A stretch of DNA of 64,000 bases from an uncultured Opitutales bacterium (GTDB lineage: Bacteria > Verrucomicrobiota > Verrucomicrobiia > Opitutales > Intestinicryptomonadaceae). Positions 1 through 64,000 of this stretch are shown here, in pieces. Below the pieces are notes generated by a model, which was not told the DNA's origin, ran no database searches, and saw only the letters and a list, made by a program, of their open reading frames with translations. Position numbers and translations under genes: made by a program. Positions within the stretch are counted from its first letter, which is position 1. Every line of letters starts with the position of its first letter. Location: assembly GCA_944389195.1 (NCBI GenBank), contig CALXLM010000008.1, positions 1 through 64,000 of the forward strand. Direction: 5' to 3'.

Positions 1-339
<339 letters not shown>

Positions 340-372
340 TTTCGCGATTTACGCTTAAATTTAAAGTATTGA

Positions 373-401
373 ATAATCGGAGTTCTTTTAGGCTACGTCA
401 A
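373..401 (-). promoter_or_regulatory. Sigma70-type promoter for tRNA-Ser
   Basis: On the minus strand, TTGACG (401-396) is followed by a 17-nt spacer and GATTAT (378-373). Predicted transcription start is near 366, about 27 nt before the mature tRNA. The match to TTGACA/TATAAT is 5/6 and 4/6 with ideal spacing, and the position fits a short-leader stable-RNA promoter. Confidence 0.6.
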
Positions 402-424
402 TATTTATTTGCTTTTTAATGTAT

Positions 425-1822
425 TTATTTTTTACCCGCGACTTCAATCTCCTTTACCGATTTTGAAAATCCCACCAATTTTTCGCATGCAGTCTCCCAC
501 TTCTTATATGCGTCACTTTTTGCATTTCGTTCGCATTCTTCCTTATTAGGGTATCTTTCTATCAACAAATATTCGTTTCGAGCTTCAAAATCCCAATATA
601 ATTTTATATTTATGCCTTGGGAATCCGATATCAATTCGGCGCTTGCCTTTTTAAAATCAGGTATGTCGCCTTTGTCTAATATTATGCCGCTCAGCTTTAT
701 AAATTCACTCCCTTTGCCTTCTCCGCATATCGTCAGATGTTCCGTCTTCTTTGAAATCCGTGCCGTTTGTTCTGCCTCGCGTTTTAGAGCGGCCAGCGTA
801 TGCCCGCTTGAATTGCGGCTTCTTACTGCATGCATATCTCTGTATTCTTCAAACGCGAGAAATTCGGATTTCTCAAAGGCATTTTCGTATACTTTAAAAT
901 GCAGGCACCCCTTTATGTCGGACTTGGTGAGGACCGCAAGATTGCTCTGGTTTCGTTTGTATTTTACCAATTGATGGGGAAAATTTTTAGCGTATTTCTC
1001 GATCGCCGAAAGTTTTGTATTGGTCAGTAATATTTCTTTCGCAGCCAATTGGCTTTCGGAATCACGAATATCGGATCCGCCTTCTGCAAGAACCGACAGT
1101 TCGTAGCCTTCCAACGGTTTTACCGCGACTTTACACCATTTCCCGTCGATTTTTACAAGCACCATTTTTTTATCCCTATCGAAGTATATAGTGCCGTCTT
1201 TTGCCCTTTTTAGAGCTTTATATTTCGCGTATTTCGCCGACTCCTTGTAATTGCTTTCGTCGTCTCCCTTAGGGGCGGAGGAACGAATGTCTTTTAACCC
1301 TATGTTTCCGAGCGTTATTGCGTTCTCAAGTTCGAGTGATCCGTAGAATATTGCGCGGTCGCGGCTGAACATGTACGAATGCCCGCGGACATCGGAGCCT
1401 ATCTTTACCCAATTGTAGGTTTGGTCTCCGTGCCCATATTTCGATGCGTAGTAGTATATTTCGGCTACGTCCTTATTTTCTTCTACATGTTTGTTGACAA
1501 GCATCGTCAAGCGCGACGTGTCGTCGTCGGCGTACGCCTCGAAACAATGCAGGCCCCAACGCTTGCCGACGCTGCTTTGCCCCCTCACCATTATTGTGGA
1601 GTTTGTCATTATTGGGGCGTTAAACGATATCGGAACCGGAGTTCTGTCGAGCATAAAACCGTAATTATAGCCTTTCTGTTTCCATAAGTCCCATTTGGGA
1701 TTTATTTGCGAATTGATTTCAACAGGAGGCTTTGCCGTTTGCGATTTGTCGTTAAGCACCATTTGGGAGTTTGCGGACAAGGTTCCAAAAACCATTAGTA
1801 TAAGCGGGATTGTTGTTTTCAT
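425..1822 (-). CDS. Secreted protein of unknown function with ABM-like C-terminal repeats
   Basis: 465 residues beginning with a classical signal peptide (MKTTIPLILMVFGTLSANS), so it is probably exported to the periplasm or surface. I do not recognise the N-terminal half (about 40-250); it is rich in Tyr, Asp and Lys and has no catalytic motif I can name. The C-terminal part seems to hold two related segments (about 255-350 and 365-455), each ending in a pattern such as LLIERYPNKEECERNAKSDAYKKW or FLAFEEYRDMHAVRSRNSS. That pattern is like the strand-plus-helix ending of dimeric alpha-beta barrel (antibiotic biosynthesis monooxygenase, ABM) folds. The fold assignment is by eye and uncertain. 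It is a single gene, transcribed away from folC. A TATAAT box lies only 5 nt before the ATG. Confidence 0.65.
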   Translation of the reverse strand: MKTTIPLILMVFGTLSANSQMVLNDKSQTAKPPVEINSQINPKWDLWKQKGYNYGFMLDRTPVPISFNAPIMTNSTIMVRGQSSVGKRWGLHCFEAYADDDTSRLTMLVNKHVEENKDVAEIYYYASKYGHGDQTYNWVKIGSDVRGHSYMFSRDRAIFYGSLELENAITLGNIGLKDIRSSAPKGDDESNYKESAKYAKYKALKRAKDGTIYFDRDKKMVLVKIDGKWCKVAVKPLEGYELSVLAEGGSDIRDSESQLAAKEILLTNTKLSAIEKYAKNFPHQLVKYKRNQSNLAVLTKSDIKGCLHFKVYENAFEKSEFLAFEEYRDMHAVRSRNSSGHTLAALKREAEQTARISKKTEHLTICGEGKGSEFIKLSGIILDKGDIPDFKKASAELISDSQGINIKLYWDFEARNEYLLIERYPNKEECERNAKSDAYKKWETACEKLVGFSKSVKEIEVAGKK

Positions 1823-1827
1823 GTCAA

Positions 1828-1833
1828 ATTATA
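1828..1833 (-). promoter_or_regulatory. Candidate -10 box immediately before the ATG at 1822
   Basis: A perfect TATAAT on the minus strand ends 5 nt before the start codon, which puts transcription start at or next to the A of ATG. No good -35 is seen (best is TTCCTA at 16-nt spacing), and there is no Shine-Dalgarno sequence. The mRNA may be leaderless. Confidence 0.4.
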
Positions 1834-1924
1834 CGTTTTGCCGCTATTTTAGGAACTCTCATCTACCGTCAAGAATTTTTGCGTTGAAGATTTGCGGGTA
1901 AGATCCCATTCTTGGAGTTTTAAG

Positions 1925-3241
1925 ATGAAAAATATTCCGCCAGAATTTAAGGGAATTGAAGATTTTCTATACGCATTGAGAAATGCGGGGTCAAAATATT
2001 CGCTCGAACGCATATCTTCCCTGTGCGCCGCTCTTGGGAACCCCCAAGTCGCCTATCCTAAGATACACGTGGCGGGCACAAACGGCAAAGGGTCGGTTTG
2101 CGCCATGCTTGAAAGGATATTGCGCGGAATCGGGGCCAAGGTCGGCATGTTTACGTCACCGCATCTGACATATCTTGGCGAGCGCATTCAAATAGACAGG
2201 ATCCCGATGTGCAAACGCGATCTGGCAGCATGCGTTTGCGAGTTGAAAAATGTTGTCGAACGGATCTTTGAAGGCCGTGCTTTGGAGGACTATCCTTCGT
2301 TTTTTGAATATATGACTGCCATGGCATTTATGGAATTCGCCAGAAAACGTGCGGATTGCGCCGTCGTGGAGGTCGGCCTGGGCGGGAGGCTCGATTCCAC
2401 CAACATCATTGTCCCGGAGCTTTCCGTCATAACGTCGATAGGCTTCGACCATGTGAATATGTTAGGTTCCACCCTTTCGCAAATCGCCGGGGAAAAGGCG
2501 GGAATTATAAAGGAGGGAGTTCCCGTGGTTTGCGGCTTTCTGCCCGGAGAGGCGGCTGAGACGGTTTCAGAAATCGCGCGCGCTAAAAATTCTCCTATTT
2601 ACATGGCTTCCGAATTTTTTAGCTCCGATTCCGATTTGCCCGAAACGTCGCTTTACGGATATTATCAGCGCAGGAACGCCGCCACCGCCGTTTTATGCGC
2701 GCGCGTATTGCGCGAACGTTCCCTTGCGGGAAAGGCTTCGCGGCTATTTTGCGGGCTTTCCGACAATTTGGTCAGATCGGCACTTTTGGACGTTTCATGG
2801 CCTGCGCGCTGGCAAAAAATACCGCTGAGCAACGGCGCCACGCTTATTCTGGACGCCTCCCACAACGAGGAGGGCGCTCGCTCTCTCGAGAGTAATCTTC
2901 TTTTGTCCGGTTTAAATCGTCCGGTCGTGGCGGTGGGCGTACTTGGGGAGGAACGCGCGGTTCCGTTGCTGAAAGTCGTGGCAAAATATGCCGGAAAGAT
3001 TATTTTGCTCGTTCCAAAGCAGCCGCGCGCTTTGGGCTTTGACGCGCTGCGGAAGTGTTTGGGAAAATGCGGCGTGGAGGTCATTAACGGCGAAGTTTCG
3101 GAGATATTCGGAAGCGGAAATTCTTGCACTGCAGTCGGTCGCGGCGAAACGATAGTTTCCACGGGTTCTATTTACCTTGCTGGCGAAATCATGGCTGCTC
3201 TGTCTGGCGGAACCGCCGACAACATGCAAGATATTCCTTAA
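1925..3241 (+). CDS. folC: Bifunctional folylpolyglutamate synthase/dihydrofolate synthase
   Basis: Mur-ligase-family enzyme that adds glutamate to (dihydro)folates, acting in the cytoplasm. The P-loop GTNGKGS is at residues 51-57. The conserved VEVGLGGRLDSTN and the following TSIGFDHVNMLG region match FolC, as does a C-terminal ligase domain with LDASHNEEG. I chose ATG 1925 because GGAG (1914-1917) lies 7 nt upstream and the protein then starts like other FolC proteins; the reading frame is open from a possible earlier ATG at 1892. The 438-residue length is normal. It is followed by a 67-bp gap and the DUF1549 operon. Confidence 0.95.
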   Translation: MKNIPPEFKGIEDFLYALRNAGSKYSLERISSLCAALGNPQVAYPKIHVAGTNGKGSVCAMLERILRGIGAKVGMFTSPHLTYLGERIQIDRIPMCKRDLAACVCELKNVVERIFEGRALEDYPSFFEYMTAMAFMEFARKRADCAVVEVGLGGRLDSTNIIVPELSVITSIGFDHVNMLGSTLSQIAGEKAGIIKEGVPVVCGFLPGEAAETVSEIARAKNSPIYMASEFFSSDSDLPETSLYGYYQRRNAATAVLCARVLRERSLAGKASRLFCGLSDNLVRSALLDVSWPARWQKIPLSNGATLILDASHNEEGARSLESNLLLSGLNRPVVAVGVLGEERAVPLLKVVAKYAGKIILLVPKQPRALGFDALRKCLGKCGVEVINGEVSEIFGSGNSCTAVGRGETIVSTGSIYLAGEIMAALSGGTADNMQDIP

Positions 3242-3270
3242 ATTTTATTTTGCTTGCCCGATTTGCGAAG

Positions 3271-3290
3271 TTTGCTTAAATTTAAGCAAA
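3271..3290. promoter_or_regulatory. Perfect 20-bp palindrome upstream of the DUF1549 operon
   Basis: TTTGCTTAAA is followed directly by its exact inverse complement TTTAAGCAAA, with no spacer. It ends 7 nt before the Shine-Dalgarno GGAGG (3298-3302) of the DUF1549/1553 gene. With no loop and no T-run it is not a terminator; the size and symmetry suit an operator for a dimeric regulator. A similar but imperfect match (GCTTAAATTTAAAG) is near 352-365. Confidence 0.5.
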
Positions 3291-3308
3291 ATTTACGGAG
3301 GTCTGTAT

Positions 3309-5036
3309 ATGCGGATTGTGAGGATTGCTGCTGTTTTGTCATGCGCCTGCCTGGCATGCGGACTTGTCGGCGCGCCTTCTGGCGTTTCGGTTAAGGAGGC
3401 TGTTAAGCAGCCCGCCGCCAAAGCGGATTTGAAGCCCGAAAAAAAACCTCAAAAAGACGGCGGAGATTTGCCGAAAAAAAACGCCGGAGTGGAAAAAACT
3501 GGCAAGGGTGCTTCCGCAAAAGAGGCTTGCAAAACGGCTCCGGACGTTTCGCCGTACGAATCCGGGGCGGAGTTTGTCGCTGTAAACAAAATAGACGAGA
3601 TTGTGGCCAGGAACCTGAAGCTGCGCGGCTTAAAGCCGGCCGGATTGTCCTCCGATGCGGTGTTTTTGAGGCGGGCATACATAGACGTTCTCGGGACTAT
3701 CCCGGACGAAAAATCCGCGCGGAAGTTTATTGCGGACGCGTCGAAAGACAAGCGGAAACGCCTTGTAAAGTCGCTTTTATCATCGGAGGGTTACGCAGTC
3801 CGCATGGCGCAGCGATTCGGCGACGTTTTTCGCATAAAAGCCGAATTCCCGATAAATTTATGGCCTAATGCGGCGCAGGCTTATACTCGCTTTGTTTTTG
3901 ATTCCCTCAACGGCGACATGCCGTACGACGTTATGGTAAGGCGGATTTTAACTTCAGAGGGAAGCAACTTCAGGGTAGGCGAAGTCAACTTTTTCCGCGC
4001 TATGCAGTCTAAGAACGCCGCTTCCATAGCGTCGAACATAGCATTGTCGTTTATGGGAATGCGCTTTGAAAAAATGCCGGAATCCATGCGCGTAAATATG
4101 GCGGCGTTTTTCGAGCGCGTGGCCTATAAATCGACAAAGGAGTGGAAGGAGGAGATAGTCTTTTACGACCCCACGAAACGCGCTCCGTTTTCTGGAACCC
4201 TTCCCGACGGAACGGCGGTGCGCCTTTCATCGTCCGAAGATCCGCGCGCGGCTTTTGCGGACTGGCTGACGAAAAAAGGGAATCCGTATTTTTCGCGCGC
4301 TGTTGCGAACAGGATGTGGTATTGGATTTTCGGGCAGCCCATAGTGTCGCCTGTGGACGATATGTTTGCCGAAAACCCGCCGGCGAACAGGGAGCTTTTG
4401 GACCATCTTGCGGGATATCTCGAGTCTAACGGTTTCAGCCTAAAAAAATTGGCGGCCTATATTTTGAATTCGCGCACGTACCAGCAGTCGCCTATACCGC
4501 GGTGCGATTCCGGAGATGCGAGGAAATATTTTGCGGTTTATCCTGTGAGAAGAATGGACGCAGAAGTGCTGATAGACGTCATATGCAAACTTACGGGAAG
4601 CGCGGAAATATACGAGAGCACAACTCCGGAGCCTTACACTAAATTTCCCGCGGGGGAAAGCGCCGTGGCCATGCCGGACGGCAGTGTGACAACATCGTTT
4701 CTCGAACTTTTCGGCAAGCCTTCACGCGATACCGGTCTCGATTCGGAGCGTGTAAACGCGCCTTCAGCCTCCCAAAAACTGCACATGATAAACTCGTGGC
4801 ATATCAGGGTTAAGTTGGAAAGCGGCGAGCCCATGCGCGCTCTCTATGCGCGGGGCAAGCATAAATTTTTGGAGGGGGCGTATCTTGCGTTTTATTCGCG
4901 CTATCCCACAGAGGCGGAAAAAAAGAACTTTAACAACATGCGTTTGAAGCGCTCCCAAAAGGAAAAGTATTATATACATTACCTCGACACAGCATGGGCA
5001 TTGCTAAATTCGGAGGAATTTATAAACAACCACTAA
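3309..5036 (+). CDS. Secreted DUF1549/DUF1553 protein lacking the usual Cys/His motif
   Basis: 575 residues. Signal peptide (MRIVRIAAVLSCACLACGLVGA), then a Lys/Pro/Ala-rich low-complexity linker (about 25-80), a DUF1549 domain (about 85-270: FLRRAYIDVLGTIPDEKSARKF and so on) and a DUF1553 domain (about 310-575: NPYFSRAVANRMWYWIFGQP to WALLNSEEFINNH). Such proteins are abundant in Planctomycetes and Verrucomicrobia next to DUF1501 proteins, and their biochemical role is unproven. The family normally has a cytochrome-like C-x-x-C-H stretch at the end of DUF1549; here the region reads SFMGMRFEKMPESMRVN, with no Cys or His. No N-terminal cytochrome c domain is present. Start ATG 3309 is set by GGAGG at 3298 and the signal peptide. 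The DUF1501 gene follows after 4 nt. Confidence 0.88.
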   Translation: MRIVRIAAVLSCACLACGLVGAPSGVSVKEAVKQPAAKADLKPEKKPQKDGGDLPKKNAGVEKTGKGASAKEACKTAPDVSPYESGAEFVAVNKIDEIVARNLKLRGLKPAGLSSDAVFLRRAYIDVLGTIPDEKSARKFIADASKDKRKRLVKSLLSSEGYAVRMAQRFGDVFRIKAEFPINLWPNAAQAYTRFVFDSLNGDMPYDVMVRRILTSEGSNFRVGEVNFFRAMQSKNAASIASNIALSFMGMRFEKMPESMRVNMAAFFERVAYKSTKEWKEEIVFYDPTKRAPFSGTLPDGTAVRLSSSEDPRAAFADWLTKKGNPYFSRAVANRMWYWIFGQPIVSPVDDMFAENPPANRELLDHLAGYLESNGFSLKKLAAYILNSRTYQQSPIPRCDSGDARKYFAVYPVRRMDAEVLIDVICKLTGSAEIYESTTPEPYTKFPAGESAVAMPDGSVTTSFLELFGKPSRDTGLDSERVNAPSASQKLHMINSWHIRVKLESGEPMRALYARGKHKFLEGAYLAFYSRYPTEAEKKNFNNMRLKRSQKEKYYIHYLDTAWALLNSEEFINNH

Positions 5037-5040
5037 CGAC

Positions 5041-6396
5041 ATGAAAAAAATTAAAAAAGGAGCGGGAATTTCCAGACGCGGATTTTTGTCCGGGGTTTCC
5101 AAGGCGTGCGTTGCCGCCGGATTGGGGGTGTATGCGCTTGAGCGCTCGGCCGCCGCAGCCGAGAAGGCCGCCCGTCCAAAATCGTTCGGGAAGGCAAAGG
5201 CGGTGATTCAACTTTGGATATGGGGCGGGCCGTGCCAAATAGACACTTTCGACCCCAAGCCCGGCGCCGGCTACGATTATTGCGGGCCGTTGGCGAATCC
5301 GATACCGACAAACGTTGACGGAATCATGATAGGCCAGCTTTTGCCGAATCTGGCGAAATGCGCCGACAAGTATTCGCTTTTGCGCAGCTTATCCCACGGG
5401 CAGGGCGCGCACGAAACGGCCGCATATCTGACTCAGACGGGGCGTATGCCGGGGCGTTATGTTTTCCCGTGCGCGGGCGCGGTTGTGTCCAAATTCAAGG
5501 GGTACGATTCCGGGTATTCGAAAATGATCCCACCTTATATCGTAATGACGACGCCGCAGGGCAGGTTTTCCGAATCCGGGTTTTTGGGGAACAAATACAA
5601 GCCTTTTGCGACGGGCGGAGATCCGGGCCGCGTTCCGTTCGAAGTCGAGGGAATTGTTGCGCGGGGTATATCACGCAAAAGGCAGGAAATTAGGCGGGAC
5701 ATACTGGCTTCGACAAACACTTTCAACCTCGCCATGGCTTCGAGCGGCTATTTGAAGAAATCGGACGAAGCCGTAGAGCAGGCCTATAATCTTGTTCTCG
5801 GCGATGCCGGGCAGGTCTTCGACGTGTCCAAAGAACCGGATTCCATACGCCAGGAATACGGCCGCGACAGGTTCGCCAATTCCTGCCTCATAGCGCGCAG
5901 ACTTGTGGAGTACGGGGTGCCTTATATTACGATAAACTACGGGGGTTGGGACACCCATAAGGGGCATTTTGAGGCTATGAACAGAATGCTGCCGCCGACG
6001 GACAAGGCGGTTGCCGCGCTCATAAACGATTTGGACAGGCGCGGGCTTCTCGATTCAACGATAGTATGGATGACGGGAGAGTTCGGACGCACTCCGAAAA
6101 TAGATTGGGCGCCTCCGTATTGCGGCGGGAGGGGCCATTGGGGAGAGGCATTTTCTCAGCTGATTGCCGGCGGCGGATTCAAAGGAGGGGTAGTTGTGGG
6201 AAAAACCGACGAGCGGGGAGAGCGCGTCGTCGAAAGACCCATTTCGCCCGGCGACGTTATCGGAAGCATATATTCAAATCTCGGCATAGATCCTGACGCC
6301 ACTCTTACAACCCCGCAAGCCGATATTGTGCGGATTGTCCCGGATAAGCCCGAAGAGGGCATAGTTTCCGGGGGGCTTCTTACGGAAATAATGTAA
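5041..6396 (+). CDS. DUF1501 family protein, Tat-exported
   Basis: 451 residues. The N-terminus ISRRGFLSGVSKACVAAG is a twin-arginine signal, so the protein is probably folded before export. The DUF1501 core (sulfatase/alkaline-phosphatase-like fold) is shown by LWIWGGPCQIDTFDPKP, the HGQGAHETAAYLTQTG stretch, YGGWDTHKGHFEAM and WMTGEFGRTPKI. Members pair with DUF1549/DUF1553 proteins throughout PVC bacteria; substrate is unknown. It is the second gene of a tight three-gene operon: 4 nt after the DUF1549 gene, and the next ATG starts directly after its stop. Length and motifs look intact. Confidence 0.92.
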   Translation: MKKIKKGAGISRRGFLSGVSKACVAAGLGVYALERSAAAAEKAARPKSFGKAKAVIQLWIWGGPCQIDTFDPKPGAGYDYCGPLANPIPTNVDGIMIGQLLPNLAKCADKYSLLRSLSHGQGAHETAAYLTQTGRMPGRYVFPCAGAVVSKFKGYDSGYSKMIPPYIVMTTPQGRFSESGFLGNKYKPFATGGDPGRVPFEVEGIVARGISRKRQEIRRDILASTNTFNLAMASSGYLKKSDEAVEQAYNLVLGDAGQVFDVSKEPDSIRQEYGRDRFANSCLIARRLVEYGVPYITINYGGWDTHKGHFEAMNRMLPPTDKAVAALINDLDRRGLLDSTIVWMTGEFGRTPKIDWAPPYCGGRGHWGEAFSQLIAGGGFKGGVVVGKTDERGERVVERPISPGDVIGSIYSNLGIDPDATLTTPQADIVRIVPDKPEEGIVSGGLLTEIM

Positions 6397-8946
6397 ATGG
6401 TCATGAAAGCCTTTAAAACAACGGTGTTTCTGCGTTTTTTTTGCGCGGCGTTTTTTTTCGCCGGCGCTTATGCGCAGGAGCTTAGTTCTCCCAACATAGC
6501 ATATGTGTATCCGGCGGGTGGGCAGCGCGGAAGCGTTTTTAAAATGACGATAGGGGGAAGCAAGTTCAGTGGGGTTGACAGAATATTTTTCAGCACGCCT
6601 TCTATAAGCGCAAAAATTTTGGAGCTGACGATACCCTTTACGGAGGGGCAGCGGGCACAGTTGAGAATGAAACTTGAAAAGGAGTACATTCTCTCAAATC
6701 CCGGCATGAAAGAAAAAATCGAGGCCATGGGCAAGGACGGACAAGCTTTTCTTCGCCGTAAGACCATGGAGATCCCCGAAAACAAAAATCAAATATACGA
6801 GGCCGACGCGTCAGAATATTTGAGGGTGGTGTCCACCGACGCCATGGCGGACACCGTCGAGATAGAGGTTTCCGTGGCTCTGGACGCTCCGCTCGGAATC
6901 TACAGCGTCATGTTGGCGGGGCCCAACGGGATTTCGAATCCGGCAAAAATTTCCATTTCCGACCTTCCGGAAAAATCGAAACAGTCTTTGCGCAGAACCG
7001 CCTACGAAAGGGCGAGGACAAAGGAGTATTGGGGAAGGGCGGTTGCGCGGGCGCGCTGGCCGAAAACTTTTGTCAAGCCGGGGAACAACGAGCCGGTTGA
7101 CGTGGATCTTCCGGTCATCGTGAACGGCCAAATAACGGAGGGCAATACGGATTTTTGGAGGTTCAAGGCTAAAAAAGGCCAAAAAATTGTAATGTCGGTT
7201 TCGGCGCAGTCGCTGCTTCCATACATATCCGACGCCGTTCCAGGCTGGTTTCAGACCGCTTTAAGGGTGAGAAATTCAAAGGGCGAGGAGCTGGCGTATA
7301 ACGACGATTTTTACCATAGGCCGGATTCCCATCTCGTTTTCGATGTTCCCGCAGACGGCGAGTATTGCGTGGAAATATTCGACGCGGTGCACAGGGGGCG
7401 CGAGGACTTTGTTTATCGGCTTTTAATAGGCGAGGTGCCGTTTGTAGAATCGGTTTTCCCGCTCGGGGTCGTCGCCGGCGAGACTTGCGAGGTCGAGCTA
7501 AACGGCGTGAATTTGCGCGAAAAAACAGCCCGCATTGCGCGCGGAATGCGCGGCGAGTTCGAGTTCGAATATTCGAAGGCATACCACAACAGAATTCCGC
7601 TGGATTCCGGAGGGCATTCTGTAATGTCGGCGGTCGAATCGGCGCGCAGGGAGGGAAAAAAATATGGAGGGGCGGCGCAGGAGCTGACTATTCCGGCGCT
7701 TGTTGACGGGCGCATCGTTGAAAAAAACCAGACCGACATATTCAAATTCGACTTGGTTCACGGCAAAAAGGTGGTGATAGAAACTTTTGCGCGCCGCCTC
7801 GACTCGCCTCTTGACACTTATCTCGTGCTGACCGATTCCAACGGGAAAATATTGGCCAGCGCCGACGATTTCGAAGACCTTTCGCGTGGATATGTCACCC
7901 ACCACGCCGATTCGCGAATGGAGTTTGTGGCTCCGGCAACCGGAACATATATCTTGAGGCTTACGGACGCTTCGGGACAGTATTCTGACTCCCATTCATA
8001 CAGGCTTTCCATAAGCCACGGCAGGGGTGATTTTACAGTTGTCGCCTCTCCCAGCGTGCTGAATATGAGAAACGGCGGAAGCGCCGCGATAAAACTTAAG
8101 GCTTTTCGACGCAACGGATTTGACGGGCCGATATCGGTGGAGCTTAAGAACCTCCCGAACGACTGGAAGTATTACGGCGGAAAAATCGAGAGCGGCTCTG
8201 ACGAGGGAGAAATAGTGGTAACGGCCTCCCCTAAAACCGGTAAAAAAATTTTGCCGTTCCGCGCTGTGGCGACGTCTCATATAAACGGGTGGAAAACTTC
8301 GCGCAAGGTTGTCCCGAGCGAGGATATGATGCAGGCGTTTTATTATCGGCATTATGTGCCGTTCGAATCGTTTTACGCGTGCTCGGGGAACGACGGGGGA
8401 CATTTGCAATGGTTTAGGCACTTAAGAATAGAGCCTCCGAAAGATTTGCTCAAAATACCGCTCGGCAAGTCCGCTTCCGTGAGGATAGCGAGTTTCTCCA
8501 TGCGCAACGCGAGCCGCCTTGTAGGCGCCGTGTCGGGTACTGATAAACTTTCAGCGGCGGGATTTTTCGCAAAGAAAAACGACTTTTTTGCCGTTATCAA
8601 GGCCGATTCAAAAACGGCAAAAGTCGGCGACAAGGGCGAGTTTACGCTCGTTATGAATATGAAGGTCGGCAGAAAGATTTTCAATATCGACAGGGTGCCC
8701 GGCATAAAATTCGAAATTGTGGACGCCAACGCGCAGCCCAATGCGGGGAAAAAAGCTGGAAACAGTGGCGCTAAAAAAGATACAAAGCCCAAAGCAGCTA
8801 AAGATAAGGGCGGCGCGGAGAGTTCGAAAGGCAAAAGCGCGGCTAAAACGTCGAAGAATAAAGACAATACGGAAACGGGCGGCAAAAATGGCGGATCTGC
8901 AAAAAATTCTCAAGGGGGCTCAAAGTCGGCGCCGTCGGGAAAATAG
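6397..8946 (+). CDS. Secreted PPC-domain protein with basic low-complexity tail
   Basis: 849 residues with a signal peptide (about 1-26, cleavage near AYAQE). An N-terminal IPT/TIG-like beta region (YVYPAGGQRGSVFKMTIGG) is followed by two pre-peptidase C-terminal (PPC) beta domains, near 235-340 and 440-545, with motifs such as SYRLSISHG and DTYLVLTDSNG. The last 65 or so residues are almost only Lys, Ala, Gly, Ser and Asn. The third member of PSD1/DUF1501 clusters is often such a PPC protein, probably a surface or substrate-binding component. The start codon abuts the DUF1501 stop; MKAF two codons later is an alternative start. The tail resembles the Lys-rich linker of the first gene, hinting at a shared binding partner such as an acidic polysaccharide (inference). 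Confidence 0.85.
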   Translation: MVMKAFKTTVFLRFFCAAFFFAGAYAQELSSPNIAYVYPAGGQRGSVFKMTIGGSKFSGVDRIFFSTPSISAKILELTIPFTEGQRAQLRMKLEKEYILSNPGMKEKIEAMGKDGQAFLRRKTMEIPENKNQIYEADASEYLRVVSTDAMADTVEIEVSVALDAPLGIYSVMLAGPNGISNPAKISISDLPEKSKQSLRRTAYERARTKEYWGRAVARARWPKTFVKPGNNEPVDVDLPVIVNGQITEGNTDFWRFKAKKGQKIVMSVSAQSLLPYISDAVPGWFQTALRVRNSKGEELAYNDDFYHRPDSHLVFDVPADGEYCVEIFDAVHRGREDFVYRLLIGEVPFVESVFPLGVVAGETCEVELNGVNLREKTARIARGMRGEFEFEYSKAYHNRIPLDSGGHSVMSAVESARREGKKYGGAAQELTIPALVDGRIVEKNQTDIFKFDLVHGKKVVIETFARRLDSPLDTYLVLTDSNGKILASADDFEDLSRGYVTHHADSRMEFVAPATGTYILRLTDASGQYSDSHSYRLSISHGRGDFTVVASPSVLNMRNGGSAAIKLKAFRRNGFDGPISVELKNLPNDWKYYGGKIESGSDEGEIVVTASPKTGKKILPFRAVATSHINGWKTSRKVVPSEDMMQAFYYRHYVPFESFYACSGNDGGHLQWFRHLRIEPPKDLLKIPLGKSASVRIASFSMRNASRLVGAVSGTDKLSAAGFFAKKNDFFAVIKADSKTAKVGDKGEFTLVMNMKVGRKIFNIDRVPGIKFEIVDANAQPNAGKKAGNSGAKKDTKPKAAKDKGGAESSKGKSAAKTSKNKDNTETGGKNGGSAKNSQGGSKSAPSGK

Positions 8947-8960
8947 CGTACATGCGCAAG

Positions 8961-9398
8961 TTATCCGACATTGGGAAAATGGGAGATGGATACTATTTTG
9001 CCGTCCCGGTTTCGTCGCACATCCACGGCGTCAAAACGCCAAGTTTTTGGCTTGCTGACAAGCGATGCGATGTATCCGGCGGCGCATTTCCTCAGCGCCG
9101 CCATTTTTCTTTTTGAAACCGCCGAGTAGTATCCGTCAACTATGGCGTTTTCGGAGCGCGTCTTTACCTCTACAAACACGAGGCAGTCGGAATCAAGCGC
9201 GATTATGTCTATTTCGTAGCGTCCATAGCGGTAGTTGCGTGAAAGTATTTTCATCGACATTTTTTGCGCGAGGAATTTGGCTGCCGCATCTTCGCCGAGC
9301 CTTCCCGCTTTTGCAGAGGGAGTTTCCCCAAAATGTAAAAACTTTAACAGGCGTCCGAACACAATATTAGATATTTCCGCCGTTCTGCTTCGCGTCAA
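8961..9398 (-). CDS. yraN: UPF0102 (YraN) family predicted endonuclease-like protein
   Basis: 145 residues. The core GRLGEDAAAKFL, then NYRYGRYEIDIIALD, LVFVEVKTRS and a C-terminal KTWRFDAVDV are the conserved blocks of the UPF0102/YraN family, which has a Holliday-junction-resolvase/restriction-endonuclease-like fold. The catalytic-type D and ExK residues (EIDIIA, VEVKTR) are kept. Cellular role is not established. The N-terminal 30 residues extend beyond the family core, so a later start is possible. It converges with the PPC gene (14-bp gap) and diverges from alr. Confidence 0.9.
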   Translation of the reverse strand: MTRSRTAEISNIVFGRLLKFLHFGETPSAKAGRLGEDAAAKFLAQKMSMKILSRNYRYGRYEIDIIALDSDCLVFVEVKTRSENAIVDGYYSAVSKRKMAALRKCAAGYIASLVSKPKTWRFDAVDVRRNRDGKIVSISHFPNVG

Positions 9399-9465
9399 GT
9401 TTTTTAGGGATTTGAATTTGACATGCGTGGGAATACTAAAAAAATGGAGTGCTTAAAAGAAGATC

Positions 9466-10536
9466 GTGAACAAGCATATATTAAGGTCGTGGATAGAGGT
9501 CGATTTCGACAGGCTCGAATCCAACGTTAGAAACATAAAAAACTCCCTTCCCAGCGATGTAAAATATATCGCCGTGGTGAAGGCCGACGCCTATGGACAT
9601 TGTATGCCGCAGGCGCTCGTCCGTTTCCTGCGGGGTGGGGCAGACCTGTTTGCGGTTGCGAATTTGTATGAGGCTTCGCGCGTCAGGGAGGTCGTTTCCG
9701 ACAAAAAAATCCTCGTCCTAAGCCCCGTTTTAAAGGAGGAGAGGCCGTTGGTTTTCGAATACGGAGCAACCCCAGCGCTATCGTCATACCCCGAGGCTAA
9801 AGCGTTCGACGAATTTGCTGCAAAAAGCGGCAGGATTCTTGAGGCACATATAAAAATAGACACCGGAATGGGGCGCGCGGGCGTATGGCACGAAAAGGCC
9901 GACGATATCGTTCCGCAAATTCTTTCATTGCCGCATATAAAAATCAACGGCATGTTTTCCCATTTATCCAGCGCTGACACGGATAGGGATTACACTTTTA
10001 AACAGGTGGAAGTTTTTAAGGGAATAGTTTCAAAATACGCGGACTCCGGTATGCTTCTGCACCTACACAATAGCGCTGCTTTGCGGTATGTGCCTATCGA
10101 GCCCCCGTTTAACGCTGTGCGAATGGGGCTTGTGCAATATGGAATAAATCCGTTCGACGACGGTTCGGGATTCGAAAAATTGAATCTGCTTTCGGTTCTT
10201 GCGTTCAAGGCGCGCATTCTCGCTTTGGGACTGCGCGACGGAAAAAAAATAGGCGCCGTCTGCGCGGGATACGCCGACGGCGTGCCTGCGGGATTCACAT
10301 CGGAGGCGCGCGTTCTTGTAAAAGGAAGAATGTGTAAAATTCTGGATTGCGTTGGGCTCGACGAAATGTACGTCGATCTTACCGGCGTGGACGTAAAAGT
10401 CGGGGACGAAGTGACGTTTATCGGCGAGCAAGAGGGCGGTCAAATCTCACTTTCCGACTATAGCCGTTGGACAAGCAGAATCCCCTGGGAGACAATGGTT
10501 GCCATTCCGCGCCGCGTAGCCAGAATAATAAAATAA
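9466..10536 (+). CDS. alr: Alanine racemase
   Basis: 356 residues, PLP enzyme making D-alanine for peptidoglycan. The PLP-binding lysine is K39 in VVKADAYGH. HIKIDTGMGRAGV and the barrel C-terminus are conserved, and the second-subunit catalytic Tyr is in AGYADGVPAGF in the C-terminal beta domain. Start is GTG 9466 with a purine-rich AAAAGAAGA just upstream; no in-frame ATG gives the conserved N-terminus. metF follows after 25 nt on the same strand, so cotranscription is likely. Confidence 0.96.
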   Translation: MNKHILRSWIEVDFDRLESNVRNIKNSLPSDVKYIAVVKADAYGHCMPQALVRFLRGGADLFAVANLYEASRVREVVSDKKILVLSPVLKEERPLVFEYGATPALSSYPEAKAFDEFAAKSGRILEAHIKIDTGMGRAGVWHEKADDIVPQILSLPHIKINGMFSHLSSADTDRDYTFKQVEVFKGIVSKYADSGMLLHLHNSAALRYVPIEPPFNAVRMGLVQYGINPFDDGSGFEKLNLLSVLAFKARILALGLRDGKKIGAVCAGYADGVPAGFTSEARVLVKGRMCKILDCVGLDEMYVDLTGVDVKVGDEVTFIGEQEGGQISLSDYSRWTSRIPWETMVAIPRRVARIIK

Positions 10537-10561
10537 AAATACACGGTTTATATGTAGCGAT

Positions 10562-11425
10562 ATGAATATAGGCGAAAAATTTAAAAATTCTAAAACCGTA
10601 TTTTCGGTCGAGTTTTTCCCGCCGAAAACCGAGGAGGGCGCCCGGCAGATTTTAAGGACGGCAAAAAAGCTCAAGGAGCTTTCTCCGGACTACGCTTCGA
10701 TAACATACGGCGCGGGTGGTTCGACGCGCGAGCGCACTCTCGAATACGGGGAACTTTTGCGCGATATTTTCGATTTCGAAATTATGCCCCACCTGACGTG
10801 CTTCGGACATTCAAGGGAGGATATAGAGGCCATCCTATGCAGATTTGAAAGTTCGGGGTTTGAAAACATAATGGCCCTAAGGGGGGATCCCCCCAAAGGT
10901 TCATCTGAGTTTGTTCCGCACCCGAACGGTTTTAAACACGCCAACGAACTCGTGGCTTATATAAGGTCGCGTTTCCCCCGTTTCGGAATCGGCTGCGCCG
11001 GTTATCCGGAAAAGCACCCCGAGGCCGTTTCGATTGATGCAGACATCGACAATTTAAAGCGCAAGGTTGACGCCGGCGCAGATTTCATAGTCACCCAGAT
11101 GTTTTTTGAGAATTCGCATTTTTTCAATTTTGTTGAGAAATGCCGCGCTGCGGGGATAGACAAGCCTGTAATCGCCGGCATTCTTCCCGCCCTTTCACTA
11201 AAGCAGGTTATGAATTTTAAATCAATGTGCTCCACCGAAATTCCGGACGCTCTCCTAAAAAAACTCGGGGAAGCTTCCGAATCGGACGGCGCTAAAGTCG
11301 GCTTGGATTGGGCGATGGCGCAAATCGAGGAGTTAAAAAGCAAAAAAGTGCCCGGTATCCACCTTTATATTTTAAACAGGGCGGAATCGGCCGTAAGGTT
11401 GTCGCATGTAATAAGGGGTAAGTAG
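10562..11425 (+). CDS. metF: Methylenetetrahydrofolate reductase
   Basis: 287 residues. Reduces 5,10-methylene-THF to 5-methyl-THF using FAD, feeding methionine synthesis. FSVEFFPPKTEEG at the N-terminus, YGAGGSTRERT, ALRGDPPKG and DFIVTQMFFE are the MetF barrel motifs. Length is that of bacterial single-domain enzymes. It follows alr closely, and with folC and glyA in the window it gives several one-carbon genes, though not adjacent. Confidence 0.96.
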   Translation: MNIGEKFKNSKTVFSVEFFPPKTEEGARQILRTAKKLKELSPDYASITYGAGGSTRERTLEYGELLRDIFDFEIMPHLTCFGHSREDIEAILCRFESSGFENIMALRGDPPKGSSEFVPHPNGFKHANELVAYIRSRFPRFGIGCAGYPEKHPEAVSIDADIDNLKRKVDAGADFIVTQMFFENSHFFNFVEKCRAAGIDKPVIAGILPALSLKQVMNFKSMCSTEIPDALLKKLGEASESDGAKVGLDWAMAQIEELKSKKVPGIHLYILNRAESAVRLSHVIRGK

Positions 11426-11933
11426 GCTTTGCCGAATACGCCTTGAAAACTGCGCTGATTAAAACCGGGGGGAATGGCGCGGTCTTGAAACGGTCCAAAG
11501 TCTTGCGAGCCGTGCGCTTCCTCGCGTTCGGAAGCGGATTTTCCCGCCGGGCATTCCGCGGATATCAGCGGGGTGATTTTAAGCGCGGCGAATGCGGGAT
11601 ATTCGGCGGGGGAATTCCTGCCGGGGATTTTTTGTCGTGCGCGGGAAAGGGGGGCACACTTAGTGCCCGACGGGCGCGCGGTTGGCAGGCGTTTTTTTCG
11701 GCGCATGTGGCGCCCCGCGCGGGTATTGTAGATTTTACGGATATTGTGGTCATTGCGCGGGCTTGCGCTTTTGTTCCCGGTTTTTCGAATATGCGGCCGG
11801 CGCCGGCGCACCGCAAAAAAACGCGTTGTATATTGCGGGCGAGCGCGGCGCCGAAATCGTTTTTAGTATTGGGATTTAAAAAGCACCGCGCATTCCGCCG
11901 CGGGTCTTCCGTAGCCGTGCGCGCGCGAACGGT
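11426..11933. other. GC-rich intergenic stretch with no supported gene
   Basis: Between metF and the end of queA lie about 500 bp. Frames are open in several phases because of high GC (for example plus-strand 11443-11967), but none starts with a ribosome site or gives a protein I recognise; the translations are rich in Arg, Ala and Gly with no pattern. It could be a decayed gene or GC-rich spacer. I see no hairpin-plus-T-run terminator in it. Confidence 0.5.
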
Positions 11934-13013
11934 TTACAATATAAGCATTGCGTCGCCGTATGAATAAAAGTTGTATTTTTTTTCTATAGCCGTCCGGTAT
12001 ATTTCCTTTAGTTTTTCTATGCCTTCAAGCGAATTTGGCCTGAGAAAAACTCCGACAAGGCACATGAGAGTGGAGCGCGGAAGGTGAAAATTTGTAATCA
12101 TCGCCTCCGCCGACAGTATTTTCTGGGGAGGATAGATGAAAATTTCGGCGCTGTCAGTTGCGGGAGCTTTCGGTGAAAAAGGGTTTGGGTGTTTTCTTAG
12201 GAAATCCTCCATCGCGCGAAGAGCCGTCGTTCCCACCGCCAATCTCGGAGCGGTGTTGCGGTATAGGGCATCGATTGTATCTTTGGGAATTTCATAAATT
12301 TCGGCATGCATGCGGTGGCTTTCAACAATATCGCCTTTGAGCGGCTGGAATGTTCCAATGCCTACATGGAGCGTCAAGTCGAAAAAAACGTGCCCGCGCC
12401 TTATCAGGTCGGATATTAGTTCGGGCGTGAAGTGTAGCCCGGCGGTGGGGGCGGCCGCCGCGACGCGTTTCGCCGGATCCGCATAGACGGTTTCGTAGCG
12501 GAGATTGTCGAAATTTCTGTCGTAGGACGGAGAACGCTGGTCGCGCTCTATGTATGGGGGGAGGGGGACGACGCCGATTTTTTCGCTCATTGAAACGACG
12601 CTTTCACCGCTGGGGATAAAAAATTTAACAATGGCCCTGCCGTCGTCGTATTTTTTTTCGACCTGCGCGGAAAAAACATTTTCGACGCCGAAAGAGGATC
12701 CTATCTTTAGCCTTTTGGCTGGCTTTAACATGCAGGTCCAGCGGTTTTCAGCTTCACAAGGGGAAAGCAGGAGGCACTCCACGTCTGCACCGGTGTTTTT
12801 TTTCGCAAACAGCCTCGCCTTAAGCACGGCGGCGTTATTCCTGAAAAAATTAAATTTTGTCTTCAGAAATTTAGGTAGGTCGGAAAAACGGGCGTGTTCC
12901 ATCGAGTCCGAGGCCCGGTCGTAAACGAGCAGCTTAGAGTTGTCCCTTTTTGCCGCAGGGAAGCGCGCTATCCGTTCGCCGGGAAGATCGTAGTCCAGTT
13001 CTGATGAATTCAT
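11934..13013 (-). CDS. queA: S-adenosylmethionine:tRNA ribosyltransferase-isomerase
   Basis: 359 residues; makes epoxyqueuosine in tRNA from preQ1-modified tRNA and SAM. Starts MNSSELDYDLPGERIA, the usual QueA beginning. PTAGLHFTPEL, LTLHVGIGTFQPL, HRMHAEIYEI and TNFHLPRSTLMCLV are all intact. Start ATG at 13013 lies 4 nt past the PfkB-kinase stop, with AGAAAG as a weak ribosome site; an upstream in-frame ATG at 13067 would overlap the kinase gene and is unlikely. The pairing with a sugar kinase is positional only. Confidence 0.96.
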   Translation of the reverse strand: MNSSELDYDLPGERIARFPAAKRDNSKLLVYDRASDSMEHARFSDLPKFLKTKFNFFRNNAAVLKARLFAKKNTGADVECLLLSPCEAENRWTCMLKPAKRLKIGSSFGVENVFSAQVEKKYDDGRAIVKFFIPSGESVVSMSEKIGVVPLPPYIERDQRSPSYDRNFDNLRYETVYADPAKRVAAAAPTAGLHFTPELISDLIRRGHVFFDLTLHVGIGTFQPLKGDIVESHRMHAEIYEIPKDTIDALYRNTAPRLAVGTTALRAMEDFLRKHPNPFSPKAPATDSAEIFIYPPQKILSAEAMITNFHLPRSTLMCLVGVFLRPNSLEGIEKLKEIYRTAIEKKYNFYSYGDAMLIL

Positions 13014-13017
13014 CTTT

Positions 13018-13938
13018 CTATTTAAATTTAAATTGTCTTGGATCGGTCGCGCATCCGGCGCCGGCAAGGGCGGAGGCGTAGGCCGCAGCGAGCTTCAGGG
13101 CCTCCAAAAGCGCGGTTTTGCGCACAAATATTTCGGATATGAGGCGCGCAAGCATCGCGTCTCCGCAGCCGGTAGTGCATGTTCCATGGGATATTTTTGG
13201 GGGTGATATTTTTTCGGTCCCGCATCCGACGTCGGCTAAAATGGGGCTTGGCCCGTCGGTGACGGCAAAAATTCCGGCATTTGCAAAAGCCGTCCTGCGC
13301 GCATTTTCAAAGGCGCGGCAAAAATCGCGTTCCGAGCCTCCGTCCCGCATCTTGAGAAATTCGAAAAGCTCTCTGCGGTTTATTTTTACAATGCCGCATT
13401 TTTTGCCCGCAAACGAATCGAGAGGGGGGCCGTAAGTGTCGGCGCAAATATTTAGGCGGTTTTTTGCGCAAAGATTGAAAAACATGCCGGCAAAATTGCC
13501 GCTCCACCCCGGAAAACTCCCGCACAAGGCGATTATGTCGCCTTCTTCTGAACTCTTCCCGATTTTTTCAACTGCGTTTTTAAATGCTTCGGCGCTTACG
13601 GGCAAATCGGTTCCGAGGAATGTCGTCTGCACCCCCGTGCGCATGTCGGAGCATACGAGCCCGCACCGGGTTTCTCCGGGTATTTCGGATACTATGGCGG
13701 CAACGCCGTCGCGCTTTAGCATTTGAACGCATTTTGCCCCGTTGAATCCTGCCGGAAATACGGCGGCGAAAGCCGGGAGCCCGAGCGCCGTTGCGGCCCT
13801 TGCGACGTTTACCCCTTTGCCGCCCACTTGAAACTTCGATTCTCCGATTGCGCGGACGGTGGAACCCTGCCGGGGAAATTCGTAAACGGCGGTCGTTTCG
13901 GCGAGCAGATTGCCGGTTATGGTAAAAAGTTTTAGCAT
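13018..13938 (-). CDS. PfkB-family sugar kinase (1-phosphofructokinase-like)
   Basis: 306 residues. PfkB signature 1 is VGGKGVNVARAATALG (about 37-52), as in FruK/LacC enzymes; signature 2 with the catalytic Asp is HGTCTTGCGDAMLA, where the usual GAGD appears as GCGD. The family phosphorylates fructose-1-phosphate, tagatose-6-phosphate or fructose-6-phosphate; sequence alone does not decide. No fruA/PTS gene is beside it, so a role other than PTS fructose use is possible. First gene of a two-gene unit with queA (4-nt gap), transcribed away from glgA. Confidence 0.88.
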   Translation of the reverse strand: MLKLFTITGNLLAETTAVYEFPRQGSTVRAIGESKFQVGGKGVNVARAATALGLPAFAAVFPAGFNGAKCVQMLKRDGVAAIVSEIPGETRCGLVCSDMRTGVQTTFLGTDLPVSAEAFKNAVEKIGKSSEEGDIIALCGSFPGWSGNFAGMFFNLCAKNRLNICADTYGPPLDSFAGKKCGIVKINRRELFEFLKMRDGGSERDFCRAFENARRTAFANAGIFAVTDGPSPILADVGCGTEKISPPKISHGTCTTGCGDAMLARLISEIFVRKTALLEALKLAAAYASALAGAGCATDPRQFKFK

Positions 13939-13983
13939 TGTTTAAAAGATTGTCCGTTTTTTTTATACAGGCAAGAAAAACGG

Positions 13984-14013
13984 TTGCAATGGCCGCACAT
14001 TATGTGTGATACT
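13984..14013 (+). promoter_or_regulatory. Candidate promoter of glgA
   Basis: TTGCAA (13984-13989) and GATACT (14008-14013) are separated by 18 nt, with start expected about 20 nt before the glgA ATG at 14037. The spacer holds the short palindrome CACAT-T-ATGTG (13996-14006), a possible regulator site. Both hexamers are only 4/6 matches. Confidence 0.35.
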
Positions 14014-14036
14014 GTCGGATTGAATATTTAAGTGTT

Positions 14037-15506
14037 ATGAAAATGAAGATTCTTATGGTATCGCCCGAGTGCGCTCCTTTTTCCAAAGCCGGCGGACTTG
14101 CTGACATGGTATCGTCGCTTTCAAAAGAGTTTGCGGCCGACGGTTGCGATGTAAGAATTTTTACCCCTCTTTATTCGTCGGTCAGGGGGGTTACCGGATT
14201 GAAAAAGGAGATGGACAACCTTTCGGTCCACATGGGACTCGGCATAGAGGAGTTTTCGTCGGTGTGGAGCGCGCGGCTCGGCTCTGCAAAGGTTTTGTTT
14301 GTCGAGTTTAACAGGTATTACGACAGGCCCGGAATTTATAACTACGGCTCCGTGTCCTACGGAGACAACGGCGGAAGATTTTCGTTTTTGTCGAGGGCGG
14401 CGCTGGAATATTGCCTTTCGGTGGGGTGGATTCCGGACGTAATACATTGCCACGATTGGACCGTCGGCTTGATTCCCGTATATCTGAACACTACATTGAG
14501 GTTGTCCCCGTTGGGGCGCTCAGCGACCGTTTTTACAATCCACAACCTTCAGCACCAGGGAATATTCGACAGGGGGGTTCTGGAATATGCGGGATTGCCC
14601 ATGAGCGAATTTCGCGCCGATTCCTGCGAAGCGTTCGGGTGCCTGAACATGATGAAGGCCGGGCTTTACAACTGCACTAAGATAACAACAGTAAGCCCCA
14701 CCTATTCAGGCGAAATAAAAACTCCGGAGTTCGGATGCGGGCTCGACGGTCTTTTGCGGTTCCGCGCGGGAGATTTAATAGGAATTTTAAACGGCATAGA
14801 CGCTTCGGAATGGAATCCCTCCACGGATACGCTGATAGCAAAAAATTATGGAGTGGCCAATATGGGAGGGAAAGGCGCATGCAAAAAGGCATTGCAGGAG
14901 CGCATGGGGCTTTCCCGGGACGCAAGCAAACCCGTTTTCGGCGTAGTTTCGCGGCTATACGATCAGAAGGGGCTCGATTTGCTTGCGCGAATAGCGCAGC
15001 CACTTGTAAACAATATGGACGTGCAAATCGCGCTGCTGGGAAGCGGAGAAAAGTGGCTCGAGGATTCGTTTAACGCGCTTGCGGCGGCCAATCCCGGGCG
15101 AATATCGGTGTATATCGGCTATGACAACGCGCTGGCCCACATGATAGAGGCCGGCTCGGACTTTTTCGTAATGCCGAGCCGCTTCGAGCCTTGCGGCTTA
15201 AACCAGATGTATTCCATGGCTTACGGAACCCTTCCCATTGTGCGCGCTACCGGCGGTCTTTCCGATACTGTGTCCCAGTACGAGGAGGGTACTGGAAAAG
15301 GAGACGGGTTCGTATTTTCCGACGCGACCGCCGACGCGCTTTACAACACCATAGGCTGGGCGTGTTCTACATGGTACGATAGGCCGTTTGACATCGATTC
15401 GCTTCGCAGAAACGGAATGGTAAAGGATTTTTCTTGGGGGCGTTCCGCTGAAAAGTACGCAAAAGTTTACAAGTGGGCGGTCGAGGCGCGTTCCGCCGCA
15501 TTTTAA
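14037..15506 (+). CDS. glgA: Glycogen synthase (ADP-glucose, GT5)
   Basis: 489 residues. Extends alpha-1,4-glucan from ADP-glucose. The N-terminal SPECAPFSKAGGLADM carries the KxGG substrate loop (K17, G19, G20); HCHDWTVGLIPVYL, TIHNLQHQG and GILNGIDASEWNP follow. The C-terminal GT-B half has the SRFEPCGLNQMYSMAYGTLP block with the catalytic Glu, then RATGGLSDTV. Full length for GT5. ATG 14037 or the ATG two codons on could serve; no clear Shine-Dalgarno. The SNF2 gene follows in the same direction. Confidence 0.96.
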   Translation: MKMKILMVSPECAPFSKAGGLADMVSSLSKEFAADGCDVRIFTPLYSSVRGVTGLKKEMDNLSVHMGLGIEEFSSVWSARLGSAKVLFVEFNRYYDRPGIYNYGSVSYGDNGGRFSFLSRAALEYCLSVGWIPDVIHCHDWTVGLIPVYLNTTLRLSPLGRSATVFTIHNLQHQGIFDRGVLEYAGLPMSEFRADSCEAFGCLNMMKAGLYNCTKITTVSPTYSGEIKTPEFGCGLDGLLRFRAGDLIGILNGIDASEWNPSTDTLIAKNYGVANMGGKGACKKALQERMGLSRDASKPVFGVVSRLYDQKGLDLLARIAQPLVNNMDVQIALLGSGEKWLEDSFNALAAANPGRISVYIGYDNALAHMIEAGSDFFVMPSRFEPCGLNQMYSMAYGTLPIVRATGGLSDTVSQYEEGTGKGDGFVFSDATADALYNTIGWACSTWYDRPFDIDSLRRNGMVKDFSWGRSAEKYAKVYKWAVEARSAAF

Positions 15507-15544
15507 ATGCCCGCCTGCTTGTGTCGGATTACCGGATTGAAAAC

Positions 15545-18082
15545 ATGTTTGAACGACCCGCAAACAGAATTTACCGAAATAGCGAGCTTGGATTGTGGCT
15601 GCGGAGGGTCTCTTGCGATTGGGAAAAATTTTTCCGCCCGCCAGAGCTCGCGTACGGCAGAAAACTTTACAAATCGGGGGCTGTCAGGACATTGGAGCTC
15701 AACTCTTCGGAGGCGATAATATGCGCCAAACTTTCCGATGACTCCGAACCGTATTGCGTGCTCGACTTCGACGGCGATGCATACCAGCGCAGAAGATCGT
15801 CTGCCGGCTTGTTGAATGCGGCTCTCGCCGTAGCGGGATTTTACGAAATAGAGGAGCTTGTGGGCGACGTGTTTTCGAGCGATGAATTTTTAGATTACGA
15901 CGAAACAGAGGCCATCGCCCGGGCTAAAAACGAGGCTTTGGCCGGCGAAATTGACGCCGGAGCTGCGCCTCAAGAGGGAGCGCTTCCCCGCTTAGATGCC
16001 GAAGATTCCCGACAATCCCCCGGCAATTCAGAATATCCCAGGCTTGAACTCGAATTTTCCTCCCGCAGGAAAGGCTTGGCATTTTCCGCTTCATGGAGGT
16101 TTGAGGACGGAAAAAAACACAAGGCCTTCGGGGAAAAATGTCTTCCGATATCGGAGCTTGGGGACTCCCAAAAAGAGAACCTTGTGCGCCTTGCGACAAT
16201 GTCGCGCAAATACGGGTTTAAATACTTGTCCGGCGCATACATGCTTTCGGAATTATCCAAGATACCGTCTTTTATCCAGTCGGTCCTTCCGATTTGGGAA
16301 AAATATTTTACAATCAAAAAAGATGCGAACGTCGATTTGCTCGCGCTCGGCGAGAGGAACGTAGAGCTTAGGCCTGTTGCAAGAAACGTCGATTCCAACC
16401 AGTCGGATTTCGACATTGAATGGGAGTCTTCCGTGGACGGGAAAGTTATCGCGCCTTCGGAATTTTCAAAGCTCGTGGGGAACGGCATATCGGCGCTCCG
16501 CATAGTTCCGGATTACGGAATACTGCGCGTATCGAGCGACGACACTGCGTTTGTAAGGGGAGTCGAGAGGGCGCGCGAGTTCGGCTTCGAATCCGGAAAA
16601 ATACCGCGCTACATGCTTTTGTCGGTGTCTGAGTTCGGCGGGGAAATGAGAATGTCTCCGGCGCTGAAAGAATGGATGGATTCTCTCCTGTCCGAGTGCG
16701 ATTCGTTCTCATATCCTCTTCCCGGATTTCTTCGCAACTACCAGAAGCGCGGTGTGCGCTGGGCGAAGCGGCTTTTCGACCACGACTGCAACGCACTGAT
16801 AGCCGACGAAATGGGGCTCGGTAAAACGCTCCAGGCGCTCACACTTATAAGCATGTCGGCTTCCGACAAGTCTAAAAAGTTTTTTGTGGCGTGCCCGGCA
16901 AGCGTAATACCTGTCTGGGCTTCCGAATCCGGCAAGTTTTTCCCAGGCCTAAAAATAGGAGTCCTTTCTTCCTCGTCCGATTTCGACGGGGCGCAGGTTT
17001 GGATCTCAAGCTATACGCAGCTGCGCAGGAACAGGGCGGCGGTGGAAAAAGTTTTGTTCGAAATTGCGGTGCTCGACGAAGCGCAGTTTATAAAAAATCC
17101 CGACGCAAAGACCACGGCCGCGTGCATGGCGCTGAAAGCAAAAAGGAAAATAGCACTTACGGGCACTCCGGTTGAAAACAGGCTGCTGGACATGTGGACC
17201 ACGTTCAGGTGGCTTATGCCCGGGCTTATGGGGCAGCGGGCGGCTTTTGAAAGCGCGCTTCAATCCGATGAATCGTTTGTAAGAAACATGCGCAGGCAGA
17301 TAGCGCCTTTTGTGCTGAGGCGCTTAAAATCCGAGGTTGCGGCCGAACTTCCGGAAAAGATTTACGTCGACCTTGTTTGCCCGATGTCGGAACAGCAGAA
17401 GTCGGAGTACGGCAAGCTTTTGGCCCAGGCGCGCGAAACGCTCGGCGGGGCGGCCGTCAAAGATGCAAAGGCGCGCTTCACGGTTTTATCGCTTTTGACG
17501 CGCCTTCGCCAGGCCGCGTGCGATGCCGCTCTTCTGCCGTGGATTGGCAGGGAGAGGGCGGACACCGGCGGTAAAATTTCGGTTCTGGCCGACAAAGTCG
17601 AGGAGCTCTTTCAAAGCAGGAAAAAAATATTAATATTCAGCCAATTCACAAGGTTTTTGGATTTGATATCAGAAAACCTTTCGGCGCGCATTCCCTCGGC
17701 GCCGATTTATACGCTGACGGGGGCGACCAGAGACCGCGCAAAACCCGTGTCGGAATTTCAAAATGCGGCGGGCGGCGCCATAATGCTTGTCAGCTTGCGC
17801 GCCGGCGGAACGGGAATCACCCTGACTTCGGCCGACTATGTTTTTCTTGCGGATCCGTGGTGGAACCCGTCTGTCGAGGAGCAGGCCATTGACCGCGTTC
17901 ACCGCATAGGAAGGCGCGGCGACGTGTTCGTTTACAGAATGATAGCCCAGGACACCGTGGAGGACAGGGTCAGAAGCCTGCAAACCCAAAAAAGGAGATT
18001 GTTTAACGACTTGCTTGGGGGATTAAAGGACGTTTCCAACCATTTTAAGTTTGTCGAAACCGTTTCGGACATACTTTCATAA
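15545..18082 (+). CDS. SNF2-family DEAD-box helicase/ATPase
   Basis: 845 residues. Unrecognised N-terminal region (1-390), then the SNF2 ATPase: RNYQKRGVRWAKRL, Walker A DEMGLGKTLQALTL (about 420-435), DEAQ box LDEAQFIKNP (about 508-517), and the LTGTPVENRLLDMWTTF motif III region. The helicase C lobe carries KILIFSQFTRFLDLI, VSLRAGGTGITLT and the arginine-finger QAIDRVHRIGR. Bacterial SNF2 proteins translocate on DNA; targets are unknown. Many carry an N-terminal SWIM zinc finger; the matching region here (about 30-80) has no CxC-CxH pattern, so it appears lost. Start ATG 15545 avoids overlap with glgA; an earlier in-frame start at 15473 overlaps it. xth follows within 6-15 nt. Confidence 0.92.
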   Translation: MFERPANRIYRNSELGLWLRRVSCDWEKFFRPPELAYGRKLYKSGAVRTLELNSSEAIICAKLSDDSEPYCVLDFDGDAYQRRRSSAGLLNAALAVAGFYEIEELVGDVFSSDEFLDYDETEAIARAKNEALAGEIDAGAAPQEGALPRLDAEDSRQSPGNSEYPRLELEFSSRRKGLAFSASWRFEDGKKHKAFGEKCLPISELGDSQKENLVRLATMSRKYGFKYLSGAYMLSELSKIPSFIQSVLPIWEKYFTIKKDANVDLLALGERNVELRPVARNVDSNQSDFDIEWESSVDGKVIAPSEFSKLVGNGISALRIVPDYGILRVSSDDTAFVRGVERAREFGFESGKIPRYMLLSVSEFGGEMRMSPALKEWMDSLLSECDSFSYPLPGFLRNYQKRGVRWAKRLFDHDCNALIADEMGLGKTLQALTLISMSASDKSKKFFVACPASVIPVWASESGKFFPGLKIGVLSSSSDFDGAQVWISSYTQLRRNRAAVEKVLFEIAVLDEAQFIKNPDAKTTAACMALKAKRKIALTGTPVENRLLDMWTTFRWLMPGLMGQRAAFESALQSDESFVRNMRRQIAPFVLRRLKSEVAAELPEKIYVDLVCPMSEQQKSEYGKLLAQARETLGGAAVKDAKARFTVLSLLTRLRQAACDAALLPWIGRERADTGGKISVLADKVEELFQSRKKILIFSQFTRFLDLISENLSARIPSAPIYTLTGATRDRAKPVSEFQNAAGGAIMLVSLRAGGTGITLTSADYVFLADPWWNPSVEEQAIDRVHRIGRRGDVFVYRMIAQDTVEDRVRSLQTQKRRLFNDLLGGLKDVSNHFKFVETVSDILS

Positions 18083-18097
18083 AACGCAATGCCGCAT

Positions 18098-18847
18098 ATG
18101 AAAATAGTATCGTGGAATGTAAACGGGCTCAGAAGCGCCCTTTCCAAGAATTTGGCAGGATTTCTCGCCGAGGCTAAACCCGACGTTTTCTGCGTGCAGG
18201 AGACGCGCGTAGGCGCGGAAACCGCCGAGACTCTCGATATTCCTTTCAAATACAGGTATTACCATTCCGCCGAAAAGCCCGGTTATTCGGGGGTGGCGAT
18301 TTTTTCAAACGTTGAGCCTTTGGATGTGGAGGGAATCCCGCTGTGCGGTAGTCCTGACGAAGGCAGGCTCATTACCGCCGATTTCGGAAATTTTAAACTC
18401 AGCTCAATATATGCGCCGAACGCTCAGGACGGATTGAAACGCATAGCATACAAGCGCGCTTGGAACGCCGCTCTCATCCGGCGCATTTCAAGCGGCGGTA
18501 AGAACATTTTGTGCGGAGATTTCAACGTAGCCCACAACGACATAGATATCGCCAGGCCCGCCGAAAATGCCGGCAATGCGGGATTTTCCGAGGGTGAACG
18601 CTTCGACTTTTCCGATATTTTAAAAAAGCTCGATTTGTCCGACATATGGCGCGAGCGCAACCCCGGCAAGATTCAATACACGTGGTGGAGCTACAGGGGA
18701 GGCGCGAGGCGCAGAAACGTAGGGTGGCGCATAGACTACTTTTTGGTGTCGCGCAGCATCGTTTCGGAAATCGGAGACGTTTCCATCCTCGACGGCGTGG
18801 CGGGCTCCGACCACGCTCCGTTAACGCTTGTTGTAAATCGGGATTAA
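18098..18847 (+). CDS. xth: Exodeoxyribonuclease III
   Basis: 249 residues from ATG 18098 (an ATG three codons earlier, 18089, is also possible). Apurinic/apyrimidinic endonuclease and 3' exonuclease of base-excision repair. All EEP-fold motifs are seen: MKIVSWNVNGLRS (Mg Asn), CVQETRV (Mg Glu), YAPNAQDG, CGDFNVAHNDIDIARP, WRIDYFLVSR and the final SDHAPLTL with the catalytic His. It sits directly after the SNF2 helicase gene, likely in one transcript, so both may serve DNA maintenance. Confidence 0.95.
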   Translation: MKIVSWNVNGLRSALSKNLAGFLAEAKPDVFCVQETRVGAETAETLDIPFKYRYYHSAEKPGYSGVAIFSNVEPLDVEGIPLCGSPDEGRLITADFGNFKLSSIYAPNAQDGLKRIAYKRAWNAALIRRISSGGKNILCGDFNVAHNDIDIARPAENAGNAGFSEGERFDFSDILKKLDLSDIWRERNPGKIQYTWWSYRGGARRRNVGWRIDYFLVSRSIVSEIGDVSILDGVAGSDHAPLTLVVNRD

Positions 18848-18863
18848 GGCGCGCTTGCGGCGG

Positions 18864-20153
18864 CTAATCGAATTTTTTTAGGTCGTCCTGTTTTATGCTT
18901 ACGGAAAATCCCGCGTTCCCCTTCGAGTCGAAAAACGAAAGCGTGACGGTGCGCGACCTTTCGGCGCCCTCCACTTTAACTTGGGCAAACGACCTTCCGA
19001 GCGTGGCGCTGCTCGGCACTCTAAAGTAGTTCATTTCAGAAACCTCCTTCGCGGGTCTTGCTGTCATTGGCCCTGCGGTCAGCTCGAAAATGGGGTATGA
19101 ACCAGCCCTTATATAACGCGTGATTTCAGCGTAGCTCTTTTTGCCGGAAATCATGATAACGCCTTCTATTTTTTTGTCTGAAAGAAATGCCAGAAGGCGC
19201 TTTCTTTCGGAGTCGGCAAAGGTGAAGTTTTCGGCGCTTTCGACGGGATTTGTTATGGGCGTGTTCATTACGACGAACTTGAATGTCGCCTTGGAGTTTT
19301 GCAGCGCGCAAAAAAGCCAGTCAAGCTGGCTGTCTCCGAGCATTTTCGGGCGCAAGTTTTTGTAGTCGAGATTTGTGCGGTTGGAGAAGTCGTCCAGTAT
19401 GAAGAAATCTGCGTCGGCATAAGAAAACGAATATGCGCGCGACGATTCTTCGGCGCGCGGGGGATTGCACCAGAAAATGTCGTAAACAGCCGTATGGTTG
19501 GGCGCAGACGGCGAAGACGAATCCGAAAGCGTATTCGAGTTCGGAACGCCGTAGTTGGGCTGCGAATTGAGGAAGGCGGAAGCTTGAGGAAGGGAGCGCA
19601 AATCGGAAAGTCTGGAGGCCATCGCAGATCGCGACCCTACGTCGGCGTTTCGATAGTTGTTGAGGGTACCCGCCCAGATTGCGAACGCGGGTTTCGTATT
19701 TTTTGCGGATTCGAAAATTTCATATTCGCCGCCGGGTTCCCTGAATGGCTCGTCAAAACGCTTGTCGTTTATGTGGTTGGCACCGATAACCACGAAAGAG
19801 AAATCAGGGGGGGGAGTACGTCCTTTGTAATCGGCCTGCGTCGCGACCGAACCAGAAGATGTTTCTTTGCCGTCGGAAATTTCATAACGGTATTCCGCAC
19901 CTGGTTCAAGCCCCTCCATAACGATTTTAAGCACTTCGGGATTATATTCTCCGCCCAACGGCAGTATCTTTGCGTCGAATTTTTCCTCGGGCTTTTTTGC
20001 GTTGAAAAATTTGGCGGACACATTCTTTGGGTTGGTGCCGAACTTTGCCCACACTGTGGCTTCCCTTACGTCGGAAGCTCCAACCATTGTGGTTATTGAA
20101 AACGCCCACAGGGGGAAAATCGCCGACGAAATTATTAATATAGCCTTTTTCAT
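18864..20153 (-). CDS. Secreted PhoD-like protein with lost metal-binding motifs
   Basis: 429 residues from ATG 20153 with a signal peptide (MKKAILIISSAIFPLWAFS). A fibronectin-like N-terminal domain (about 20-110) with LEPGAEYRYEISDG is followed by a PhoD/alkaline-phosphatase-D-like layout: a YSFSYADADFFILDDFSNR block, LGDSQLDWLFCAL, FVVMNTPITNP and a closing ISGKKSYAEITRY. In active PhoD proteins the equivalents are HLGDYIY, WDDHD, LDTR and SGDVH, which bind Fe/Ca. Here they read WAGTLNNYRN, NYGVPNSN, LDDFSNR and SGKKSY, so most metal ligands are missing. It is probably not a phosphatase, or uses other residues. It follows its partner gene by 5 nt. Confidence 0.72.
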   Translation of the reverse strand: MKKAILIISSAIFPLWAFSITTMVGASDVREATVWAKFGTNPKNVSAKFFNAKKPEEKFDAKILPLGGEYNPEVLKIVMEGLEPGAEYRYEISDGKETSSGSVATQADYKGRTPPPDFSFVVIGANHINDKRFDEPFREPGGEYEIFESAKNTKPAFAIWAGTLNNYRNADVGSRSAMASRLSDLRSLPQASAFLNSQPNYGVPNSNTLSDSSSPSAPNHTAVYDIFWCNPPRAEESSRAYSFSYADADFFILDDFSNRTNLDYKNLRPKMLGDSQLDWLFCALQNSKATFKFVVMNTPITNPVESAENFTFADSERKRLLAFLSDKKIEGVIMISGKKSYAEITRYIRAGSYPIFELTAGPMTARPAKEVSEMNYFRVPSSATLGRSFAQVKVEGAERSRTVTLSFFDSKGNAGFSVSIKQDDLKKFD

Positions 20154-20158
20154 AAATT

Positions 20159-20785
20159 CTATTTGTTCCCCACCGCCGAAGTTTCCGCCATATTCAGACA
20201 CACTTGGCGGAGATCGAAAATAATGTTTCCTATGCGCCTAACGCGCTCGCGCCCCTGTTCGGACTTGGGAACGGGAATCTCTCCCATTTTAGCCATGATT
20301 TCATTGAGCTTTACAGCCGACATTTTATAGTTGCAGCGCGCAAGAAGGTCCTCAGAAAGGTCGGTAGAATTGGCGGCGAGCGCCATAAACGTTTCAGCCT
20401 CGGTAAGCGTCTTTGATATGTTCCATACGAGCGACGACGGTATCTTTGTTTCGTCGATAACGCGGCCGAGATGCTCGCGCAGGCATTTTAATAGGGCACG
20501 CGTGATTATAAATATGGGATGGTTCAAAAGGGTCCACGGCTCTTCGGAAAATTCCGCGTCCATTTCCGTGTCGTCCTCATAATTATCCGCGTTTTGGGGC
20601 AGAGGCCAACCAGCCATGGAACATATCTGCTCAAGCGTTTTACCGCGAAGCCTGTTGACGGTGTATAGCGACGCAAAGCGCGATATTTCGGCGTCAGATT
20701 TCTTTAAATACAAAAACCAGTCCTTTTCCGTCCACCCTTTGGGACTAAAGTTGTCGGAGAAGTCGTCTGCGTAAAATTCGTCCAT
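20159..20785 (-). CDS. Hypothetical protein, operon partner of the PhoD-like gene
   Basis: 208 residues from ATG 20785 (MDEFYADDFSDNF); an in-frame ATG at 20824 is possible. No signal peptide or membrane segment: a soluble, acidic, mostly helical protein with many Leu, Glu and Asp. The C-terminal half (LARCNYKMSAVKLNEIMAKM ... ERVRRIGNIIFDLRQ) looks like a helical bundle. I do not recognise a family. The next gene begins 5 nt after its stop, so the two are almost certainly cotranscribed, although one product is cytoplasmic and the other exported. Confidence 0.7.
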   Translation of the reverse strand: MDEFYADDFSDNFSPKGWTEKDWFLYLKKSDAEISRFASLYTVNRLRGKTLEQICSMAGWPLPQNADNYEDDTEMDAEFSEEPWTLLNHPIFIITRALLKCLREHLGRVIDETKIPSSLVWNISKTLTEAETFMALAANSTDLSEDLLARCNYKMSAVKLNEIMAKMGEIPVPKSEQGRERVRRIGNIIFDLRQVCLNMAETSAVGNK

Positions 20786-20893
20786 TTTTATTCGGATACT
20801 TTGCAAATCGCGCCTTATTTTCAAGCTTTTTTGCCGAATCTGCGCGATTACGCTAATAATTGGACTCTAACTTACGATAATTTCATACAGATT

Positions 20894-21403
20894 ATGAGCG
20901 GATATATAGGATATTTTAAGGGGACAATGTTGCTGCCTTTTGCGGCTATCATACTTGTGCCGCTTTTTATACTTTCGTTTTCGCGCTTTGAAATAGCCGA
21001 TCTGAACGAGGCGAGGCTTTATTTGGCGATTGCGTTTTTTATTGCGGGTGTGTCGTTTTGCGCTTCGGCAATCGGAACCATTGCGGGAAAGGGAGAGAAA
21101 CCGGACGTCGGAAACGGCGAAAAACTCCATTCTGGACTTGTCGTTTCAGGCCCGTATGCGTATGTGCGCAATCCATTGCTTCTCGGAGTCTTTTTGATTC
21201 TGGCGGGTGAGTCGTTCTTTTTCGGATCGCTTTGGATAGGATTGTGGGCACTGTGCTTTTTATCGTTTAAGCACTGGTACTTAAAACGCGTGGAGGAGCC
21301 GGCTTTGGCTGCGCGCTTCGGGCACGAATATCTCGAATATTACCGCAATGTTCCACGCTGGATTCCAAAGGCTACCCCTTGGAAATTTAAAATTTTCGAG
21401 TAA
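20894..21403 (+). CDS. Isoprenylcysteine carboxyl methyltransferase-family membrane protein
   Basis: 169 residues, with about four membrane helices (7-29, 40-62, 95-120 and nearby). The C-terminal block GLVVSGPYAYVRNPLLLG, then KRVEEPALAARFGHEYLEYYRNVPRWIP, is the SAM-binding signature of ICMT/PEMT-like methyltransferases (RNP, E, and the FGxxYxxYxxxVPRW motif). Bacterial members have mostly unknown substrates, probably lipids. I chose ATG 20894; the frame stays open to 20801, which would overlap the divergent gene's leader. Faces a convergent lpxD across a shared terminator. Confidence 0.85.
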   Translation: MSGYIGYFKGTMLLPFAAIILVPLFILSFSRFEIADLNEARLYLAIAFFIAGVSFCASAIGTIAGKGEKPDVGNGEKLHSGLVVSGPYAYVRNPLLLGVFLILAGESFFFGSLWIGLWALCFLSFKHWYLKRVEEPALAARFGHEYLEYYRNVPRWIPKATPWKFKIFE

Positions 21404-21458
21404 AAACCGCCGGAATCGGAGATGCGTCTAACCGTCCGCCGAATACCGGCAGGTTTTT
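21403..21458. terminator. Shared terminator between ICMT-like gene and lpxD
   Basis: AAAACCGCCGG and CCGGCAGGTTTT form an 11-bp stem with one bulge and a long loop, with A-rich and T-rich flanks, so it could end transcripts in both directions between these convergent genes. Confidence 0.5.
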
Positions 21459-21462
21459 GGGC

Positions 21463-22530
21463 CTATTTGCCGTCCGGTCTTGCGAAGGTCTTTTTTTCTA
21501 TGCCGAGTTTTTTCTCGACTTCCTTTAATCTGTCGTAAAGTTCCGGCAAATGCCCCACAAGTATTTCTATTTTATGGGCCTTTAGATATGGGCGGGGAGG
21601 GGTGCCGCGCATATATGATTTAGGGGGGATATCCCCGTTTACGCCGCTTTGCCCGCCTATCATGGAACCCGCGCCGATTTTTAGGTGGCCGGCTACGCCT
21701 ACCTGTCCGCCGAGAACCGCAAAATCGCCTATCGATGTACTGCCGGAAACTCCGACTTGCGATACGAGCAATACACCTTTACCCAACTGCACATTGTGTC
21801 CTACCTGGACAAGGTTGTCTATTTTCGAACCCGCGCCAATGAGAGTGGTTTCAAAACGCGCCCTGTCAATGCAGGAGTTCGCCCCGATTTCCACGTCGTC
21901 TTCAAGCACGACCTTTCCGACTTGCGGAACCTTTACGTGTTTTCCGTCCAAAAATACATATCCGTATCCGTCGGAACCAATTACCGCTCCCGGCTGCAAG
22001 CGGACGCGTTTACCTAGTTCGCAATAGTCCATGACTACCGAATTGGGAAAAAGAAACGAATCTTGGCCTATTTTTGCAAACCTGCCTATATAATTGTTGC
22101 CCTGAAGAACAGCGCCGTCGCCTATCACCGCGCCTTCGCATACGGAAACATTGGGGCCGATATACACGTTCTTGCCTATTGATGCGCTTTCGGCCACGGC
22201 CGCCGTAGGATGTATGGACGGAACGGGTTTGGGCCATAGGGCCTCCTCTATTATCCGGCAGAGCTTGGCGATTTCAATCGAGGGGTCGTCAACCCTTATA
22301 ATCGCGGAATTTTCGGGGATAGCTCCTTTGTAGTCGCGCGGAAGAAGTATTGCGCCGGCTTTTGTGGAAGGCACTTCCGAGGAGTATTTCTTATTGCCCA
22401 AAAAAGTGAGGTCTGTCGGAGTCGCCTTTTCGAGGCTGGCTATTGCGGAAAGCTCTATGTCGGTGTTTCCATCGATTTCCGGGTTGTCGAATAGTTTTAC
22501 TATTTCTTTTAACGGGTATTTTCTGTTCAT
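21463..22530 (-). CDS. lpxD: UDP-3-O-acylglucosamine N-acyltransferase
   Basis: 355 residues; third step of lipid A synthesis, N-acylating UDP-3-O-acyl-glucosamine. The N-terminal uridine-binding domain (TDIELSAIASLEKATPTDLTFLGNKKY) is followed by a left-handed beta-helix of hexapeptide repeats (about 105-300), including the catalytic-His region VQVGHNVQLG and GGQVGVAGHLKIG. A short helical tail follows. Start ATG 22530 overlaps the preceding pgpH stop by 4 nt (ATGA), showing translational coupling; the longer frame to 22632 lies inside pgpH. Last gene of the HIT-phoH-pgpH-lpxD unit. It shows the cell has an outer membrane with lipid A. Confidence 0.96.
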   Translation of the reverse strand: MNRKYPLKEIVKLFDNPEIDGNTDIELSAIASLEKATPTDLTFLGNKKYSSEVPSTKAGAILLPRDYKGAIPENSAIIRVDDPSIEIAKLCRIIEEALWPKPVPSIHPTAAVAESASIGKNVYIGPNVSVCEGAVIGDGAVLQGNNYIGRFAKIGQDSFLFPNSVVMDYCELGKRVRLQPGAVIGSDGYGYVFLDGKHVKVPQVGKVVLEDDVEIGANSCIDRARFETTLIGAGSKIDNLVQVGHNVQLGKGVLLVSQVGVSGSTSIGDFAVLGGQVGVAGHLKIGAGSMIGGQSGVNGDIPPKSYMRGTPPRPYLKAHKIEILVGHLPELYDRLKEVEKKLGIEKKTFARPDGK

Positions 22531-24848
22531 TTTTTTGCGTTGTTGTATGCGACTCTCGTGTGGAACATATTGAGCATCGTCGCGACAATGCTGTTTTTTA
22601 TTTTTGAAAGCTGCTTTACGGTAATGGGACATTCGTCGAGTTGTCCGTCGGTCATTTTAGAGCGTATGATGGCGTTTACGAGATCTTCCACGCCGTGTTG
22701 CGTTATGCGGCTTAACGAGCGCGAGGCGGCCTCGCAGGAGTCCGATATCATTATGATTGCGCTTTCCACCGTCTGTGGTAGAATCCCCTCATGGCGGTAG
22801 GTGCTTTCCTCAATGCCGGCGTCCCTAAGTGCCTGCAGGGGGTCTTTTATCTCTCCGGCTTCCGCCATTTTCATGGCTTTGTTGTAAAAATAGGATATAA
22901 TCGATTTTCCGTGGTGCTGCTCGATCGCGTCGATTACCTGTTTGGGTAACTTGGCTATTTTAGCCATTTCGACGCCCTCGCGTATGTGGTTTTTTATAAT
23001 GAGCGCGCTCATGGACGGATTTTTTTCGTCGTGGACGTTTTTGCCACCGCCCTGGTTTTCCGAGAAAAATTCCGGTTTTTGTATCTTTCCGATGTCGTGG
23101 TAGAGGGCTCCGACCCTGCAGACCATCGGGTTGGCCCCCGCCGCAACGGCTGCGGCTTCCGCAAGGTATGAGACCATTACGCTGTGGTGGTACGTTCCGG
23201 GAGCCTCTATTTGGAGTCTTCTAAGAAGCGGATTGTTAAAGTCGGTATAATCGAGCAGCGTGACGTTGGAGTAGCGGTTGAATATTCTTTCTATAAGAGG
23301 AAGAACCGCCAACGCCACAAGTCCGGTCATCGCGCCCGAGCCTACCGCCAATAGAGATTGACGCCATACTATCCCGAGCGGAAGCCCCATGCAGTTGCCT
23401 ATTATAAACGATATCGCCGATATGAACAGGCCGTAGATTACGCCCCCGAGTATTACTCTCGGACGGCTTGTGGCGCTGGCGCAGAAATATATGGCAACAA
23501 GGGCCGATGCCAGAAATATTATGAAATAGACTATGCCCTCGCCCAGCATAAGCGTAGTCAAAGCCGAAACCATAAGAGCCATTATAAAGCCCGTGTATGA
23601 ACCGAAAATTAGGACCTGAATTATGGGTCCGAGCATCAGCGGGGCGACGTATGCCAATATCTGCAACAGCGGTGTGTTCGAGTCGAAATATTCCGTGTTG
23701 CTCATTTCCACAAGCGTCCTTTCAAGGACAAGATTTATCAGAAGAAGCGTGCAAAATATCGCTATCGTGCGCGGCTGCTTGTTCTTTTGGGTTTTGCTTA
23801 TGACTATGAAAAGCGTGCCGGTCGTGACAATCAGCAGGCAAAAAATAAATTCAACCGATCCTGACGTGAACGAAAACGCCGTTCCGCGCTTTTCAAGCTC
23901 GGCTTTGTAGGCTTTTAAGCGCTCGGATATTACCGGCGACGGCGAGGTGTCTGAATCGACAAGCGTGTCGCCGGCGCGTACTTTGACTATGACGTCCTTT
24001 ATCATTCTTCGGGCTTCGTCGCGTCGTAGCTTCGTCTGCTGCTCGTCGAATATTACGTTGGGGTGGAGGCTTTGGTTTACCGTGCGGTACAGCGCATAGG
24101 CGAGGGAGTCGTTCAGCCCCAAAGTTTTTACTTTGTCGAGAAACTCTTTGCGCGCGTCGGATTCGCTCACCGCCCTTATATGCAGGGCGCTGATGCCGCC
24201 GGAAAGATCCATGCTCGGCACGGACGCCTTTTCGATGTTCGAAAATATGGCGTCGCCGTCGGCGTATATGCCGTCGCGCAGAATGTTCCCGGCATGGAAA
24301 AACACTTGGTTGAAGGCGCGCGACCTGTTTTCGGGCTTTATGCGTTCGTAAATCGTCTTTATGTCGTCGGGGCTGACCTCTAAAAAGGTGTTTTTTCTTA
24401 TTTCCGCGGAAAGTGCGTCGAAAAACGTCCCCGATTTTTTTTCATCGGGGGTGAGGGAGTCGTATTCAGACTGCCATTCGTCGAATATCGAAACCAGCTT
24501 TTTTATCTTTCCCGATTCCGCCGATATTACGTCGAGATTAGTCTTGTACAGCGGTGGTATCCTTTCGGCGCTTCGCTCCCTGCTGGCCTGCGTTTGAATT
24601 TCGCTTTTGTAGGAAAAGTCGAAGGGCGATACGATTTGCACCTGGGCCATTTTATTTTTCGACATCACGTGCGGCATCACCGGCGACTTGTGCGCAAAAC
24701 ATATTCCGTACACAAGAAGGGCCATCGCAAAAATCACCGCTGCGGTCGCGGCAAAACTGCGCTTTTTAAAGCTCGATTTTTTTGGGTCCTTGGAGGCCAT
24801 TTTTCGTCGCGCCCTTTCGGCCCTGTGGTTTTTTAAATTAGCTATCAT
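22527..24848 (-). CDS. pgpH: 7TM-HD membrane phosphohydrolase (PgpH/YqfF-like)
   Basis: About 773 residues. An N-terminal membrane helix (near 30-50) is followed by a large 7TMR-HDED extracytoplasmic domain (about 60-330), seven membrane helices (about 335-530) and a cytoplasmic HD domain (about 555-760) with HHSVMVSYLAEAA and LYHDIGKIQKPEFF. The HD ligands are present. In Firmicutes PgpH hydrolyses cyclic di-AMP, so the same role is likely but unproven here. ATG 24848 overlaps phoH by 11 nt; ATG 24800 is an alternative start. It is coupled to lpxD downstream by a 4-nt overlap. In many bacteria ybeY follows this gene; here lpxD does. Confidence 0.92.
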   Translation of the reverse strand: MIANLKNHRAERARRKMASKDPKKSSFKKRSFAATAAVIFAMALLVYGICFAHKSPVMPHVMSKNKMAQVQIVSPFDFSYKSEIQTQASRERSAERIPPLYKTNLDVISAESGKIKKLVSIFDEWQSEYDSLTPDEKKSGTFFDALSAEIRKNTFLEVSPDDIKTIYERIKPENRSRAFNQVFFHAGNILRDGIYADGDAIFSNIEKASVPSMDLSGGISALHIRAVSESDARKEFLDKVKTLGLNDSLAYALYRTVNQSLHPNVIFDEQQTKLRRDEARRMIKDVIVKVRAGDTLVDSDTSPSPVISERLKAYKAELEKRGTAFSFTSGSVEFIFCLLIVTTGTLFIVISKTQKNKQPRTIAIFCTLLLINLVLERTLVEMSNTEYFDSNTPLLQILAYVAPLMLGPIIQVLIFGSYTGFIMALMVSALTTLMLGEGIVYFIIFLASALVAIYFCASATSRPRVILGGVIYGLFISAISFIIGNCMGLPLGIVWRQSLLAVGSGAMTGLVALAVLPLIERIFNRYSNVTLLDYTDFNNPLLRRLQIEAPGTYHHSVMVSYLAEAAAVAAGANPMVCRVGALYHDIGKIQKPEFFSENQGGGKNVHDEKNPSMSALIIKNHIREGVEMAKIAKLPKQVIDAIEQHHGKSIISYFYNKAMKMAEAGEIKDPLQALRDAGIEESTYRHEGILPQTVESAIIMISDSCEAASRSLSRITQHGVEDLVNAIIRSKMTDGQLDECPITVKQLSKIKNSIVATMLNMFHTRVAYNNAKK

Positions 24849-25797
24849 TTTCTTTTGAACTGTTTTCGTATGCGGCCACGATTTTCGTGACCAACGGGTG
24901 GCGCACAACGTCACCCGCGTCAAAATAGAAAAGCTTTATGCCGTCTATGCCTCCCAATATTTCGAGCGCTCCCTTCAACCCCGACTTTTTGTTTTTGGGA
25001 AGGTCTATTTGTGTGATGTCTCCCGTGACTATCATTCTGGAGTTTTCTCCCAGCCTTGTTAGGAACATCATCATCTGCTCCATTGTGGTGTTTTGCGCTT
25101 CGTCCAATATGACAAAGGCGTTGGATAGCGTTCTGCCTCTCATATATGCAAGCGGAGCAATCTCTATGATTTGCCTTTCCATGAGCCTTAGCGTTTCGTC
25201 GGCTCCGAGCATGTCGTTCATGGCGTCGTACAGCGGGCGGAGGTAGGGGAGCAGCTTTTCTTGAAGATCGCCCGGAAGGAAGCCCAAAGCTTCTCCTGCC
25301 TCCACTGCGGGCCTTGTCAAAATCACCTTTTCGATGCTTTTGTCCTGCAGACACTTCAACGCGGCGGCTACTGCGAGGTATGTCTTTCCCGTGCCGGCAG
25401 GGCCCACTCCGAACACAATGTCGTTTTTCTGTATGAATTTAAGGTATTTCTTCTGGTTTATGTTTTTGGGAACTACGCTCTTGCGTTTAAGGTTTATGAC
25501 GATAGGGTTGTCGAATACCTGTATTATTTCGTCCATTTTACCGCCTGCCGCGCGCTCGAGCATGTTTTTAAAATCAGAATTGCCGATGCGCATTCCCTGC
25601 TTGCGCGCCCCGCGCATGGTCTCGAAGAACTTTTCCGCAAGTTCCACTTCGGGTTTGCCCCCCTCGATTGTCATCCAACCGTCGCGCGCAACTATCCTTA
25701 CATTGAAGCGGCTCTCAGCTAATTCCAAGTTCTCGGGGCGGTTTCCGTAAGTTTCGGCGAGTTGCAATGCCGTATCGAAAGTGACTGTTTTTTCCAT
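24838..25797 (-). CDS. phoH: PhoH-like ATPase
   Basis: 319 residues. N-terminal KH-like region (about 20-65), then the PhoH ATPase with Walker A GPAGTGKT (132-139), ILTRPAVEAGEALGFLPGD, Walker B FVILDEAQNTTMEQMMMFLTR and VTGDITQIDLP. PhoH proteins are RNA-linked ATPases associated with ribosome and RNA metabolism (together with YbeY in many genomes). Start ATG 25797 (MEKTVTF) is 2 nt after the HIT stop; the frame upstream lies in HIT. Second gene of the four-gene operon. Confidence 0.95.
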   Translation of the reverse strand: MEKTVTFDTALQLAETYGNRPENLELAESRFNVRIVARDGWMTIEGGKPEVELAEKFFETMRGARKQGMRIGNSDFKNMLERAAGGKMDEIIQVFDNPIVINLKRKSVVPKNINQKKYLKFIQKNDIVFGVGPAGTGKTYLAVAAALKCLQDKSIEKVILTRPAVEAGEALGFLPGDLQEKLLPYLRPLYDAMNDMLGADETLRLMERQIIEIAPLAYMRGRTLSNAFVILDEAQNTTMEQMMMFLTRLGENSRMIVTGDITQIDLPKNKKSGLKGALEILGGIDGIKLFYFDAGDVVRHPLVTKIVAAYENSSKENDS

Positions 25798-25799
25798 CT

Positions 25800-26297
25800 T
25801 TATTTTACAAATTGAACAAGCCTTTTCCAAAGCGTATCCATCGCTTCGGGAAGCACGCGCGTATTTGCAATGACGGGCATGAAGTTTGTGTCGCCGTCCC
25901 ACCGCGGCACTATATGGCAATGAAGATGCTGCGGAATTCCGGCGCCGGCTTTTGCGCCGAGATTGAAACCGACGTTGAACGCGTCGGGTTTGAGGGCTTC
26001 GCGCAATATCCTCTTTGCCATAATTATCGCGTCGAAGAATTCCGTTTTTTCGCCGCCTTCAAGAGCTTCTATGTCTCCAACCTCCCTTAGGGGCAGAACG
26101 AGCAGATGTCCGCAATTATACGGAAATTTGTTCATCACGATAAAAGAGTATTTGCCTTTCCATAAAATGTGGTATTTTTCAAAATCGCTCGATTTAGCCA
26201 TTTCCGCAAAGGGATTTCCGCCGCTTTTTCCGGAATCGTCGCGCGGTTTGGGCGATTTTATGTACGGCATTCTCCAATATGAGTGCAATCTGTCCAT
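25800..26297 (-). CDS. HIT-family nucleotide hydrolase/transferase
   Basis: 165 residues. The histidine triad is QHLHCHIV (H124, H126, H128; H128 is the catalytic one) followed by PRWDGDTNFMPV, as in the Ap4A-phosphorylase-like HIT branch. FIVMNKFPYNCGHLLVLPLREV is the conserved N-terminal half. Likely acts on dinucleoside polyphosphates or AMP conjugates in the cytoplasm. First gene of the operon with phoH, pgpH and lpxD. ATG 26297 or the ATG at 26270 could be the start. Confidence 0.92.
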   Translation of the reverse strand: MDRLHSYWRMPYIKSPKPRDDSGKSGGNPFAEMAKSSDFEKYHILWKGKYSFIVMNKFPYNCGHLLVLPLREVGDIEALEGGEKTEFFDAIIMAKRILREALKPDAFNVGFNLGAKAGAGIPQHLHCHIVPRWDGDTNFMPVIANTRVLPEAMDTLWKRLVQFVK

Positions 26298-26374
26298 TTT
26301 CTATCGTTACCATCCAATCAAAACGCCGGCAATTTGTCAATGAATCAAATATTTCCAAGCGTTCGTCCGAAACA

Positions 26375-26416
26375 CAAAAAAAACGCCGACACCAGTACGC
26401 GTCGGCGTTTTTTTTA
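26375..26416 (-). terminator. Rho-independent terminator after pfp
   Basis: AACGCCGAC and GTCGGCGTT form a perfect 9-bp stem with a 10-nt loop. An A-run lies on the left and a T-run on the right, so it works on either strand. It lies just after the pfp stop (26422, minus strand) and before the HIT operon, so it insulates the two. Confidence 0.88.
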
Positions 26417-26421
26417 GGAAA

Positions 26422-27669
26422 TTATTCCCCGTGTGGTTCGGCCTTTATTTTTGCAAGCCTTGCAAACGCCGGCATGCCGTTTTCAAATGGAACCTGAACT
26501 TCTCCCTGCAATAGGGGAAGTATGTATTTGTTGAACTGGTAATTGATTGATATTTTGTCTTCGCCAATCCAGTTTTCCGGGAAATGCTTTACTCCGTTGG
26601 CGACCTTGTCGAGTTCGGTGAGAACGGTTTCGCACGAGTATTTTTCAGTGTCGCCCCTTACGAGAGCCACCATCATGCCGGATTTTCCTTCGACCGCCGC
26701 CTTTACCGCCGCCTGTCCGCATACGAATGCTTCGTTAGAGTCGGTCAGCGACGCGCACGTTTCGGCGGCTCTTTGTACGTGTCCGGGTTTCGAGGAGCGG
26801 GCTTTTACTCCCGGCAGGCTCTTGGATACGAGATCTTCAAGATATGTCCCAACGCCTCCGAGTTTAGCGTGCCCGAAAGAGTCCTTGGCCGATTCACCCT
26901 GCGCGACGTAATTGCCGTTTGCATCGGAAAGTCCCTCGCTTGCCACTACAAGGCAGTACTTGTTTTTCTTGAGGCACTCCTGGACCTGCGCTATGAAGTA
27001 TTCCGGATTAAACGCAACTTCCGGAAGAAGAATGACATGTGGCGGATCTTGTAATTCTCCGCGGCGTTTTGCGATGCTTGTGCCCGCGGCAATCCAGCCG
27101 GCGTCTCTACCCATAACTTCTACTATCGACACAAGGTCGTGGTTTCCCATGGATTCGTGGTCGAGGGCCAATTCGCGTATTACGGCGCACAGATATTTTA
27201 CAACGCTTCCGTATCCCGGGCAATGGTCGGTCATGGGGAGGTCGTTGTCCACGGTTTTGGGAACGCCTATGGCGCGCAGGGCGTAGCCGTTTTCTTCCGC
27301 GTATTTTGCTATCTTATTGGTCGTATCTTGAGAATCGTTGCCTCCTATATAGAAAAAGAACCTGATGTTGTATTTTTTAAACACCTCAAGCAGCCTTGCG
27401 AAATCCTGTTCCGTCTTTAGCTTGTAGCGGCATGTGCCGAGCGCGGATCCCGGTGTGCAGCGCAAACCGCGAACCGTCTGTTGCGATTCCTGGGCAAGAT
27501 CGATAATCTGTTCGTTAAGTATTCCCTCTACGCCGTTGAGTCCGCCGTATATTTCCTCGATACAGTCGTGGTTGAGCGCTTCCGTAATCACGCCCGCCAA
27601 ACTCGCGTTTATAACCGCCGTGGGGCCGCCCGATTGTGCAACTAAAACGTTTCCTGTTAATTCTTCCAT
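26422..27669 (-). CDS. pfp: Phosphofructokinase, pyrophosphate-dependent type
   Basis: 415 residues from ATG 27669 (MEELTGNVLVAQSGGPT). Converts fructose-6-phosphate and the 1,6-bisphosphate, probably with PPi. Evidence for PPi use: GGND at 109-112 (ATP enzymes have GGDG) and PKTVDND at 137-143, where the Lys marks PPi-type enzymes (ATP enzymes have Gly). MGRDAGWIAAGTSIA and LLPEVAFNPEYF are family blocks. PPi use saves ATP in anaerobes and makes the step reversible. It is a single gene with its own terminator; a 510-bp non-coding region lies upstream. Confidence 0.92.
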   Translation of the reverse strand: MEELTGNVLVAQSGGPTAVINASLAGVITEALNHDCIEEIYGGLNGVEGILNEQIIDLAQESQQTVRGLRCTPGSALGTCRYKLKTEQDFARLLEVFKKYNIRFFFYIGGNDSQDTTNKIAKYAEENGYALRAIGVPKTVDNDLPMTDHCPGYGSVVKYLCAVIRELALDHESMGNHDLVSIVEVMGRDAGWIAAGTSIAKRRGELQDPPHVILLPEVAFNPEYFIAQVQECLKKNKYCLVVASEGLSDANGNYVAQGESAKDSFGHAKLGGVGTYLEDLVSKSLPGVKARSSKPGHVQRAAETCASLTDSNEAFVCGQAAVKAAVEGKSGMMVALVRGDTEKYSCETVLTELDKVANGVKHFPENWIGEDKISINYQFNKYILPLLQGEVQVPFENGMPAFARLAKIKAEPHGE

Positions 27670-28180
27670 ATTTGTCTTTCTGATGCCTGTTAAGATAAAA
27701 TTTAAGCGGATTTTGCCAGAATTTGTATTTTTAGCAAACATTTTCTCTTTAGCCGCGGAAAATAATCTCGAAGCTTTTGTTTTTTAATGTGGCGGTATTT
27801 TGAACTTAAACGGACACAGTAGCCGGTATTTATTATGCGGTGCGGAGTTTGTTTATCAAACGTTTGCGTCTTCGCGGCGTCCGGTGCCTGATATGCAGAT
27901 TATTTGTATATTCTTTGATTGTATCTTAATACTGATGTTTCGGCATATTGTTGTAGGTTACGCGCGTTGCTTTGCGCCCATTTTGCGCCGCGCATAAATA
28001 TTAAACAAAAAAGTTGGATTTTTTCGTGTTCGTTTGTATTAATGGCGCTTTATAAAAATGGTTTTTAATAAAAATTTGGTCCGAGTTCAGGCATGCGCTT
28101 CAAGGGGTTCCACGCAAGCCGGTTGCGGGGCTGCGCGCTCGCTGTTTAAGTGCGTGTACCCGCGCAGGGTCAATACCGAC
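27670..28180. other. AT-rich region between divergent pfp and exonuclease genes
   Basis: About 510 bp with no supported gene. It must hold the promoters for pfp (minus) and the exonuclease gene (plus). A 10-bp palindrome CAAACGTTTG is at 27857-27866, about 190 bp upstream of pfp, a possible regulator site. A short CGCGCG/CGCGC inverted pair is near 27960-27995. No convincing -10/-35 pair was found. Confidence 0.4.
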
Positions 28181-29026
28181 ATGATACAATATTTGCCCAT
28201 AGCCTCGTACAAGGGCAAAATAGATCTCGTAGAGACTGACGAGCAGCTCGACGCGGCTCTTCCCGAAATATTGCGCGAAAGAATACTCGGATTCGACACC
28301 GAGACGCGTCCCAATTTTTCGAGGAACAAACATTACCTTGTTTCCGTTTTGCAGCTTTGCGGAGAGTGCAAAGTTTGGATTATAAGGCTTGAACCGCTTA
28401 AAAACAGGCTTTCGGACATTTACGAGATACTTGAAAATCCCGCAATAAAAAAGGTGGGATTGGCCGTTCACGGCGACATATTGTCTCTCAAAGAAAGGTG
28501 GCTGTTTTCTCCGGCGGGTTTTGTGGACATATCGAAATCCACAAGAAGCATAGGCGTAATAAACACGGGCATGAGGAATTTGGCGGCGCTCGTTTTGGGC
28601 GTTCGCGTTTCAAAGGCCGCGCAGCTCACCAACTGGGCGAGCGATTCCCTGACGCCCAAGCAGCTCGAGTACGCGGCGACCGACGCATGGATAAGCAGAA
28701 TGTTATTTCTCGAGATAAAGAAGGGCATAGAAACTACGAGCATAGCCATAGAGCCCGAAGTTAGAGAGCCGCCGCATTTTAATTTTAGGCTCTTTGTTTC
28801 CGGTATAATTAAATCTATAACAAAAAAAATCGTTTGCAAAGGGGCGGCGGTTCTTCGGAAGCGCGCCGACGATTCTTGCGGAGTTCCTTCACAGAGGCAA
28901 AAATGCGCGGCAAAAAAGGCGCGTTCAAGTGTCGTATCGCAAAAAAAGGCGACTTTGGCGGCGCTTTCCGAAACAAAAGAAGCCGGCGGTAGAAAGGAAA
29001 GTGCCGGGAAGCGCGCCCGTAAATAG
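28181..29026 (+). CDS. 3'-5' exonuclease of the RNase D/DEDD family
   Basis: 281 residues from ATG 28181 (MIQYLPIASYKG). DEDDy motifs: I GFDTETRPNF, II in KKVGLAVHGDILSL, III in LEYAATDAWISRMLF. The family includes RNase D and the WRN-type exonuclease; without an HRDC domain this one is like stand-alone DEDD exonucleases for tRNA or structured-RNA 3' trimming. The C-terminal 60 residues are a Lys/Arg/Ala-rich tail, probably nucleic-acid binding. The open frame reaches back to 28058 but that part has no conserved sequence. Confidence 0.85.
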   Translation: MIQYLPIASYKGKIDLVETDEQLDAALPEILRERILGFDTETRPNFSRNKHYLVSVLQLCGECKVWIIRLEPLKNRLSDIYEILENPAIKKVGLAVHGDILSLKERWLFSPAGFVDISKSTRSIGVINTGMRNLAALVLGVRVSKAAQLTNWASDSLTPKQLEYAATDAWISRMLFLEIKKGIETTSIAIEPEVREPPHFNFRLFVSGIIKSITKKIVCKGAAVLRKRADDSCGVPSQRQKCAAKKARSSVVSQKKATLAALSETKEAGGRKESAGKRARK

Positions 29027-29160
29027 ACGGGCGGAATTGGAAACTGTAAAGATGCGTTTCCGCCGCGGCGGAGTTGTTTTTTTAGCGAATATCCGCAGAT
29101 TCCCGTGTTTGAACCTAAAAATATTATAGACTTAATTTTTATTTATGGTATTGTTTTTGC

Positions 29161-32100
29161 ATGAATTTTGTTAAACTTCAAACAGCGGCTGAAAGACTAA
29201 ATATTTTGAATTGCTCACATGCTATCGGCGGGTTCTTCGGATTTTGCGTGTTTTCTTTGCTTTTTTTAACGGGAGGATATTTGTTTTCAGAAGAGTCGAG
29301 TCCGTCGCCTTCGGACGCTCCGGTGGAGGCGGAAACTTCGAAAAGAAGCCGCATTGTTCTAAACGGCATTTGGGAATTCGCGCCTGCGGTGTTTCCGCTG
29401 GAACAGCGTCCAGCCTCAGGTGAATGGGGGCTGATAAGAGTTCCCGGATATTGGCGTTCGTCGGCTGTGGGTACGCCGGGTTTGGAGTCGCATCCAAACA
29501 CGCCTTTATGGAAGGGCTATAAAACGGCGGTCAAATGCGGTTGGTACAAGCGCAGGATAAACATTCCCAAAAATTGGAAAAATACGGAAATTTCCTTGAG
29601 CATGAAAAACGTCATGGCCGACGCGCGCGTTTATTTGAACGGAAAGTATGCCGGCGACATAAGGCACCCGAAGGGCGATTTGGATATATCGAATTTCGTC
29701 GAGCCGGGGGGAAATGTTCTCTTGGAAGTTCTTGTTTGCTCTTTCAGCAACCCCTCCGATTTTGAGAAGCTTACAAAACTTTCGAAAGAGGCATACGGGA
29801 AAACCAAGGCTATCGGCGGCAGAAGGGGAATAGGCGGGGACGTGCTTCTTCTGTCGCGCCCCAAAGGGGTGCGCATAGACGGGGTTTTTGTCCGCACCAG
29901 CGTGCAAGCGATGGAGATCGCGGCCGATATCGACATTATCGGCGTAAGGGACGCCGGCGATTATGAAATCAAGTGCCGCATATTGGACCCGAAAGGGGCG
30001 GCGGTTAAAAAGTTTTCAAAAAAGGCGGCGCTTGAGAGGTCGCTTTTGCAGAAGCTGTCCGTTTCGGAAAAATGGGAAAATCCAGTGCTTTGGGACACTG
30101 AAAACCCTGTTTTGTATGATATGGAGATTGCGCTTGTGCGCGGCGGGAAAACCATCGACAAATTTAAGCAGCGCTTCGGGTTTAGGGAATTTTGCATAAT
30201 GGGGAAGGATTTTTATCTCAACGGCAAAAAGATACATTTGAGGCCGCTGCACAATTTTTTCGAGGGCGGAGCCGGGGGATCCCGCCAGGCAATATCGAAC
30301 CATATCGATTCGATGATGAAATGCAATTTCAATGCCATGGAACTTTGGCCGTGGGATCAACAGTCGCGCGGCGCGGATCATTTCCGGCCGATATGGGCTG
30401 AGATAGCCGCCGAAAAAGGTTTTTTGATTCTGTATCCGGCATACGCATTTAGAAAAGGATATTGGTCTAAGGGCGCGTGGCGCGAAAGCTGGGAATGGGA
30501 CAACAGTGTCAAGCGCAAAAAGTGGATGAAAGCCGCCATAAGCCAGTGGAAGGAGGTTCGGAACAGCCCGTCCGTCATAGCTTTTATGACGCTTCCCAAC
30601 ACATTGAGCATTGCGGACGACAACAATCCCGTCCGCATGGGCAACAGCGTGAGGCTCAACGGCGAATCTGAATGGATGGATCGCGTGGCACAGTCGAGAA
30701 AAAAAATAGAGTGGCTGAAACGCCTCGACCCCACCCGTCCCGTCGCTTCGCACGACGGCGCCAATATAGGGGATTTTCACGCCATGAACAATTATCTCGA
30801 TTTCATTCCGTTGCAGGAGCGAGAGGAGTGGCTGAGCGAATGGGCAAGATCCGGCAACATTCCGTATATGGCCATAGAGTTCGGCACTCCTTTCATATGC
30901 AATTTCCAGCGCGACCGCAGCGGTCCGTACAGGGCGTGGTGCAGCGAGCCTTTGCTGACTGAGTTTGCGGCGACTTATTTCGGCGAAAAAGCCTACGATA
31001 TGGAGGCTTCCAATTACAGGGATATGATAGCCCGCGAATACAAGGGGGGGCTGTTATGGAACAAGCTTGTAAATCTTCCGGAGTTTGAATTTGCCAAGCT
31101 TCATTCGGAGTTTCAGGGATTTTTCATAAAACATACATGGCGCGCTTGGCGGGCGTGGGGCATATCCGGAGGTATGGTTCCATGGCGGGACGGATACGGT
31201 TGGGTGCCAAAAAATGACAAGCTTGACCTTCCTTTCAAGGAGGGTGCGTTGGGCTGGCAGCCGGCTCAAATGTTTGCTCGGGACTTTTTCGGTATGTCGG
31301 GAGCCGGAGTTGAAATAACGGCTTCGGGAAAGGCACTCATAGAGAACCAGCGTCCAGCCATTGCGTGGATTGCCGGTAAAGCGGGGGCGTTTACGGATAA
31401 ATCCCACCATTTTTACGGTGGTGAGAAAATCGCGAAACAGATAGCCATTCTCAACGATACGCGGCACGACGCGAAATACGAGTTTGCTTGGCGTGTCGAA
31501 CTCGGTGAAAAGGTTGTGGCTTCAGGCAAGGCGTCAGGTACGGCAGCTGTTTCGGACAGGCTATTCCTCCCGTTTTCCGCCGATCTTCCGGAAGTCTCAA
31601 AAAAATCCGAAGGCAAGGTGTTTTTGGAGGGCGTATTCGACGGCAAGCCGGTTTCGGATTCCTTCGATTTTGCAGTATATCCGAAGGTGTCGTTCGCTAA
31701 AATTTCGAAGCTGAAAGTGTTTGATCCCGACGCCTCGCTCGCCTCTGTGCTCGGTTTATTCGGATTGGATTTCGCGGCTTGGGACGGTTCGGCATGCGGG
31801 GGGGTGCTTGTCGTTGCAGAGAATGCCCTTGGCAAAGCGCTGCCTGGAAATCTTCTTGAGTTCGTGAAAAAAGGCGGGAAACTGCTTATCCTGGGACAGG
31901 ACAAGGCGACGTTAAAAAACACTTTCGGACTGCGCGTGTCAGAACATGTAGCCCGTAGAATGTTCACTGTGGCTTCGCAGTCAAAGCATCCTCTCGTTTC
32001 CGGATTCGTCTCGGACGATTTCCGCGACTGGCGCGGTTCCGGCAAGAGGGTTCCGGAATATGCCGATATCGTCCATTCGACGACGGACCGTCCGGACTAC

Positions 32101-33435
32101 GGATACCATTGGGGAAACCGTGGAAGCGTGGCGTCGGTGACGCTTGAAAAGCCGCACTATTCGTCGTGGCGGCCGATTTTGGAGGGGCAGTTTGACCTGT
32201 CATACACCCCCCTTATGGAAAAGGAGTTCGGTTCCGGCCTGGCGGTGTTCTGCGGCCTCGATATCGGGGCGCGGACGGAGCGAGATCCCGTTGCCGACGA
32301 AATGTTTTCGCGGCTGTTAAAATATCTCGATTCTTTCAAGCCGTCGGCGATTTGCGGCGATTCTCCTGCGGTTTACGTCGGCGGGAAGAGGGGAGCAGCA
32401 TTGCTGCGCTCGTTTGGAATGAATTTTATAGAGTCTAAATCGCTTCCGAAGTCCGGTTTTGCGGTGGTCGGCGAGGATTCGGGGCTCGACGATGCGCAAA
32501 TAGAGGCGGCTCTAAACGGCGGCGTCAACATGATACTTATCGAACGCGGCAAAGCAAGATTCGGATTGCGCATGAAAGACGGTAAACTTTCGTCCGATGC
32601 AAAAGTCCCGCAGTGGCCCGAAGCCGCGGGCATTTCCAGAAGCGACGTCCATACGCGCGTTGATATCCCCGCAAAGCTTTTTGAGGGCGGAGATACGGGC
32701 GCGGGCGGATTATGGGCGCGCATCAAAAAGGGCAAGGGGGTGGCGGTCGCGTTTGCGCTTCTCCCCGACGAGCTCGATACAGCAAATAAAAAATACCTGA
32801 GATTTACCGCGTGGCGCATGAGCAGGGCGCTTTCTCAGTTGGCTGGCAATTTGGGCGCGGCTTTCATAAGCGATTCGTGGTTGCTCGATTCAGATCCCGG
32901 CAATCCCAGAAATTCGAAAATCGCCCTTGCGGGATTGTGGAAGTATTCTGCCGAAAGCGGCATTAAAAACGGGGATCCTTCGGCGGCGGATTACGACGAC
33001 TATTCCTGGGATATTTTCGAATTGAACAAGCATGTCGATTCGATGGGAAACACTTGTTTCCCGTACAGGGAAATTTATTGGGTTAGAAAGTCATTCCGTG
33101 TGCATGAGTCTTGGAAGTCCGCCGGCAAGTTTGTCTTGTCTTTAGGCAGAATAGTCGGCGGCGATTGCGTTTATCTGAACGGTAAACAAATAGCAAAGAC
33201 TCCGAAGCATCCCGACACATGGACAAAATACAGGTTTTATGAAATTCCGCGCGATGCCGTCAACTTCGGGGGGAACAACGTTCTGTCCGTGCGCGTTGAA
33301 CCGTATTCCTCCGGGCGCATTTGGGCGAAAGACAACGAACTGTACATAAAGGCCGACATCGCAAGCCCATATTCCAAAGACTATATCGACAACCAGACCG
33401 ACGGCGACAATCCGTTCAGGTATCTGAAATGGTAA
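29161..33435 (+). CDS. Very large secreted GH2-like glycosidase, acid/base Glu replaced
   Basis: 1424 residues. A hydrophobic export segment lies unusually far in (about 20-43), before a Ser/Pro linker. Then a sugar-binding jelly roll (about 60-210; LNGIWEFAPAV, DARVYLNGKYAGD), an Ig-like domain (about 215-345) and a TIM barrel (about 350-700). GH2 enzymes keep an Asn-Glu pair (acid/base) after the W-x-x-x-N-E strand; here it reads FMTLPNTLS, N480-T481. The nucleophile candidate is E573 in MAIEFGTPF. A glutamine-amidotransferase-like Rossmann region (about 880-1070) and a second jelly roll (about 1270-1400) follow. Function: probably plant or host polysaccharide breakdown, or binding only. 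Confidence 0.78.
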   Translation: MNFVKLQTAAERLNILNCSHAIGGFFGFCVFSLLFLTGGYLFSEESSPSPSDAPVEAETSKRSRIVLNGIWEFAPAVFPLEQRPASGEWGLIRVPGYWRSSAVGTPGLESHPNTPLWKGYKTAVKCGWYKRRINIPKNWKNTEISLSMKNVMADARVYLNGKYAGDIRHPKGDLDISNFVEPGGNVLLEVLVCSFSNPSDFEKLTKLSKEAYGKTKAIGGRRGIGGDVLLLSRPKGVRIDGVFVRTSVQAMEIAADIDIIGVRDAGDYEIKCRILDPKGAAVKKFSKKAALERSLLQKLSVSEKWENPVLWDTENPVLYDMEIALVRGGKTIDKFKQRFGFREFCIMGKDFYLNGKKIHLRPLHNFFEGGAGGSRQAISNHIDSMMKCNFNAMELWPWDQQSRGADHFRPIWAEIAAEKGFLILYPAYAFRKGYWSKGAWRESWEWDNSVKRKKWMKAAISQWKEVRNSPSVIAFMTLPNTLSIADDNNPVRMGNSVRLNGESEWMDRVAQSRKKIEWLKRLDPTRPVASHDGANIGDFHAMNNYLDFIPLQEREEWLSEWARSGNIPYMAIEFGTPFICNFQRDRSGPYRAWCSEPLLTEFAATYFGEKAYDMEASNYRDMIAREYKGGLLWNKLVNLPEFEFAKLHSEFQGFFIKHTWRAWRAWGISGGMVPWRDGYGWVPKNDKLDLPFKEGALGWQPAQMFARDFFGMSGAGVEITASGKALIENQRPAIAWIAGKAGAFTDKSHHFYGGEKIAKQIAILNDTRHDAKYEFAWRVELGEKVVASGKASGTAAVSDRLFLPFSADLPEVSKKSEGKVFLEGVFDGKPVSDSFDFAVYPKVSFAKISKLKVFDPDASLASVLGLFGLDFAAWDGSACGGVLVVAENALGKALPGNLLEFVKKGGKLLILGQDKATLKNTFGLRVSEHVARRMFTVASQSKHPLVSGFVSDDFRDWRGSGKRVPEYADIVHSTTDRPDYGYHWGNRGSVASVTLEKPHYSSWRPILEGQFDLSYTPLMEKEFGSGLAVFCGLDIGARTERDPVADEMFSRLLKYLDSFKPSAICGDSPAVYVGGKRGAALLRSFGMNFIESKSLPKSGFAVVGEDSGLDDAQIEAALNGGVNMILIERGKARFGLRMKDGKLSSDAKVPQWPEAAGISRSDVHTRVDIPAKLFEGGDTGAGGLWARIKKGKGVAVAFALLPDELDTANKKYLRFTAWRMSRALSQLAGNLGAAFISDSWLLDSDPGNPRNSKIALAGLWKYSAESGIKNGDPSAADYDDYSWDIFELNKHVDSMGNTCFPYREIYWVRKSFRVHESWKSAGKFVLSLGRIVGGDCVYLNGKQIAKTPKHPDTWTKYRFYEIPRDAVNFGGNNVLSVRVEPYSSGRIWAKDNELYIKADIASPYSKDYIDNQTDGDNPFRYLKW

Positions 33436-33757
33436 AATAGAGCGTCAAATTTGCGCGGATTGGGGGGGGCGCCCTCCGCCCGTTTTGCACTGCTCATTTA
33501 CCGGCGCGTAAAACTGGCGTCAAACGCTTTCCGCTTGAAAGCGCGGTTGGCGGTAAATTTGTTTGTGGCACGCAAAACGCGCGTGCTACCGGCGCCCGCG
33601 CGTTGCGCAAGGGCGTTCTGCCGTTCTTCGGCATAATGTACGTTTCAACAGGATTGCCTGCCGGTTTTAGCAAAACTTATTTTACATTTAGTTAGGAGTG
33701 TAAAATATTGCGAGCTTCCGCCGCCTGCCTGCCGGTTTTAGATGTGCCTGTCTTGGG
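33436..33757. other. Intergenic region between convergent genes, with repeats
   Basis: About 320 bp with no supported gene. It contains the inverted repeat TATTTTACA (33678-33686) and TGTAAAATA (33699-33707), a 9-bp stem with a 12-nt loop but no T-run. A direct repeat of GCCTGCCGGTTTTAG occurs near 33655 and 33725. The first 150 bp are GC-rich with no recognisable product. Confidence 0.4.
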
Positions 33758-34285
33758 CTATTTTGCGCCTGCGGCCGATTGGGCCATAAGATAGAGGAGG
33801 TCGGAGAGGCGGTTTACGTAAACAATGGGGAAATCGCGGGCGAGGCCTTCGGTTTCTGACAGCTTTACTATTTCCCTTTCGGCGTTTCTACAGCGCGCCC
33901 GCGCCATATCGAGAGCGGCCTGCAAAGGCGTTTCTCCGGAATGAGTCCAGCCTTTAAACAGGGTCCCGTCGCGTTCGTACTCGTCTATTTGCGATTCGAG
34001 TTCGGACAAGTCGCCGCCAGATAAAACCCTCATGTTTTTTTCGGAAAGCTTGTAAAAATCTTCCTTTGCCGTCGCAAGTTCCGTCATTAGGAAAACAAGG
34101 CTTTCCTGAATTTTAAGAAGTTTCTTTTTTAGGGGATCGTCCGCAAAAGCGCGCGCAAGCCCGATGGTGGCTGAGCAGTCGTCGAGGGCTCCGTAGGCGC
34201 ATACACGCTGGGAGGCCTTTGAAACCTCCCTGAGAAATACGAGTTTCGTTTTGCCCTTATCGCCCGTTTTGGTGGAGATTTTCAT
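33758..34285 (-). CDS. Cob(I)alamin adenosyltransferase, PduO type
   Basis: 175 residues. Starts MKISTKTGDKGKTKL, the PduO/MMAB ATP-binding signature (TGDxGxT), then SQRVCAYGALDDCSA and the CRNAEREIVKL helix with the family's Arg/Glu pattern; PIVYVNRLSDLLYLMA closes the domain. It makes adenosylcobalamin for B12 enzymes. The motif after TGD is KGKTKLVFL, and the usual glycine after it is absent, so affinity may differ. Starts 2 nt after the argS stop, so it is cotranscribed with argS. No other B12 gene is in the window. Confidence 0.9.
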   Translation of the reverse strand: MKISTKTGDKGKTKLVFLREVSKASQRVCAYGALDDCSATIGLARAFADDPLKKKLLKIQESLVFLMTELATAKEDFYKLSEKNMRVLSGGDLSELESQIDEYERDGTLFKGWTHSGETPLQAALDMARARCRNAEREIVKLSETEGLARDFPIVYVNRLSDLLYLMAQSAAGAK

Positions 34286-34287
34286 GC

Positions 34288-36057
34288 TTACATTTTTTCA
34301 AGCGGTTCTATGCCGAGGAGCCTCAATCCGCATTCGAGAATTCCGAGTGTCCTCGAGCACAGCATTAGGCGCCTCGCCATTGTTTTGCGGTCGTCAACAA
34401 TGACTTTGTCGGCGTTGTAGAAGGTGGAAAATATTCCGGAAAGCTCGTATAGGTAGTTGCATAAATAATGCGGTCGAAGCTCCGAAAGCGTAAGCTCGAA
34501 CACCGCCGGAAGTGCGACCAATTTGCGCGCAAGTGCGGTTTCCTGTTCCGTTTCAATGGGCGAGGCGTCGAGTTCGAACGGGTCGCTCGGGGAGACTCCC
34601 GCCTTTCGGAATATGGAGTGCAAGCGGGCGGCCGCATAGAGAAGGTAGGGGGCCGTATTGCCTTCGAAAGCCAGAAGCTTGTCCCATGAAAATACATAGT
34701 CGCTCGTCCTGTTTTGGACGAGGTCGGCGTATTTGAGAGCGGCTATGCCGACGGTATTGGCGATGGCGTCGGCTTCGCGAGCGTCGATATCCGGGTTTTT
34801 CTCCAATAGTATCGATTTTGCGCGCGACACGGATTCGTCTATAAGCGTTTTCAGCCTTACGGGCTCGCCGCTTTTTGTTTTTATGGCTTTCCCGTCTTCT
34901 CCGAGAATCGTGCCGAACCAGACGTGCCTTAATTCCGGAAGCCTGTATCCTTTCGCGCCGAACCATTTTTTTGCCGTGAGAAAAAGCTGTTGGAAATGGT
35001 CCTGCTGCCTGCCGTCAGTGACATATACCACTTCTTCGGCGCCAAAATGCTCAACGCGGTACAGGAGCGTGGCGAGGTCGGTGGACGCGTAGTTCGAGGC
35101 GCCGTCGCTTTTCCTAATGATAAACGGCTGGGTTTTGAATCTGTCGTGGTCGCGCAAAAAGACGACGAGGGCGCCGCCGTCCTCTTCGGCTATTCCCGTT
35201 TCGGCGAGTTCAGAATATATGCGTCCCACTTTGTCGCGGTAGAACGATTCGCCGAGGGTGAAATCTATGGTCAGCCCCATGAGCTTGTACATTTTCTCGA
35301 AGGAGGCTACGCTCACGGAGTTTATCCCCTTCCAAAGCGCCACGTTTTCGGGATCGCCTTTTTGCAGTTTTACAAGTTCCTCCCGCGCGGCGTTGGCGGC
35401 CTCCTCAGACTCCTTTGCCATCGCGCTTCCGCGCTTGTACAGTTGTTCGAGCTCCTCAAGGGAGTTTTCGTTTGAGGGATCAAGCGTATATTTTTGGGTT
35501 TTTATTCCGTATATCAGTATCCCGAAATTCGTTCCCCAGTCGCCTATATGGTTGTCCGTGACGATATCTGCTCCGCAAAACCTTAAAAGGCGCTTTACTG
35601 CTTCGCCTATCACCATGGGGCGCAGATGCCCGACATGCATCTGTTTCGCCGTGTTGGGGGAAGGGTAGTCTATGACGACTTTTTTCCCGTTGTAAAACCG
35701 GCTTGCTGCCGCCTTAAGTTCGGTTTCCCCTTTGTATCGGGTCAGCCATGCCGACAAAAATTTCGGTGAGAGGGAAAAATTTATAAAGCCCGGGCCTGCT
35801 ATCGATACGCCGACGTGAGATTTGTCGAATTCGGGAGAATTATTGAGAGCCGACACGAGCTTTTCGGCGAGCGCCCGGGGATTTTGCCTGTGCGACTTCG
35901 CGTAGGCTAAAACGCCGTTTGCCTGAAAGTCCCCAAAACGGGGGTCAGCCGGGCGAACTTGCGGATCGAAGCCGTCGTCCAGCCCGGCTTCCGATGCGGA
36001 TTTTTTTAGAAGTGATTCGATTTCCTTCGAGGGATGGAACCAAATATCCATTTTCAC
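34288..36057 (-). CDS. argS: Arginyl-tRNA synthetase
   Basis: 589 residues, class I synthetase. N-terminal Add-1 domain (about 1-110), then the HIGH motif as HVGH in YPSPNTAKQMHVGHLRP, DNHIGDWGTNFG, and the catalytic-core block YVTDGRQQDHFQQLF. RTSDYVFSWDKLLAFEGNTAPYL leads into the anticodon-binding helical domain with the C-terminal DALR region ending in LLGIEPLEKM. Normal length. M1 or M3 may be the start. Precedes the cobalamin adenosyltransferase by 2 nt. Confidence 0.97.
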   Translation of the reverse strand: MKMDIWFHPSKEIESLLKKSASEAGLDDGFDPQVRPADPRFGDFQANGVLAYAKSHRQNPRALAEKLVSALNNSPEFDKSHVGVSIAGPGFINFSLSPKFLSAWLTRYKGETELKAAASRFYNGKKVVIDYPSPNTAKQMHVGHLRPMVIGEAVKRLLRFCGADIVTDNHIGDWGTNFGILIYGIKTQKYTLDPSNENSLEELEQLYKRGSAMAKESEEAANAAREELVKLQKGDPENVALWKGINSVSVASFEKMYKLMGLTIDFTLGESFYRDKVGRIYSELAETGIAEEDGGALVVFLRDHDRFKTQPFIIRKSDGASNYASTDLATLLYRVEHFGAEEVVYVTDGRQQDHFQQLFLTAKKWFGAKGYRLPELRHVWFGTILGEDGKAIKTKSGEPVRLKTLIDESVSRAKSILLEKNPDIDAREADAIANTVGIAALKYADLVQNRTSDYVFSWDKLLAFEGNTAPYLLYAAARLHSIFRKAGVSPSDPFELDASPIETEQETALARKLVALPAVFELTLSELRPHYLCNYLYELSGIFSTFYNADKVIVDDRKTMARRLMLCSRTLGILECGLRLLGIEPLEKM

Positions 36058-36077
36058 TAAGAGTGTTTGCGATGACT

Positions 36078-36109
36078 AAAAACGCCGCTTCAAATTGACG
36101 AAACGGCGA
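36078..36109 (-). terminator. Terminator after the hypothetical gene at 36128
   Basis: On the minus strand CGCCGTTTC pairs with GAAGCGGCG around a short AT loop, followed by TTTTT. It lies 20-50 nt past the stop at 36128 and before argS. Confidence 0.65.
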
Positions 36110-36127
36110 TCTTTTATCGAAAGACGG

Positions 36128-36649
36128 CTATTGCCTGATTCCCAAAAACGCCTTTATGCGCTCCGACCAGTTCGCCTTTTCCGCCTCTGTCGGGGCCGGC
36201 GCTTCGGATTCCTCCCACCATTGCGGGACTTCCGTATCGAGGCCAGCTGCGTTGCGTATCGTATATACAAGCCTGTTTATTATGGCCTTATGGTCTTCGT
36301 GGACTTTGTCCTTAAATATGACGTCAAGCTGGTGTATGTAGTTTTCGGCCTGGCGCATGATGGCCGGAACGCTCGTGACTGCATATACGGACGGCTCCGC
36401 CCTTCTGAAGGCTTCTGTGGAAAGCTTCGACATGATGCGCTTTGCCAATTGTCTGGAGGCCTCGCTCGGCGTGTCGAATATAAAGGTGAGGCAAATGTAA
36501 TCTATACTGTCGAGGTTTTGGGGAATGGCCACCTTGCATAAACCGTCGATTTCGCTTTCGCCGGTTTCGCCGATTTTGCAAAAATCGAAAAACGCGAGGA
36601 ACTTTTCTTGTTGAAGTATTTCCAAAAGTTTGCTGTCTTTATTTTCCAT
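36128..36649 (-). CDS. Hypothetical cytoplasmic protein
   Basis: 173 residues from ATG 36649 (MENKDSKLLEILQQEKF). No signal or membrane segment. Acidic and helical, with a central stretch LAKRIMSKLSTEAFRRAEPS and ending EKANWSERIKAFLGIRQ. I do not recognise the family. Codon use and clear stop fit a real gene, and it has its own terminator. Transcribed away from the DUF456 gene across a short AT-rich gap (36650-36710). Confidence 0.7.
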   Translation of the reverse strand: MENKDSKLLEILQQEKFLAFFDFCKIGETGESEIDGLCKVAIPQNLDSIDYICLTFIFDTPSEASRQLAKRIMSKLSTEAFRRAEPSVYAVTSVPAIMRQAENYIHQLDVIFKDKVHEDHKAIINRLVYTIRNAAGLDTEVPQWWEESEAPAPTEAEKANWSERIKAFLGIRQ

Positions 36650-36710
36650 AGTTTTAAAATATAGTACTTTAATCGATAAAAAAGAAGAATAACTTATTTT
36701 CAAGCATTAA

Positions 36711-37220
36711 ATGGAAGATCAAATCTACATAGCCTGCGCGGCGTTTGCGGTTTATGCCATGTTTGTGGTCGGAGCGTTGGGCTCGTTTTTGCCGGTTTTG
36801 CCGGGACCTCTGCTTGCCGGAGTTGCGCTTTTCGGATTCAAGGTTTTTGTCCCGTCGGTTCCGATATCGTGGCTTTTGGTATGGGTGGGCGTGGCTGTGG
36901 CTCTTATTGCACAGTTTCTCGATTTCATAACCACTTATATTGGCGTAAAAAAATTCGGGGCCACATGGAGGGGGGCTTTCGGGGCGTTTGTCGGAGTGTT
37001 TGTTGGAATCTTTATTCCGCCGCCGTTGGTGTGGATTTTTCTGGCGCCGTTTGTTTTTGCACTCGCGTTTGAATGGATAGGTGGGGCGTCGTTTAGAGAC
37101 GCCACTAAGGCGGGTTTCGGCGCGTTTATAGGTTCGCTGGCTGCTTCGGTCCTAAAATTCGTGATGGTCGTGTTTTTGGCGCTTTGGTTCACTTTGGAGC
37201 TCGGAAGAGTTTTCGTCTGA
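36711..37220 (+). CDS. DUF456 family membrane protein
   Basis: 169 residues, nearly all membrane segments (about four to five helices). The motif LGSFLPVLPGPLLAGVALFGFK near the N-terminus and LDFITTYIGVKKFGATWRGAFGAFVGVFVGIF are the DUF456 signature blocks. Inner-membrane protein of unknown function, often found near envelope genes. ATG 36711 has no obvious ribosome site. Confidence 0.93.
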   Translation: MEDQIYIACAAFAVYAMFVVGALGSFLPVLPGPLLAGVALFGFKVFVPSVPISWLLVWVGVAVALIAQFLDFITTYIGVKKFGATWRGAFGAFVGVFVGIFIPPPLVWIFLAPFVFALAFEWIGGASFRDATKAGFGAFIGSLAASVLKFVMVVFLALWFTLELGRVFV

Positions 37221-37434
37221 TACTTTGCGCTGGTTTGCGCTGGTTATGCGCTTTACGATGCGGTTGCGCCGCGGCGGCAATACTCCAAAACGGGGATTTC
37301 GGCTTCGCGGCATATGCGAATCCAAAACTATGTAGCGCGCATATTTCGGCTTTAGGCAACTTATACAGTTCCGGATAATCCGATAATCCGGCTGCATGTT
37401 TCGGCTAAATGCGGTTAATACGGTTTCGGCGCGT
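37221..37434. other. Intergenic region between convergent genes with short tandem repeats
   Basis: A direct repeat TTTGCGCTGG occurs twice in a row near 37224-37243. The sequence CCGGATAATCCGATAATCCGG at 37371-37391 holds a tandem GATAATCC and inverted CCGGAT/ATCCGG ends. No gene or clear terminator is seen. Confidence 0.4.
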
Positions 37435-38628
37435 TTAATGTCCGTTTTTAATTGAGTCTATGTCGCGTCTCATCAATTTGAATATGTCGCAAAATTCGCG
37501 CGCTTCAAAGGGCGGCTTATCGGTCGATAAAAGCGCCGCCATGGACGCGGGGCTGTCGGGATAAAATCCGCGCAATCTCCGGGAGGCTTTGCGCGCCCTG
37601 AAATTCGGTTCGATTTGTGCGCCTTCCTCCATGAGAAATATGTCGTCGCCGAATTTTGCGTTGTCGAGTTCTGCGCCGCGGAATCGTATGCCGAATTCGA
37701 TTTTTTCTGGGTCTCCGAGAAAGCGTCCGCCGAAAGATCCGAAACCGGAAAGCGCGGAGCGTATTTTTTGCCGCGATTCGCCGTTTAGATACCAAAAGAC
37801 AGCCATGGAAGGTTCGTAAAAGGCCGCATAGTCCCTGCCGAATTTCAACCCAAGCGAGCTTATTTTTTTCATTATGTCCACGGTTTTTATGCACGGTATG
37901 ACCCCGTGAGAGGAGACGACCGAAAGCTTAAAGGCGTTTTGCGACTTTTCCAATGCGGACATGATTTCCAATACGGCCGTTTCGTATTTTGCTATTTCGT
38001 CCGCCATCGCCTTATCGTCTTCCGCAACGTAGCGCGTGAAGCGGTCGAGGCCGGGTAGGGTTATAAATGCGAAATCGACATCGCCTCCAGAAATTGACGA
38101 TTTTGCTTCAGATATGATTTCCGGAACAGGCTTCCGCCAATCGGAGATGAAGTGCCTTATTCCTGATTCGCATAAAATATCCGCAAGATTTTTGGCAGGA
38201 GCCAGGCCGTTTGCGGTGAAAATATCGCGTTTTTGGCAATAGTCGAAATATCGGAGTTTGTCGTACGGCACAGAATAAAGTTTGAAAAAACCGTCATATC
38301 CCTTTACAGCCCGCACGATTTTTTCGGCATATTTTCTTGCGTGTTTGCTGTTGAAAAGGCATTTGGGGTACAGCCCAGCTCCGAAAAGGAACTTCAAATA
38401 TTTAAAGGCTTTAAACGGGGAATCTTTGGGGTTGAAAAAATACGGGCAAAAATGTCCGTGCGAGGCGGGCGGCGTTCCCGTCAGAAGCGTTGGTATGGCT
38501 CCGGAAGCGTATCCGAATTGCGGCTTTACGGGGGTCCTGTACGGCAAAGTCCCTCCCATAAAATCGCATTTTGAAGCGGTTTCCCAGCCCAGCGCGTCGA
38601 TAAAAATATAGACTGACGTTTTTTTCAT
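37435..38628 (-). CDS. Type I phosphodiesterase/nucleotide pyrophosphatase-like protein
   Basis: 397 residues. No signal peptide is obvious. The metal-binding start VYIFIDALGWETASK, then YASGAIPTLLTGTPPASHGHF (the Thr/Ser nucleophile region) and VVSSHGVIPCIKTVDI are the alkaline-phosphatase superfamily layout. A central FAFITLPGLDRFTRYVAEDD resembles the Asp/His metal site. Such enzymes act on phosphodiesters or sugar/sulfate phosphates; the substrate cannot be named. Starts with ATG 38628, transcribed from the side of the MFS transporter but separated by the terminator at 38743. Confidence 0.8.
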   Translation of the reverse strand: MKKTSVYIFIDALGWETASKCDFMGGTLPYRTPVKPQFGYASGAIPTLLTGTPPASHGHFCPYFFNPKDSPFKAFKYLKFLFGAGLYPKCLFNSKHARKYAEKIVRAVKGYDGFFKLYSVPYDKLRYFDYCQKRDIFTANGLAPAKNLADILCESGIRHFISDWRKPVPEIISEAKSSISGGDVDFAFITLPGLDRFTRYVAEDDKAMADEIAKYETAVLEIMSALEKSQNAFKLSVVSSHGVIPCIKTVDIMKKISSLGLKFGRDYAAFYEPSMAVFWYLNGESRQKIRSALSGFGSFGGRFLGDPEKIEFGIRFRGAELDNAKFGDDIFLMEEGAQIEPNFRARKASRRLRGFYPDSPASMAALLSTDKPPFEAREFCDIFKLMRRDIDSIKNGH

Positions 38629-38742
38629 GGCGCAATTTCGGCGAATCTACCGACGGAGATGTCGCACGCGGCGCCTTTATTTGCAAGCATATTATCTTCG
38701 CTCCGGTCCGGCTTGGAATTCCGCGCAGTGGGCTTTTGTCGG

Positions 38743-38765
38743 AAAAACGCCTCAAATCAGGCGTC
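38743..38765 (-). terminator. Terminator after the MFS transporter
   Basis: On the minus strand ACGCCT and AGGCGT form a 6-bp stem with a 6-nt loop followed by TTTTT, 10-30 nt past the MFS stop (38775). Confidence 0.75.
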
Positions 38766-38774
38766 TTGGCATCA

Positions 38775-39938
38775 TCACTCGCCTTGCACCCCCTTTTGCG
38801 GCCACATTTTAAACGCCACAAATCCGAGATAAAGCGCGCATGCCAAAATAACCGCTATGGCTCCGGTTTGAGAACCTGCGGCGTCTGAACAAACTCCCAT
38901 CAACAGGGGGAAAATTCCGCCTCCGGATATGCCCATGACCATTAGCCCGGATATTTCGTTCTTGCGGTCCGGCATGGTTTGCATCGCGCGGGAGAAAATT
39001 ACGGAAAAGACGTTTGCGTTTCCGATTCCCACAAGGGCGATGCATGCAAATATGGCTTCCTTGCCGGAAAGAAAAAGCAGGGCGGCGCAGGACGCTATTA
39101 CGAGCGCAACGCTTGCGGCGAAAAATTTTTGGGGGGAAACCTTTGCCAATATGGCGGCGCCGGCGAATGCCGACGCCGTTTTAAAGAAGAAATACAAGCT
39201 TGTAGCGTATCCCGCTTCGCCGAGGTCCATGCCGGCGCGGTCGATAAGGATTTTCGGCGCGGTAATGTTTACGCCAACGTCGATGCCCACATGCACTAAA
39301 ATGCCGCAAAACATGACGGCTATGGCGGCCCTTCTCAGCAGCGCGAAACATTCCGAAAACGACGAGTTTTTTGCGGGGGCGCTTTCCTCTATGCGCGAAA
39401 TCCAAAGCCAGATCGCCGCAATAAGCGATATCGCCGCGAAAGCCGGATAGGCCATGCGCCAGTTTCCGCATGCCGAGGCGCCGTAGAGGAGCGCTATCGG
39501 AGCGGCAAATGAGGCCACGCTTTTTACGAATTGCCCGAGCGTTATCCCGCTGGCGAGTTTCCCCGCGGGTATTATGTCAGCCACGAGCGGATTTATCGAA
39601 ACCTGCAGCGCGGCGTTGCCCATCCCGAGAAGTATGAACGAAAGCGTCATTGCCGCCATCGAATATTCGACGGCGGGTATGGCCATGGCGAGCGTCGTGG
39701 CCGCCACGCTGAATGCCACCGTTCTTCTGCGCCCGATTTTGTTCATGACGATTCCCGTCGGAAGCGAAAGCGCGAGAAACCAGAAAAACAGCAGAGAACC
39801 GAAAAGGTTGGTCATTGTGTCCGACAGCCCGAAGTCGGCTTTTACATAATTTGCGGATATGCCTATCATATCCACGTAGCCCATTACGAAAAACGCCATC
39901 AGCACGGGCGCAAGGTTGGAGAGTTTGAAATTTTTCAT
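38775..39938 (-). CDS. MFS transporter, FucP-like sugar permease
   Basis: 387 residues with about 12 membrane helices. MAFFVMGYVDMIGISANYVKADFG is the fucose/glucose:H+ symporter (FHS) start, and PTGIVMNKIGRRRTVAFSV is the MFS loop 2-3 signature. AALQVSINPLVADII fits the FucP branch. Probably imports a deoxy-sugar, hexose or hexuronate. Directly downstream of the secreted esterase gene on the same strand (69-nt gap), so likely one unit. An in-line CGATTAA direct repeat (39943-39957) lies in the gap before its ATG. Confidence 0.88.
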   Translation of the reverse strand: MKNFKLSNLAPVLMAFFVMGYVDMIGISANYVKADFGLSDTMTNLFGSLLFFWFLALSLPTGIVMNKIGRRRTVAFSVAATTLAMAIPAVEYSMAAMTLSFILLGMGNAALQVSINPLVADIIPAGKLASGITLGQFVKSVASFAAPIALLYGASACGNWRMAYPAFAAISLIAAIWLWISRIEESAPAKNSSFSECFALLRRAAIAVMFCGILVHVGIDVGVNITAPKILIDRAGMDLGEAGYATSLYFFFKTASAFAGAAILAKVSPQKFFAASVALVIASCAALLFLSGKEAIFACIALVGIGNANVFSVIFSRAMQTMPDRKNEISGLMVMGISGGGIFPLLMGVCSDAAGSQTGAIAVILACALYLGFVAFKMWPQKGVQGE

Positions 39939-40007
39939 TGTCGATTAAACGATTAACCAGATTCTTTCAAAAGTCACTCCCGGTGTCAATTTTTTTGTTA
40001 AAACAAA

Positions 40008-40892
40008 TCAGTCCGCGCGGTCGGAAACGCGTTCGTTTTCGGCAAGTACGCGCTTTATAAAATTTTTGGCGACGGGCTGGAAGGCGCTTGAAACGGTGCC
40101 GTGGTCCAACCCTTGCAGCTCGAATATTTCCACTATTTTTGCGCTTTTCAGCTTGCGTACGACGCATTCCAGCAGGAAATTTTCCTCCACGCGTTCCGGA
40201 AACTCTATGCGCCTGTCCCCGAGTATGAGGCATGTGGGGGGGACTTTGTTTGCGGCGTTTCCGATGATGGAATATTCGTCTATTTTAGGGAGCATCTGGG
40301 GATCTTTGTCGCCGAAGTCTTTTCTTACCTGGAAATGCGTGGTGGCCTGCCCGCTCAAAAGTATGGCGCCGGCCAAATCGGTATTTTTCAGCCCGTGCGC
40401 GTTGAGATAGCGCGGCGCAAAAGCTACCATGCCCGAAAGGTAGGCTCCGGCGGAATGCCCGGCGACAAAAACCTTTGTTTTGTCGCCTCCGTATTTTTCG
40501 ATGTTTTTTAGGACCCATGCCACGGCCGCCGCGGCGTCGTCGATGGCTTCATGCGCCTTTATTTTGGGGGACAGGCGGTAGTTCACCGCCACCAATGCGA
40601 GATTTTTTTCTCCCTCAAACCCTTTCGGCCAATGCTTTTGCCCGGAAGTGATGCCGCCCCCGTGGAACCATACGAGAGTGGCGAAGTCTTTGGAGCCCGC
40701 GGGCAGCATCAAGTCGAGTTTGCAGCGCTCGCGCGAATACTGGTCGGGACGCTCGGTGTATGATATGTTATTTATCGTGAGCGGTCGGCTTTCCCCCTGT
40801 TGCGCGGAGCAGGCATGGCTTTGCGGCAAAGCCGCGGCAAGCATGAAAAAAACTGCCGGCTTGAATCTAAAAAAAATGCACATGCGTTTCAT
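40008..40892 (-). CDS. Secreted alpha/beta-hydrolase (esterase)
   Basis: 294 residues with a signal peptide (about 1-32, ending SHACSAQQ). Carboxylesterase layout: the oxyanion motif LVWFHGGGITSG, the nucleophile elbow VAGHSAGAYLSGM and the catalytic-His region GLDHGTVSSAF. The Asp is probably in LILGDRRIEF. It belongs to the BD-FAE/Aes-like group that removes acetyl or other esters from plant polysaccharides. Divergent from the GH5-like gene and in line with the MFS permease, so it may trim the sugar that the permease takes up. Confidence 0.87.
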   Translation of the reverse strand: MKRMCIFFRFKPAVFFMLAAALPQSHACSAQQGESRPLTINNISYTERPDQYSRERCKLDLMLPAGSKDFATLVWFHGGGITSGQKHWPKGFEGEKNLALVAVNYRLSPKIKAHEAIDDAAAAVAWVLKNIEKYGGDKTKVFVAGHSAGAYLSGMVAFAPRYLNAHGLKNTDLAGAILLSGQATTHFQVRKDFGDKDPQMLPKIDEYSIIGNAANKVPPTCLILGDRRIEFPERVEENFLLECVVRKLKSAKIVEIFELQGLDHGTVSSAFQPVAKNFIKRVLAENERVSDRAD

Positions 40893-41049
40893 AATAATAT
40901 ATGCAATTATTCGCGCTCTCTTTAGGCGTCTATGTCGTTTGCCTCTAAAGTCAATGAAAAACCCGAAAATAAGTTGACAGTTTATAAAAAATGTGCGCTT
41001 TGAATGTTGAAAAAACGGCGTAATAGGCTAATCTGTTTAAAGTAAGATT
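40893..41049. promoter_or_regulatory. Divergent promoter region of the sugar-utilisation cluster
   Basis: 157 bp between the divergent esterase and GH5-like genes. It holds TTGACA at about 40974, facing the GH5-like gene, but no good -10 at the right distance. An imperfect inverted pair CTTTAGGC and GCCTCTAAAG lies at about 40919-40958. Both halves could serve a shared regulator. Confidence 0.35.
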
Positions 41050-42534
41050 ATGAAAATATTCGATAAGATAAGTTTTGCGGTATGGGTATGCATATTGCCG
41101 CCGCTTGCGTTTTTATGTTCGTGCGGCACGGCCGGCAGCACTTCAAAAGCCGAAAAGGATTCCGGATTTATCGGAGTGTCGAAGGATAACCCTCGCTATT
41201 TTTCGTTTTCCGACGGCACGCCCTATATTCCGATAGGCATGAACTTATGCTTTCCCCGCCCGTATTTTTACGACGGAACCGAAGAGGAGGGATTCGCAAA
41301 AATCGAAGCGCAAATGGCGGAGTTGTCGAAAAACGGAGGCAATTTCGTCAGAATATGGGTGGGGGCCGACTTCTTCAATATGGAAACAAAAGCCGGCGAA
41401 TACGACGCTAAAAAAATGGAGCGTTTCGACCGCTACATGAAATTGGCGCGGAAATACGGCTTGCGCGTGAAGCTATGCATGCAGCACTTTAGGAACACCG
41501 CACCTGCCGAGCCCAATACGAGCGACGCAAACCGCCTAAAAAACCAGTTTCGCCAGCCCGCGTACGCGCCGCTGTTTAAAAACATGGAAGAATATGTCGT
41601 TTCGGAGCGAGGCAAAAGCCTTTATCTTAACTATGTGCAATCATTCGCCAAGCGCTATGCAGACGATCCCTACGTATTCGGTGTGGAATTGTGGAACGAG
41701 ATGAACAGTGTAAGCGCAAAAATAGAGCTTGTTAGAAAATGGACCGCCGAAATGCTGCCGAAGGTGAAAAGAAAGTTTCCCAACCACCTTGTTATGCAGA
41801 GCCTCGGAAGTTTCGATTCGGACAGGGGCACAAAGAATTATAAAGCGTTTATGCCGATGGAGTCAAACGAAGTGGCGCAGGCCCACCGCTATCTCGACTG
41901 CGGGGCGCCTTTTGAAATCTGCCACGGCCCGGTTGACGTTTTTTGCGCCGACGCCATAGACATTCTTTTGGCGAACGCCCCGGGAAAACCGGCGGTGCTT
42001 GCGGAGTCTGGAGCGGTGAATCCGAAGCACACCGGGCCCTTTAATCTTTACGCGAAAGACACTGACGGAGCCATACTCCACGACGTCCTTTTTGCTCCGT
42101 TTTTCTCCGGTTCGGCCGGGGCGGGGCAGACATGGCATTGGGAGTGGTATGTGGCCAAAAACAATCTTTATTGGCATTTCGGAAGGTTCGCAAAGGCTAT
42201 CGATGGCATAAACCCCATCGAGGAAAATTTTGCGCCGTCGCGCTTCGAGTCGGACGGGCTGCGCTTTTACGCGCTTAACGGCAAAAAGACCGTTCTGGTT
42301 TGGATACGCGACGCAAAAAACGACTGGCGCTCCGAGCTTGAACGCGGTCAAAAGCCGCGTGCGGTGTCTGGCGTTTCAGTTCCGCTTTGGAAGTTTGCCG
42401 GCATGAAAAAAGTGGCGTCCGTTTCGTATTACAACCCGTGGACTGACGTTTCGGGCGAATTGAAACAGGCGGGGGGAAAGATAGATCTTCCGGCATTTTC
42501 GCGGTCGATTGTATTGAAAATGGAGCTTGAGTGA
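41050..42534 (+). CDS. GH5-like beta-glycanase lipoprotein
   Basis: 494 residues. A lipobox FLCSC at 21-25 (C25 would be acylated) predicts an outer-membrane or surface lipoprotein. The TIM barrel shows the acid/base Glu E217 in GVELWNEMNS and the nucleophile candidate E319 in AVLAESGAV, as in cellulase-type (GH5-clan A) enzymes; NFVRIWVGADFF and MQHFRNT are neighbouring barrel strands. A small beta domain ends the protein. Substrate is unknown, probably a mannan, glucan or related glycan. The UxuA-family gene begins within 3 nt or overlaps by 4 nt. Confidence 0.84.
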   Translation: MKIFDKISFAVWVCILPPLAFLCSCGTAGSTSKAEKDSGFIGVSKDNPRYFSFSDGTPYIPIGMNLCFPRPYFYDGTEEEGFAKIEAQMAELSKNGGNFVRIWVGADFFNMETKAGEYDAKKMERFDRYMKLARKYGLRVKLCMQHFRNTAPAEPNTSDANRLKNQFRQPAYAPLFKNMEEYVVSERGKSLYLNYVQSFAKRYADDPYVFGVELWNEMNSVSAKIELVRKWTAEMLPKVKRKFPNHLVMQSLGSFDSDRGTKNYKAFMPMESNEVAQAHRYLDCGAPFEICHGPVDVFCADAIDILLANAPGKPAVLAESGAVNPKHTGPFNLYAKDTDGAILHDVLFAPFFSGSAGAGQTWHWEWYVAKNNLYWHFGRFAKAIDGINPIEENFAPSRFESDGLRFYALNGKKTVLVWIRDAKNDWRSELERGQKPRAVSGVSVPLWKFAGMKKVASVSYYNPWTDVSGELKQAGGKIDLPAFSRSIVLKMELE

Positions 42535-42536
42535 CA

Positions 42537-43532
42537 ATGGTTCTTACGATGATGCTGCCGTCTTCGGGCGACGTTGCGAAACTGTCTTTGGCCCGGCAAA
42601 TGGGAATTACCCATGCGATAACAAAGGCCGCTCCGGATCTTTCGGGCCTTGAGGCTCCGTACGATTTCGGCGCGCTTAAAGCCGTGAAGGAGAGATTCGC
42701 TTCGGCGGGGATAAAACTTTACGGGCTTGAAGGCGACCAGTTCGATATGTCGCCCATAAAGCTGGGGCTCGACAGCCGCGACGAATGGATAGACAAGTAC
42801 CGCCAGATGATTCGGAACATGGGCAGGCTCGATATAAATTTGCTTTGCCTAAATTGGATGGCGTCGGTCGGTTGGTTCAGGTCGAGCGTGGAGGCTCCGG
42901 AGCGCGGCGGGGCACTCACCACTTCTTTCGACTATGCCGACGTGGAAAATAGGTTTGTGGACGCCGATTTGCAAATATCCGAAGGCCGTCTGCGCGAAAA
43001 TCTGTTTTATTTTCTTGAGGCTGTGCTGCCCGTCGCCGAGGAGTCGGGGGTGAAAATAGGATTGCATCCAGACGATCCTCCCGTAAGCCCCTTTTTCGGG
43101 GTTGGCAGGATTCTTTCCTCTCCCGGCGATTACGAAAAAGTGTTCGGGCGTTTCGATTCGGATAATTTGGGGGCGACGTTTTGCCAGGCGACTTTCAAAC
43201 TTATGGGCGCCGATTTGAAGGCGCTGTCGGCCGATTGGATACGGCGCGGAAAGTTGTTTTTTATCCATATCCGCGACGTCGAGGGCGACAAATTCCGCTT
43301 CAAGGAAACATTTATCGACGCCCAGGAGGGCTTTGTGCCGGACATGCTTCTGCACTATCACACTTGCGGATTTGAGGGGCCGATACGTTCCGACCACGCT
43401 CCGGCAATGTACGGCGAAACCCAAAAAGATTTTAAGGGTGGGACGAGCGTCGGATACCAGATGCTTGGGCATATTTTTTCGAACGGATACATAAAAGGAT
43501 GCTGCCAGGCGTTGAAAATACCTCTTATTTGA
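42537..43532 (+). CDS. Mannonate dehydratase (UxuA) family protein
   Basis: 331 residues from ATG 42537; a GTG at 42531 overlapping the previous stop by 4 nt is the other choice. TIM-barrel enzyme: VKIGLHPDDPP, FFIHIRDVEGDKFRFKETF and GPIRSDHAPAM are the UxuA metal-site motifs (His, Asp and Arg/His). UxuA turns D-mannonate into 2-keto-3-deoxygluconate in uronate breakdown; the protein is shorter than E. coli UxuA (about 390), so related substrates are possible. Cotranscribed with the GH5-like gene and the SMP-30 gene (6-nt gap). Confidence 0.87.
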   Translation: MVLTMMLPSSGDVAKLSLARQMGITHAITKAAPDLSGLEAPYDFGALKAVKERFASAGIKLYGLEGDQFDMSPIKLGLDSRDEWIDKYRQMIRNMGRLDINLLCLNWMASVGWFRSSVEAPERGGALTTSFDYADVENRFVDADLQISEGRLRENLFYFLEAVLPVAEESGVKIGLHPDDPPVSPFFGVGRILSSPGDYEKVFGRFDSDNLGATFCQATFKLMGADLKALSADWIRRGKLFFIHIRDVEGDKFRFKETFIDAQEGFVPDMLLHYHTCGFEGPIRSDHAPAMYGETQKDFKGGTSVGYQMLGHIFSNGYIKGCCQALKIPLI

Positions 43533-43538
43533 ATCTTT

Positions 43539-44351
43539 ATGATAAAGACAATTCTTGAAAATCTCGATTTCCCTGAGGGGCCCGCCGTGGACTCCAAGGG
43601 AAATATTTGGCTTGTGGAACTACACGGCGGAAACATCGTGCGTTTGGGAACTGATGGTGCGGTTAAGCGTTTTCCAGTCGCCGGAGGAAAACCGAACGGC
43701 ATAACTGTCGATGCGTCCGACAAAATCTGGTTTTGCGACGCAGGCAACGACTGCGTGTCGGTATTGGACCCCGATACGGGAGCGATAGAGGTTTTTTGCG
43801 ACAGCGTGGACGGCAAAGCTCTCGACCACCCCAACGATTTGGCTTTTGACAGTGCGGGAAACCTGCTTTTTACATGCCCTGGAGATTCGCGCCAAAAGCC
43901 CACCGGCTATGTTTGCGCTGCGCCGAAAGGCGGCGCCGCAAAAAAGGTTATCGAGGAAAAGTTTTTCCCGAACGGCTTGGCATTCTCTTCCGACGGTAAA
44001 ACGCTTGTGTTGGCCGAGACGTACAAAAAAAGGCTTTGGCGCGGAACTTGGAATCCGGAAACGCTTGCATGGGGTTCTGCCGAACCATGGGTTGATGTGG
44101 GCGGAAGAATCGGTCCGGACGGCATGGCTTTCGGCGACGACGGAAATTTATATGTGGCGGTGTTCGGGGGTGGCGCCGTAAAGATTGTCTCTCCGAGCGG
44201 AGAGGTATCGGGAGAATTGCCACTCGACGGCGACAATCCGAGCAACTGCGCGTTTGCCGACGGCGGCGGGCTTCTCATTACGGAAACGGAGAAGGGCAGG
44301 CTTTTGTTCGCGGATATCGGCGTAAAGAGGGGCAAATTGTTTAAGCCTTAA
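43539..44351 (+). CDS. SMP-30/gluconolactonase family lactonase
   Basis: 270 residues, six-bladed beta-propeller: LDFPEGPAVDSKGNIWLVE at the start, DHPNDLAFDSAGNLLFTCPG with the metal Asn/Asp, and PNGLAFSSDGKTLVLAET. The metal Glu near the start and Asn and Asp sites fit. Probably hydrolyses a sugar lactone to an aldonate, a step beside the UxuA-family enzyme. Third gene of the GH5-like/UxuA/SMP-30 unit. Confidence 0.9.
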   Translation: MIKTILENLDFPEGPAVDSKGNIWLVELHGGNIVRLGTDGAVKRFPVAGGKPNGITVDASDKIWFCDAGNDCVSVLDPDTGAIEVFCDSVDGKALDHPNDLAFDSAGNLLFTCPGDSRQKPTGYVCAAPKGGAAKKVIEEKFFPNGLAFSSDGKTLVLAETYKKRLWRGTWNPETLAWGSAEPWVDVGGRIGPDGMAFGDDGNLYVAVFGGGAVKIVSPSGEVSGELPLDGDNPSNCAFADGGGLLITETEKGRLLFADIGVKRGKLFKP

Positions 44352-44491
44352 AAGTTTTCCTCCGATGAAAGGCGGATAGGCTTCTTCAAGTTTTACACAA
44401 AAAGAGTCCCATGTAGAATTTTTCTTGCGTTTTCGCCGAAGAAACGATTTTTTCTTTTGCTTTAATAATATAGATTTTCATCAAACCGATT

Positions 44492-44749
44492 ATGGCAAAC
44501 AATAAATCATCAAAAAAAGACATACGCAGAACCCAGACGCGTTCGTTGCGCAACCGCAAGGTGGTAAGCCGAATTAAGACTCTGGCTAAAAACGCGGCGG
44601 CAAGCGCCGACATTGAATCGCTCAAGAAGAACGGCGCGGCATTGGCTTCGGCCATGGACAAGGCTGCAAAAAGCGGTATCGTCCACCCGAACAAGGTCGC
44701 CCGCGCAAAGAGCCGCCTGGCTAAGGCTGCGGCCAAACTCGCCAAGTAG
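44492..44749 (+). CDS. rpsT: 30S ribosomal protein S20
   Basis: 85 residues, very basic and helical: MANNKSSKKDIRRTQTRSLRN, then SRIKTLAKNA and GIVHPNKVARAKSRLAKAAAK. A short, intact S20 binding 16S rRNA. It is followed by a strong terminator at 44776 and has a 140-bp leader (44352-44491) in which I see no clear promoter. Confidence 0.97.
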   Translation: MANNKSSKKDIRRTQTRSLRNRKVVSRIKTLAKNAAASADIESLKKNGAALASAMDKAAKSGIVHPNKVARAKSRLAKAAAKLAK

Positions 44750-44775
44750 GGCTTTTATCAGAAATTTTACCAAAA

Positions 44776-44822
44776 TCTTTCGGCTCCGTTTGCGGGGGCC
44801 GAAAGTTTTGTTTTATTTTTTT
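44776..44822 (+). terminator. Rho-independent terminator after rpsT
   Basis: CTTTCGGC (44778-44785) and GCCGAAAG (44798-44805) form a stem with a GC-rich inner part, followed by TTTTGTTTTATTTTTTT. Ends the rpsT transcript. Confidence 0.85.
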
Positions 44823-44915
44823 AGGGTTTCGCATTTTAATTGCGCGCGCGTTGCCGATAAATGATACAAACCGCACTGTCGGTTCTTTTTGGCGCCGCTT
44901 GCGGAATATGCAAAC

Positions 44916-45350
44916 ATGGAAGATCTCTTAAAAGCGGAAATTTTGGACGTTTGCCCGTCGCCGTACGGGTATGCGGCGTTTTTGCGCGCTTCGGATAAAG
45001 TATTTGTCATATATGTGGACCGTCCGCGCGGAATGGCCATGCGGAGCGCATTGGAAGGATACAAGGCGGAGCGTCCGCTCACTTCGGAATTCATGGCGCA
45101 AATGCTCGACGCCCTTGACTGCACCGTAAAGAGCGCCGTCATTTACCACGTTGAAGGAGGGACCTTTTATACGCATGCAAATATAGAAATGCGCAACGAA
45201 TTGGGCGCTAAAATAGTGGAGGTCGATGGGCGACCCAGCGACACGATATCGCTGGCTTTGCGCACTGGTGCGCCGGTGCTTGTCTCCCGGCACGTTCTCG
45301 ACTCTGTTCCCGACATGGGCGACGCTTTCAGAAAAATCAAGGGATGCTGA
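44916..45350 (+). CDS. DUF151/bifunctional nuclease family protein
   Basis: 144 residues from ATG 44916 (MEDLLKAEIL); an in-frame ATG at 44889 is possible. The DUF151 blocks are complete: YGYAAFLRASDKVFVIYVD, RPLTSEFMAQMLDALDCTVKSAVIYHVEGGTFYTHANIE and the RPSDTISLALRTGAPVLVS signature. Family members include plant and bacterial nucleases; activity here is not shown. In line with dus and trmH (6-nt gap to dus), forming an RNA-maintenance run. Confidence 0.9.
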   Translation: MEDLLKAEILDVCPSPYGYAAFLRASDKVFVIYVDRPRGMAMRSALEGYKAERPLTSEFMAQMLDALDCTVKSAVIYHVEGGTFYTHANIEMRNELGAKIVEVDGRPSDTISLALRTGAPVLVSRHVLDSVPDMGDAFRKIKGC

Positions 45351-45356
45351 TTCTCA

Positions 45357-46391
45357 ATGGAACGTGTGCCGTTTTTTAGCGGATCGGGAGTGGCGACGGC
45401 TTTGGCCCCGATGCAGGACATCACCGATGCGGGGTTTATGAAATGTATCGAGTGCAGGGGGGCGCCCGATTTCTACGTTGCCGAATATTTCCGCATACAC
45501 GAATATTACTGTCTTGGTGGGCGCGTGTTGGAGTCGGTTTTGTGGAATCCGGAAAGGGTGTGCGCGCAGTTCATAGGCGGCGACGTCTCGCATATTGCGC
45601 GTGCCGTTTCCGAACTCGGAAAGTTCCCGCAAATAAAAATGCTCGATTTGAATTTAGGCTGTCCTGCTCCGAAAGTTTACAGAAAGAACGTCGGGGGAGG
45701 CTTGCTTAAAAGCCCTGAAAAAATATCGGAAATTCTTAAGGCAATGCGTTCGGAATGGGGGGGGATTTTGAGCGTAAAGATGCGTACGGGATTCGATTCC
45801 GACGCCGGTTTCGAGAAGCTCTTCGATACGGTTGTTTCGTGCGGGCCAGATTTTGTGACAGTGCATGCGCGCACGGTCAAACAGCTTTACCGCGGGACGC
45901 CGAATTATTCGTGCATTGCCAAGGCCGTAAAGATGTGCGACATACCTATAATTGCCAACGGAGACATCGAAAGCGCCCAAAAAGCGTTTTCAGTCGTAAA
46001 AAACACGGGATGTGCGGGGGTGATGTGCGGCCGCCACGCCGTTAGAAACCCGTGGATATTTAGGCAAATAAGGGAGACCTTCGCCGGTATAAAGCCTTTT
46101 GTTCCGAAATTGTCCGATGTGCGGGCGTATATCGACGACATTTGCGCCGGCATTTTCGCAAATTCCGTGGAAATTAAATTTCCGGACTCCAGGCTTAAAA
46201 AGTTTTTAAATTTTATAGGGGCTTCCGTTGATTCGGAAGGCAAATTTTTGTATAAAATGCGCCGCGCTACGGGCATTGCCGCGCTTCTTAAGGTGTGCGA
46301 CGAATTTATGCTGGACAATTCCAATGCCGGCAAGCCATATCCGGCCGAGCCGTATAACGACATTTGTTCGCGCCCAAACCACGAATTATGA
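45357..46391 (+). CDS. dus: tRNA-dihydrouridine synthase
   Basis: 344 residues. FMN enzyme reducing uridine in tRNA. ALAPMQDITDAGFMKC begins the barrel; DLNLGCPAPKVYRKNVGGGLLKSP carries the catalytic Cys (in LGCPAP); SVKMRTGFD, TVHARTVKQLYRG and ANGDIESAQKA complete the FMN site. A C-terminal helical domain (about 245-340) follows. The exact Dus subgroup is not clear. The trmH start overlaps its stop by 4 nt (ATGA), showing coupling. Confidence 0.95.
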   Translation: MERVPFFSGSGVATALAPMQDITDAGFMKCIECRGAPDFYVAEYFRIHEYYCLGGRVLESVLWNPERVCAQFIGGDVSHIARAVSELGKFPQIKMLDLNLGCPAPKVYRKNVGGGLLKSPEKISEILKAMRSEWGGILSVKMRTGFDSDAGFEKLFDTVVSCGPDFVTVHARTVKQLYRGTPNYSCIAKAVKMCDIPIIANGDIESAQKAFSVVKNTGCAGVMCGRHAVRNPWIFRQIRETFAGIKPFVPKLSDVRAYIDDICAGIFANSVEIKFPDSRLKKFLNFIGASVDSEGKFLYKMRRATGIAALLKVCDEFMLDNSNAGKPYPAEPYNDICSRPNHEL

Positions 46392-47086
46392 ATGCAGAAA
46401 CGGAGCGGCTTTCAAAAAAAATCACGCCGGAGCGCCTCTTAAAAATGAAGCGCGTTCTCGAAATGCGGACGCGCAAGATATGCGTGGTCTTAGAGGACGT
46501 ATTTCAGCCGCACAATGCGGCCGCCGTCCTTAGAAATTGCGACGCCTTCGGGATTCAAGACGCGTATTTTATCGAAAACAGATATATTCAAAGGATAAGC
46601 TCCAACGTTGATGCCGGGGCATCGAAATGGCTTACTATACGCCGCTTTGTCAGCGGCGAGGCCGTGCTTCCCCGCAACGGGATTTCACACAGCGGCCCGC
46701 TTCCCTCCGCGGTCGAGGAAAATACTTTGCGCGCGCTTCGCCATATTAGGCAAAAAGGCTATTCGATTGCGGTGTCCACGCTGCGCGCCGGCGCGTTAAG
46801 TTTAGACGAGATTCCTGCCGACAGGCCGGTAGCCCTTCTGATGGGCACTGAGCGCGCTGGGGCAAGCCAAGCGGCTCATTCCCAGGCCGACTTTTTCTTT
46901 TCCGTGAAGATGTCGGGATTTGTGCAGAGTTTTAATTTGTCGGTCTTCAGCGCGCTGTGCCTTGACAATCTTACGAAAAGAATGAGGGCGCTGGACGATA
47001 CATGGAGGCTTTCGGACAGCGAAAAGGAGGAACTGCTTTTCGAGTGGTTGTCTTCTTCCTGCCGCGGCTTCGAGTCGCAACCTTAA
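46388..47086 (+). CDS. trmH: tRNA (guanosine-2'-O-)-methyltransferase, SPOUT class
   Basis: 232 residues from ATG 46388, overlapping dus by 4 nt. SPOUT knot: ICVVLEDVFQPHNAAAVLRNCDAFG, then LMGTERAGASQAAHSQADFFFSVKMSGFVQSFNLSVFSAL, including the SAM-binding trefoil. Fits TrmH (Gm18 of tRNA); a 2'-O rRNA methyltransferase of the same family is the alternative. An N-terminal helical part (1-35) resembles the TrmH N-domain. Last gene of the DUF151-dus-trmH run. Confidence 0.9.
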   Translation: MNAETERLSKKITPERLLKMKRVLEMRTRKICVVLEDVFQPHNAAAVLRNCDAFGIQDAYFIENRYIQRISSNVDAGASKWLTIRRFVSGEAVLPRNGISHSGPLPSAVEENTLRALRHIRQKGYSIAVSTLRAGALSLDEIPADRPVALLMGTERAGASQAAHSQADFFFSVKMSGFVQSFNLSVFSALCLDNLTKRMRALDDTWRLSDSEKEELLFEWLSSSCRGFESQP

Positions 47087-47395
47087 TAAGGCGCGGGTAT
47101 TTTTTTCGGGGAAGGTGATAGAAAAAAAAGCGCCGGCGCGCGGCGCGGTGGAATTTTTTCCGTAGATTTGCATTCGGTCCGGGTTGCGCTTTCTCTTTCC
47201 AATTAGGAATTTGAACCGTCATACGGAGGGGCTTATAAGGCTTGGTGCATCTGCGCGGCTGAGGAAAGTTCGGATTCTTAAGGTTTGCCTGCGGTGTTGC
47301 AAAAGGCAGAAGCAACTTTAGAATGTTTATTTCCTTCCGCCGATTCGCGCAATTGCGACATGCGGTGCCTTTCGGATTTGCGCAGCAAAAATTTT
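47087..47395. other. Intergenic region between trmH and dprA
   Basis: About 310 bp between convergent genes, with no supported gene. It has the terminator at 47122-47146 and a stretch GGCTGAGGAAAGTTCGG at about 47257-47273 that looks like part of RNase P RNA but lacks its partner segments. Confidence 0.4.
47122..47146 (-). terminator. Terminator between dprA and trmH
   Basis: GCGCCG (47130-47135) and CGGCGC (47141-47146) form a 6-bp GC stem with a 5-nt loop, and on the minus strand it runs into TTTTTTTT. It lies about 250 nt past the dprA stop; a weaker T-run on the plus side could also serve trmH. Confidence 0.6.
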
Positions 47396-48550
47396 TTATG
47401 CTCTCTTGCGCCACGCGCCGTCCGGAGTTTTTACTACGGCTTTTTTTATTTCCAGCATAAGCAGCGCGGAAATGCATTTCGACACAGGAAGATTAGAAAG
47501 CTCCGCGGCCTTGTCGGCGTCCAGTCTTTCTTCGGAATCGAAGCATTTATAAACGGTTGCTTCGTCTCCCGACAGGCTTATTGCGGGAAAACCGGGCCTT
47601 TCCGGGTTCTGGCGGGCGCGGGTCGGAGCCGCCTCTGAATGGGGGGGGGATTTTTCTTTCGCGGAAAATTCGAGCCTGCGGGAGAATGCGAGTTCGTCAA
47701 ATATATCGTCGGGCGATGTGACAAGTCTGGCGCCGTCGCGTATAAGGGCGTTGCATCCGCGGCTTGTCGCCTGGTCTATTCTGCCTGGAATTGCGAAAAC
47801 GTCGCGGCCCTGCTCGGCTGCGAGCCTTGCGGTTATCATGCTTCCACCCTTGATGTCCGATTCCACAACGAGCGTAGCTGCGCTAAGACCCGATACTATT
47901 CTGTTTCTTATGGGGAAGTTTTGTTTGTCGGCGCGCGTGCCGAGCGGAAATTCGGAAATTAATGCGCCGCCGGAGGCTATTTTGCCGTACAACTCTCCGT
48001 TTTCCGGAGGATATAGGACGTCCACGCCGCACCCGAGCACCGCGATGGTTTTGCCTTTGGCCTCCAACGCGCCGTAGTGCGCACAGCTGTCGATTCCCCT
48101 CGCCATTCCGCTGACCACCGTAAAACCTGCCCTGGCGAACGATGCGGCAAATTTTTTTGCGGTAATTTGCCCGTATATGGAGCAGTTTCTGGAACCTATA
48201 ATTGAGATGCACGGGGCGGAGAAGTCGCAGTCGCCGACTATGTAAAATCCTACGGGAGGGTCGGATATTTCCTTCAGCATTCGCGGATAGCGCGGATCGT
48301 TGAAATGTATGTAGCGCGCTCCGGCCGCCGACATCTTTTCCATAATCTTTTCAACGTCGATGCTGTCTCGGTTTGAAATTATCGAATCCGCCGTTTTTGC
48401 CCCTATTTTTTCGACTTCCATCAGTTCGCCCCTTGAGGCTGACAAAGCTTCACGCGGGGAACCGAAATGCCTTATTAGGCGCATGGCTGTCATGGCCCCG
48501 ATTTCCGGAATTGCGCAAAGCTTTATGTAATAGAGGTATTCTTCGTCCAT
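47396..48550 (-). CDS. dprA: DNA processing protein DprA (Smf)
   Basis: 384 residues from ATG 48550 (MDEEYLYYIKLCAIPEIGAMTAMRL). Loads RecA on incoming single-stranded DNA during transformation. An N-terminal SAM/helix-hairpin domain (1-70) is followed by the Rossmann-like core with SIIGSRNCSIYGQ (GSRxxS), VVSGMARGIDSCAHYGAL, LGCGVDVLYPPEN and FPIRNRIVSGLS. A C-terminal winged-helix (about 320-384; DKAAELSNLPVSKC) completes it. Converges with trmH; the next gene on the other side diverges from it. Confidence 0.96.
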   Translation of the reverse strand: MDEEYLYYIKLCAIPEIGAMTAMRLIRHFGSPREALSASRGELMEVEKIGAKTADSIISNRDSIDVEKIMEKMSAAGARYIHFNDPRYPRMLKEISDPPVGFYIVGDCDFSAPCISIIGSRNCSIYGQITAKKFAASFARAGFTVVSGMARGIDSCAHYGALEAKGKTIAVLGCGVDVLYPPENGELYGKIASGGALISEFPLGTRADKQNFPIRNRIVSGLSAATLVVESDIKGGSMITARLAAEQGRDVFAIPGRIDQATSRGCNALIRDGARLVTSPDDIFDELAFSRRLEFSAKEKSPPHSEAAPTRARQNPERPGFPAISLSGDEATVYKCFDSEERLDADKAAELSNLPVSKCISALLMLEIKKAVVKTPDGAWRKRA

Positions 48551-48650
48551 TGGAGCGATAATGTTAAAATTGCTTTTTATTGAAAGAAAATAATACAAAA
48601 AGCTTGTCCGGAATCCGAAAAATATTATTTGTTGTGCGAAAGGAGGGTGT

Positions 48651-51600
48651 ATGAAAAATCTGTTTTTATTTTGTTTTATTTTGTTATTTGCGTCGGCTTC
48701 TTTTGGGGACGACGCATTGTCGGCTTCGGTGTTTGTGAGATCGGCAAAAGCGATGGAAATTCCCGCACAAAGCGGAGGTATTGAGTTTATTTATTCAAAA
48801 TTTCCCTCCCCCAACTCGCATACGCAGGCGTTTTTTTATAAGGAGGGCAAGGCTGGCGAATGGACCGACATGAAGTTTTCCTTTATTCCTTCGGAGCGCT
48901 TTTTTACGCTTTTTCTGGAGGGGAAATTCATTCATAAAAAAGGCGGGGTGGATACGGAATATGCGGTCGCCTATACGGATGTGCGCATCAACGGCGAGCC
49001 GGTTGTCAACGGAGACTTCTCGCGGGATTTTTTCTCTTGGAGCGAATTGCCATCCGGCGGATTTTTGCCGGCCGTAATGCCGCCGGAAAACGTGGGGGAA
49101 AAATCATATGCGGTAGTGTCGCGTTCGGCCCGCATATTTAAAAGGGCTGCGGCGGAACCGGGAAAGCCGGTTGAAATATCGCTGAAGTTTAAGCCGCTGG
49201 GCGTTGCCCGTCCGGCGGAGGATATTCCGTTGGACATCTCTTCTATATGCAACGCGAAGCTCGGTTCCAATCATTCGGAGTTTGAAATTCCTGGGGCGTT
49301 CAAGTCGCCGCTTCCGTCTAAAGACGACTTCGGAGAATTCGGCGGGGTGAAATTCCTCACGGGAAAAACCGGGGAAAACGGAGACGTTGTGGTGTTTTCA
49401 AAATCTTGCCAACACGAATATTTTTATCTTCCGAAAAATATAAAGACGGGGCGGTATTTGTATATGCTTATTTCGGGGGCGCGCCTTTCAAAAGGGAAGT
49501 TTTATGTGATTGTTGAATATCTTGACGGCAATAAGAGCATCACCGTTTTTAATGAGTCGGAAAATATTTCGGACTATAAAAAGGAGGAACCCAAATTGAA
49601 CGCCCGCCCGGTTTATAAAGACGGCGGGGTGTTGTATCTTTCAAAAGTGCCGCTGCGTCAGAATTGCAAAATAAAGCGCTTGAGAATGTTTTCGACTAAT
49701 GACGCCGAGGTGCTTTTGGCTGCGGTTTCGTTATCCCATAAGGAAGTATCTACAACAGTCCCCAAAACGACAGATCCGGAAGAATTCAAGCCGGTGGATA
49801 TGGAGGATTTGTCCGTAAAGGAGGGCAGCGCGCTTTATTTCGGTTTGCCTGATTCGCAAATTCCGGCCGGAAAATTCGGCAGAACTATCGTCAACTCAAG
49901 GGGGCGCTTGGCATTTGAGAAGGATTCCGAGCGCGAAATAAAGTTTTTCGGGTATAACAGCGCCACTTCCAGACTGTTCGTCAAGGGGGACGTGCAAAAG
50001 ACGCGCGAAAATTGCCGCCGCCGCGCCGCCGCGATACGCGCCCAGGGGTATAACGCAGTCAATCTTTGGATTCCCTCCTCCAAGACCAATCCGGAGATGA
50101 GGGACACTGTGGATTTCTTTATATCCGAGTTGAAGCGCAACGGCATTTATATACAATACAGGCTTGTTTCCCCCGATCTCGGGCAGCCGAACTACACGTT
50201 TGAAACGCGCGATGAAACTAAGTTGCGTTGCATTTTGTGCGACCCCGAAATGCTATCGTACTGGCGAGCGTTCGTCCTCGACGGCCTTGCTCGGAAAAAT
50301 CCGTACACGGGCATGTCGCTTGCCGAGGACCCGGCTGTGATATCGGTAAACTTTTTCGGCGAGATGAACTCCGGGTACGAGCGTCTGGTAGTCAACGTGC
50401 CGTATCTGATTCCGTACGCAAAGGGAGAATGGGTAAAATGGCTCCGCAAAAAGTACGGCGACATCTCAAGGTTGAACGCGACATGGAAACCGAACAGGCA
50501 CTTGGAAAGTTTCGACGACGTAAATATACCCGAACACATTTACAGAAGTTCAAAATTGTCGCAAAACGACTGGTACCGTTTCATGGCCGATTCGCATTCG
50601 CGTTTCAATTCGTTCTGCCGGGGGGTGTTGGCAGAGGCGGGCTACAAGGGGCTCGTATATGAGGGCGACGGAAGCAGGAGAATGTCCGATACCGCCATGC
50701 GCGCGCGCGACAGCGATATTTGCGCAATCGACATTTATTATTGCCACCCGCACGGAGGCTGGGGCGAGGTCGGCTGTTCCGTGTCTCAAAAAAGCTGTCT
50801 GGAAACGGAATGTTCCTATTTCCGCGACGCAATGTCGACGCGAATTAACAACCGTCCGTTTATCGTCATGGAATACAATTATTGCCATTGGAATCCGTAT
50901 GTTTACGAGGGCGGTTTGATTTTTCCCGCTTACGGGGCGTTTCAGGGGTGGTCGCAGTTGTTTATACATGCGGATGCCGTTATCGAAAAGCCCGCGCCGA
51001 TTGCTTCGTTTTCAGCGGGCTCATCGCCTGTGATGCGCGCAAACGAGGTTTTGGCAAAACTGTTGTTCTGGCGCGGGGACGTGTCGGAGTCGAAGCACTC
51101 CGTCGATTTGGTGCTGTCCAAAAAGTGGTTCGATCTTTCTGCGGATTCGTGCATGGCAATGAATCCTGCGCAGACAAGAATTTCGCTAATGACCGGGTTC
51201 GCCACGTCCGTTTCCGACATTCCCTCGCCGCAGGCGCTAAAAGATTCAAAGCCGCGCAAGGCTTCAGTGCGTTTGGCTCCGAGCGGTTCTGGCGACATTT
51301 TCGCGTCGGATTGGTTTAGTGATGTTCTTCAATCCAAGGATTCCAAATTCGATATAGACGATTTCGCGGAGCTTTTAAAGAAGCGCGGCATTCTTTCAAA
51401 CGACAATGTTTCCAGCCCGAAAGACGGCGTTTACCAGACCGATACCGGAGAGATAACGCTGCGTTCAAAAGAGGGCTTGCTAAAGGTTGTCACACCGCGC
51501 ACTGAAGCCGTGGCAATGCGTTTCGGCAGGGGGGAGAAGCTGGGGCGCTTGGAGGTCGTTTCAAGCGGAACCGACGCTCTCGTTTCGATTTCATCGCTCG

Positions 51601-51917
51601 ACGCAAAGCCAATATCGGAGAGTTCCAGACTGCTTCTCATATACTCTACGGAGGCGCGCAATACGGGGCAGGAATTTTCGTTCGACGGTTCCGTTCTTTT
51701 AAAAGGCGGAACTTTGCCGGTAAGAATGAAGGTCGGCAAATTAAATGCATACGCCGATCTGGACGAGGGGGAATATGTAATGTATCCGCTGCGCGCCGAC
51801 GGTTTGCGGCGTGAACCTATCGCCTTAAAGAGAGAGGGCACAAAAGTGAAAATCGATCTTGACACCTCAAAGTTGAAAAACGGCGTCACGCCGTTTTTCG
51901 AGATAGTAAAAAAGTAG
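48651..51917 (+). CDS. Large secreted GH-A clan glycosidase (GH42-like)
   Basis: 1088 residues. Signal peptide (MKNLFLFCFILLFASASFG). An N-terminal beta region (about 20-420) contains putative carbohydrate-binding modules. A TIM barrel (about 425-800) follows: acid/base candidate E571 in VNFFGEMNSG and nucleophile candidate E741 in IVMEYNYCHWNPY, the GH42/GH5-type pair. A C-terminal beta domain (about 960-1085) ends it. Like beta-galactosidase/agarase-type enzymes, but the exact family is not clear. The start has a strong Shine-Dalgarno, AGGAGG (48640-48645). Convergent with the GH95-like gene across a strong terminator. Confidence 0.82.
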   Translation: MKNLFLFCFILLFASASFGDDALSASVFVRSAKAMEIPAQSGGIEFIYSKFPSPNSHTQAFFYKEGKAGEWTDMKFSFIPSERFFTLFLEGKFIHKKGGVDTEYAVAYTDVRINGEPVVNGDFSRDFFSWSELPSGGFLPAVMPPENVGEKSYAVVSRSARIFKRAAAEPGKPVEISLKFKPLGVARPAEDIPLDISSICNAKLGSNHSEFEIPGAFKSPLPSKDDFGEFGGVKFLTGKTGENGDVVVFSKSCQHEYFYLPKNIKTGRYLYMLISGARLSKGKFYVIVEYLDGNKSITVFNESENISDYKKEEPKLNARPVYKDGGVLYLSKVPLRQNCKIKRLRMFSTNDAEVLLAAVSLSHKEVSTTVPKTTDPEEFKPVDMEDLSVKEGSALYFGLPDSQIPAGKFGRTIVNSRGRLAFEKDSEREIKFFGYNSATSRLFVKGDVQKTRENCRRRAAAIRAQGYNAVNLWIPSSKTNPEMRDTVDFFISELKRNGIYIQYRLVSPDLGQPNYTFETRDETKLRCILCDPEMLSYWRAFVLDGLARKNPYTGMSLAEDPAVISVNFFGEMNSGYERLVVNVPYLIPYAKGEWVKWLRKKYGDISRLNATWKPNRHLESFDDVNIPEHIYRSSKLSQNDWYRFMADSHSRFNSFCRGVLAEAGYKGLVYEGDGSRRMSDTAMRARDSDICAIDIYYCHPHGGWGEVGCSVSQKSCLETECSYFRDAMSTRINNRPFIVMEYNYCHWNPYVYEGGLIFPAYGAFQGWSQLFIHADAVIEKPAPIASFSAGSSPVMRANEVLAKLLFWRGDVSESKHSVDLVLSKKWFDLSADSCMAMNPAQTRISLMTGFATSVSDIPSPQALKDSKPRKASVRLAPSGSGDIFASDWFSDVLQSKDSKFDIDDFAELLKKRGILSNDNVSSPKDGVYQTDTGEITLRSKEGLLKVVTPRTEAVAMRFGRGEKLGRLEVVSSGTDALVSISSLDAKPISESSRLLLIYSTEARNTGQEFSFDGSVLLKGGTLPVRMKVGKLNAYADLDEGEYVMYPLRADGLRREPIALKREGTKVKIDLDTSKLKNGVTPFFEIVKK

Positions 51918-51980
51918 TGGCTACCTTGCGGCGCCGAAAGCGGAGTATTGCAAGCGGGGTGCGAAAGGCCTAAGATTAAT

Positions 51981-52016
51981 AAAAAACGCTCCTGACTGCA
52001 ATCAGGAGCGCTTTTT
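51981..52016. terminator. Bidirectional terminator between the two glycosidase genes
   Basis: AGCGCTCCTGA and its complement TCAGGAGCG form a near-perfect stem with a 6-nt loop, an A-run on one side and a T-run on the other, ending both convergent transcripts. Confidence 0.9.
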
Positions 52017-52048
52017 ACACGCAAGTTTTTTGCGCAAGGTTAAGTTCT

Positions 52049-54240
52049 TTATTTGACAGTAATCTTTTGCCCGGCGCCCAATTTGAGCTTTTGAATTTTT
52101 CCGTTCGGCATAATGACGGTTTTTTCGCGGCCCGATGTGTTGCGACCTCCCGTAAATTCGGCGTGCGCAAGATTGCCGCCTTCAAACTTTACCGATACGG
52201 CGATGTCGTCGTATGCGTTAAGTTTGAAGGAAAAATCTTTCCAGTTGTCGGGGACTGCCGGAGCAATTTTTACGGTGTCGCCTTCGCATTGCAAGAGCTG
52301 TTCATTCAGGGCTTGAATGAAAGTTCCCTGTGGCGATGAACACCACGGAACCGACATGACTACTCCCGGTTCGTTGATTTCGAAAATCTCGTAGAATTTT
52401 CCGGCCGAATCAGTTGACATCTTTAGGGATTTATATGCCGCGTTTCCGTCGCCGAGGCGCGAGAGCGCGCAGCTTAGCCAAGCCGCATACCACGAGCATA
52501 CACCTTTGCCGATAATATACATGTTGCCAACTGAAATTCCGTTCTTTTCAAAATCGTAAACGGCCGCGCGCTGCAATTTGTCGTCAGCTCCGACCGAACC
52601 GTAGGGGTATAAGCCGCTAAGCGATCCGACGCTTCTTTCGGGCGCGTTCGGGTATGGCAGGTATTTTTCGCCGTCGTTTGGAAGGTATTTTGAAAGCTCG
52701 GCCGAAATTCTGCGCCATTCCTTCGCCTTGTCGGCGTCCACTCCGAGGATTTCGGCGGCCTCCGCGGCAAAGTTGAATGTCGCCATCGCCCCTGTTGTCG
52801 TCAGAAAAGCATTTTCGATTGCGGTGGGGAGCCTTTCCAAATCGCAAACCTTGCCTATTACCGTTCGCCCATCCGCAAGGGTGTAGATTGTCTGTATTCT
52901 AAAAAATTCTGCGCACTCGCGTATTAAAGGATAGCAGGTTTCCCTGAGATAGTCCATGTCGTTCGTATATCGGAAACAGGTGTACGATTCGAGGGATATG
53001 TTGCACATGTGCAGAACGTGGTCGAGCCAGCGCCCGGTGTAGTATAGGCCTTCCCTCCCGTCCTCTATCGTAAGCCACGAAAATCTCGCCCCCACAGTGA
53101 CGCCTTTTTGCGACTTTCCGGCCCGGCTTAGCGCGAAGTTTAATATGCTTCTCCAAAATCTGCCGACTTTCAGCGCCTCGTCGATATGCCCCGACGCGCA
53201 AAGCGCGGGATTGAAAAAAGTAAACCCGAAATACTTTCCCTCCCAGTGCGACGGGAGAATACCGACGGGTATCGACCATTTCGTCGACCAGCATTTCAGG
53301 TTGTATATGGCGGTATAATAAACGGCTTCAAGTTCCTTGTCCGGAATGGACACCAGATTGCCGCCCCAGAAGTTTTCCCAAGACTTCTCGTGCGAGGCTT
53401 TTAAGCCGTCCCATTTCTTTGAGGCTATAAGGGATTTGATTTCTCCGGCCTGTTTTTTAAAGTCGTTTCCGTTGTAGTCGTCGGCAAAGACGATATAAAA
53501 ATGCGCCTCGCCTTTGGGATTGTTCAGGGTTATTGCAACTCCGTTTTGGCTTATTTCTGTTTTTGCGCCGGGATAGTCGCATATTACCGAGACTTGGCCG
53601 CGGACGGATTTTACAGCCTTTTCCAGCTCAAATGAAAAACCGTCGTCGGATTTTTCTATCCGCATGTGCAGCGGCGTTTCCGTCCGGGTATTTCTCTTGG
53701 AAAACAAATATTCGAAAACGTACGACTTTACGTTTTCCCCCTCGAATTTTTTGCTTACGGCAATTACCGGCATGTCGGCGTGCACAAAGGCCTCCGACGA
53801 TATTTTCCCATTCCCGAAAGTGTTTTCAGTTTTTGAGAGCGCGCGGGCTATGTCGAGCGTTTGAACCCAGGAATCCGGCTTTGCGCTGTCGCAATCCGCA
53901 GTGCCTACTTTTTCCTCGATCCTGCCGAAACATGCAAGAGCGGCCTTGTCGGTCCGCCTGCCCGCCCGGTATATCGACGGCATGTAGTTTCCGCCTACGC
54001 ATTTGATTTTTTTGTATGACGGGACGTCTTGAAATTGGCAGTTCCGGTAGTCTATAAGCATGCCGATATCGCCGTTGGCCAATATGGGAGGGAATATTGA
54101 ACTTCGGCGTATTTCCAAGAGGAGTCGCATTTTCTTTCGAGCGAATTTTTTTCCAGGTATTCAGCCACGCCGCCGCCCGTAAGTCGCGCGCATGCGCACA
54201 AAAATACCGCCGCTCCCACCATAATATTTTTTGTTTTCAT
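52049..54240 (-). pseudogene. GH95-like alpha-L-fucosidase, frameshifted near the N-terminus
   Basis: The main reading frame (52049-54130) gives 693 residues of an (alpha/alpha)6-barrel enzyme: PPILANGDIGMLID (the GNG loop), WEGKYFGFTFFNPALCASGH and the end block NEQLLQCEGDTVKIAPAVPDNW, as in GH95 and related families. But the true start lies in another frame: ATG 54240 begins a signal peptide (MKTKNIMVGAAVFLCACA, possibly a lipoprotein with LCAC) and about 30 residues that run into SWKYAEVQYS before a stop at 54052. One base missing near 54084-54110 (a C-run in TTCCCTCCC is a candidate) would join them. It may be a real mutation, a sequencing error or slippage. A well-matched promoter precedes it. 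Confidence 0.75.
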
Positions 54241-54249
54241 GGAGGATTA

Positions 54250-54278
54250 ATTATATGTTCGGCGGCTCCGCAAATCAA
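54250..54278 (-). promoter_or_regulatory. Promoter of the GH95-like gene
   Basis: On the minus strand TTGATT (54278-54273), a 17-nt spacer and a perfect TATAAT (54255-54250). Start is expected near 54243, three nucleotides before the ATG at 54240, so the mRNA would have almost no leader. The position also supports 54240 as the real start of the split gene. Confidence 0.6.
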
Positions 54279-54371
54279 CCAGATAAATTATATCATGTGG
54301 TAAAAATTATAACATAACGCGAATTTAAAAACGAGACAACTCCAGAGCGGATTTCGGAGTGGGGGGCGAAC

Positions 54372-54394
54372 AAAAAAACGCCGGCGCCGTTTTT
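54372..54394. terminator. Candidate terminator downstream of the RHH gene
   Basis: AAAAACG and CGTTTTT pair around a CG-rich centre, with A-rich and T-rich ends. It is 130-150 nt past the RHH stop (54523, minus strand). Between 54279 and 54522 I see no gene. Confidence 0.45.
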
Positions 54395-54522
54395 CGGAAG
54401 CGAGGAGTCGAATTTCGCAAATTTATTCCGCGCTTACGCCCGCCCGAAAAGGGCGCTGTTGGGCTTTTATGCGGATTTTGAGCAACAAACGCGGGCAAAA
54501 GAACCGCCGTCGATGCGAAAGG

Positions 54523-54756
54523 TCAAACTTTATTCCGGCCCGCGGCGTTGGCCGGCTGCTCCTTATGCTCGATTTTTTCGTTCCAGCGTCTGGAATTTGA
54601 AAAACAGTCCTTGCATTTTACATAGTCGAGAACGACATGCGCCAAAAAAGCGCTGAAATTTCCGCCGAATTCGCGGTTTGCGCCCGCATTTAATATTTCG
54701 TCGACATGGGGCGATATGGATATCGTCCGCCTTATATATTTACCAGCGTCTCTCAT
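54523..54756 (-). CDS. Small ribbon-helix-helix DNA-binding protein
   Basis: 77 residues from ATG 54756 (MRDAGKYIRRTISISPHVDEIL). The strand IRRTISISP followed by two helices (HVDEILNAGANR and FSAFLAHVVLDYVK) matches the RHH/Arc-CopG layout, so it is probably a dimeric repressor. A KCKDC pair near residue 48 could bind metal or be structural. No toxin gene is beside it. An in-frame ATG at 54795 is less likely because the inverted repeat lies between it and 54756. It is an orphan single gene in an AT-rich patch. Confidence 0.65.
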   Translation of the reverse strand: MRDAGKYIRRTISISPHVDEILNAGANREFGGNFSAFLAHVVLDYVKCKDCFSNSRRWNEKIEHKEQPANAAGRNKV

Positions 54757-54760
54757 ATTT

Positions 54761-54847
54761 TTGCGATATATTGCATATCTATATATAATATTCAATATAA
54801 AAAATGAAAAATATATTATAAAAAATATTAATAATTATGCAATATTT
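54761..54847. promoter_or_regulatory. Operator-like inverted repeat upstream of the RHH gene
   Basis: TTGCGATATATTGCAT (54761-54776) and the near-complement ATGCAATATTTGCG (54837-54850) flank 60 bp of AT-rich DNA. The first copy touches the start region of the RHH gene (ATG at 54756), a layout for autoregulation. The AT-rich interior offers several TATAAT-like boxes. Confidence 0.45.
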
Positions 54848-54869
54848 GCGCAACTAATATTCGCAGGGG

Positions 54870-56561
54870 CTATTCGGTTTTTTTCCCGTATTTTTTCAGT
54901 ATGGAGTCAAGCTGCGAGTCTATGTTGTCGAGAACGGGTTTGATAAGGGCGTTTTTTGACGGCTTCAGGACTTTGCGCGTTGTCTCCATTATCTCGCGGG
55001 TTTCCTCGTATTTTTCGGCTTTCAGGAGTGCGTTGACGATCGGCACCGTGATTCCGCCTATGGCGACCGCCGAATCGGATTTAAACGCGGACAAAAGGCG
55101 CTTGTAAGTAGAAATGAGTTTGTCTGCGGAGCCTTCGGCTATGTCGAGCTCCAATTCCTTGCGGGCGAATTCCATTGCGATATCTGGCCTCGCATTTTTC
55201 GTTTTAAGCATGATTGAAGTCGAAAGTTTGCGCGCCGCCTGATAGTTTTTATCTTCGCGGTACATTTCTACGAGCTTTTTTCTGAATTCCGCGTCGATGT
55301 CGGGGTATTTAGAGAAGGCCCTTACGGCCGATTCGTATATGGAGCAAATTTCGCCTTTAGGCTTGCCGAGCTTTTCCATGGAAGCCACAAGCGTATTCCA
55401 TGCGACGGCGTTACGCTGGTCTGAAACCACCGCGCTCTTTGCGGATTCGAGCGACTTCTCAAAATCCTCTCTCTCGTAAAAGTAATTTGCGAAAGCCGTG
55501 TGCATTTCCGAGTTTTTGTATTTTGCCCCGTTGCGGAAGCCTTCGCGCATGGCTCCGAGAGCGTGGTCGGTCGCGGTTTTCCATGTTTGCGGGTCTATTG
55601 CGGTGCCGGTGACAAAACGCGCGTTTTCGTATCTTCCAACGTCGAAATTCCATGAGCCTAGCCTTTGCATATATCCCACCCATGCGTGGAATCCGTCGCT
55701 GCCCGCTCCAGAAAATATGAGCGCCGGGACCCCGTTGGCTTTTGCGACTTCGGAGGTGAAATAAGCCTGGTCCGTGCATATTCCGCCCCTTGATTTTATT
55801 GTCTTTAGGCGGTAGTCGTCGCCGTTCCAATTGAACAGTTTTTGGTTCAGCCTTGCCTTGTCGTAATTTATCGAAGGATACAATTTCTGGATATTGGAAA
55901 GGTTTACGGACACGCTTTTTTGGGCCCATTCGATATCCTCGTCGCTGGCTGGCGATGCCACCAAATATTTTAATTCCTCCACCGACAGCTTTTCGGTTTG
56001 TATCAGAAACTTTCCGCGCTCGCGCATAGACACTATGTCTTCGAAACGCTTAGCCGGATTCGGCAAAACGCGGGGGAGCAGCTTTTCGGAGACTTGCCCG
56101 TGGGGCCAGTTTTTCGGGGGAGGAGCGTCGAACACAATGGAGATTGCGATCGCCAAGCGGGGATACTTTTCAAACTTTTCGGGAAATTTTTCGCGTATTT
56201 CCGATAGTATTTCAAAAACTTTCGGCATGTTGTCCTCCGGCGATATTGAGGACACGAATTCGTCAAGGAGCGCCGGATCGGACAACAACTCCGCGCGCAA
56301 TTCTGCCGGAGCGCTTTTCCCCGCTTTGGCGAGGTTCGATAGATATTTTGCCGCGGTAAGCTTTGAATACGCCGCAGCAATCTTGCCGTTTAGGTATTCC
56401 GCTTCAGCCTCGCTATAATACTTTCTCGACTCTTCGGCAAGATTTGGCGAATTTTTGAAAAAAGAATTTGCGGCTTCGGCGTCGAACAACGCTGCCCCTG
56501 TTTGGGATAACAAAACCTGTTGGGCCAGTACGGCCAAGAAAAATGCCGCGCACAATCTCAT
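54870..56561 (-). CDS. Secreted transglutaminase-like protein with helical repeats
   Basis: 563 residues with a signal peptide (MRLCAAFFLAVLAQQVLLSQTG). Transglutaminase-like core with the triad visible: Cys in SRGGICTDQAYF, His in DGFHAWVGYM and Asp in WNFDVGRYEN (all about 245-320). A C-terminal TPR-like helical part (about 350-560). Such proteins act as proteases, peptide-crosslink or cell-wall enzymes; substrate unknown. Its ATG overlaps the metallophosphoesterase stop by 4 nt, so the two are coupled and probably work on the same surface substrate. Confidence 0.86.
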   Translation of the reverse strand: MRLCAAFFLAVLAQQVLLSQTGAALFDAEAANSFFKNSPNLAEESRKYYSEAEAEYLNGKIAAAYSKLTAAKYLSNLAKAGKSAPAELRAELLSDPALLDEFVSSISPEDNMPKVFEILSEIREKFPEKFEKYPRLAIAISIVFDAPPPKNWPHGQVSEKLLPRVLPNPAKRFEDIVSMRERGKFLIQTEKLSVEELKYLVASPASDEDIEWAQKSVSVNLSNIQKLYPSINYDKARLNQKLFNWNGDDYRLKTIKSRGGICTDQAYFTSEVAKANGVPALIFSGAGSDGFHAWVGYMQRLGSWNFDVGRYENARFVTGTAIDPQTWKTATDHALGAMREGFRNGAKYKNSEMHTAFANYFYEREDFEKSLESAKSAVVSDQRNAVAWNTLVASMEKLGKPKGEICSIYESAVRAFSKYPDIDAEFRKKLVEMYREDKNYQAARKLSTSIMLKTKNARPDIAMEFARKELELDIAEGSADKLISTYKRLLSAFKSDSAVAIGGITVPIVNALLKAEKYEETREIMETTRKVLKPSKNALIKPVLDNIDSQLDSILKKYGKKTE

Positions 56562-57664
56562 TCTATTTCAACTTTAAATTCGTTGTCTTCGTCCCTGTTC
56601 CATGAAAGATCTTGTGTGGCTTCCGAATATGCGAATAGTGGAGAATAAGTGCGCATGGATATGGTTTTGCCGTCGGGCATAAACTCCATTATGCGAATCC
56701 AGCCGTCTCCGCCGTTCCCGTTCCAGCCGCTGCATGATTGCGGATTGAACATGACGACGGGTATGTTTCTCCCGGAGGCGTTTTTGTATGTCAGGCGTCC
56801 GCTGAAGCGTTTCGGAACGCCAGAATGTCCGCAGAGCACAAGCTTGATGTTGTCGGAGTCGGATACGAGCTTTTCCATCAGCGATTCCGCCCAGTTGCGT
56901 GGCTTTAATTTGTACTTTTCGGTCTTTATTATTTCTATGACATTTGTGTTTGTGCGGAGTACGGAATGGGTAAGTATTATAAATTTTGCGTTTTTGTATT
57001 TGGTATCTTTAGTCAGCTTTTTTGCCCACTCTATGGTTTCGTCGCGGGGGGCGAATTCGAGCGACACTACGATGATGTCCCCCCAGTTCTTGTCGGAAAA
57101 TTTGTATGCGGCGTTTTCAAGTGTGGATATTCCGTGTGCGTTCGGGAAAACGTCGACGAGACAGTCTAGCCAGCATTTGTTTTTAGATATCGGGAAATAT
57201 TCGTTAAAGTGCGAATTGCGGTTTTCAGACGACAGAATGCCGTAGTCGTGGTTTCCCGTACAGAGAATGTACGGCATGACCCCGTCGAGTCTGCCGAATG
57301 CCCGCGCCACGCTTTGCCACATGCCGTAACTGTGAATGTTTCCATTGACGGTTTTCGAGCGGTTGATTGACTTTAAAAGCAGGTCGTTCTTGTCCACGAG
57401 GTCGCCGGTGCATAGGGCCGCCTTTATATTCAACGCGTCTTTGTGGGCGGCGGTCCAAGCAGTCATAAGTTCAAATATCGGCTGGTTAAATGTGAACTTG
57501 ACGTATGTTTGGGGGTCGCCGAACAATATCATTGAAAACGAGTCTTTGTCCTGAAGGACCGGAGGATTCTTCAGCTTGACGTCGGGCGGATTGCATATGT
57601 CCCCGAAAAGCGTGGACAGCGAAACTGCCAATAATAATAAAACTGGTATTGGTTTTCTTTTCAT
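56558..57664 (-). CDS. Secreted calcineurin-like metallophosphoesterase
   Basis: 368 residues from ATG 57664 (MKRKPIPVLLLLAVSLSTLFG, a signal peptide). All metal motifs are kept: LFGDPQTYVKF, CTGDLVDKND, CTGNHDYG, ILTHSVL and CGHSG. It is a two-metal phosphoesterase, extracytoplasmic. In-frame ATG at 57697 is less likely. TTGACA is at 57697-57692 and a tandem GTGTTGGTTG repeat (57671-57680, 57682-57691) lies between it and the start. Coupled by overlap to the transglutaminase-like gene. Confidence 0.88.
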   Translation of the reverse strand: MKRKPIPVLLLLAVSLSTLFGDICNPPDVKLKNPPVLQDKDSFSMILFGDPQTYVKFTFNQPIFELMTAWTAAHKDALNIKAALCTGDLVDKNDLLLKSINRSKTVNGNIHSYGMWQSVARAFGRLDGVMPYILCTGNHDYGILSSENRNSHFNEYFPISKNKCWLDCLVDVFPNAHGISTLENAAYKFSDKNWGDIIVVSLEFAPRDETIEWAKKLTKDTKYKNAKFIILTHSVLRTNTNVIEIIKTEKYKLKPRNWAESLMEKLVSDSDNIKLVLCGHSGVPKRFSGRLTYKNASGRNIPVVMFNPQSCSGWNGNGGDGWIRIMEFMPDGKTISMRTYSPLFAYSEATQDLSWNRDEDNEFKVEIE

Positions 57665-57702
57665 CTTTATGTGTTGGTTGCGTGTTGGTTGTGTCAAAAA
57701 TT

Positions 57703-57727
57703 AACCCCGCCGTCCGTTTCAGCGGCG
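57703..57727 (-). terminator. Weak terminator after pgm
   Basis: On the minus strand CGCCG and CGGCG pair around a 9-nt loop, followed by TTAATTTTT. It lies about 90 nt past the pgm stop and before the metallophosphoesterase gene. Confidence 0.4.
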
Positions 57728-57816
57728 AGATTCAAAAATAAAACTCCAACGCATATGCCTGATGTGCGGCGCCACGGGGTTGACTGGATCGAAGCGTAAA
57801 AGAATGCTGGTTTGTT

Positions 57817-59769
57817 TCAAGCACTTTTCCCGACTTTTTCGAAAGTTTTTTCGAGGCCGTCCAGAATGCGGTCGAGCCCCGAGCGCGCCTTCGCCTTCGC
57901 ATCTTCAAGCTTTTCTGGAGATGACACATCTTCTGCCGCAAAAGCGTAGAATTTTATTTTAGGCTCAGTGCCGCTTCCGCGGATTGCAAAGCTGTACCCG
58001 TTTTCCAGCGTATAAAAGAAAAACTTTTCGCGCGGAATGCGCTCACCGTCGGCGTCGAATATTGCGTCCCTGTTGAAATTGACTGCCTTGGCCACTTTTA
58101 TTCCGGCCACATCTTCAAGTGGGGACTCGTCGAGCGACTTTAAGAAAGCCTGTATTTCCGCCGCACCCTCTGCGCCTTCGCGGTATATGCTGCGCAAATC
58201 CTCAAGGTAATAGCCGCACTTTATATATATCGAATCGAGGTAGTCCTCAACGCTTTTCCCGAGCGACTTTAGATATGCCAGCATTTCCGCAAACATTATG
58301 ACGGCCGCGTTGGCGTCCTTGTCGCGCACCGAGTCTGTGCCGAGATAGCCGTAGCTTTCCTCGCCCCCGAATACGAAAAACGTGCTGTATTCCTGCATGA
58401 GTTTCGCGCGCTCCGCATAAGGCAAATTCGAACAGTCGAAACCCGCGGCGTCGGCGAGCTTTTTTTCGTATTTTGTCAGCTTTCCCCCTATCCACTTAAA
58501 TCCAGTGAGCGTATTGACGCACTTGAGCCCGTGGGAATGCGCTATCTTGTCCTGCAGCGGCGTTGTCACAAAAGTCTTTATGATGGCGCAGTTTTCGGGC
58601 TTTACGATGATTTTTTTTGCCTTCATCTGCGACGCGCGGTATTCAGCCAAAAGCGACCCTATCATATTGCCCGTCAAAATCCGCGCGCTGCCGTTGCGCG
58701 TGCGGATAGCAACTCCCATTCTGTCGGCGTCGGGGTCGGTAGCCATCACGCATTCGGCTCCCGACTCCATCATTTTTGCTATGCCCATTGAAAGGGTTTC
58801 GGCATATTCCGGATTTGGCTGCTTGACCGTCGGGAAACGCGGATCCATAACCATCTGTTCTTCCACAAGAATCGGATCGAGGCCGAAGTGCCTCATAACT
58901 TCGGGGCAAAGCGCCGCTCCAGTTCCGTGAACCGGCGTAAAAACGAGTTTTGGCTTGTTCGCCGCCATTACTTCCTTGTCAACAACGCAGTTTTCTATGG
59001 ATTTGACATACGCTTCTTCCGCTTCGCGTGGAACAGCCTTTACGCCTTCAAGATCTATTTCCAAAAAAGCCCCGACGTCCTTCCATTCGGTTTTTCCTAC
59101 CTCGTCAACGATTCCCTCTGCGTGCGGCGATATCACTTGGGCGCCGTCTGAAAAATAAACCTTGTATCCGTTGTCGTAGGCTGGATTGTGGCTTGCCGTA
59201 ATAACGACGCCGGCAGTAGCCCCAAGCTTGCGCACCGTAAACGAGAGTTGGGGAGTGGAGCGCGGTCCGCCGAAAATAAACACCTCTCCGCCCAGTTTTT
59301 TCCACACAGAAGCGCAGAGATGCGAGAAATGCGGCGAAAAGTGGCGGACATCGCATGCTACCGCAAGCCTGGGCGTTCCCCCGCCTTTGGCGTCCAAAAA
59401 TTTTTTGCAGTATTTGAACAGCCCGATTGTTGCCCGGGCCACGTTAAAATCGTTCATGTAGCTTGCGCCTACCGCCGCATGTTCGGGGGTGCCGGTTTCG
59501 GACAATGTCCCGATTTCGGCTTTTGCCTGCTTTTTGCCTATGGTTCGCCCCCTCATGCCTCCCGTTCCGAAAGCGAGGGGCTTAAAAAACCTGTCGTTTA
59601 TTTCCTCAAAATCCTCGTTTTTTAAAAGTTCGCAAAGCGATTCGAGCGCCCAATCGGGCAGAAAGTTTTGCGAAAGCCAAGTTTCAAGGTTTTTCGCGGC
59701 GTCTTCGAGAATTTTTCCGCTTTCCCGCGCGGAAGTTGCCAATGATTTCAGTTCAACATTTTTGTCCAT
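57817..59769 (-). CDS. Phosphoglucomutase/phosphomannomutase
   Basis: 650 residues, alpha-D-phosphohexomutase family: GTGGMRG early, TASHNPAYDNGYKVYF with the phosphoserine, DPDADRMGVAI metal loop, FGGEESYGYLGTDSVRDKDA sugar loop and IRGSGTEPKIKFY phosphate loop. All four functional loops are intact. Length and motifs resemble the long PgmA/PgcA type that interconverts glucose-1- and -6-phosphate, supplying glycogen (glgA) and nucleotide sugars. glyA lies upstream behind its own terminator. Confidence 0.94.
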   Translation of the reverse strand: MDKNVELKSLATSARESGKILEDAAKNLETWLSQNFLPDWALESLCELLKNEDFEEINDRFFKPLAFGTGGMRGRTIGKKQAKAEIGTLSETGTPEHAAVGASYMNDFNVARATIGLFKYCKKFLDAKGGGTPRLAVACDVRHFSPHFSHLCASVWKKLGGEVFIFGGPRSTPQLSFTVRKLGATAGVVITASHNPAYDNGYKVYFSDGAQVISPHAEGIVDEVGKTEWKDVGAFLEIDLEGVKAVPREAEEAYVKSIENCVVDKEVMAANKPKLVFTPVHGTGAALCPEVMRHFGLDPILVEEQMVMDPRFPTVKQPNPEYAETLSMGIAKMMESGAECVMATDPDADRMGVAIRTRNGSARILTGNMIGSLLAEYRASQMKAKKIIVKPENCAIIKTFVTTPLQDKIAHSHGLKCVNTLTGFKWIGGKLTKYEKKLADAAGFDCSNLPYAERAKLMQEYSTFFVFGGEESYGYLGTDSVRDKDANAAVIMFAEMLAYLKSLGKSVEDYLDSIYIKCGYYLEDLRSIYREGAEGAAEIQAFLKSLDESPLEDVAGIKVAKAVNFNRDAIFDADGERIPREKFFFYTLENGYSFAIRGSGTEPKIKFYAFAAEDVSSPEKLEDAKAKARSGLDRILDGLEKTFEKVGKSA

Positions 59770-59800
59770 CTGCTGCCAATCGCTATTCGTTGTAAATTAA

Positions 59801-59836
59801 AAAACCGGGCCGTTTTTCGGAACAAACCCGGTTTTT
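59801..59836 (-). terminator. Terminator after glyA
   Basis: On the minus strand AACCGGG and CCCGGTT pair around a loop, followed by TTTTTTAA, between glyA and pgm. Confidence 0.75.
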
Positions 59837-59845
59837 ACCGCCTTC

Positions 59846-61105
59846 TTAGTAGGGAAGGGGGTATTTGCGGCAGAGCGATTCCGCAATGGCCTTAGCCCTG
59901 CCGATTTCCGCCTCGTTTTCAGGAGCATTGAGAACTGCGACGATTGCCTCCGCTATTTCGTCCATATCCGATTCCACCATGCCCCTACTCGTGACGGCTG
60001 GAGTTCCCAGCCTTATGCCGCTCGCCTTAAAGGGAGACCTTGTTTCTCCCGGAATGGTATTCTTATTCGTAGTGATGTTCGCCTTGTCGAGCGCGGTTTG
60101 TGCGTCCTTGCCGGTGAGATCCGGATGGCTTATGCGCAGGTCGATAAGAATAAGATGGTTGTCGGTGCCTCCGGAAACAAGCCCTATCCCGCGCTTTTTC
60201 AACCCCTCCGCCAGCGCCGCGGCATTTTTTACAATCTGCTTTTGGTAATCTTTGAAGGAGTCTTTCAAGGCTTCGCCGAAACAAACCGCCTTTCCTGCTA
60301 TGACGTGCATTAGCGGTCCGCCCTGTATGCCGGGGAATATTGCAGAGTCTATCGCTTTTGCGTATTCCTGTTTGCACATGATTATGCCTCCGCGCGGGCC
60401 GCGAAGCGTTTTATGGGTTGTTGTGGTCACAAAGTCGCAGTGCGGAACGGGCGACGCATGGACGCCTGCCGCGACAAGTCCGGCAATATGCGCTATGTCG
60501 GCCATCAACATTGCGCCGCATTTTTTTGCGATTTTTCCCATTCTTTCGAAGTCGATTGCGCGCGGATATGCCGATGCGCCGACGGTTATCAGTTTGGGCT
60601 TTTCCGATTCGGCGATTTTTTCCAGATTGTCGTAGTCAATGAATCCGGTTTTTTCGTTTACGCCGTAGTTAATCACCTTGTAAAGCATGCCCGAAACGTT
60701 TTTGGGGTGCCCGTGAGTGAGGTGGCCTCCGTGTTCGAGGGACATTGTGAGTATTTTGTCTCCTGGCGCGAGTACTGCCGTATATACCGCTATGTTGGCT
60801 TGCGAACCCGAATGCGGCTGCACGTTTACATGCTCCGCCCCGAATAGTTTTTTTGCGCGGTCGATTGCAAGCTGCTCCACGATATCCACAAATTCGCATC
60901 CGCCGTAATATCTTTTCCCCGGATAGCCTTCGGCGTATTTGTTTGTAAGGGTCGAACCCATTGCCTCCATTACCGCCGGAATGACGAAATTCTCCGAGGC
61001 GATAAGTTCGATATGCGTTTGCTGTCTGTTGGTTTCGGCCTGTATTGCGTCGAATACCTCGCCGTCTATTTCCTTGAGTGGTGCTGCTTTTATAGCGTTA
61101 TTCAT
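59846..61105 (-). CDS. glyA: Serine hydroxymethyltransferase
   Basis: 419 residues, PLP enzyme turning serine and THF into glycine and methylene-THF. Signature blocks: [23 protein letters not shown] at the N-terminus, [17 protein letters not shown] and the PLP-lysine motif [14 protein letters not shown]. Full length. Supplies the methylene-THF that the window's metF reduces. It has a terminator at 59801. Confidence 0.97.
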
Positions 61106-61195
61106 GGTAAAATTTCATAATATTGAGGTTTGTTTTACACGGGAACCGGAAAATTTTAAGGCTCTAAATTTTGCATTTTTTTGCAAACAAATTTT

Positions 61196-61642
61196 TTAGT
61201 GGAGCCGTTCGAAAGCGGTAAATTTGCATACGCGCCTCTCGTGTCTGCCGCCTTCAAACTGGGTTTCTGCGAAAATGCGCACCATTTCTGCAGCGAGCGC
61301 TGGCGGAACGTATTTTGCGCCCATGCATATCACGTTTGCGTTGTTATGCAGGCGCGAGAATTTTGCGCAGTCAGCGTTATGGCATAGCGCCGCCCGTATC
61401 CCCGCTATTTTATTGGCGGCTATCGACATTCCTATTCCGGTGGTACATAGCAATACGCCAAAACTGGCTTTCCCCGATAGGACATCTGAACACACTTTTT
61501 CTGCGAAGTCCGGGTAATCGACGCTTTCGTTTCCGAAAGTTCCGTCGTCGGAAATTTCATATTCCCCGCCCAATATTTCAAGCAGGGCGGTTTTGAGCGC
61601 CACCGCGCCGTGGTCGCAGCCTATGCTAATTTTTTGTTTCAT
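61196..61642 (-). CDS. rpiB: Ribose-5-phosphate isomerase B
   Basis: 148 residues. SIGCDHGAVALK, GNESVDYPDFAEKV, LLCTTGIGMSIAANKI (C66 the catalytic base) and HNNANVICMGAKYV are the RpiB/LacAB motifs. Interconverts ribose- and ribulose-5-phosphate. The stop of the phosphatase gene lies inside its start (17-nt overlap). A small TTTGCA/TGCAAA hairpin with a T-run (61168-61195) may end the transcript. Confidence 0.95.
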   Translation of the reverse strand: MKQKISIGCDHGAVALKTALLEILGGEYEISDDGTFGNESVDYPDFAEKVCSDVLSGKASFGVLLCTTGIGMSIAANKIAGIRAALCHNADCAKFSRLHNNANVICMGAKYVPPALAAEMVRIFAETQFEGGRHERRVCKFTAFERLH

Positions 61643-62120
61643 TTTGAAGGTATCTTAGTATGCCGCCTATTGCGGAGGCCACGCTGTCGCGCACTTCCAA
61701 ATATTCCGGGAGGTCGCCTCCGTACGGGTCGGGCACGTTCTTTTCTTCGGAATTTTCTGCCATGTCGAGCACGCGGAACAGCCTTTCGGGAAGGTTGTTG
61801 AAGCGGCGTTTTATGGAGTCTATATGTGAAGAGTCCATCGCAAATATTGCAAAGGCTTCGTTCACCATTTTCTGCGTAAGCAATTTTGAACGGAGCGAAG
61901 AAATGTCTATGCCTACGCTTTCAAGTGCCTCTATCGAATGGGCGCTCGGAAGTATGCCGTCAACGGTGGAGGTCCCAGCGGAGCAGATTTCAAGCTTGCG
62001 GACGGGATCGTTTTTGTCGGTTGCCTCTATTGCGTGCCTCAACAGCGCCTCTCCCATGGGGGAGCGGCATATATTGCCCGAACATACGAAAATGACTTTA
62101 TTGCGTTTTGCTTCCTTCAT
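61626..62120 (-). CDS. Low-molecular-weight protein tyrosine phosphatase
   Basis: 164 residues from ATG 62120 (MKEAKRNKVIFVCSGNICRSPMGEALL). The CX5R loop is CSGNICRSP and the acid DP motif is VPDPYGGDLPEYLEVRD. Wzb/Etp-like; may dephosphorylate a bacterial tyrosine kinase in polysaccharide export or regulation, but no kinase is in the window. Overlaps rpiB by 17 nt, so cotranscribed. Confidence 0.93.
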   Translation of the reverse strand: MKEAKRNKVIFVCSGNICRSPMGEALLRHAIEATDKNDPVRKLEICSAGTSTVDGILPSAHSIEALESVGIDISSLRSKLLTQKMVNEAFAIFAMDSSHIDSIKRRFNNLPERLFRVLDMAENSEEKNVPDPYGGDLPEYLEVRDSVASAIGGILRYLQNETKN

Positions 62121-62388
62121 TCTAAAAAAATACACCGTTTAGTTTAAGGCGATTTTACCGGCTGTCGAGCATTTTTGGATTTTTGAAGAGAGCGTTTTCC
62201 CCGGTCGGCTTCATTGGAGCGACGGTTTGTGCAAAAGGCCGGGAGCGAAAATGCGCATATACGGGTTTTTGCGCGCTGTGTCTGCGTTTGGCCACTTTGT
62301 GGAACGAGAAAAGCTCCGTTTATACGTCTGATTTAACCACCATCTTGACGTCAGCAAAGGGACACAATTTTCCGGTTTTCGGAATTTG

Positions 62389-63951
62389 CTAACCGCACGC
62401 TCCGCGGATTGCGAAGTGAATATAGTTAGGTATGTCGTTTGCGGATACAGATGTTTCGCCGAATTTTGCCGCGGCTTTTTCGGCGGCAAGACCGAGCGTT
62501 TGAGACGCGCATACACCGGCCTCCAAAGCCGGATTTTCAAAATTGTGCGATTTGTTTGCAAGAAGAGCGCCAGCAATGCCAGCGAGAATGTCGCCGCTGC
62601 CCCCGCGCGCGAGCGCCGGAGAACCGCGCGTCTGCCGCACTATTATTTTGCCGTCCGACACCCTTGTGGCGGAAGATTTTAACGCGATAGAGCAGCCGTA
62701 CTTTAGGCAGGACGATAAAAGCGATTTGTCGGAGGCGTCTTCCGCTATTTTCAAAATTTCCCCTTCGTGGGGCGTTAACAGCGCCGGAGAACCGCGCTTT
62801 AGCAGCAATTCCGCGACGGGCCGGCATATAGCGTCGGCGTCGATAACAGCCGGAAGCGATGGTGCCGATTTCAATATTTCAATCGTCAATGCCCGCGCTT
62901 CGGAAGAGCTTGTCATTCCCGGGCCTGCAAGAAGGCATGTGGCCGCATCGAGCCTGTGCCTTATGAGGGAGTATGATTCCAACGCCAACGCTCCGGATTC
63001 GTCCTCTGGGCATCCCGTCCAAATTGCCGAGGGTTCGGCTGCTGCAAATGCCGGTGCGAGCGATTCGGGGACGAAGGCCGACACGAGCCCAACTCCAGAC
63101 CTCAATGCGGATTTGACCGCGAGCATGGCGGCTCCAGGAAAGGTTTTCGAGCCGGCCAACACAAAGAGGTGGCCGTTGCTGCGTTTGTCGGAAAGCGACG
63201 GGCGCAAGGAGTTGAGAAATTCGAGCGCGTCGGGGCGCGTTATGAAATCGGTTTTGTTGGCCGTATCATCGCCCCAAAAGCCGGACTTGTCGAAAAAGCC
63301 TATGTCAACATACCGTATGCGTCCTACAAACTCCCTGTTAAACGGTTTGAAAAGCGGAGTTTTGCATATTCCGACCGCGTATGTGGCGTCGGCGCGGAAA
63401 ACGGGGAGGCTGGGTTCGTCGGAGGCGCCCGACGGGGTGTCTATGCTTATTTTTATTTTTGCCTCGATTTTATTTGCGGCTTCAATCTCGCGGGAAGTGT
63501 CGGGGCGCGCTGGAGGCTTGAAACTCATTCCGCTTATTCCGTCCACGATAAGGTCGAATTTTTCCGACGCAATCCGCGCGATCAAAGCGGGTGGCAATGT
63601 AGGGACGTTTTTGCCGTCGCAAAGCGAGAGCAGGCGGGCGAGCGCGCGCTTTGTGTTGTTTTTCAAAAAGCGCGCCTCGTTGGCGACGAGCGTTGCTTTT
63701 GCCTCCGGAAAACGTTCGCACAGAGAATGGAGGAAGACGAGCGCGTCACCGCCGTTGTGGCCGTTTCCGACAAGCGCCAGTATGCGAGGGGAGGAGGGCA
63801 GCATTTCGGAAAATTCCTCCAAAAACATTTTTGCGGCCGCTTCTCCCGCCGCTTTCATCGCCGAAAACGCAGCGTCCTCCGAACCGCCGAGAATGCGCGA
63901 TTCGAACAATCCGGATTCGGACGGTGTCAATATGGGGTCGAAAAGTTTCAT
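62389..63951 (-). CDS. nnr: Bifunctional NAD(P)H-hydrate epimerase / ADP-dependent dehydratase
   Basis: 520 residues joining two repair enzymes. The N-terminal YjeF_N epimerase (about 1-225) has LALVGNGHNGGDALVFLH and IVDGISGMSFKPPA. The C-terminal ribokinase-like dehydratase (about 245-515) has HLFVLAGSKTFPGAAMLAVKSALRSGVGLV, TPHEGEIL and the nucleotide loop LARGGSGDILAGIAGALLA. The fusion is common in bacteria and restores damaged NADHX/NADPHX. ATG 63951 is the start. The gap to the next gene (62136-62388) shows no feature. Confidence 0.95.
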   Translation of the reverse strand: MKLFDPILTPSESGLFESRILGGSEDAAFSAMKAAGEAAAKMFLEEFSEMLPSSPRILALVGNGHNGGDALVFLHSLCERFPEAKATLVANEARFLKNNTKRALARLLSLCDGKNVPTLPPALIARIASEKFDLIVDGISGMSFKPPARPDTSREIEAANKIEAKIKISIDTPSGASDEPSLPVFRADATYAVGICKTPLFKPFNREFVGRIRYVDIGFFDKSGFWGDDTANKTDFITRPDALEFLNSLRPSLSDKRSNGHLFVLAGSKTFPGAAMLAVKSALRSGVGLVSAFVPESLAPAFAAAEPSAIWTGCPEDESGALALESYSLIRHRLDAATCLLAGPGMTSSSEARALTIEILKSAPSLPAVIDADAICRPVAELLLKRGSPALLTPHEGEILKIAEDASDKSLLSSCLKYGCSIALKSSATRVSDGKIIVRQTRGSPALARGGSGDILAGIAGALLANKSHNFENPALEAGVCASQTLGLAAEKAAAKFGETSVSANDIPNYIHFAIRGACG

Positions 63952-64000
63952 TGAAAATCGTTTTTGCCTTTAGCGTGCCGCCACGGCGAATGCGAGGGCG

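Follow-up and report, generated by a model that had tools for sequence, protein, structure and literature searches.

The 64,000-nucleotide stretch of DNA analysed here (the window), which comes from an uncultured Opitutales bacterium, carries what is probably (at roughly 60%) one copy of a widespread haem-free DUF1549/DUF1553-DUF1501-PPC branch, forming an exported ester hydrolase/transferase module with no need of haem. The loop deletion in the first protein of this trio is not peculiar to the source genome; it is the hallmark of a haem-free family branch that is old and widespread and that, in the sampled genomes, is the form present in almost all of those that lack an oxygen-using terminal oxidase. 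We found no description of this branch in an open-access library of papers. The one paper there that mentions both DUF1549 and DUF1553 suggests a redox function (PMC2754498).

Gene layout and the missing CxxCH loop

The three genes of the trio (Table 1) are separated by 4 bp (DUF1549/DUF1553 to DUF1501) and 0 bp (DUF1501 to the PPC gene), and their Pfam matches lie well above the curated cut-offs for PF07583 (DUF1549; 95.9 bits against 29.8, E 4e-27), PF07587 (DUF1553; 134.3 bits against 28.5, E 6e-39) and PF07394 (DUF1501; 316 bits against 27), with the PF07583 match covering only profile positions 1-148 of 209. The DUF1501 and PPC partners are thus intact and tightly spaced, as originally predicted. 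The same prediction described a minimal three-gene set, which is correct as to the three genes but is simply the standard layout of the Cys-less branch. The first gene starts with the ATG at 3309, with a TTG at 3177 as a possible alternative, and its product opens with a hydrophobic, signal-like helix followed by a Lys-rich linker. Lys-rich stretches had been noted in the first and third proteins and are indeed present, at residues ~33-75 of the former and in the C-terminal tail of the latter, but they have the look of gut-lineage linkers and tails of low complexity; the N-terminal linkers, which occur mainly in gut relatives (L047, L072, L185), are no family trait. The window's gene is the sole PF07583 gene in the 2.37 Mb source genome. 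Upstream of the trio, on the minus strand (425-1822), lies a gene for a 465-aa protein with an antibiotic biosynthesis monooxygenase (ABM) domain (E 3e-8), which is outside the module.

Table 1. Positions in the window of the three genes and of the deletion site.
Feature	Position	Strand	Description and basis
Cys-less DUF1549 (PSCyt2)/DUF1553 (PSD1) protein	3309-5036	+	575 aa; Pfam, alignment and AlphaFold model
SFMGMRFEKMPESMRVN, site of the deleted ~10-residue NCxxCHxHPF loop of CxxCH relatives	4047-4097	+	Residues 247-263; alignment
DUF1501 protein	5041-6396	+	451 aa; Tat-type SRRGFL signal; Pfam, alignment, model and PDB fold match
Two-PPC-domain protein, exported-looking	6397-8946	+	849 aa; Pfam; conserved third gene; Lys-rich low-complexity C-terminal tail

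At the site occupied by SFMGMRFEKMPESMRVN, aligned relatives read F-M/L-G-x-R-x-C-x-x-C-H-x-H-P-F. The alignment confirms both the absence of CxxCH and its predicted position, and identifies the change as a clean deletion of about 10 residues, between FMGxR and the next helix, with no substitution. The accompanying statement that no Cys or His is present holds for the motif region, where the closest cysteines are residues 74 and 399, but not for the whole protein, which contains 6 Cys and 6 His. Across 44 Cys-less proteins from several phyla 68 alignment columns are invariant, which argues that the Cys-less protein is functional. It is scarcely credible that we are looking at a decaying gene that has lost its active motif: the G012 homologue does lie in two frames, but the window holds a full-length open frame with intact partners, and the invariant columns extend across several phyla. 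The split G012 gene (L179, G012:C186) may reflect a frameshift or an assembly error.

Two further observations concern this protein. Its last residue (window 5031-5033) is a His, as in 148 of the 153 Cys-less proteins and in the near CxxCH relatives, and this residue is absent from both gut CxxCH proteins. Genome G160 encodes a C-A-E-C-K version (L192, G160:C2) in which the loop is kept and Lys replaces the haem-ligand His, together with a second, Cys-less copy (L137).

Spread and phylogeny of the Cys-less branch

Proteins with the deletion, mostly of 40-60% identity, occur in Verrucomicrobiota, Planctomycetota, Kiritimatiellota, Lentisphaerota, Armatimonadota and Acidobacteriota, and the gene order hardly ever differs. 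A genome-collection search returned relatives of 40-61% identity in records named as belonging to these phyla and to Omnitrophota, although the window's motif region was among its six patterns, which biases it towards Cys-less rows. A survey of 388 genomes of the phylum provides a less biased count. PF07583 was present in 145 of these; by hand tally, 93 genomes contained the Cys-less branch only, usually as one copy, and 43 contained full-length CxxCH proteins (best PF07583 E of 1e-60 or lower), often in many copies, with the motif class inferred from score and branch membership and the motif itself read directly in the fetched loci only. Of the Cys-less genes scored in the fetched loci, 71 had over 5 kb of sequence downstream, and 69 of these were adjoined by both a DUF1501 and a PPC gene; clustering of the neighbours in the fetched loci revealed no fourth recurring gene near the trio. 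Two other large neighbour clusters were rejected as module genes, resembling as they do antisense frames of the trio.

Compared with the planctomycete-specific cytochrome proteins PSCyt2/PSD1 (PF07583 plus PF07587), the Cys-less proteins share both Pfam domains above cut-off, in the same order, and a DUF1501 neighbour. They differ in lacking the CxxCH loop, in length (mostly about 520-650 aa, as opposed to about 750-1100), in copy number (usually one per genome, as opposed to many), in almost always being followed by a PPC gene and in occurring in oxidase-free genomes. A tight Cys-less subgroup (L163, L164, L165 and L166, from G196, G284, G097 and G413) has fused N-terminal regions of about 1000-1700 aa, with no Pfam match in the three tested; DUF1501 is the next gene in two of the four loci, and a PPC gene was found in none of the four within the scanned distance.

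The near relatives that carry names are Opitutales MAGs (L047, L048, L072, L117), presumably gut bacteria. No match to the first protein was found in 4 of the 13 other genomes of the genus (G001, G003, G008 and G010), so the trio is dispensable, being gained or lost within the genus.

The original prediction had asked whether Cys-less proteins form a clade, and in two trees, both built without the motif columns, they fall into one group. In the 70-row tree the Cys-less rows make up one side of a single branch (SH-aLRT 88), and the second tree (45 rows, 11 of them from the gut family) recovers the same split (SH-aLRT 89); support of 88-89 for a single clade is not decisive. Adjoining the Cys-less side are two CxxCH proteins from the window's own family (G002 and G015, which share its WKEEI motif) and the C-A-E-C-K protein of G160, with the canonical CxxCH proteins outside these. 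The 11 gut Cys-less rows form one group nested within the cross-phylum Cys-less group (97*).

Oxygen respiration and the question of loss

The two classes of genome differ markedly in their respiratory genes. A haem-copper oxidase (PF00115, COX1) was found in 42/43 genomes with full-length CxxCH proteins and in 12/93 Cys-less-only genomes, and cytochrome-c assembly (PF01578) in 43/43 and 39/93, respectively. Fisher tests gave p values of 5e-23 for the oxidase and 1e-12 for cytochrome-c assembly with genomes as units, which are not independent, as many of the Cys-less-only genomes come from few families; with families as units the oxidase figures are 9/10 against 4/24 (p 1e-4). This co-occurrence speaks for haem c binding by the CxxCH copies and for their place in respiring cells, and it agrees with published work in which upper-lake-layer genomes were richer in PSCyt genes, a pattern tied there to oxygen availability (PMC5615132).

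The Cys-less form is nevertheless not a mark of anaerobes, because all seven named genomes that carry the Cys-less trio, including Stieleria and Prosthecobacter, have the oxidase; each of these holds 19-79 PF07583 genes. The proposed tie to anaerobes therefore stands in part: having only the Cys-less form goes with lack of the oxidase, but oxidase-bearing genomes carry the trio too.

Of the two readings originally offered for the window, loss of redox function in an anaerobic lineage or a trio that acts without haem, the data favour the second, the trio being intact without the haem motif. No oxidase (PF00115) match was found in the source genome. That genome does encode a 643-aa cytochrome-c assembly protein, however, and three members of the same family (G002, G015 and G017) have kept CxxCH in the absence of the oxidase. 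Together with a deletion that spans several phyla and includes oxidase-bearing carriers, this argues against a recent loss in an anaerobe. A more specific version, in which a gut Opitutales ancestor with CxxCH (kept in G002, G015 and G017) lost the loop on becoming anaerobic, is unlikely. Its appeal is that CxxCH is found, together with the branch-typical WKEEI motif, in near kin belonging to the same genus and family. The CxxCH-bearing relatives are themselves without an oxidase, however, the window protein is only 37-39% identical to the gut CxxCH rows, and the cross-phylum group encloses the gut Cys-less rows. Constraining the tree to join the gut Cys-less and gut CxxCH rows cost 28 log units (p-AU 0.08), which speaks against a recent loss without formally rejecting it.

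Retention of the assembly gene might also suggest that the Cys-less protein is still redox-active and draws on a separate cytochrome for haem or electrons, and at one CxxCH locus (L171) the third protein does seem to have an N-terminal cytochrome-like C-x-x-C-H stretch. Against this, the trio has no recurring cytochrome neighbour and 54/93 Cys-less-only genomes have no cytochrome-c assembly match, which makes a separate cytochrome quite improbable.

DUF1501, DUF1800 and a model for the module

The predicted model of DUF1501 (pLDDT 85) has an alkaline-phosphatase/sulfatase-like fold. It gave 137 PDB matches with E <0.001, the best of which were LtaS and sulfatases (E 2e-7), at low TM-scores of about 0.4; within the trio this likeness concerns DUF1501 only. 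Sequence searches of solved structures returned no relative of either DUF1501 or the first protein. Arg12-Arg13 of the twin-arginine start are at least 90% conserved in the DUF1501 alignment, and H124, D304, H306, E347, R350 and H366 are conserved further on. H124, D304, H306, R350 and H366 recur in every DUF1501 protein compared, whether its partner is a Cys-less, a CxxCH or a DUF1800 protein, and E347 is present in all but one. By their conservation and order along the sequence, the invariant His, Asp and Glu residues are plausibly arranged as putative metal ligands. In contrast to the sulfatases, no C-x-P-x-R signature was seen in DUF1501, and no candidate for the superfamily's usual nucleophile was picked out.

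The AlphaFold model of the DUF1549/DUF1553 protein (pLDDT 85) found only chance fold matches among solved structures (best E 0.86). Profile comparison was more informative: the DUF1549/1553 profile matched DUF1800 with an E of 3e-6 (combined profile) or 1.6e-4 (Cys-less profile), against at least 0.025 for the controls (about a dozen independent shuffles plus three more). The similarity is distant and strongest over the DUF1553 half. A PF08811 (DUF1800) search also picked up a Cys-less gene of G218 (E 1.6e-4, under the cut-off), and the window protein has no PF08811 match over the curated cut-off. The DUF1800-DUF1501 system (PF08811/PF07394) likewise pairs a protein devoid of haem with a Tat-exported DUF1501 encoded immediately after it: DUF1501 lies directly downstream in 19 of 30 DUF1800 loci, and CxxCH is absent from every DUF1800 protein examined. 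It differs in that identity is only about 10%, its DUF1501 partner has a different site (G-G-x-D-G), and a third, PPC gene is not established there. The profile similarity and the shared gene order with DUF1501 support a kinship between DUF1549/1553 and DUF1800, as opposed to membership.

This kinship bears on the direction of change. The haem-free state may be ancestral, with a DUF1800-like protein and DUF1501 coming first and the CxxCH loop gained once, in a PVC branch that expanded in aerobes; the mechanism would be the one proposed below, and only the direction of change would differ. We consider this possible but doubtful. The DUF1800 similarity, the lack of CxxCH in DUF1800 and the common gene order all speak for it, and the trees are unrooted as to gain or loss of the loop; yet the deepest splits of the 70-row tree lie on the CxxCH side, and the C-A-E-C-K protein of G160, its loop retained, looks like decay.

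Whichever the direction, the likeliest role of the module is that of a metal-dependent ester hydrolase/transferase which is exported and works without haem. In this model all three proteins would be exported and act together. DUF1501, as the catalytic part, would leave the cell folded through the Tat pathway and, as an enzyme of the alkaline phosphatase/sulfatase superfamily, catalyse metal-dependent ester hydrolysis or transfer. The DUF1549/1553 protein would be its helical partner, taking the role that DUF1800 has in other bacteria, and the PPC protein would hold a polymer or the cell envelope. In the paralogues, the CxxCH loop would add haem c, coupling them to the respiratory chain. If the core function needs no haem, a cell that lacks an oxidase or cytochrome-c assembly could still make use of the haem-free form.

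The module may be linked to polysaccharide of the envelope or outside the cell, as hinted only by the predicted fold and by published neighbourhoods, namely a DUF1501-DUF1800 gene pair beside bacterial chitin synthases (PMC5122149) and sulfatases beside PSCyt genes (PMC5615132). Gene clusters with DUF1501 were also described by Kamneva 2012, as cited in PMC4452313. More tentatively, DUF1501 may have two kinds of helical partner, one haem-bearing (CxxCH DUF1549, with oxygen respiration) and one haem-free (Cys-less DUF1549/1553 and DUF1800), in which case haem would be an optional extra linking an exported ester-processing enzyme system to the respiratory chain, and its presence would predict a respiring, oxygen-using lifestyle.

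Few proteins of planctomycetes and verrucomicrobia are as amplified, or as poorly understood, as those with DUF1549, DUF1553 and DUF1501, and it is because of CxxCH that the literature takes the DUF1549/DUF1553 family for cytochromes. A branch without haem in which all else is conserved constitutes a natural control, and suggests that the core function does without redox chemistry. The Cys-less branch also offers small, single-copy systems in which this could be tested, and the comparison yields a sharp prediction, that the CxxCH copies depend on oxygen respiration.
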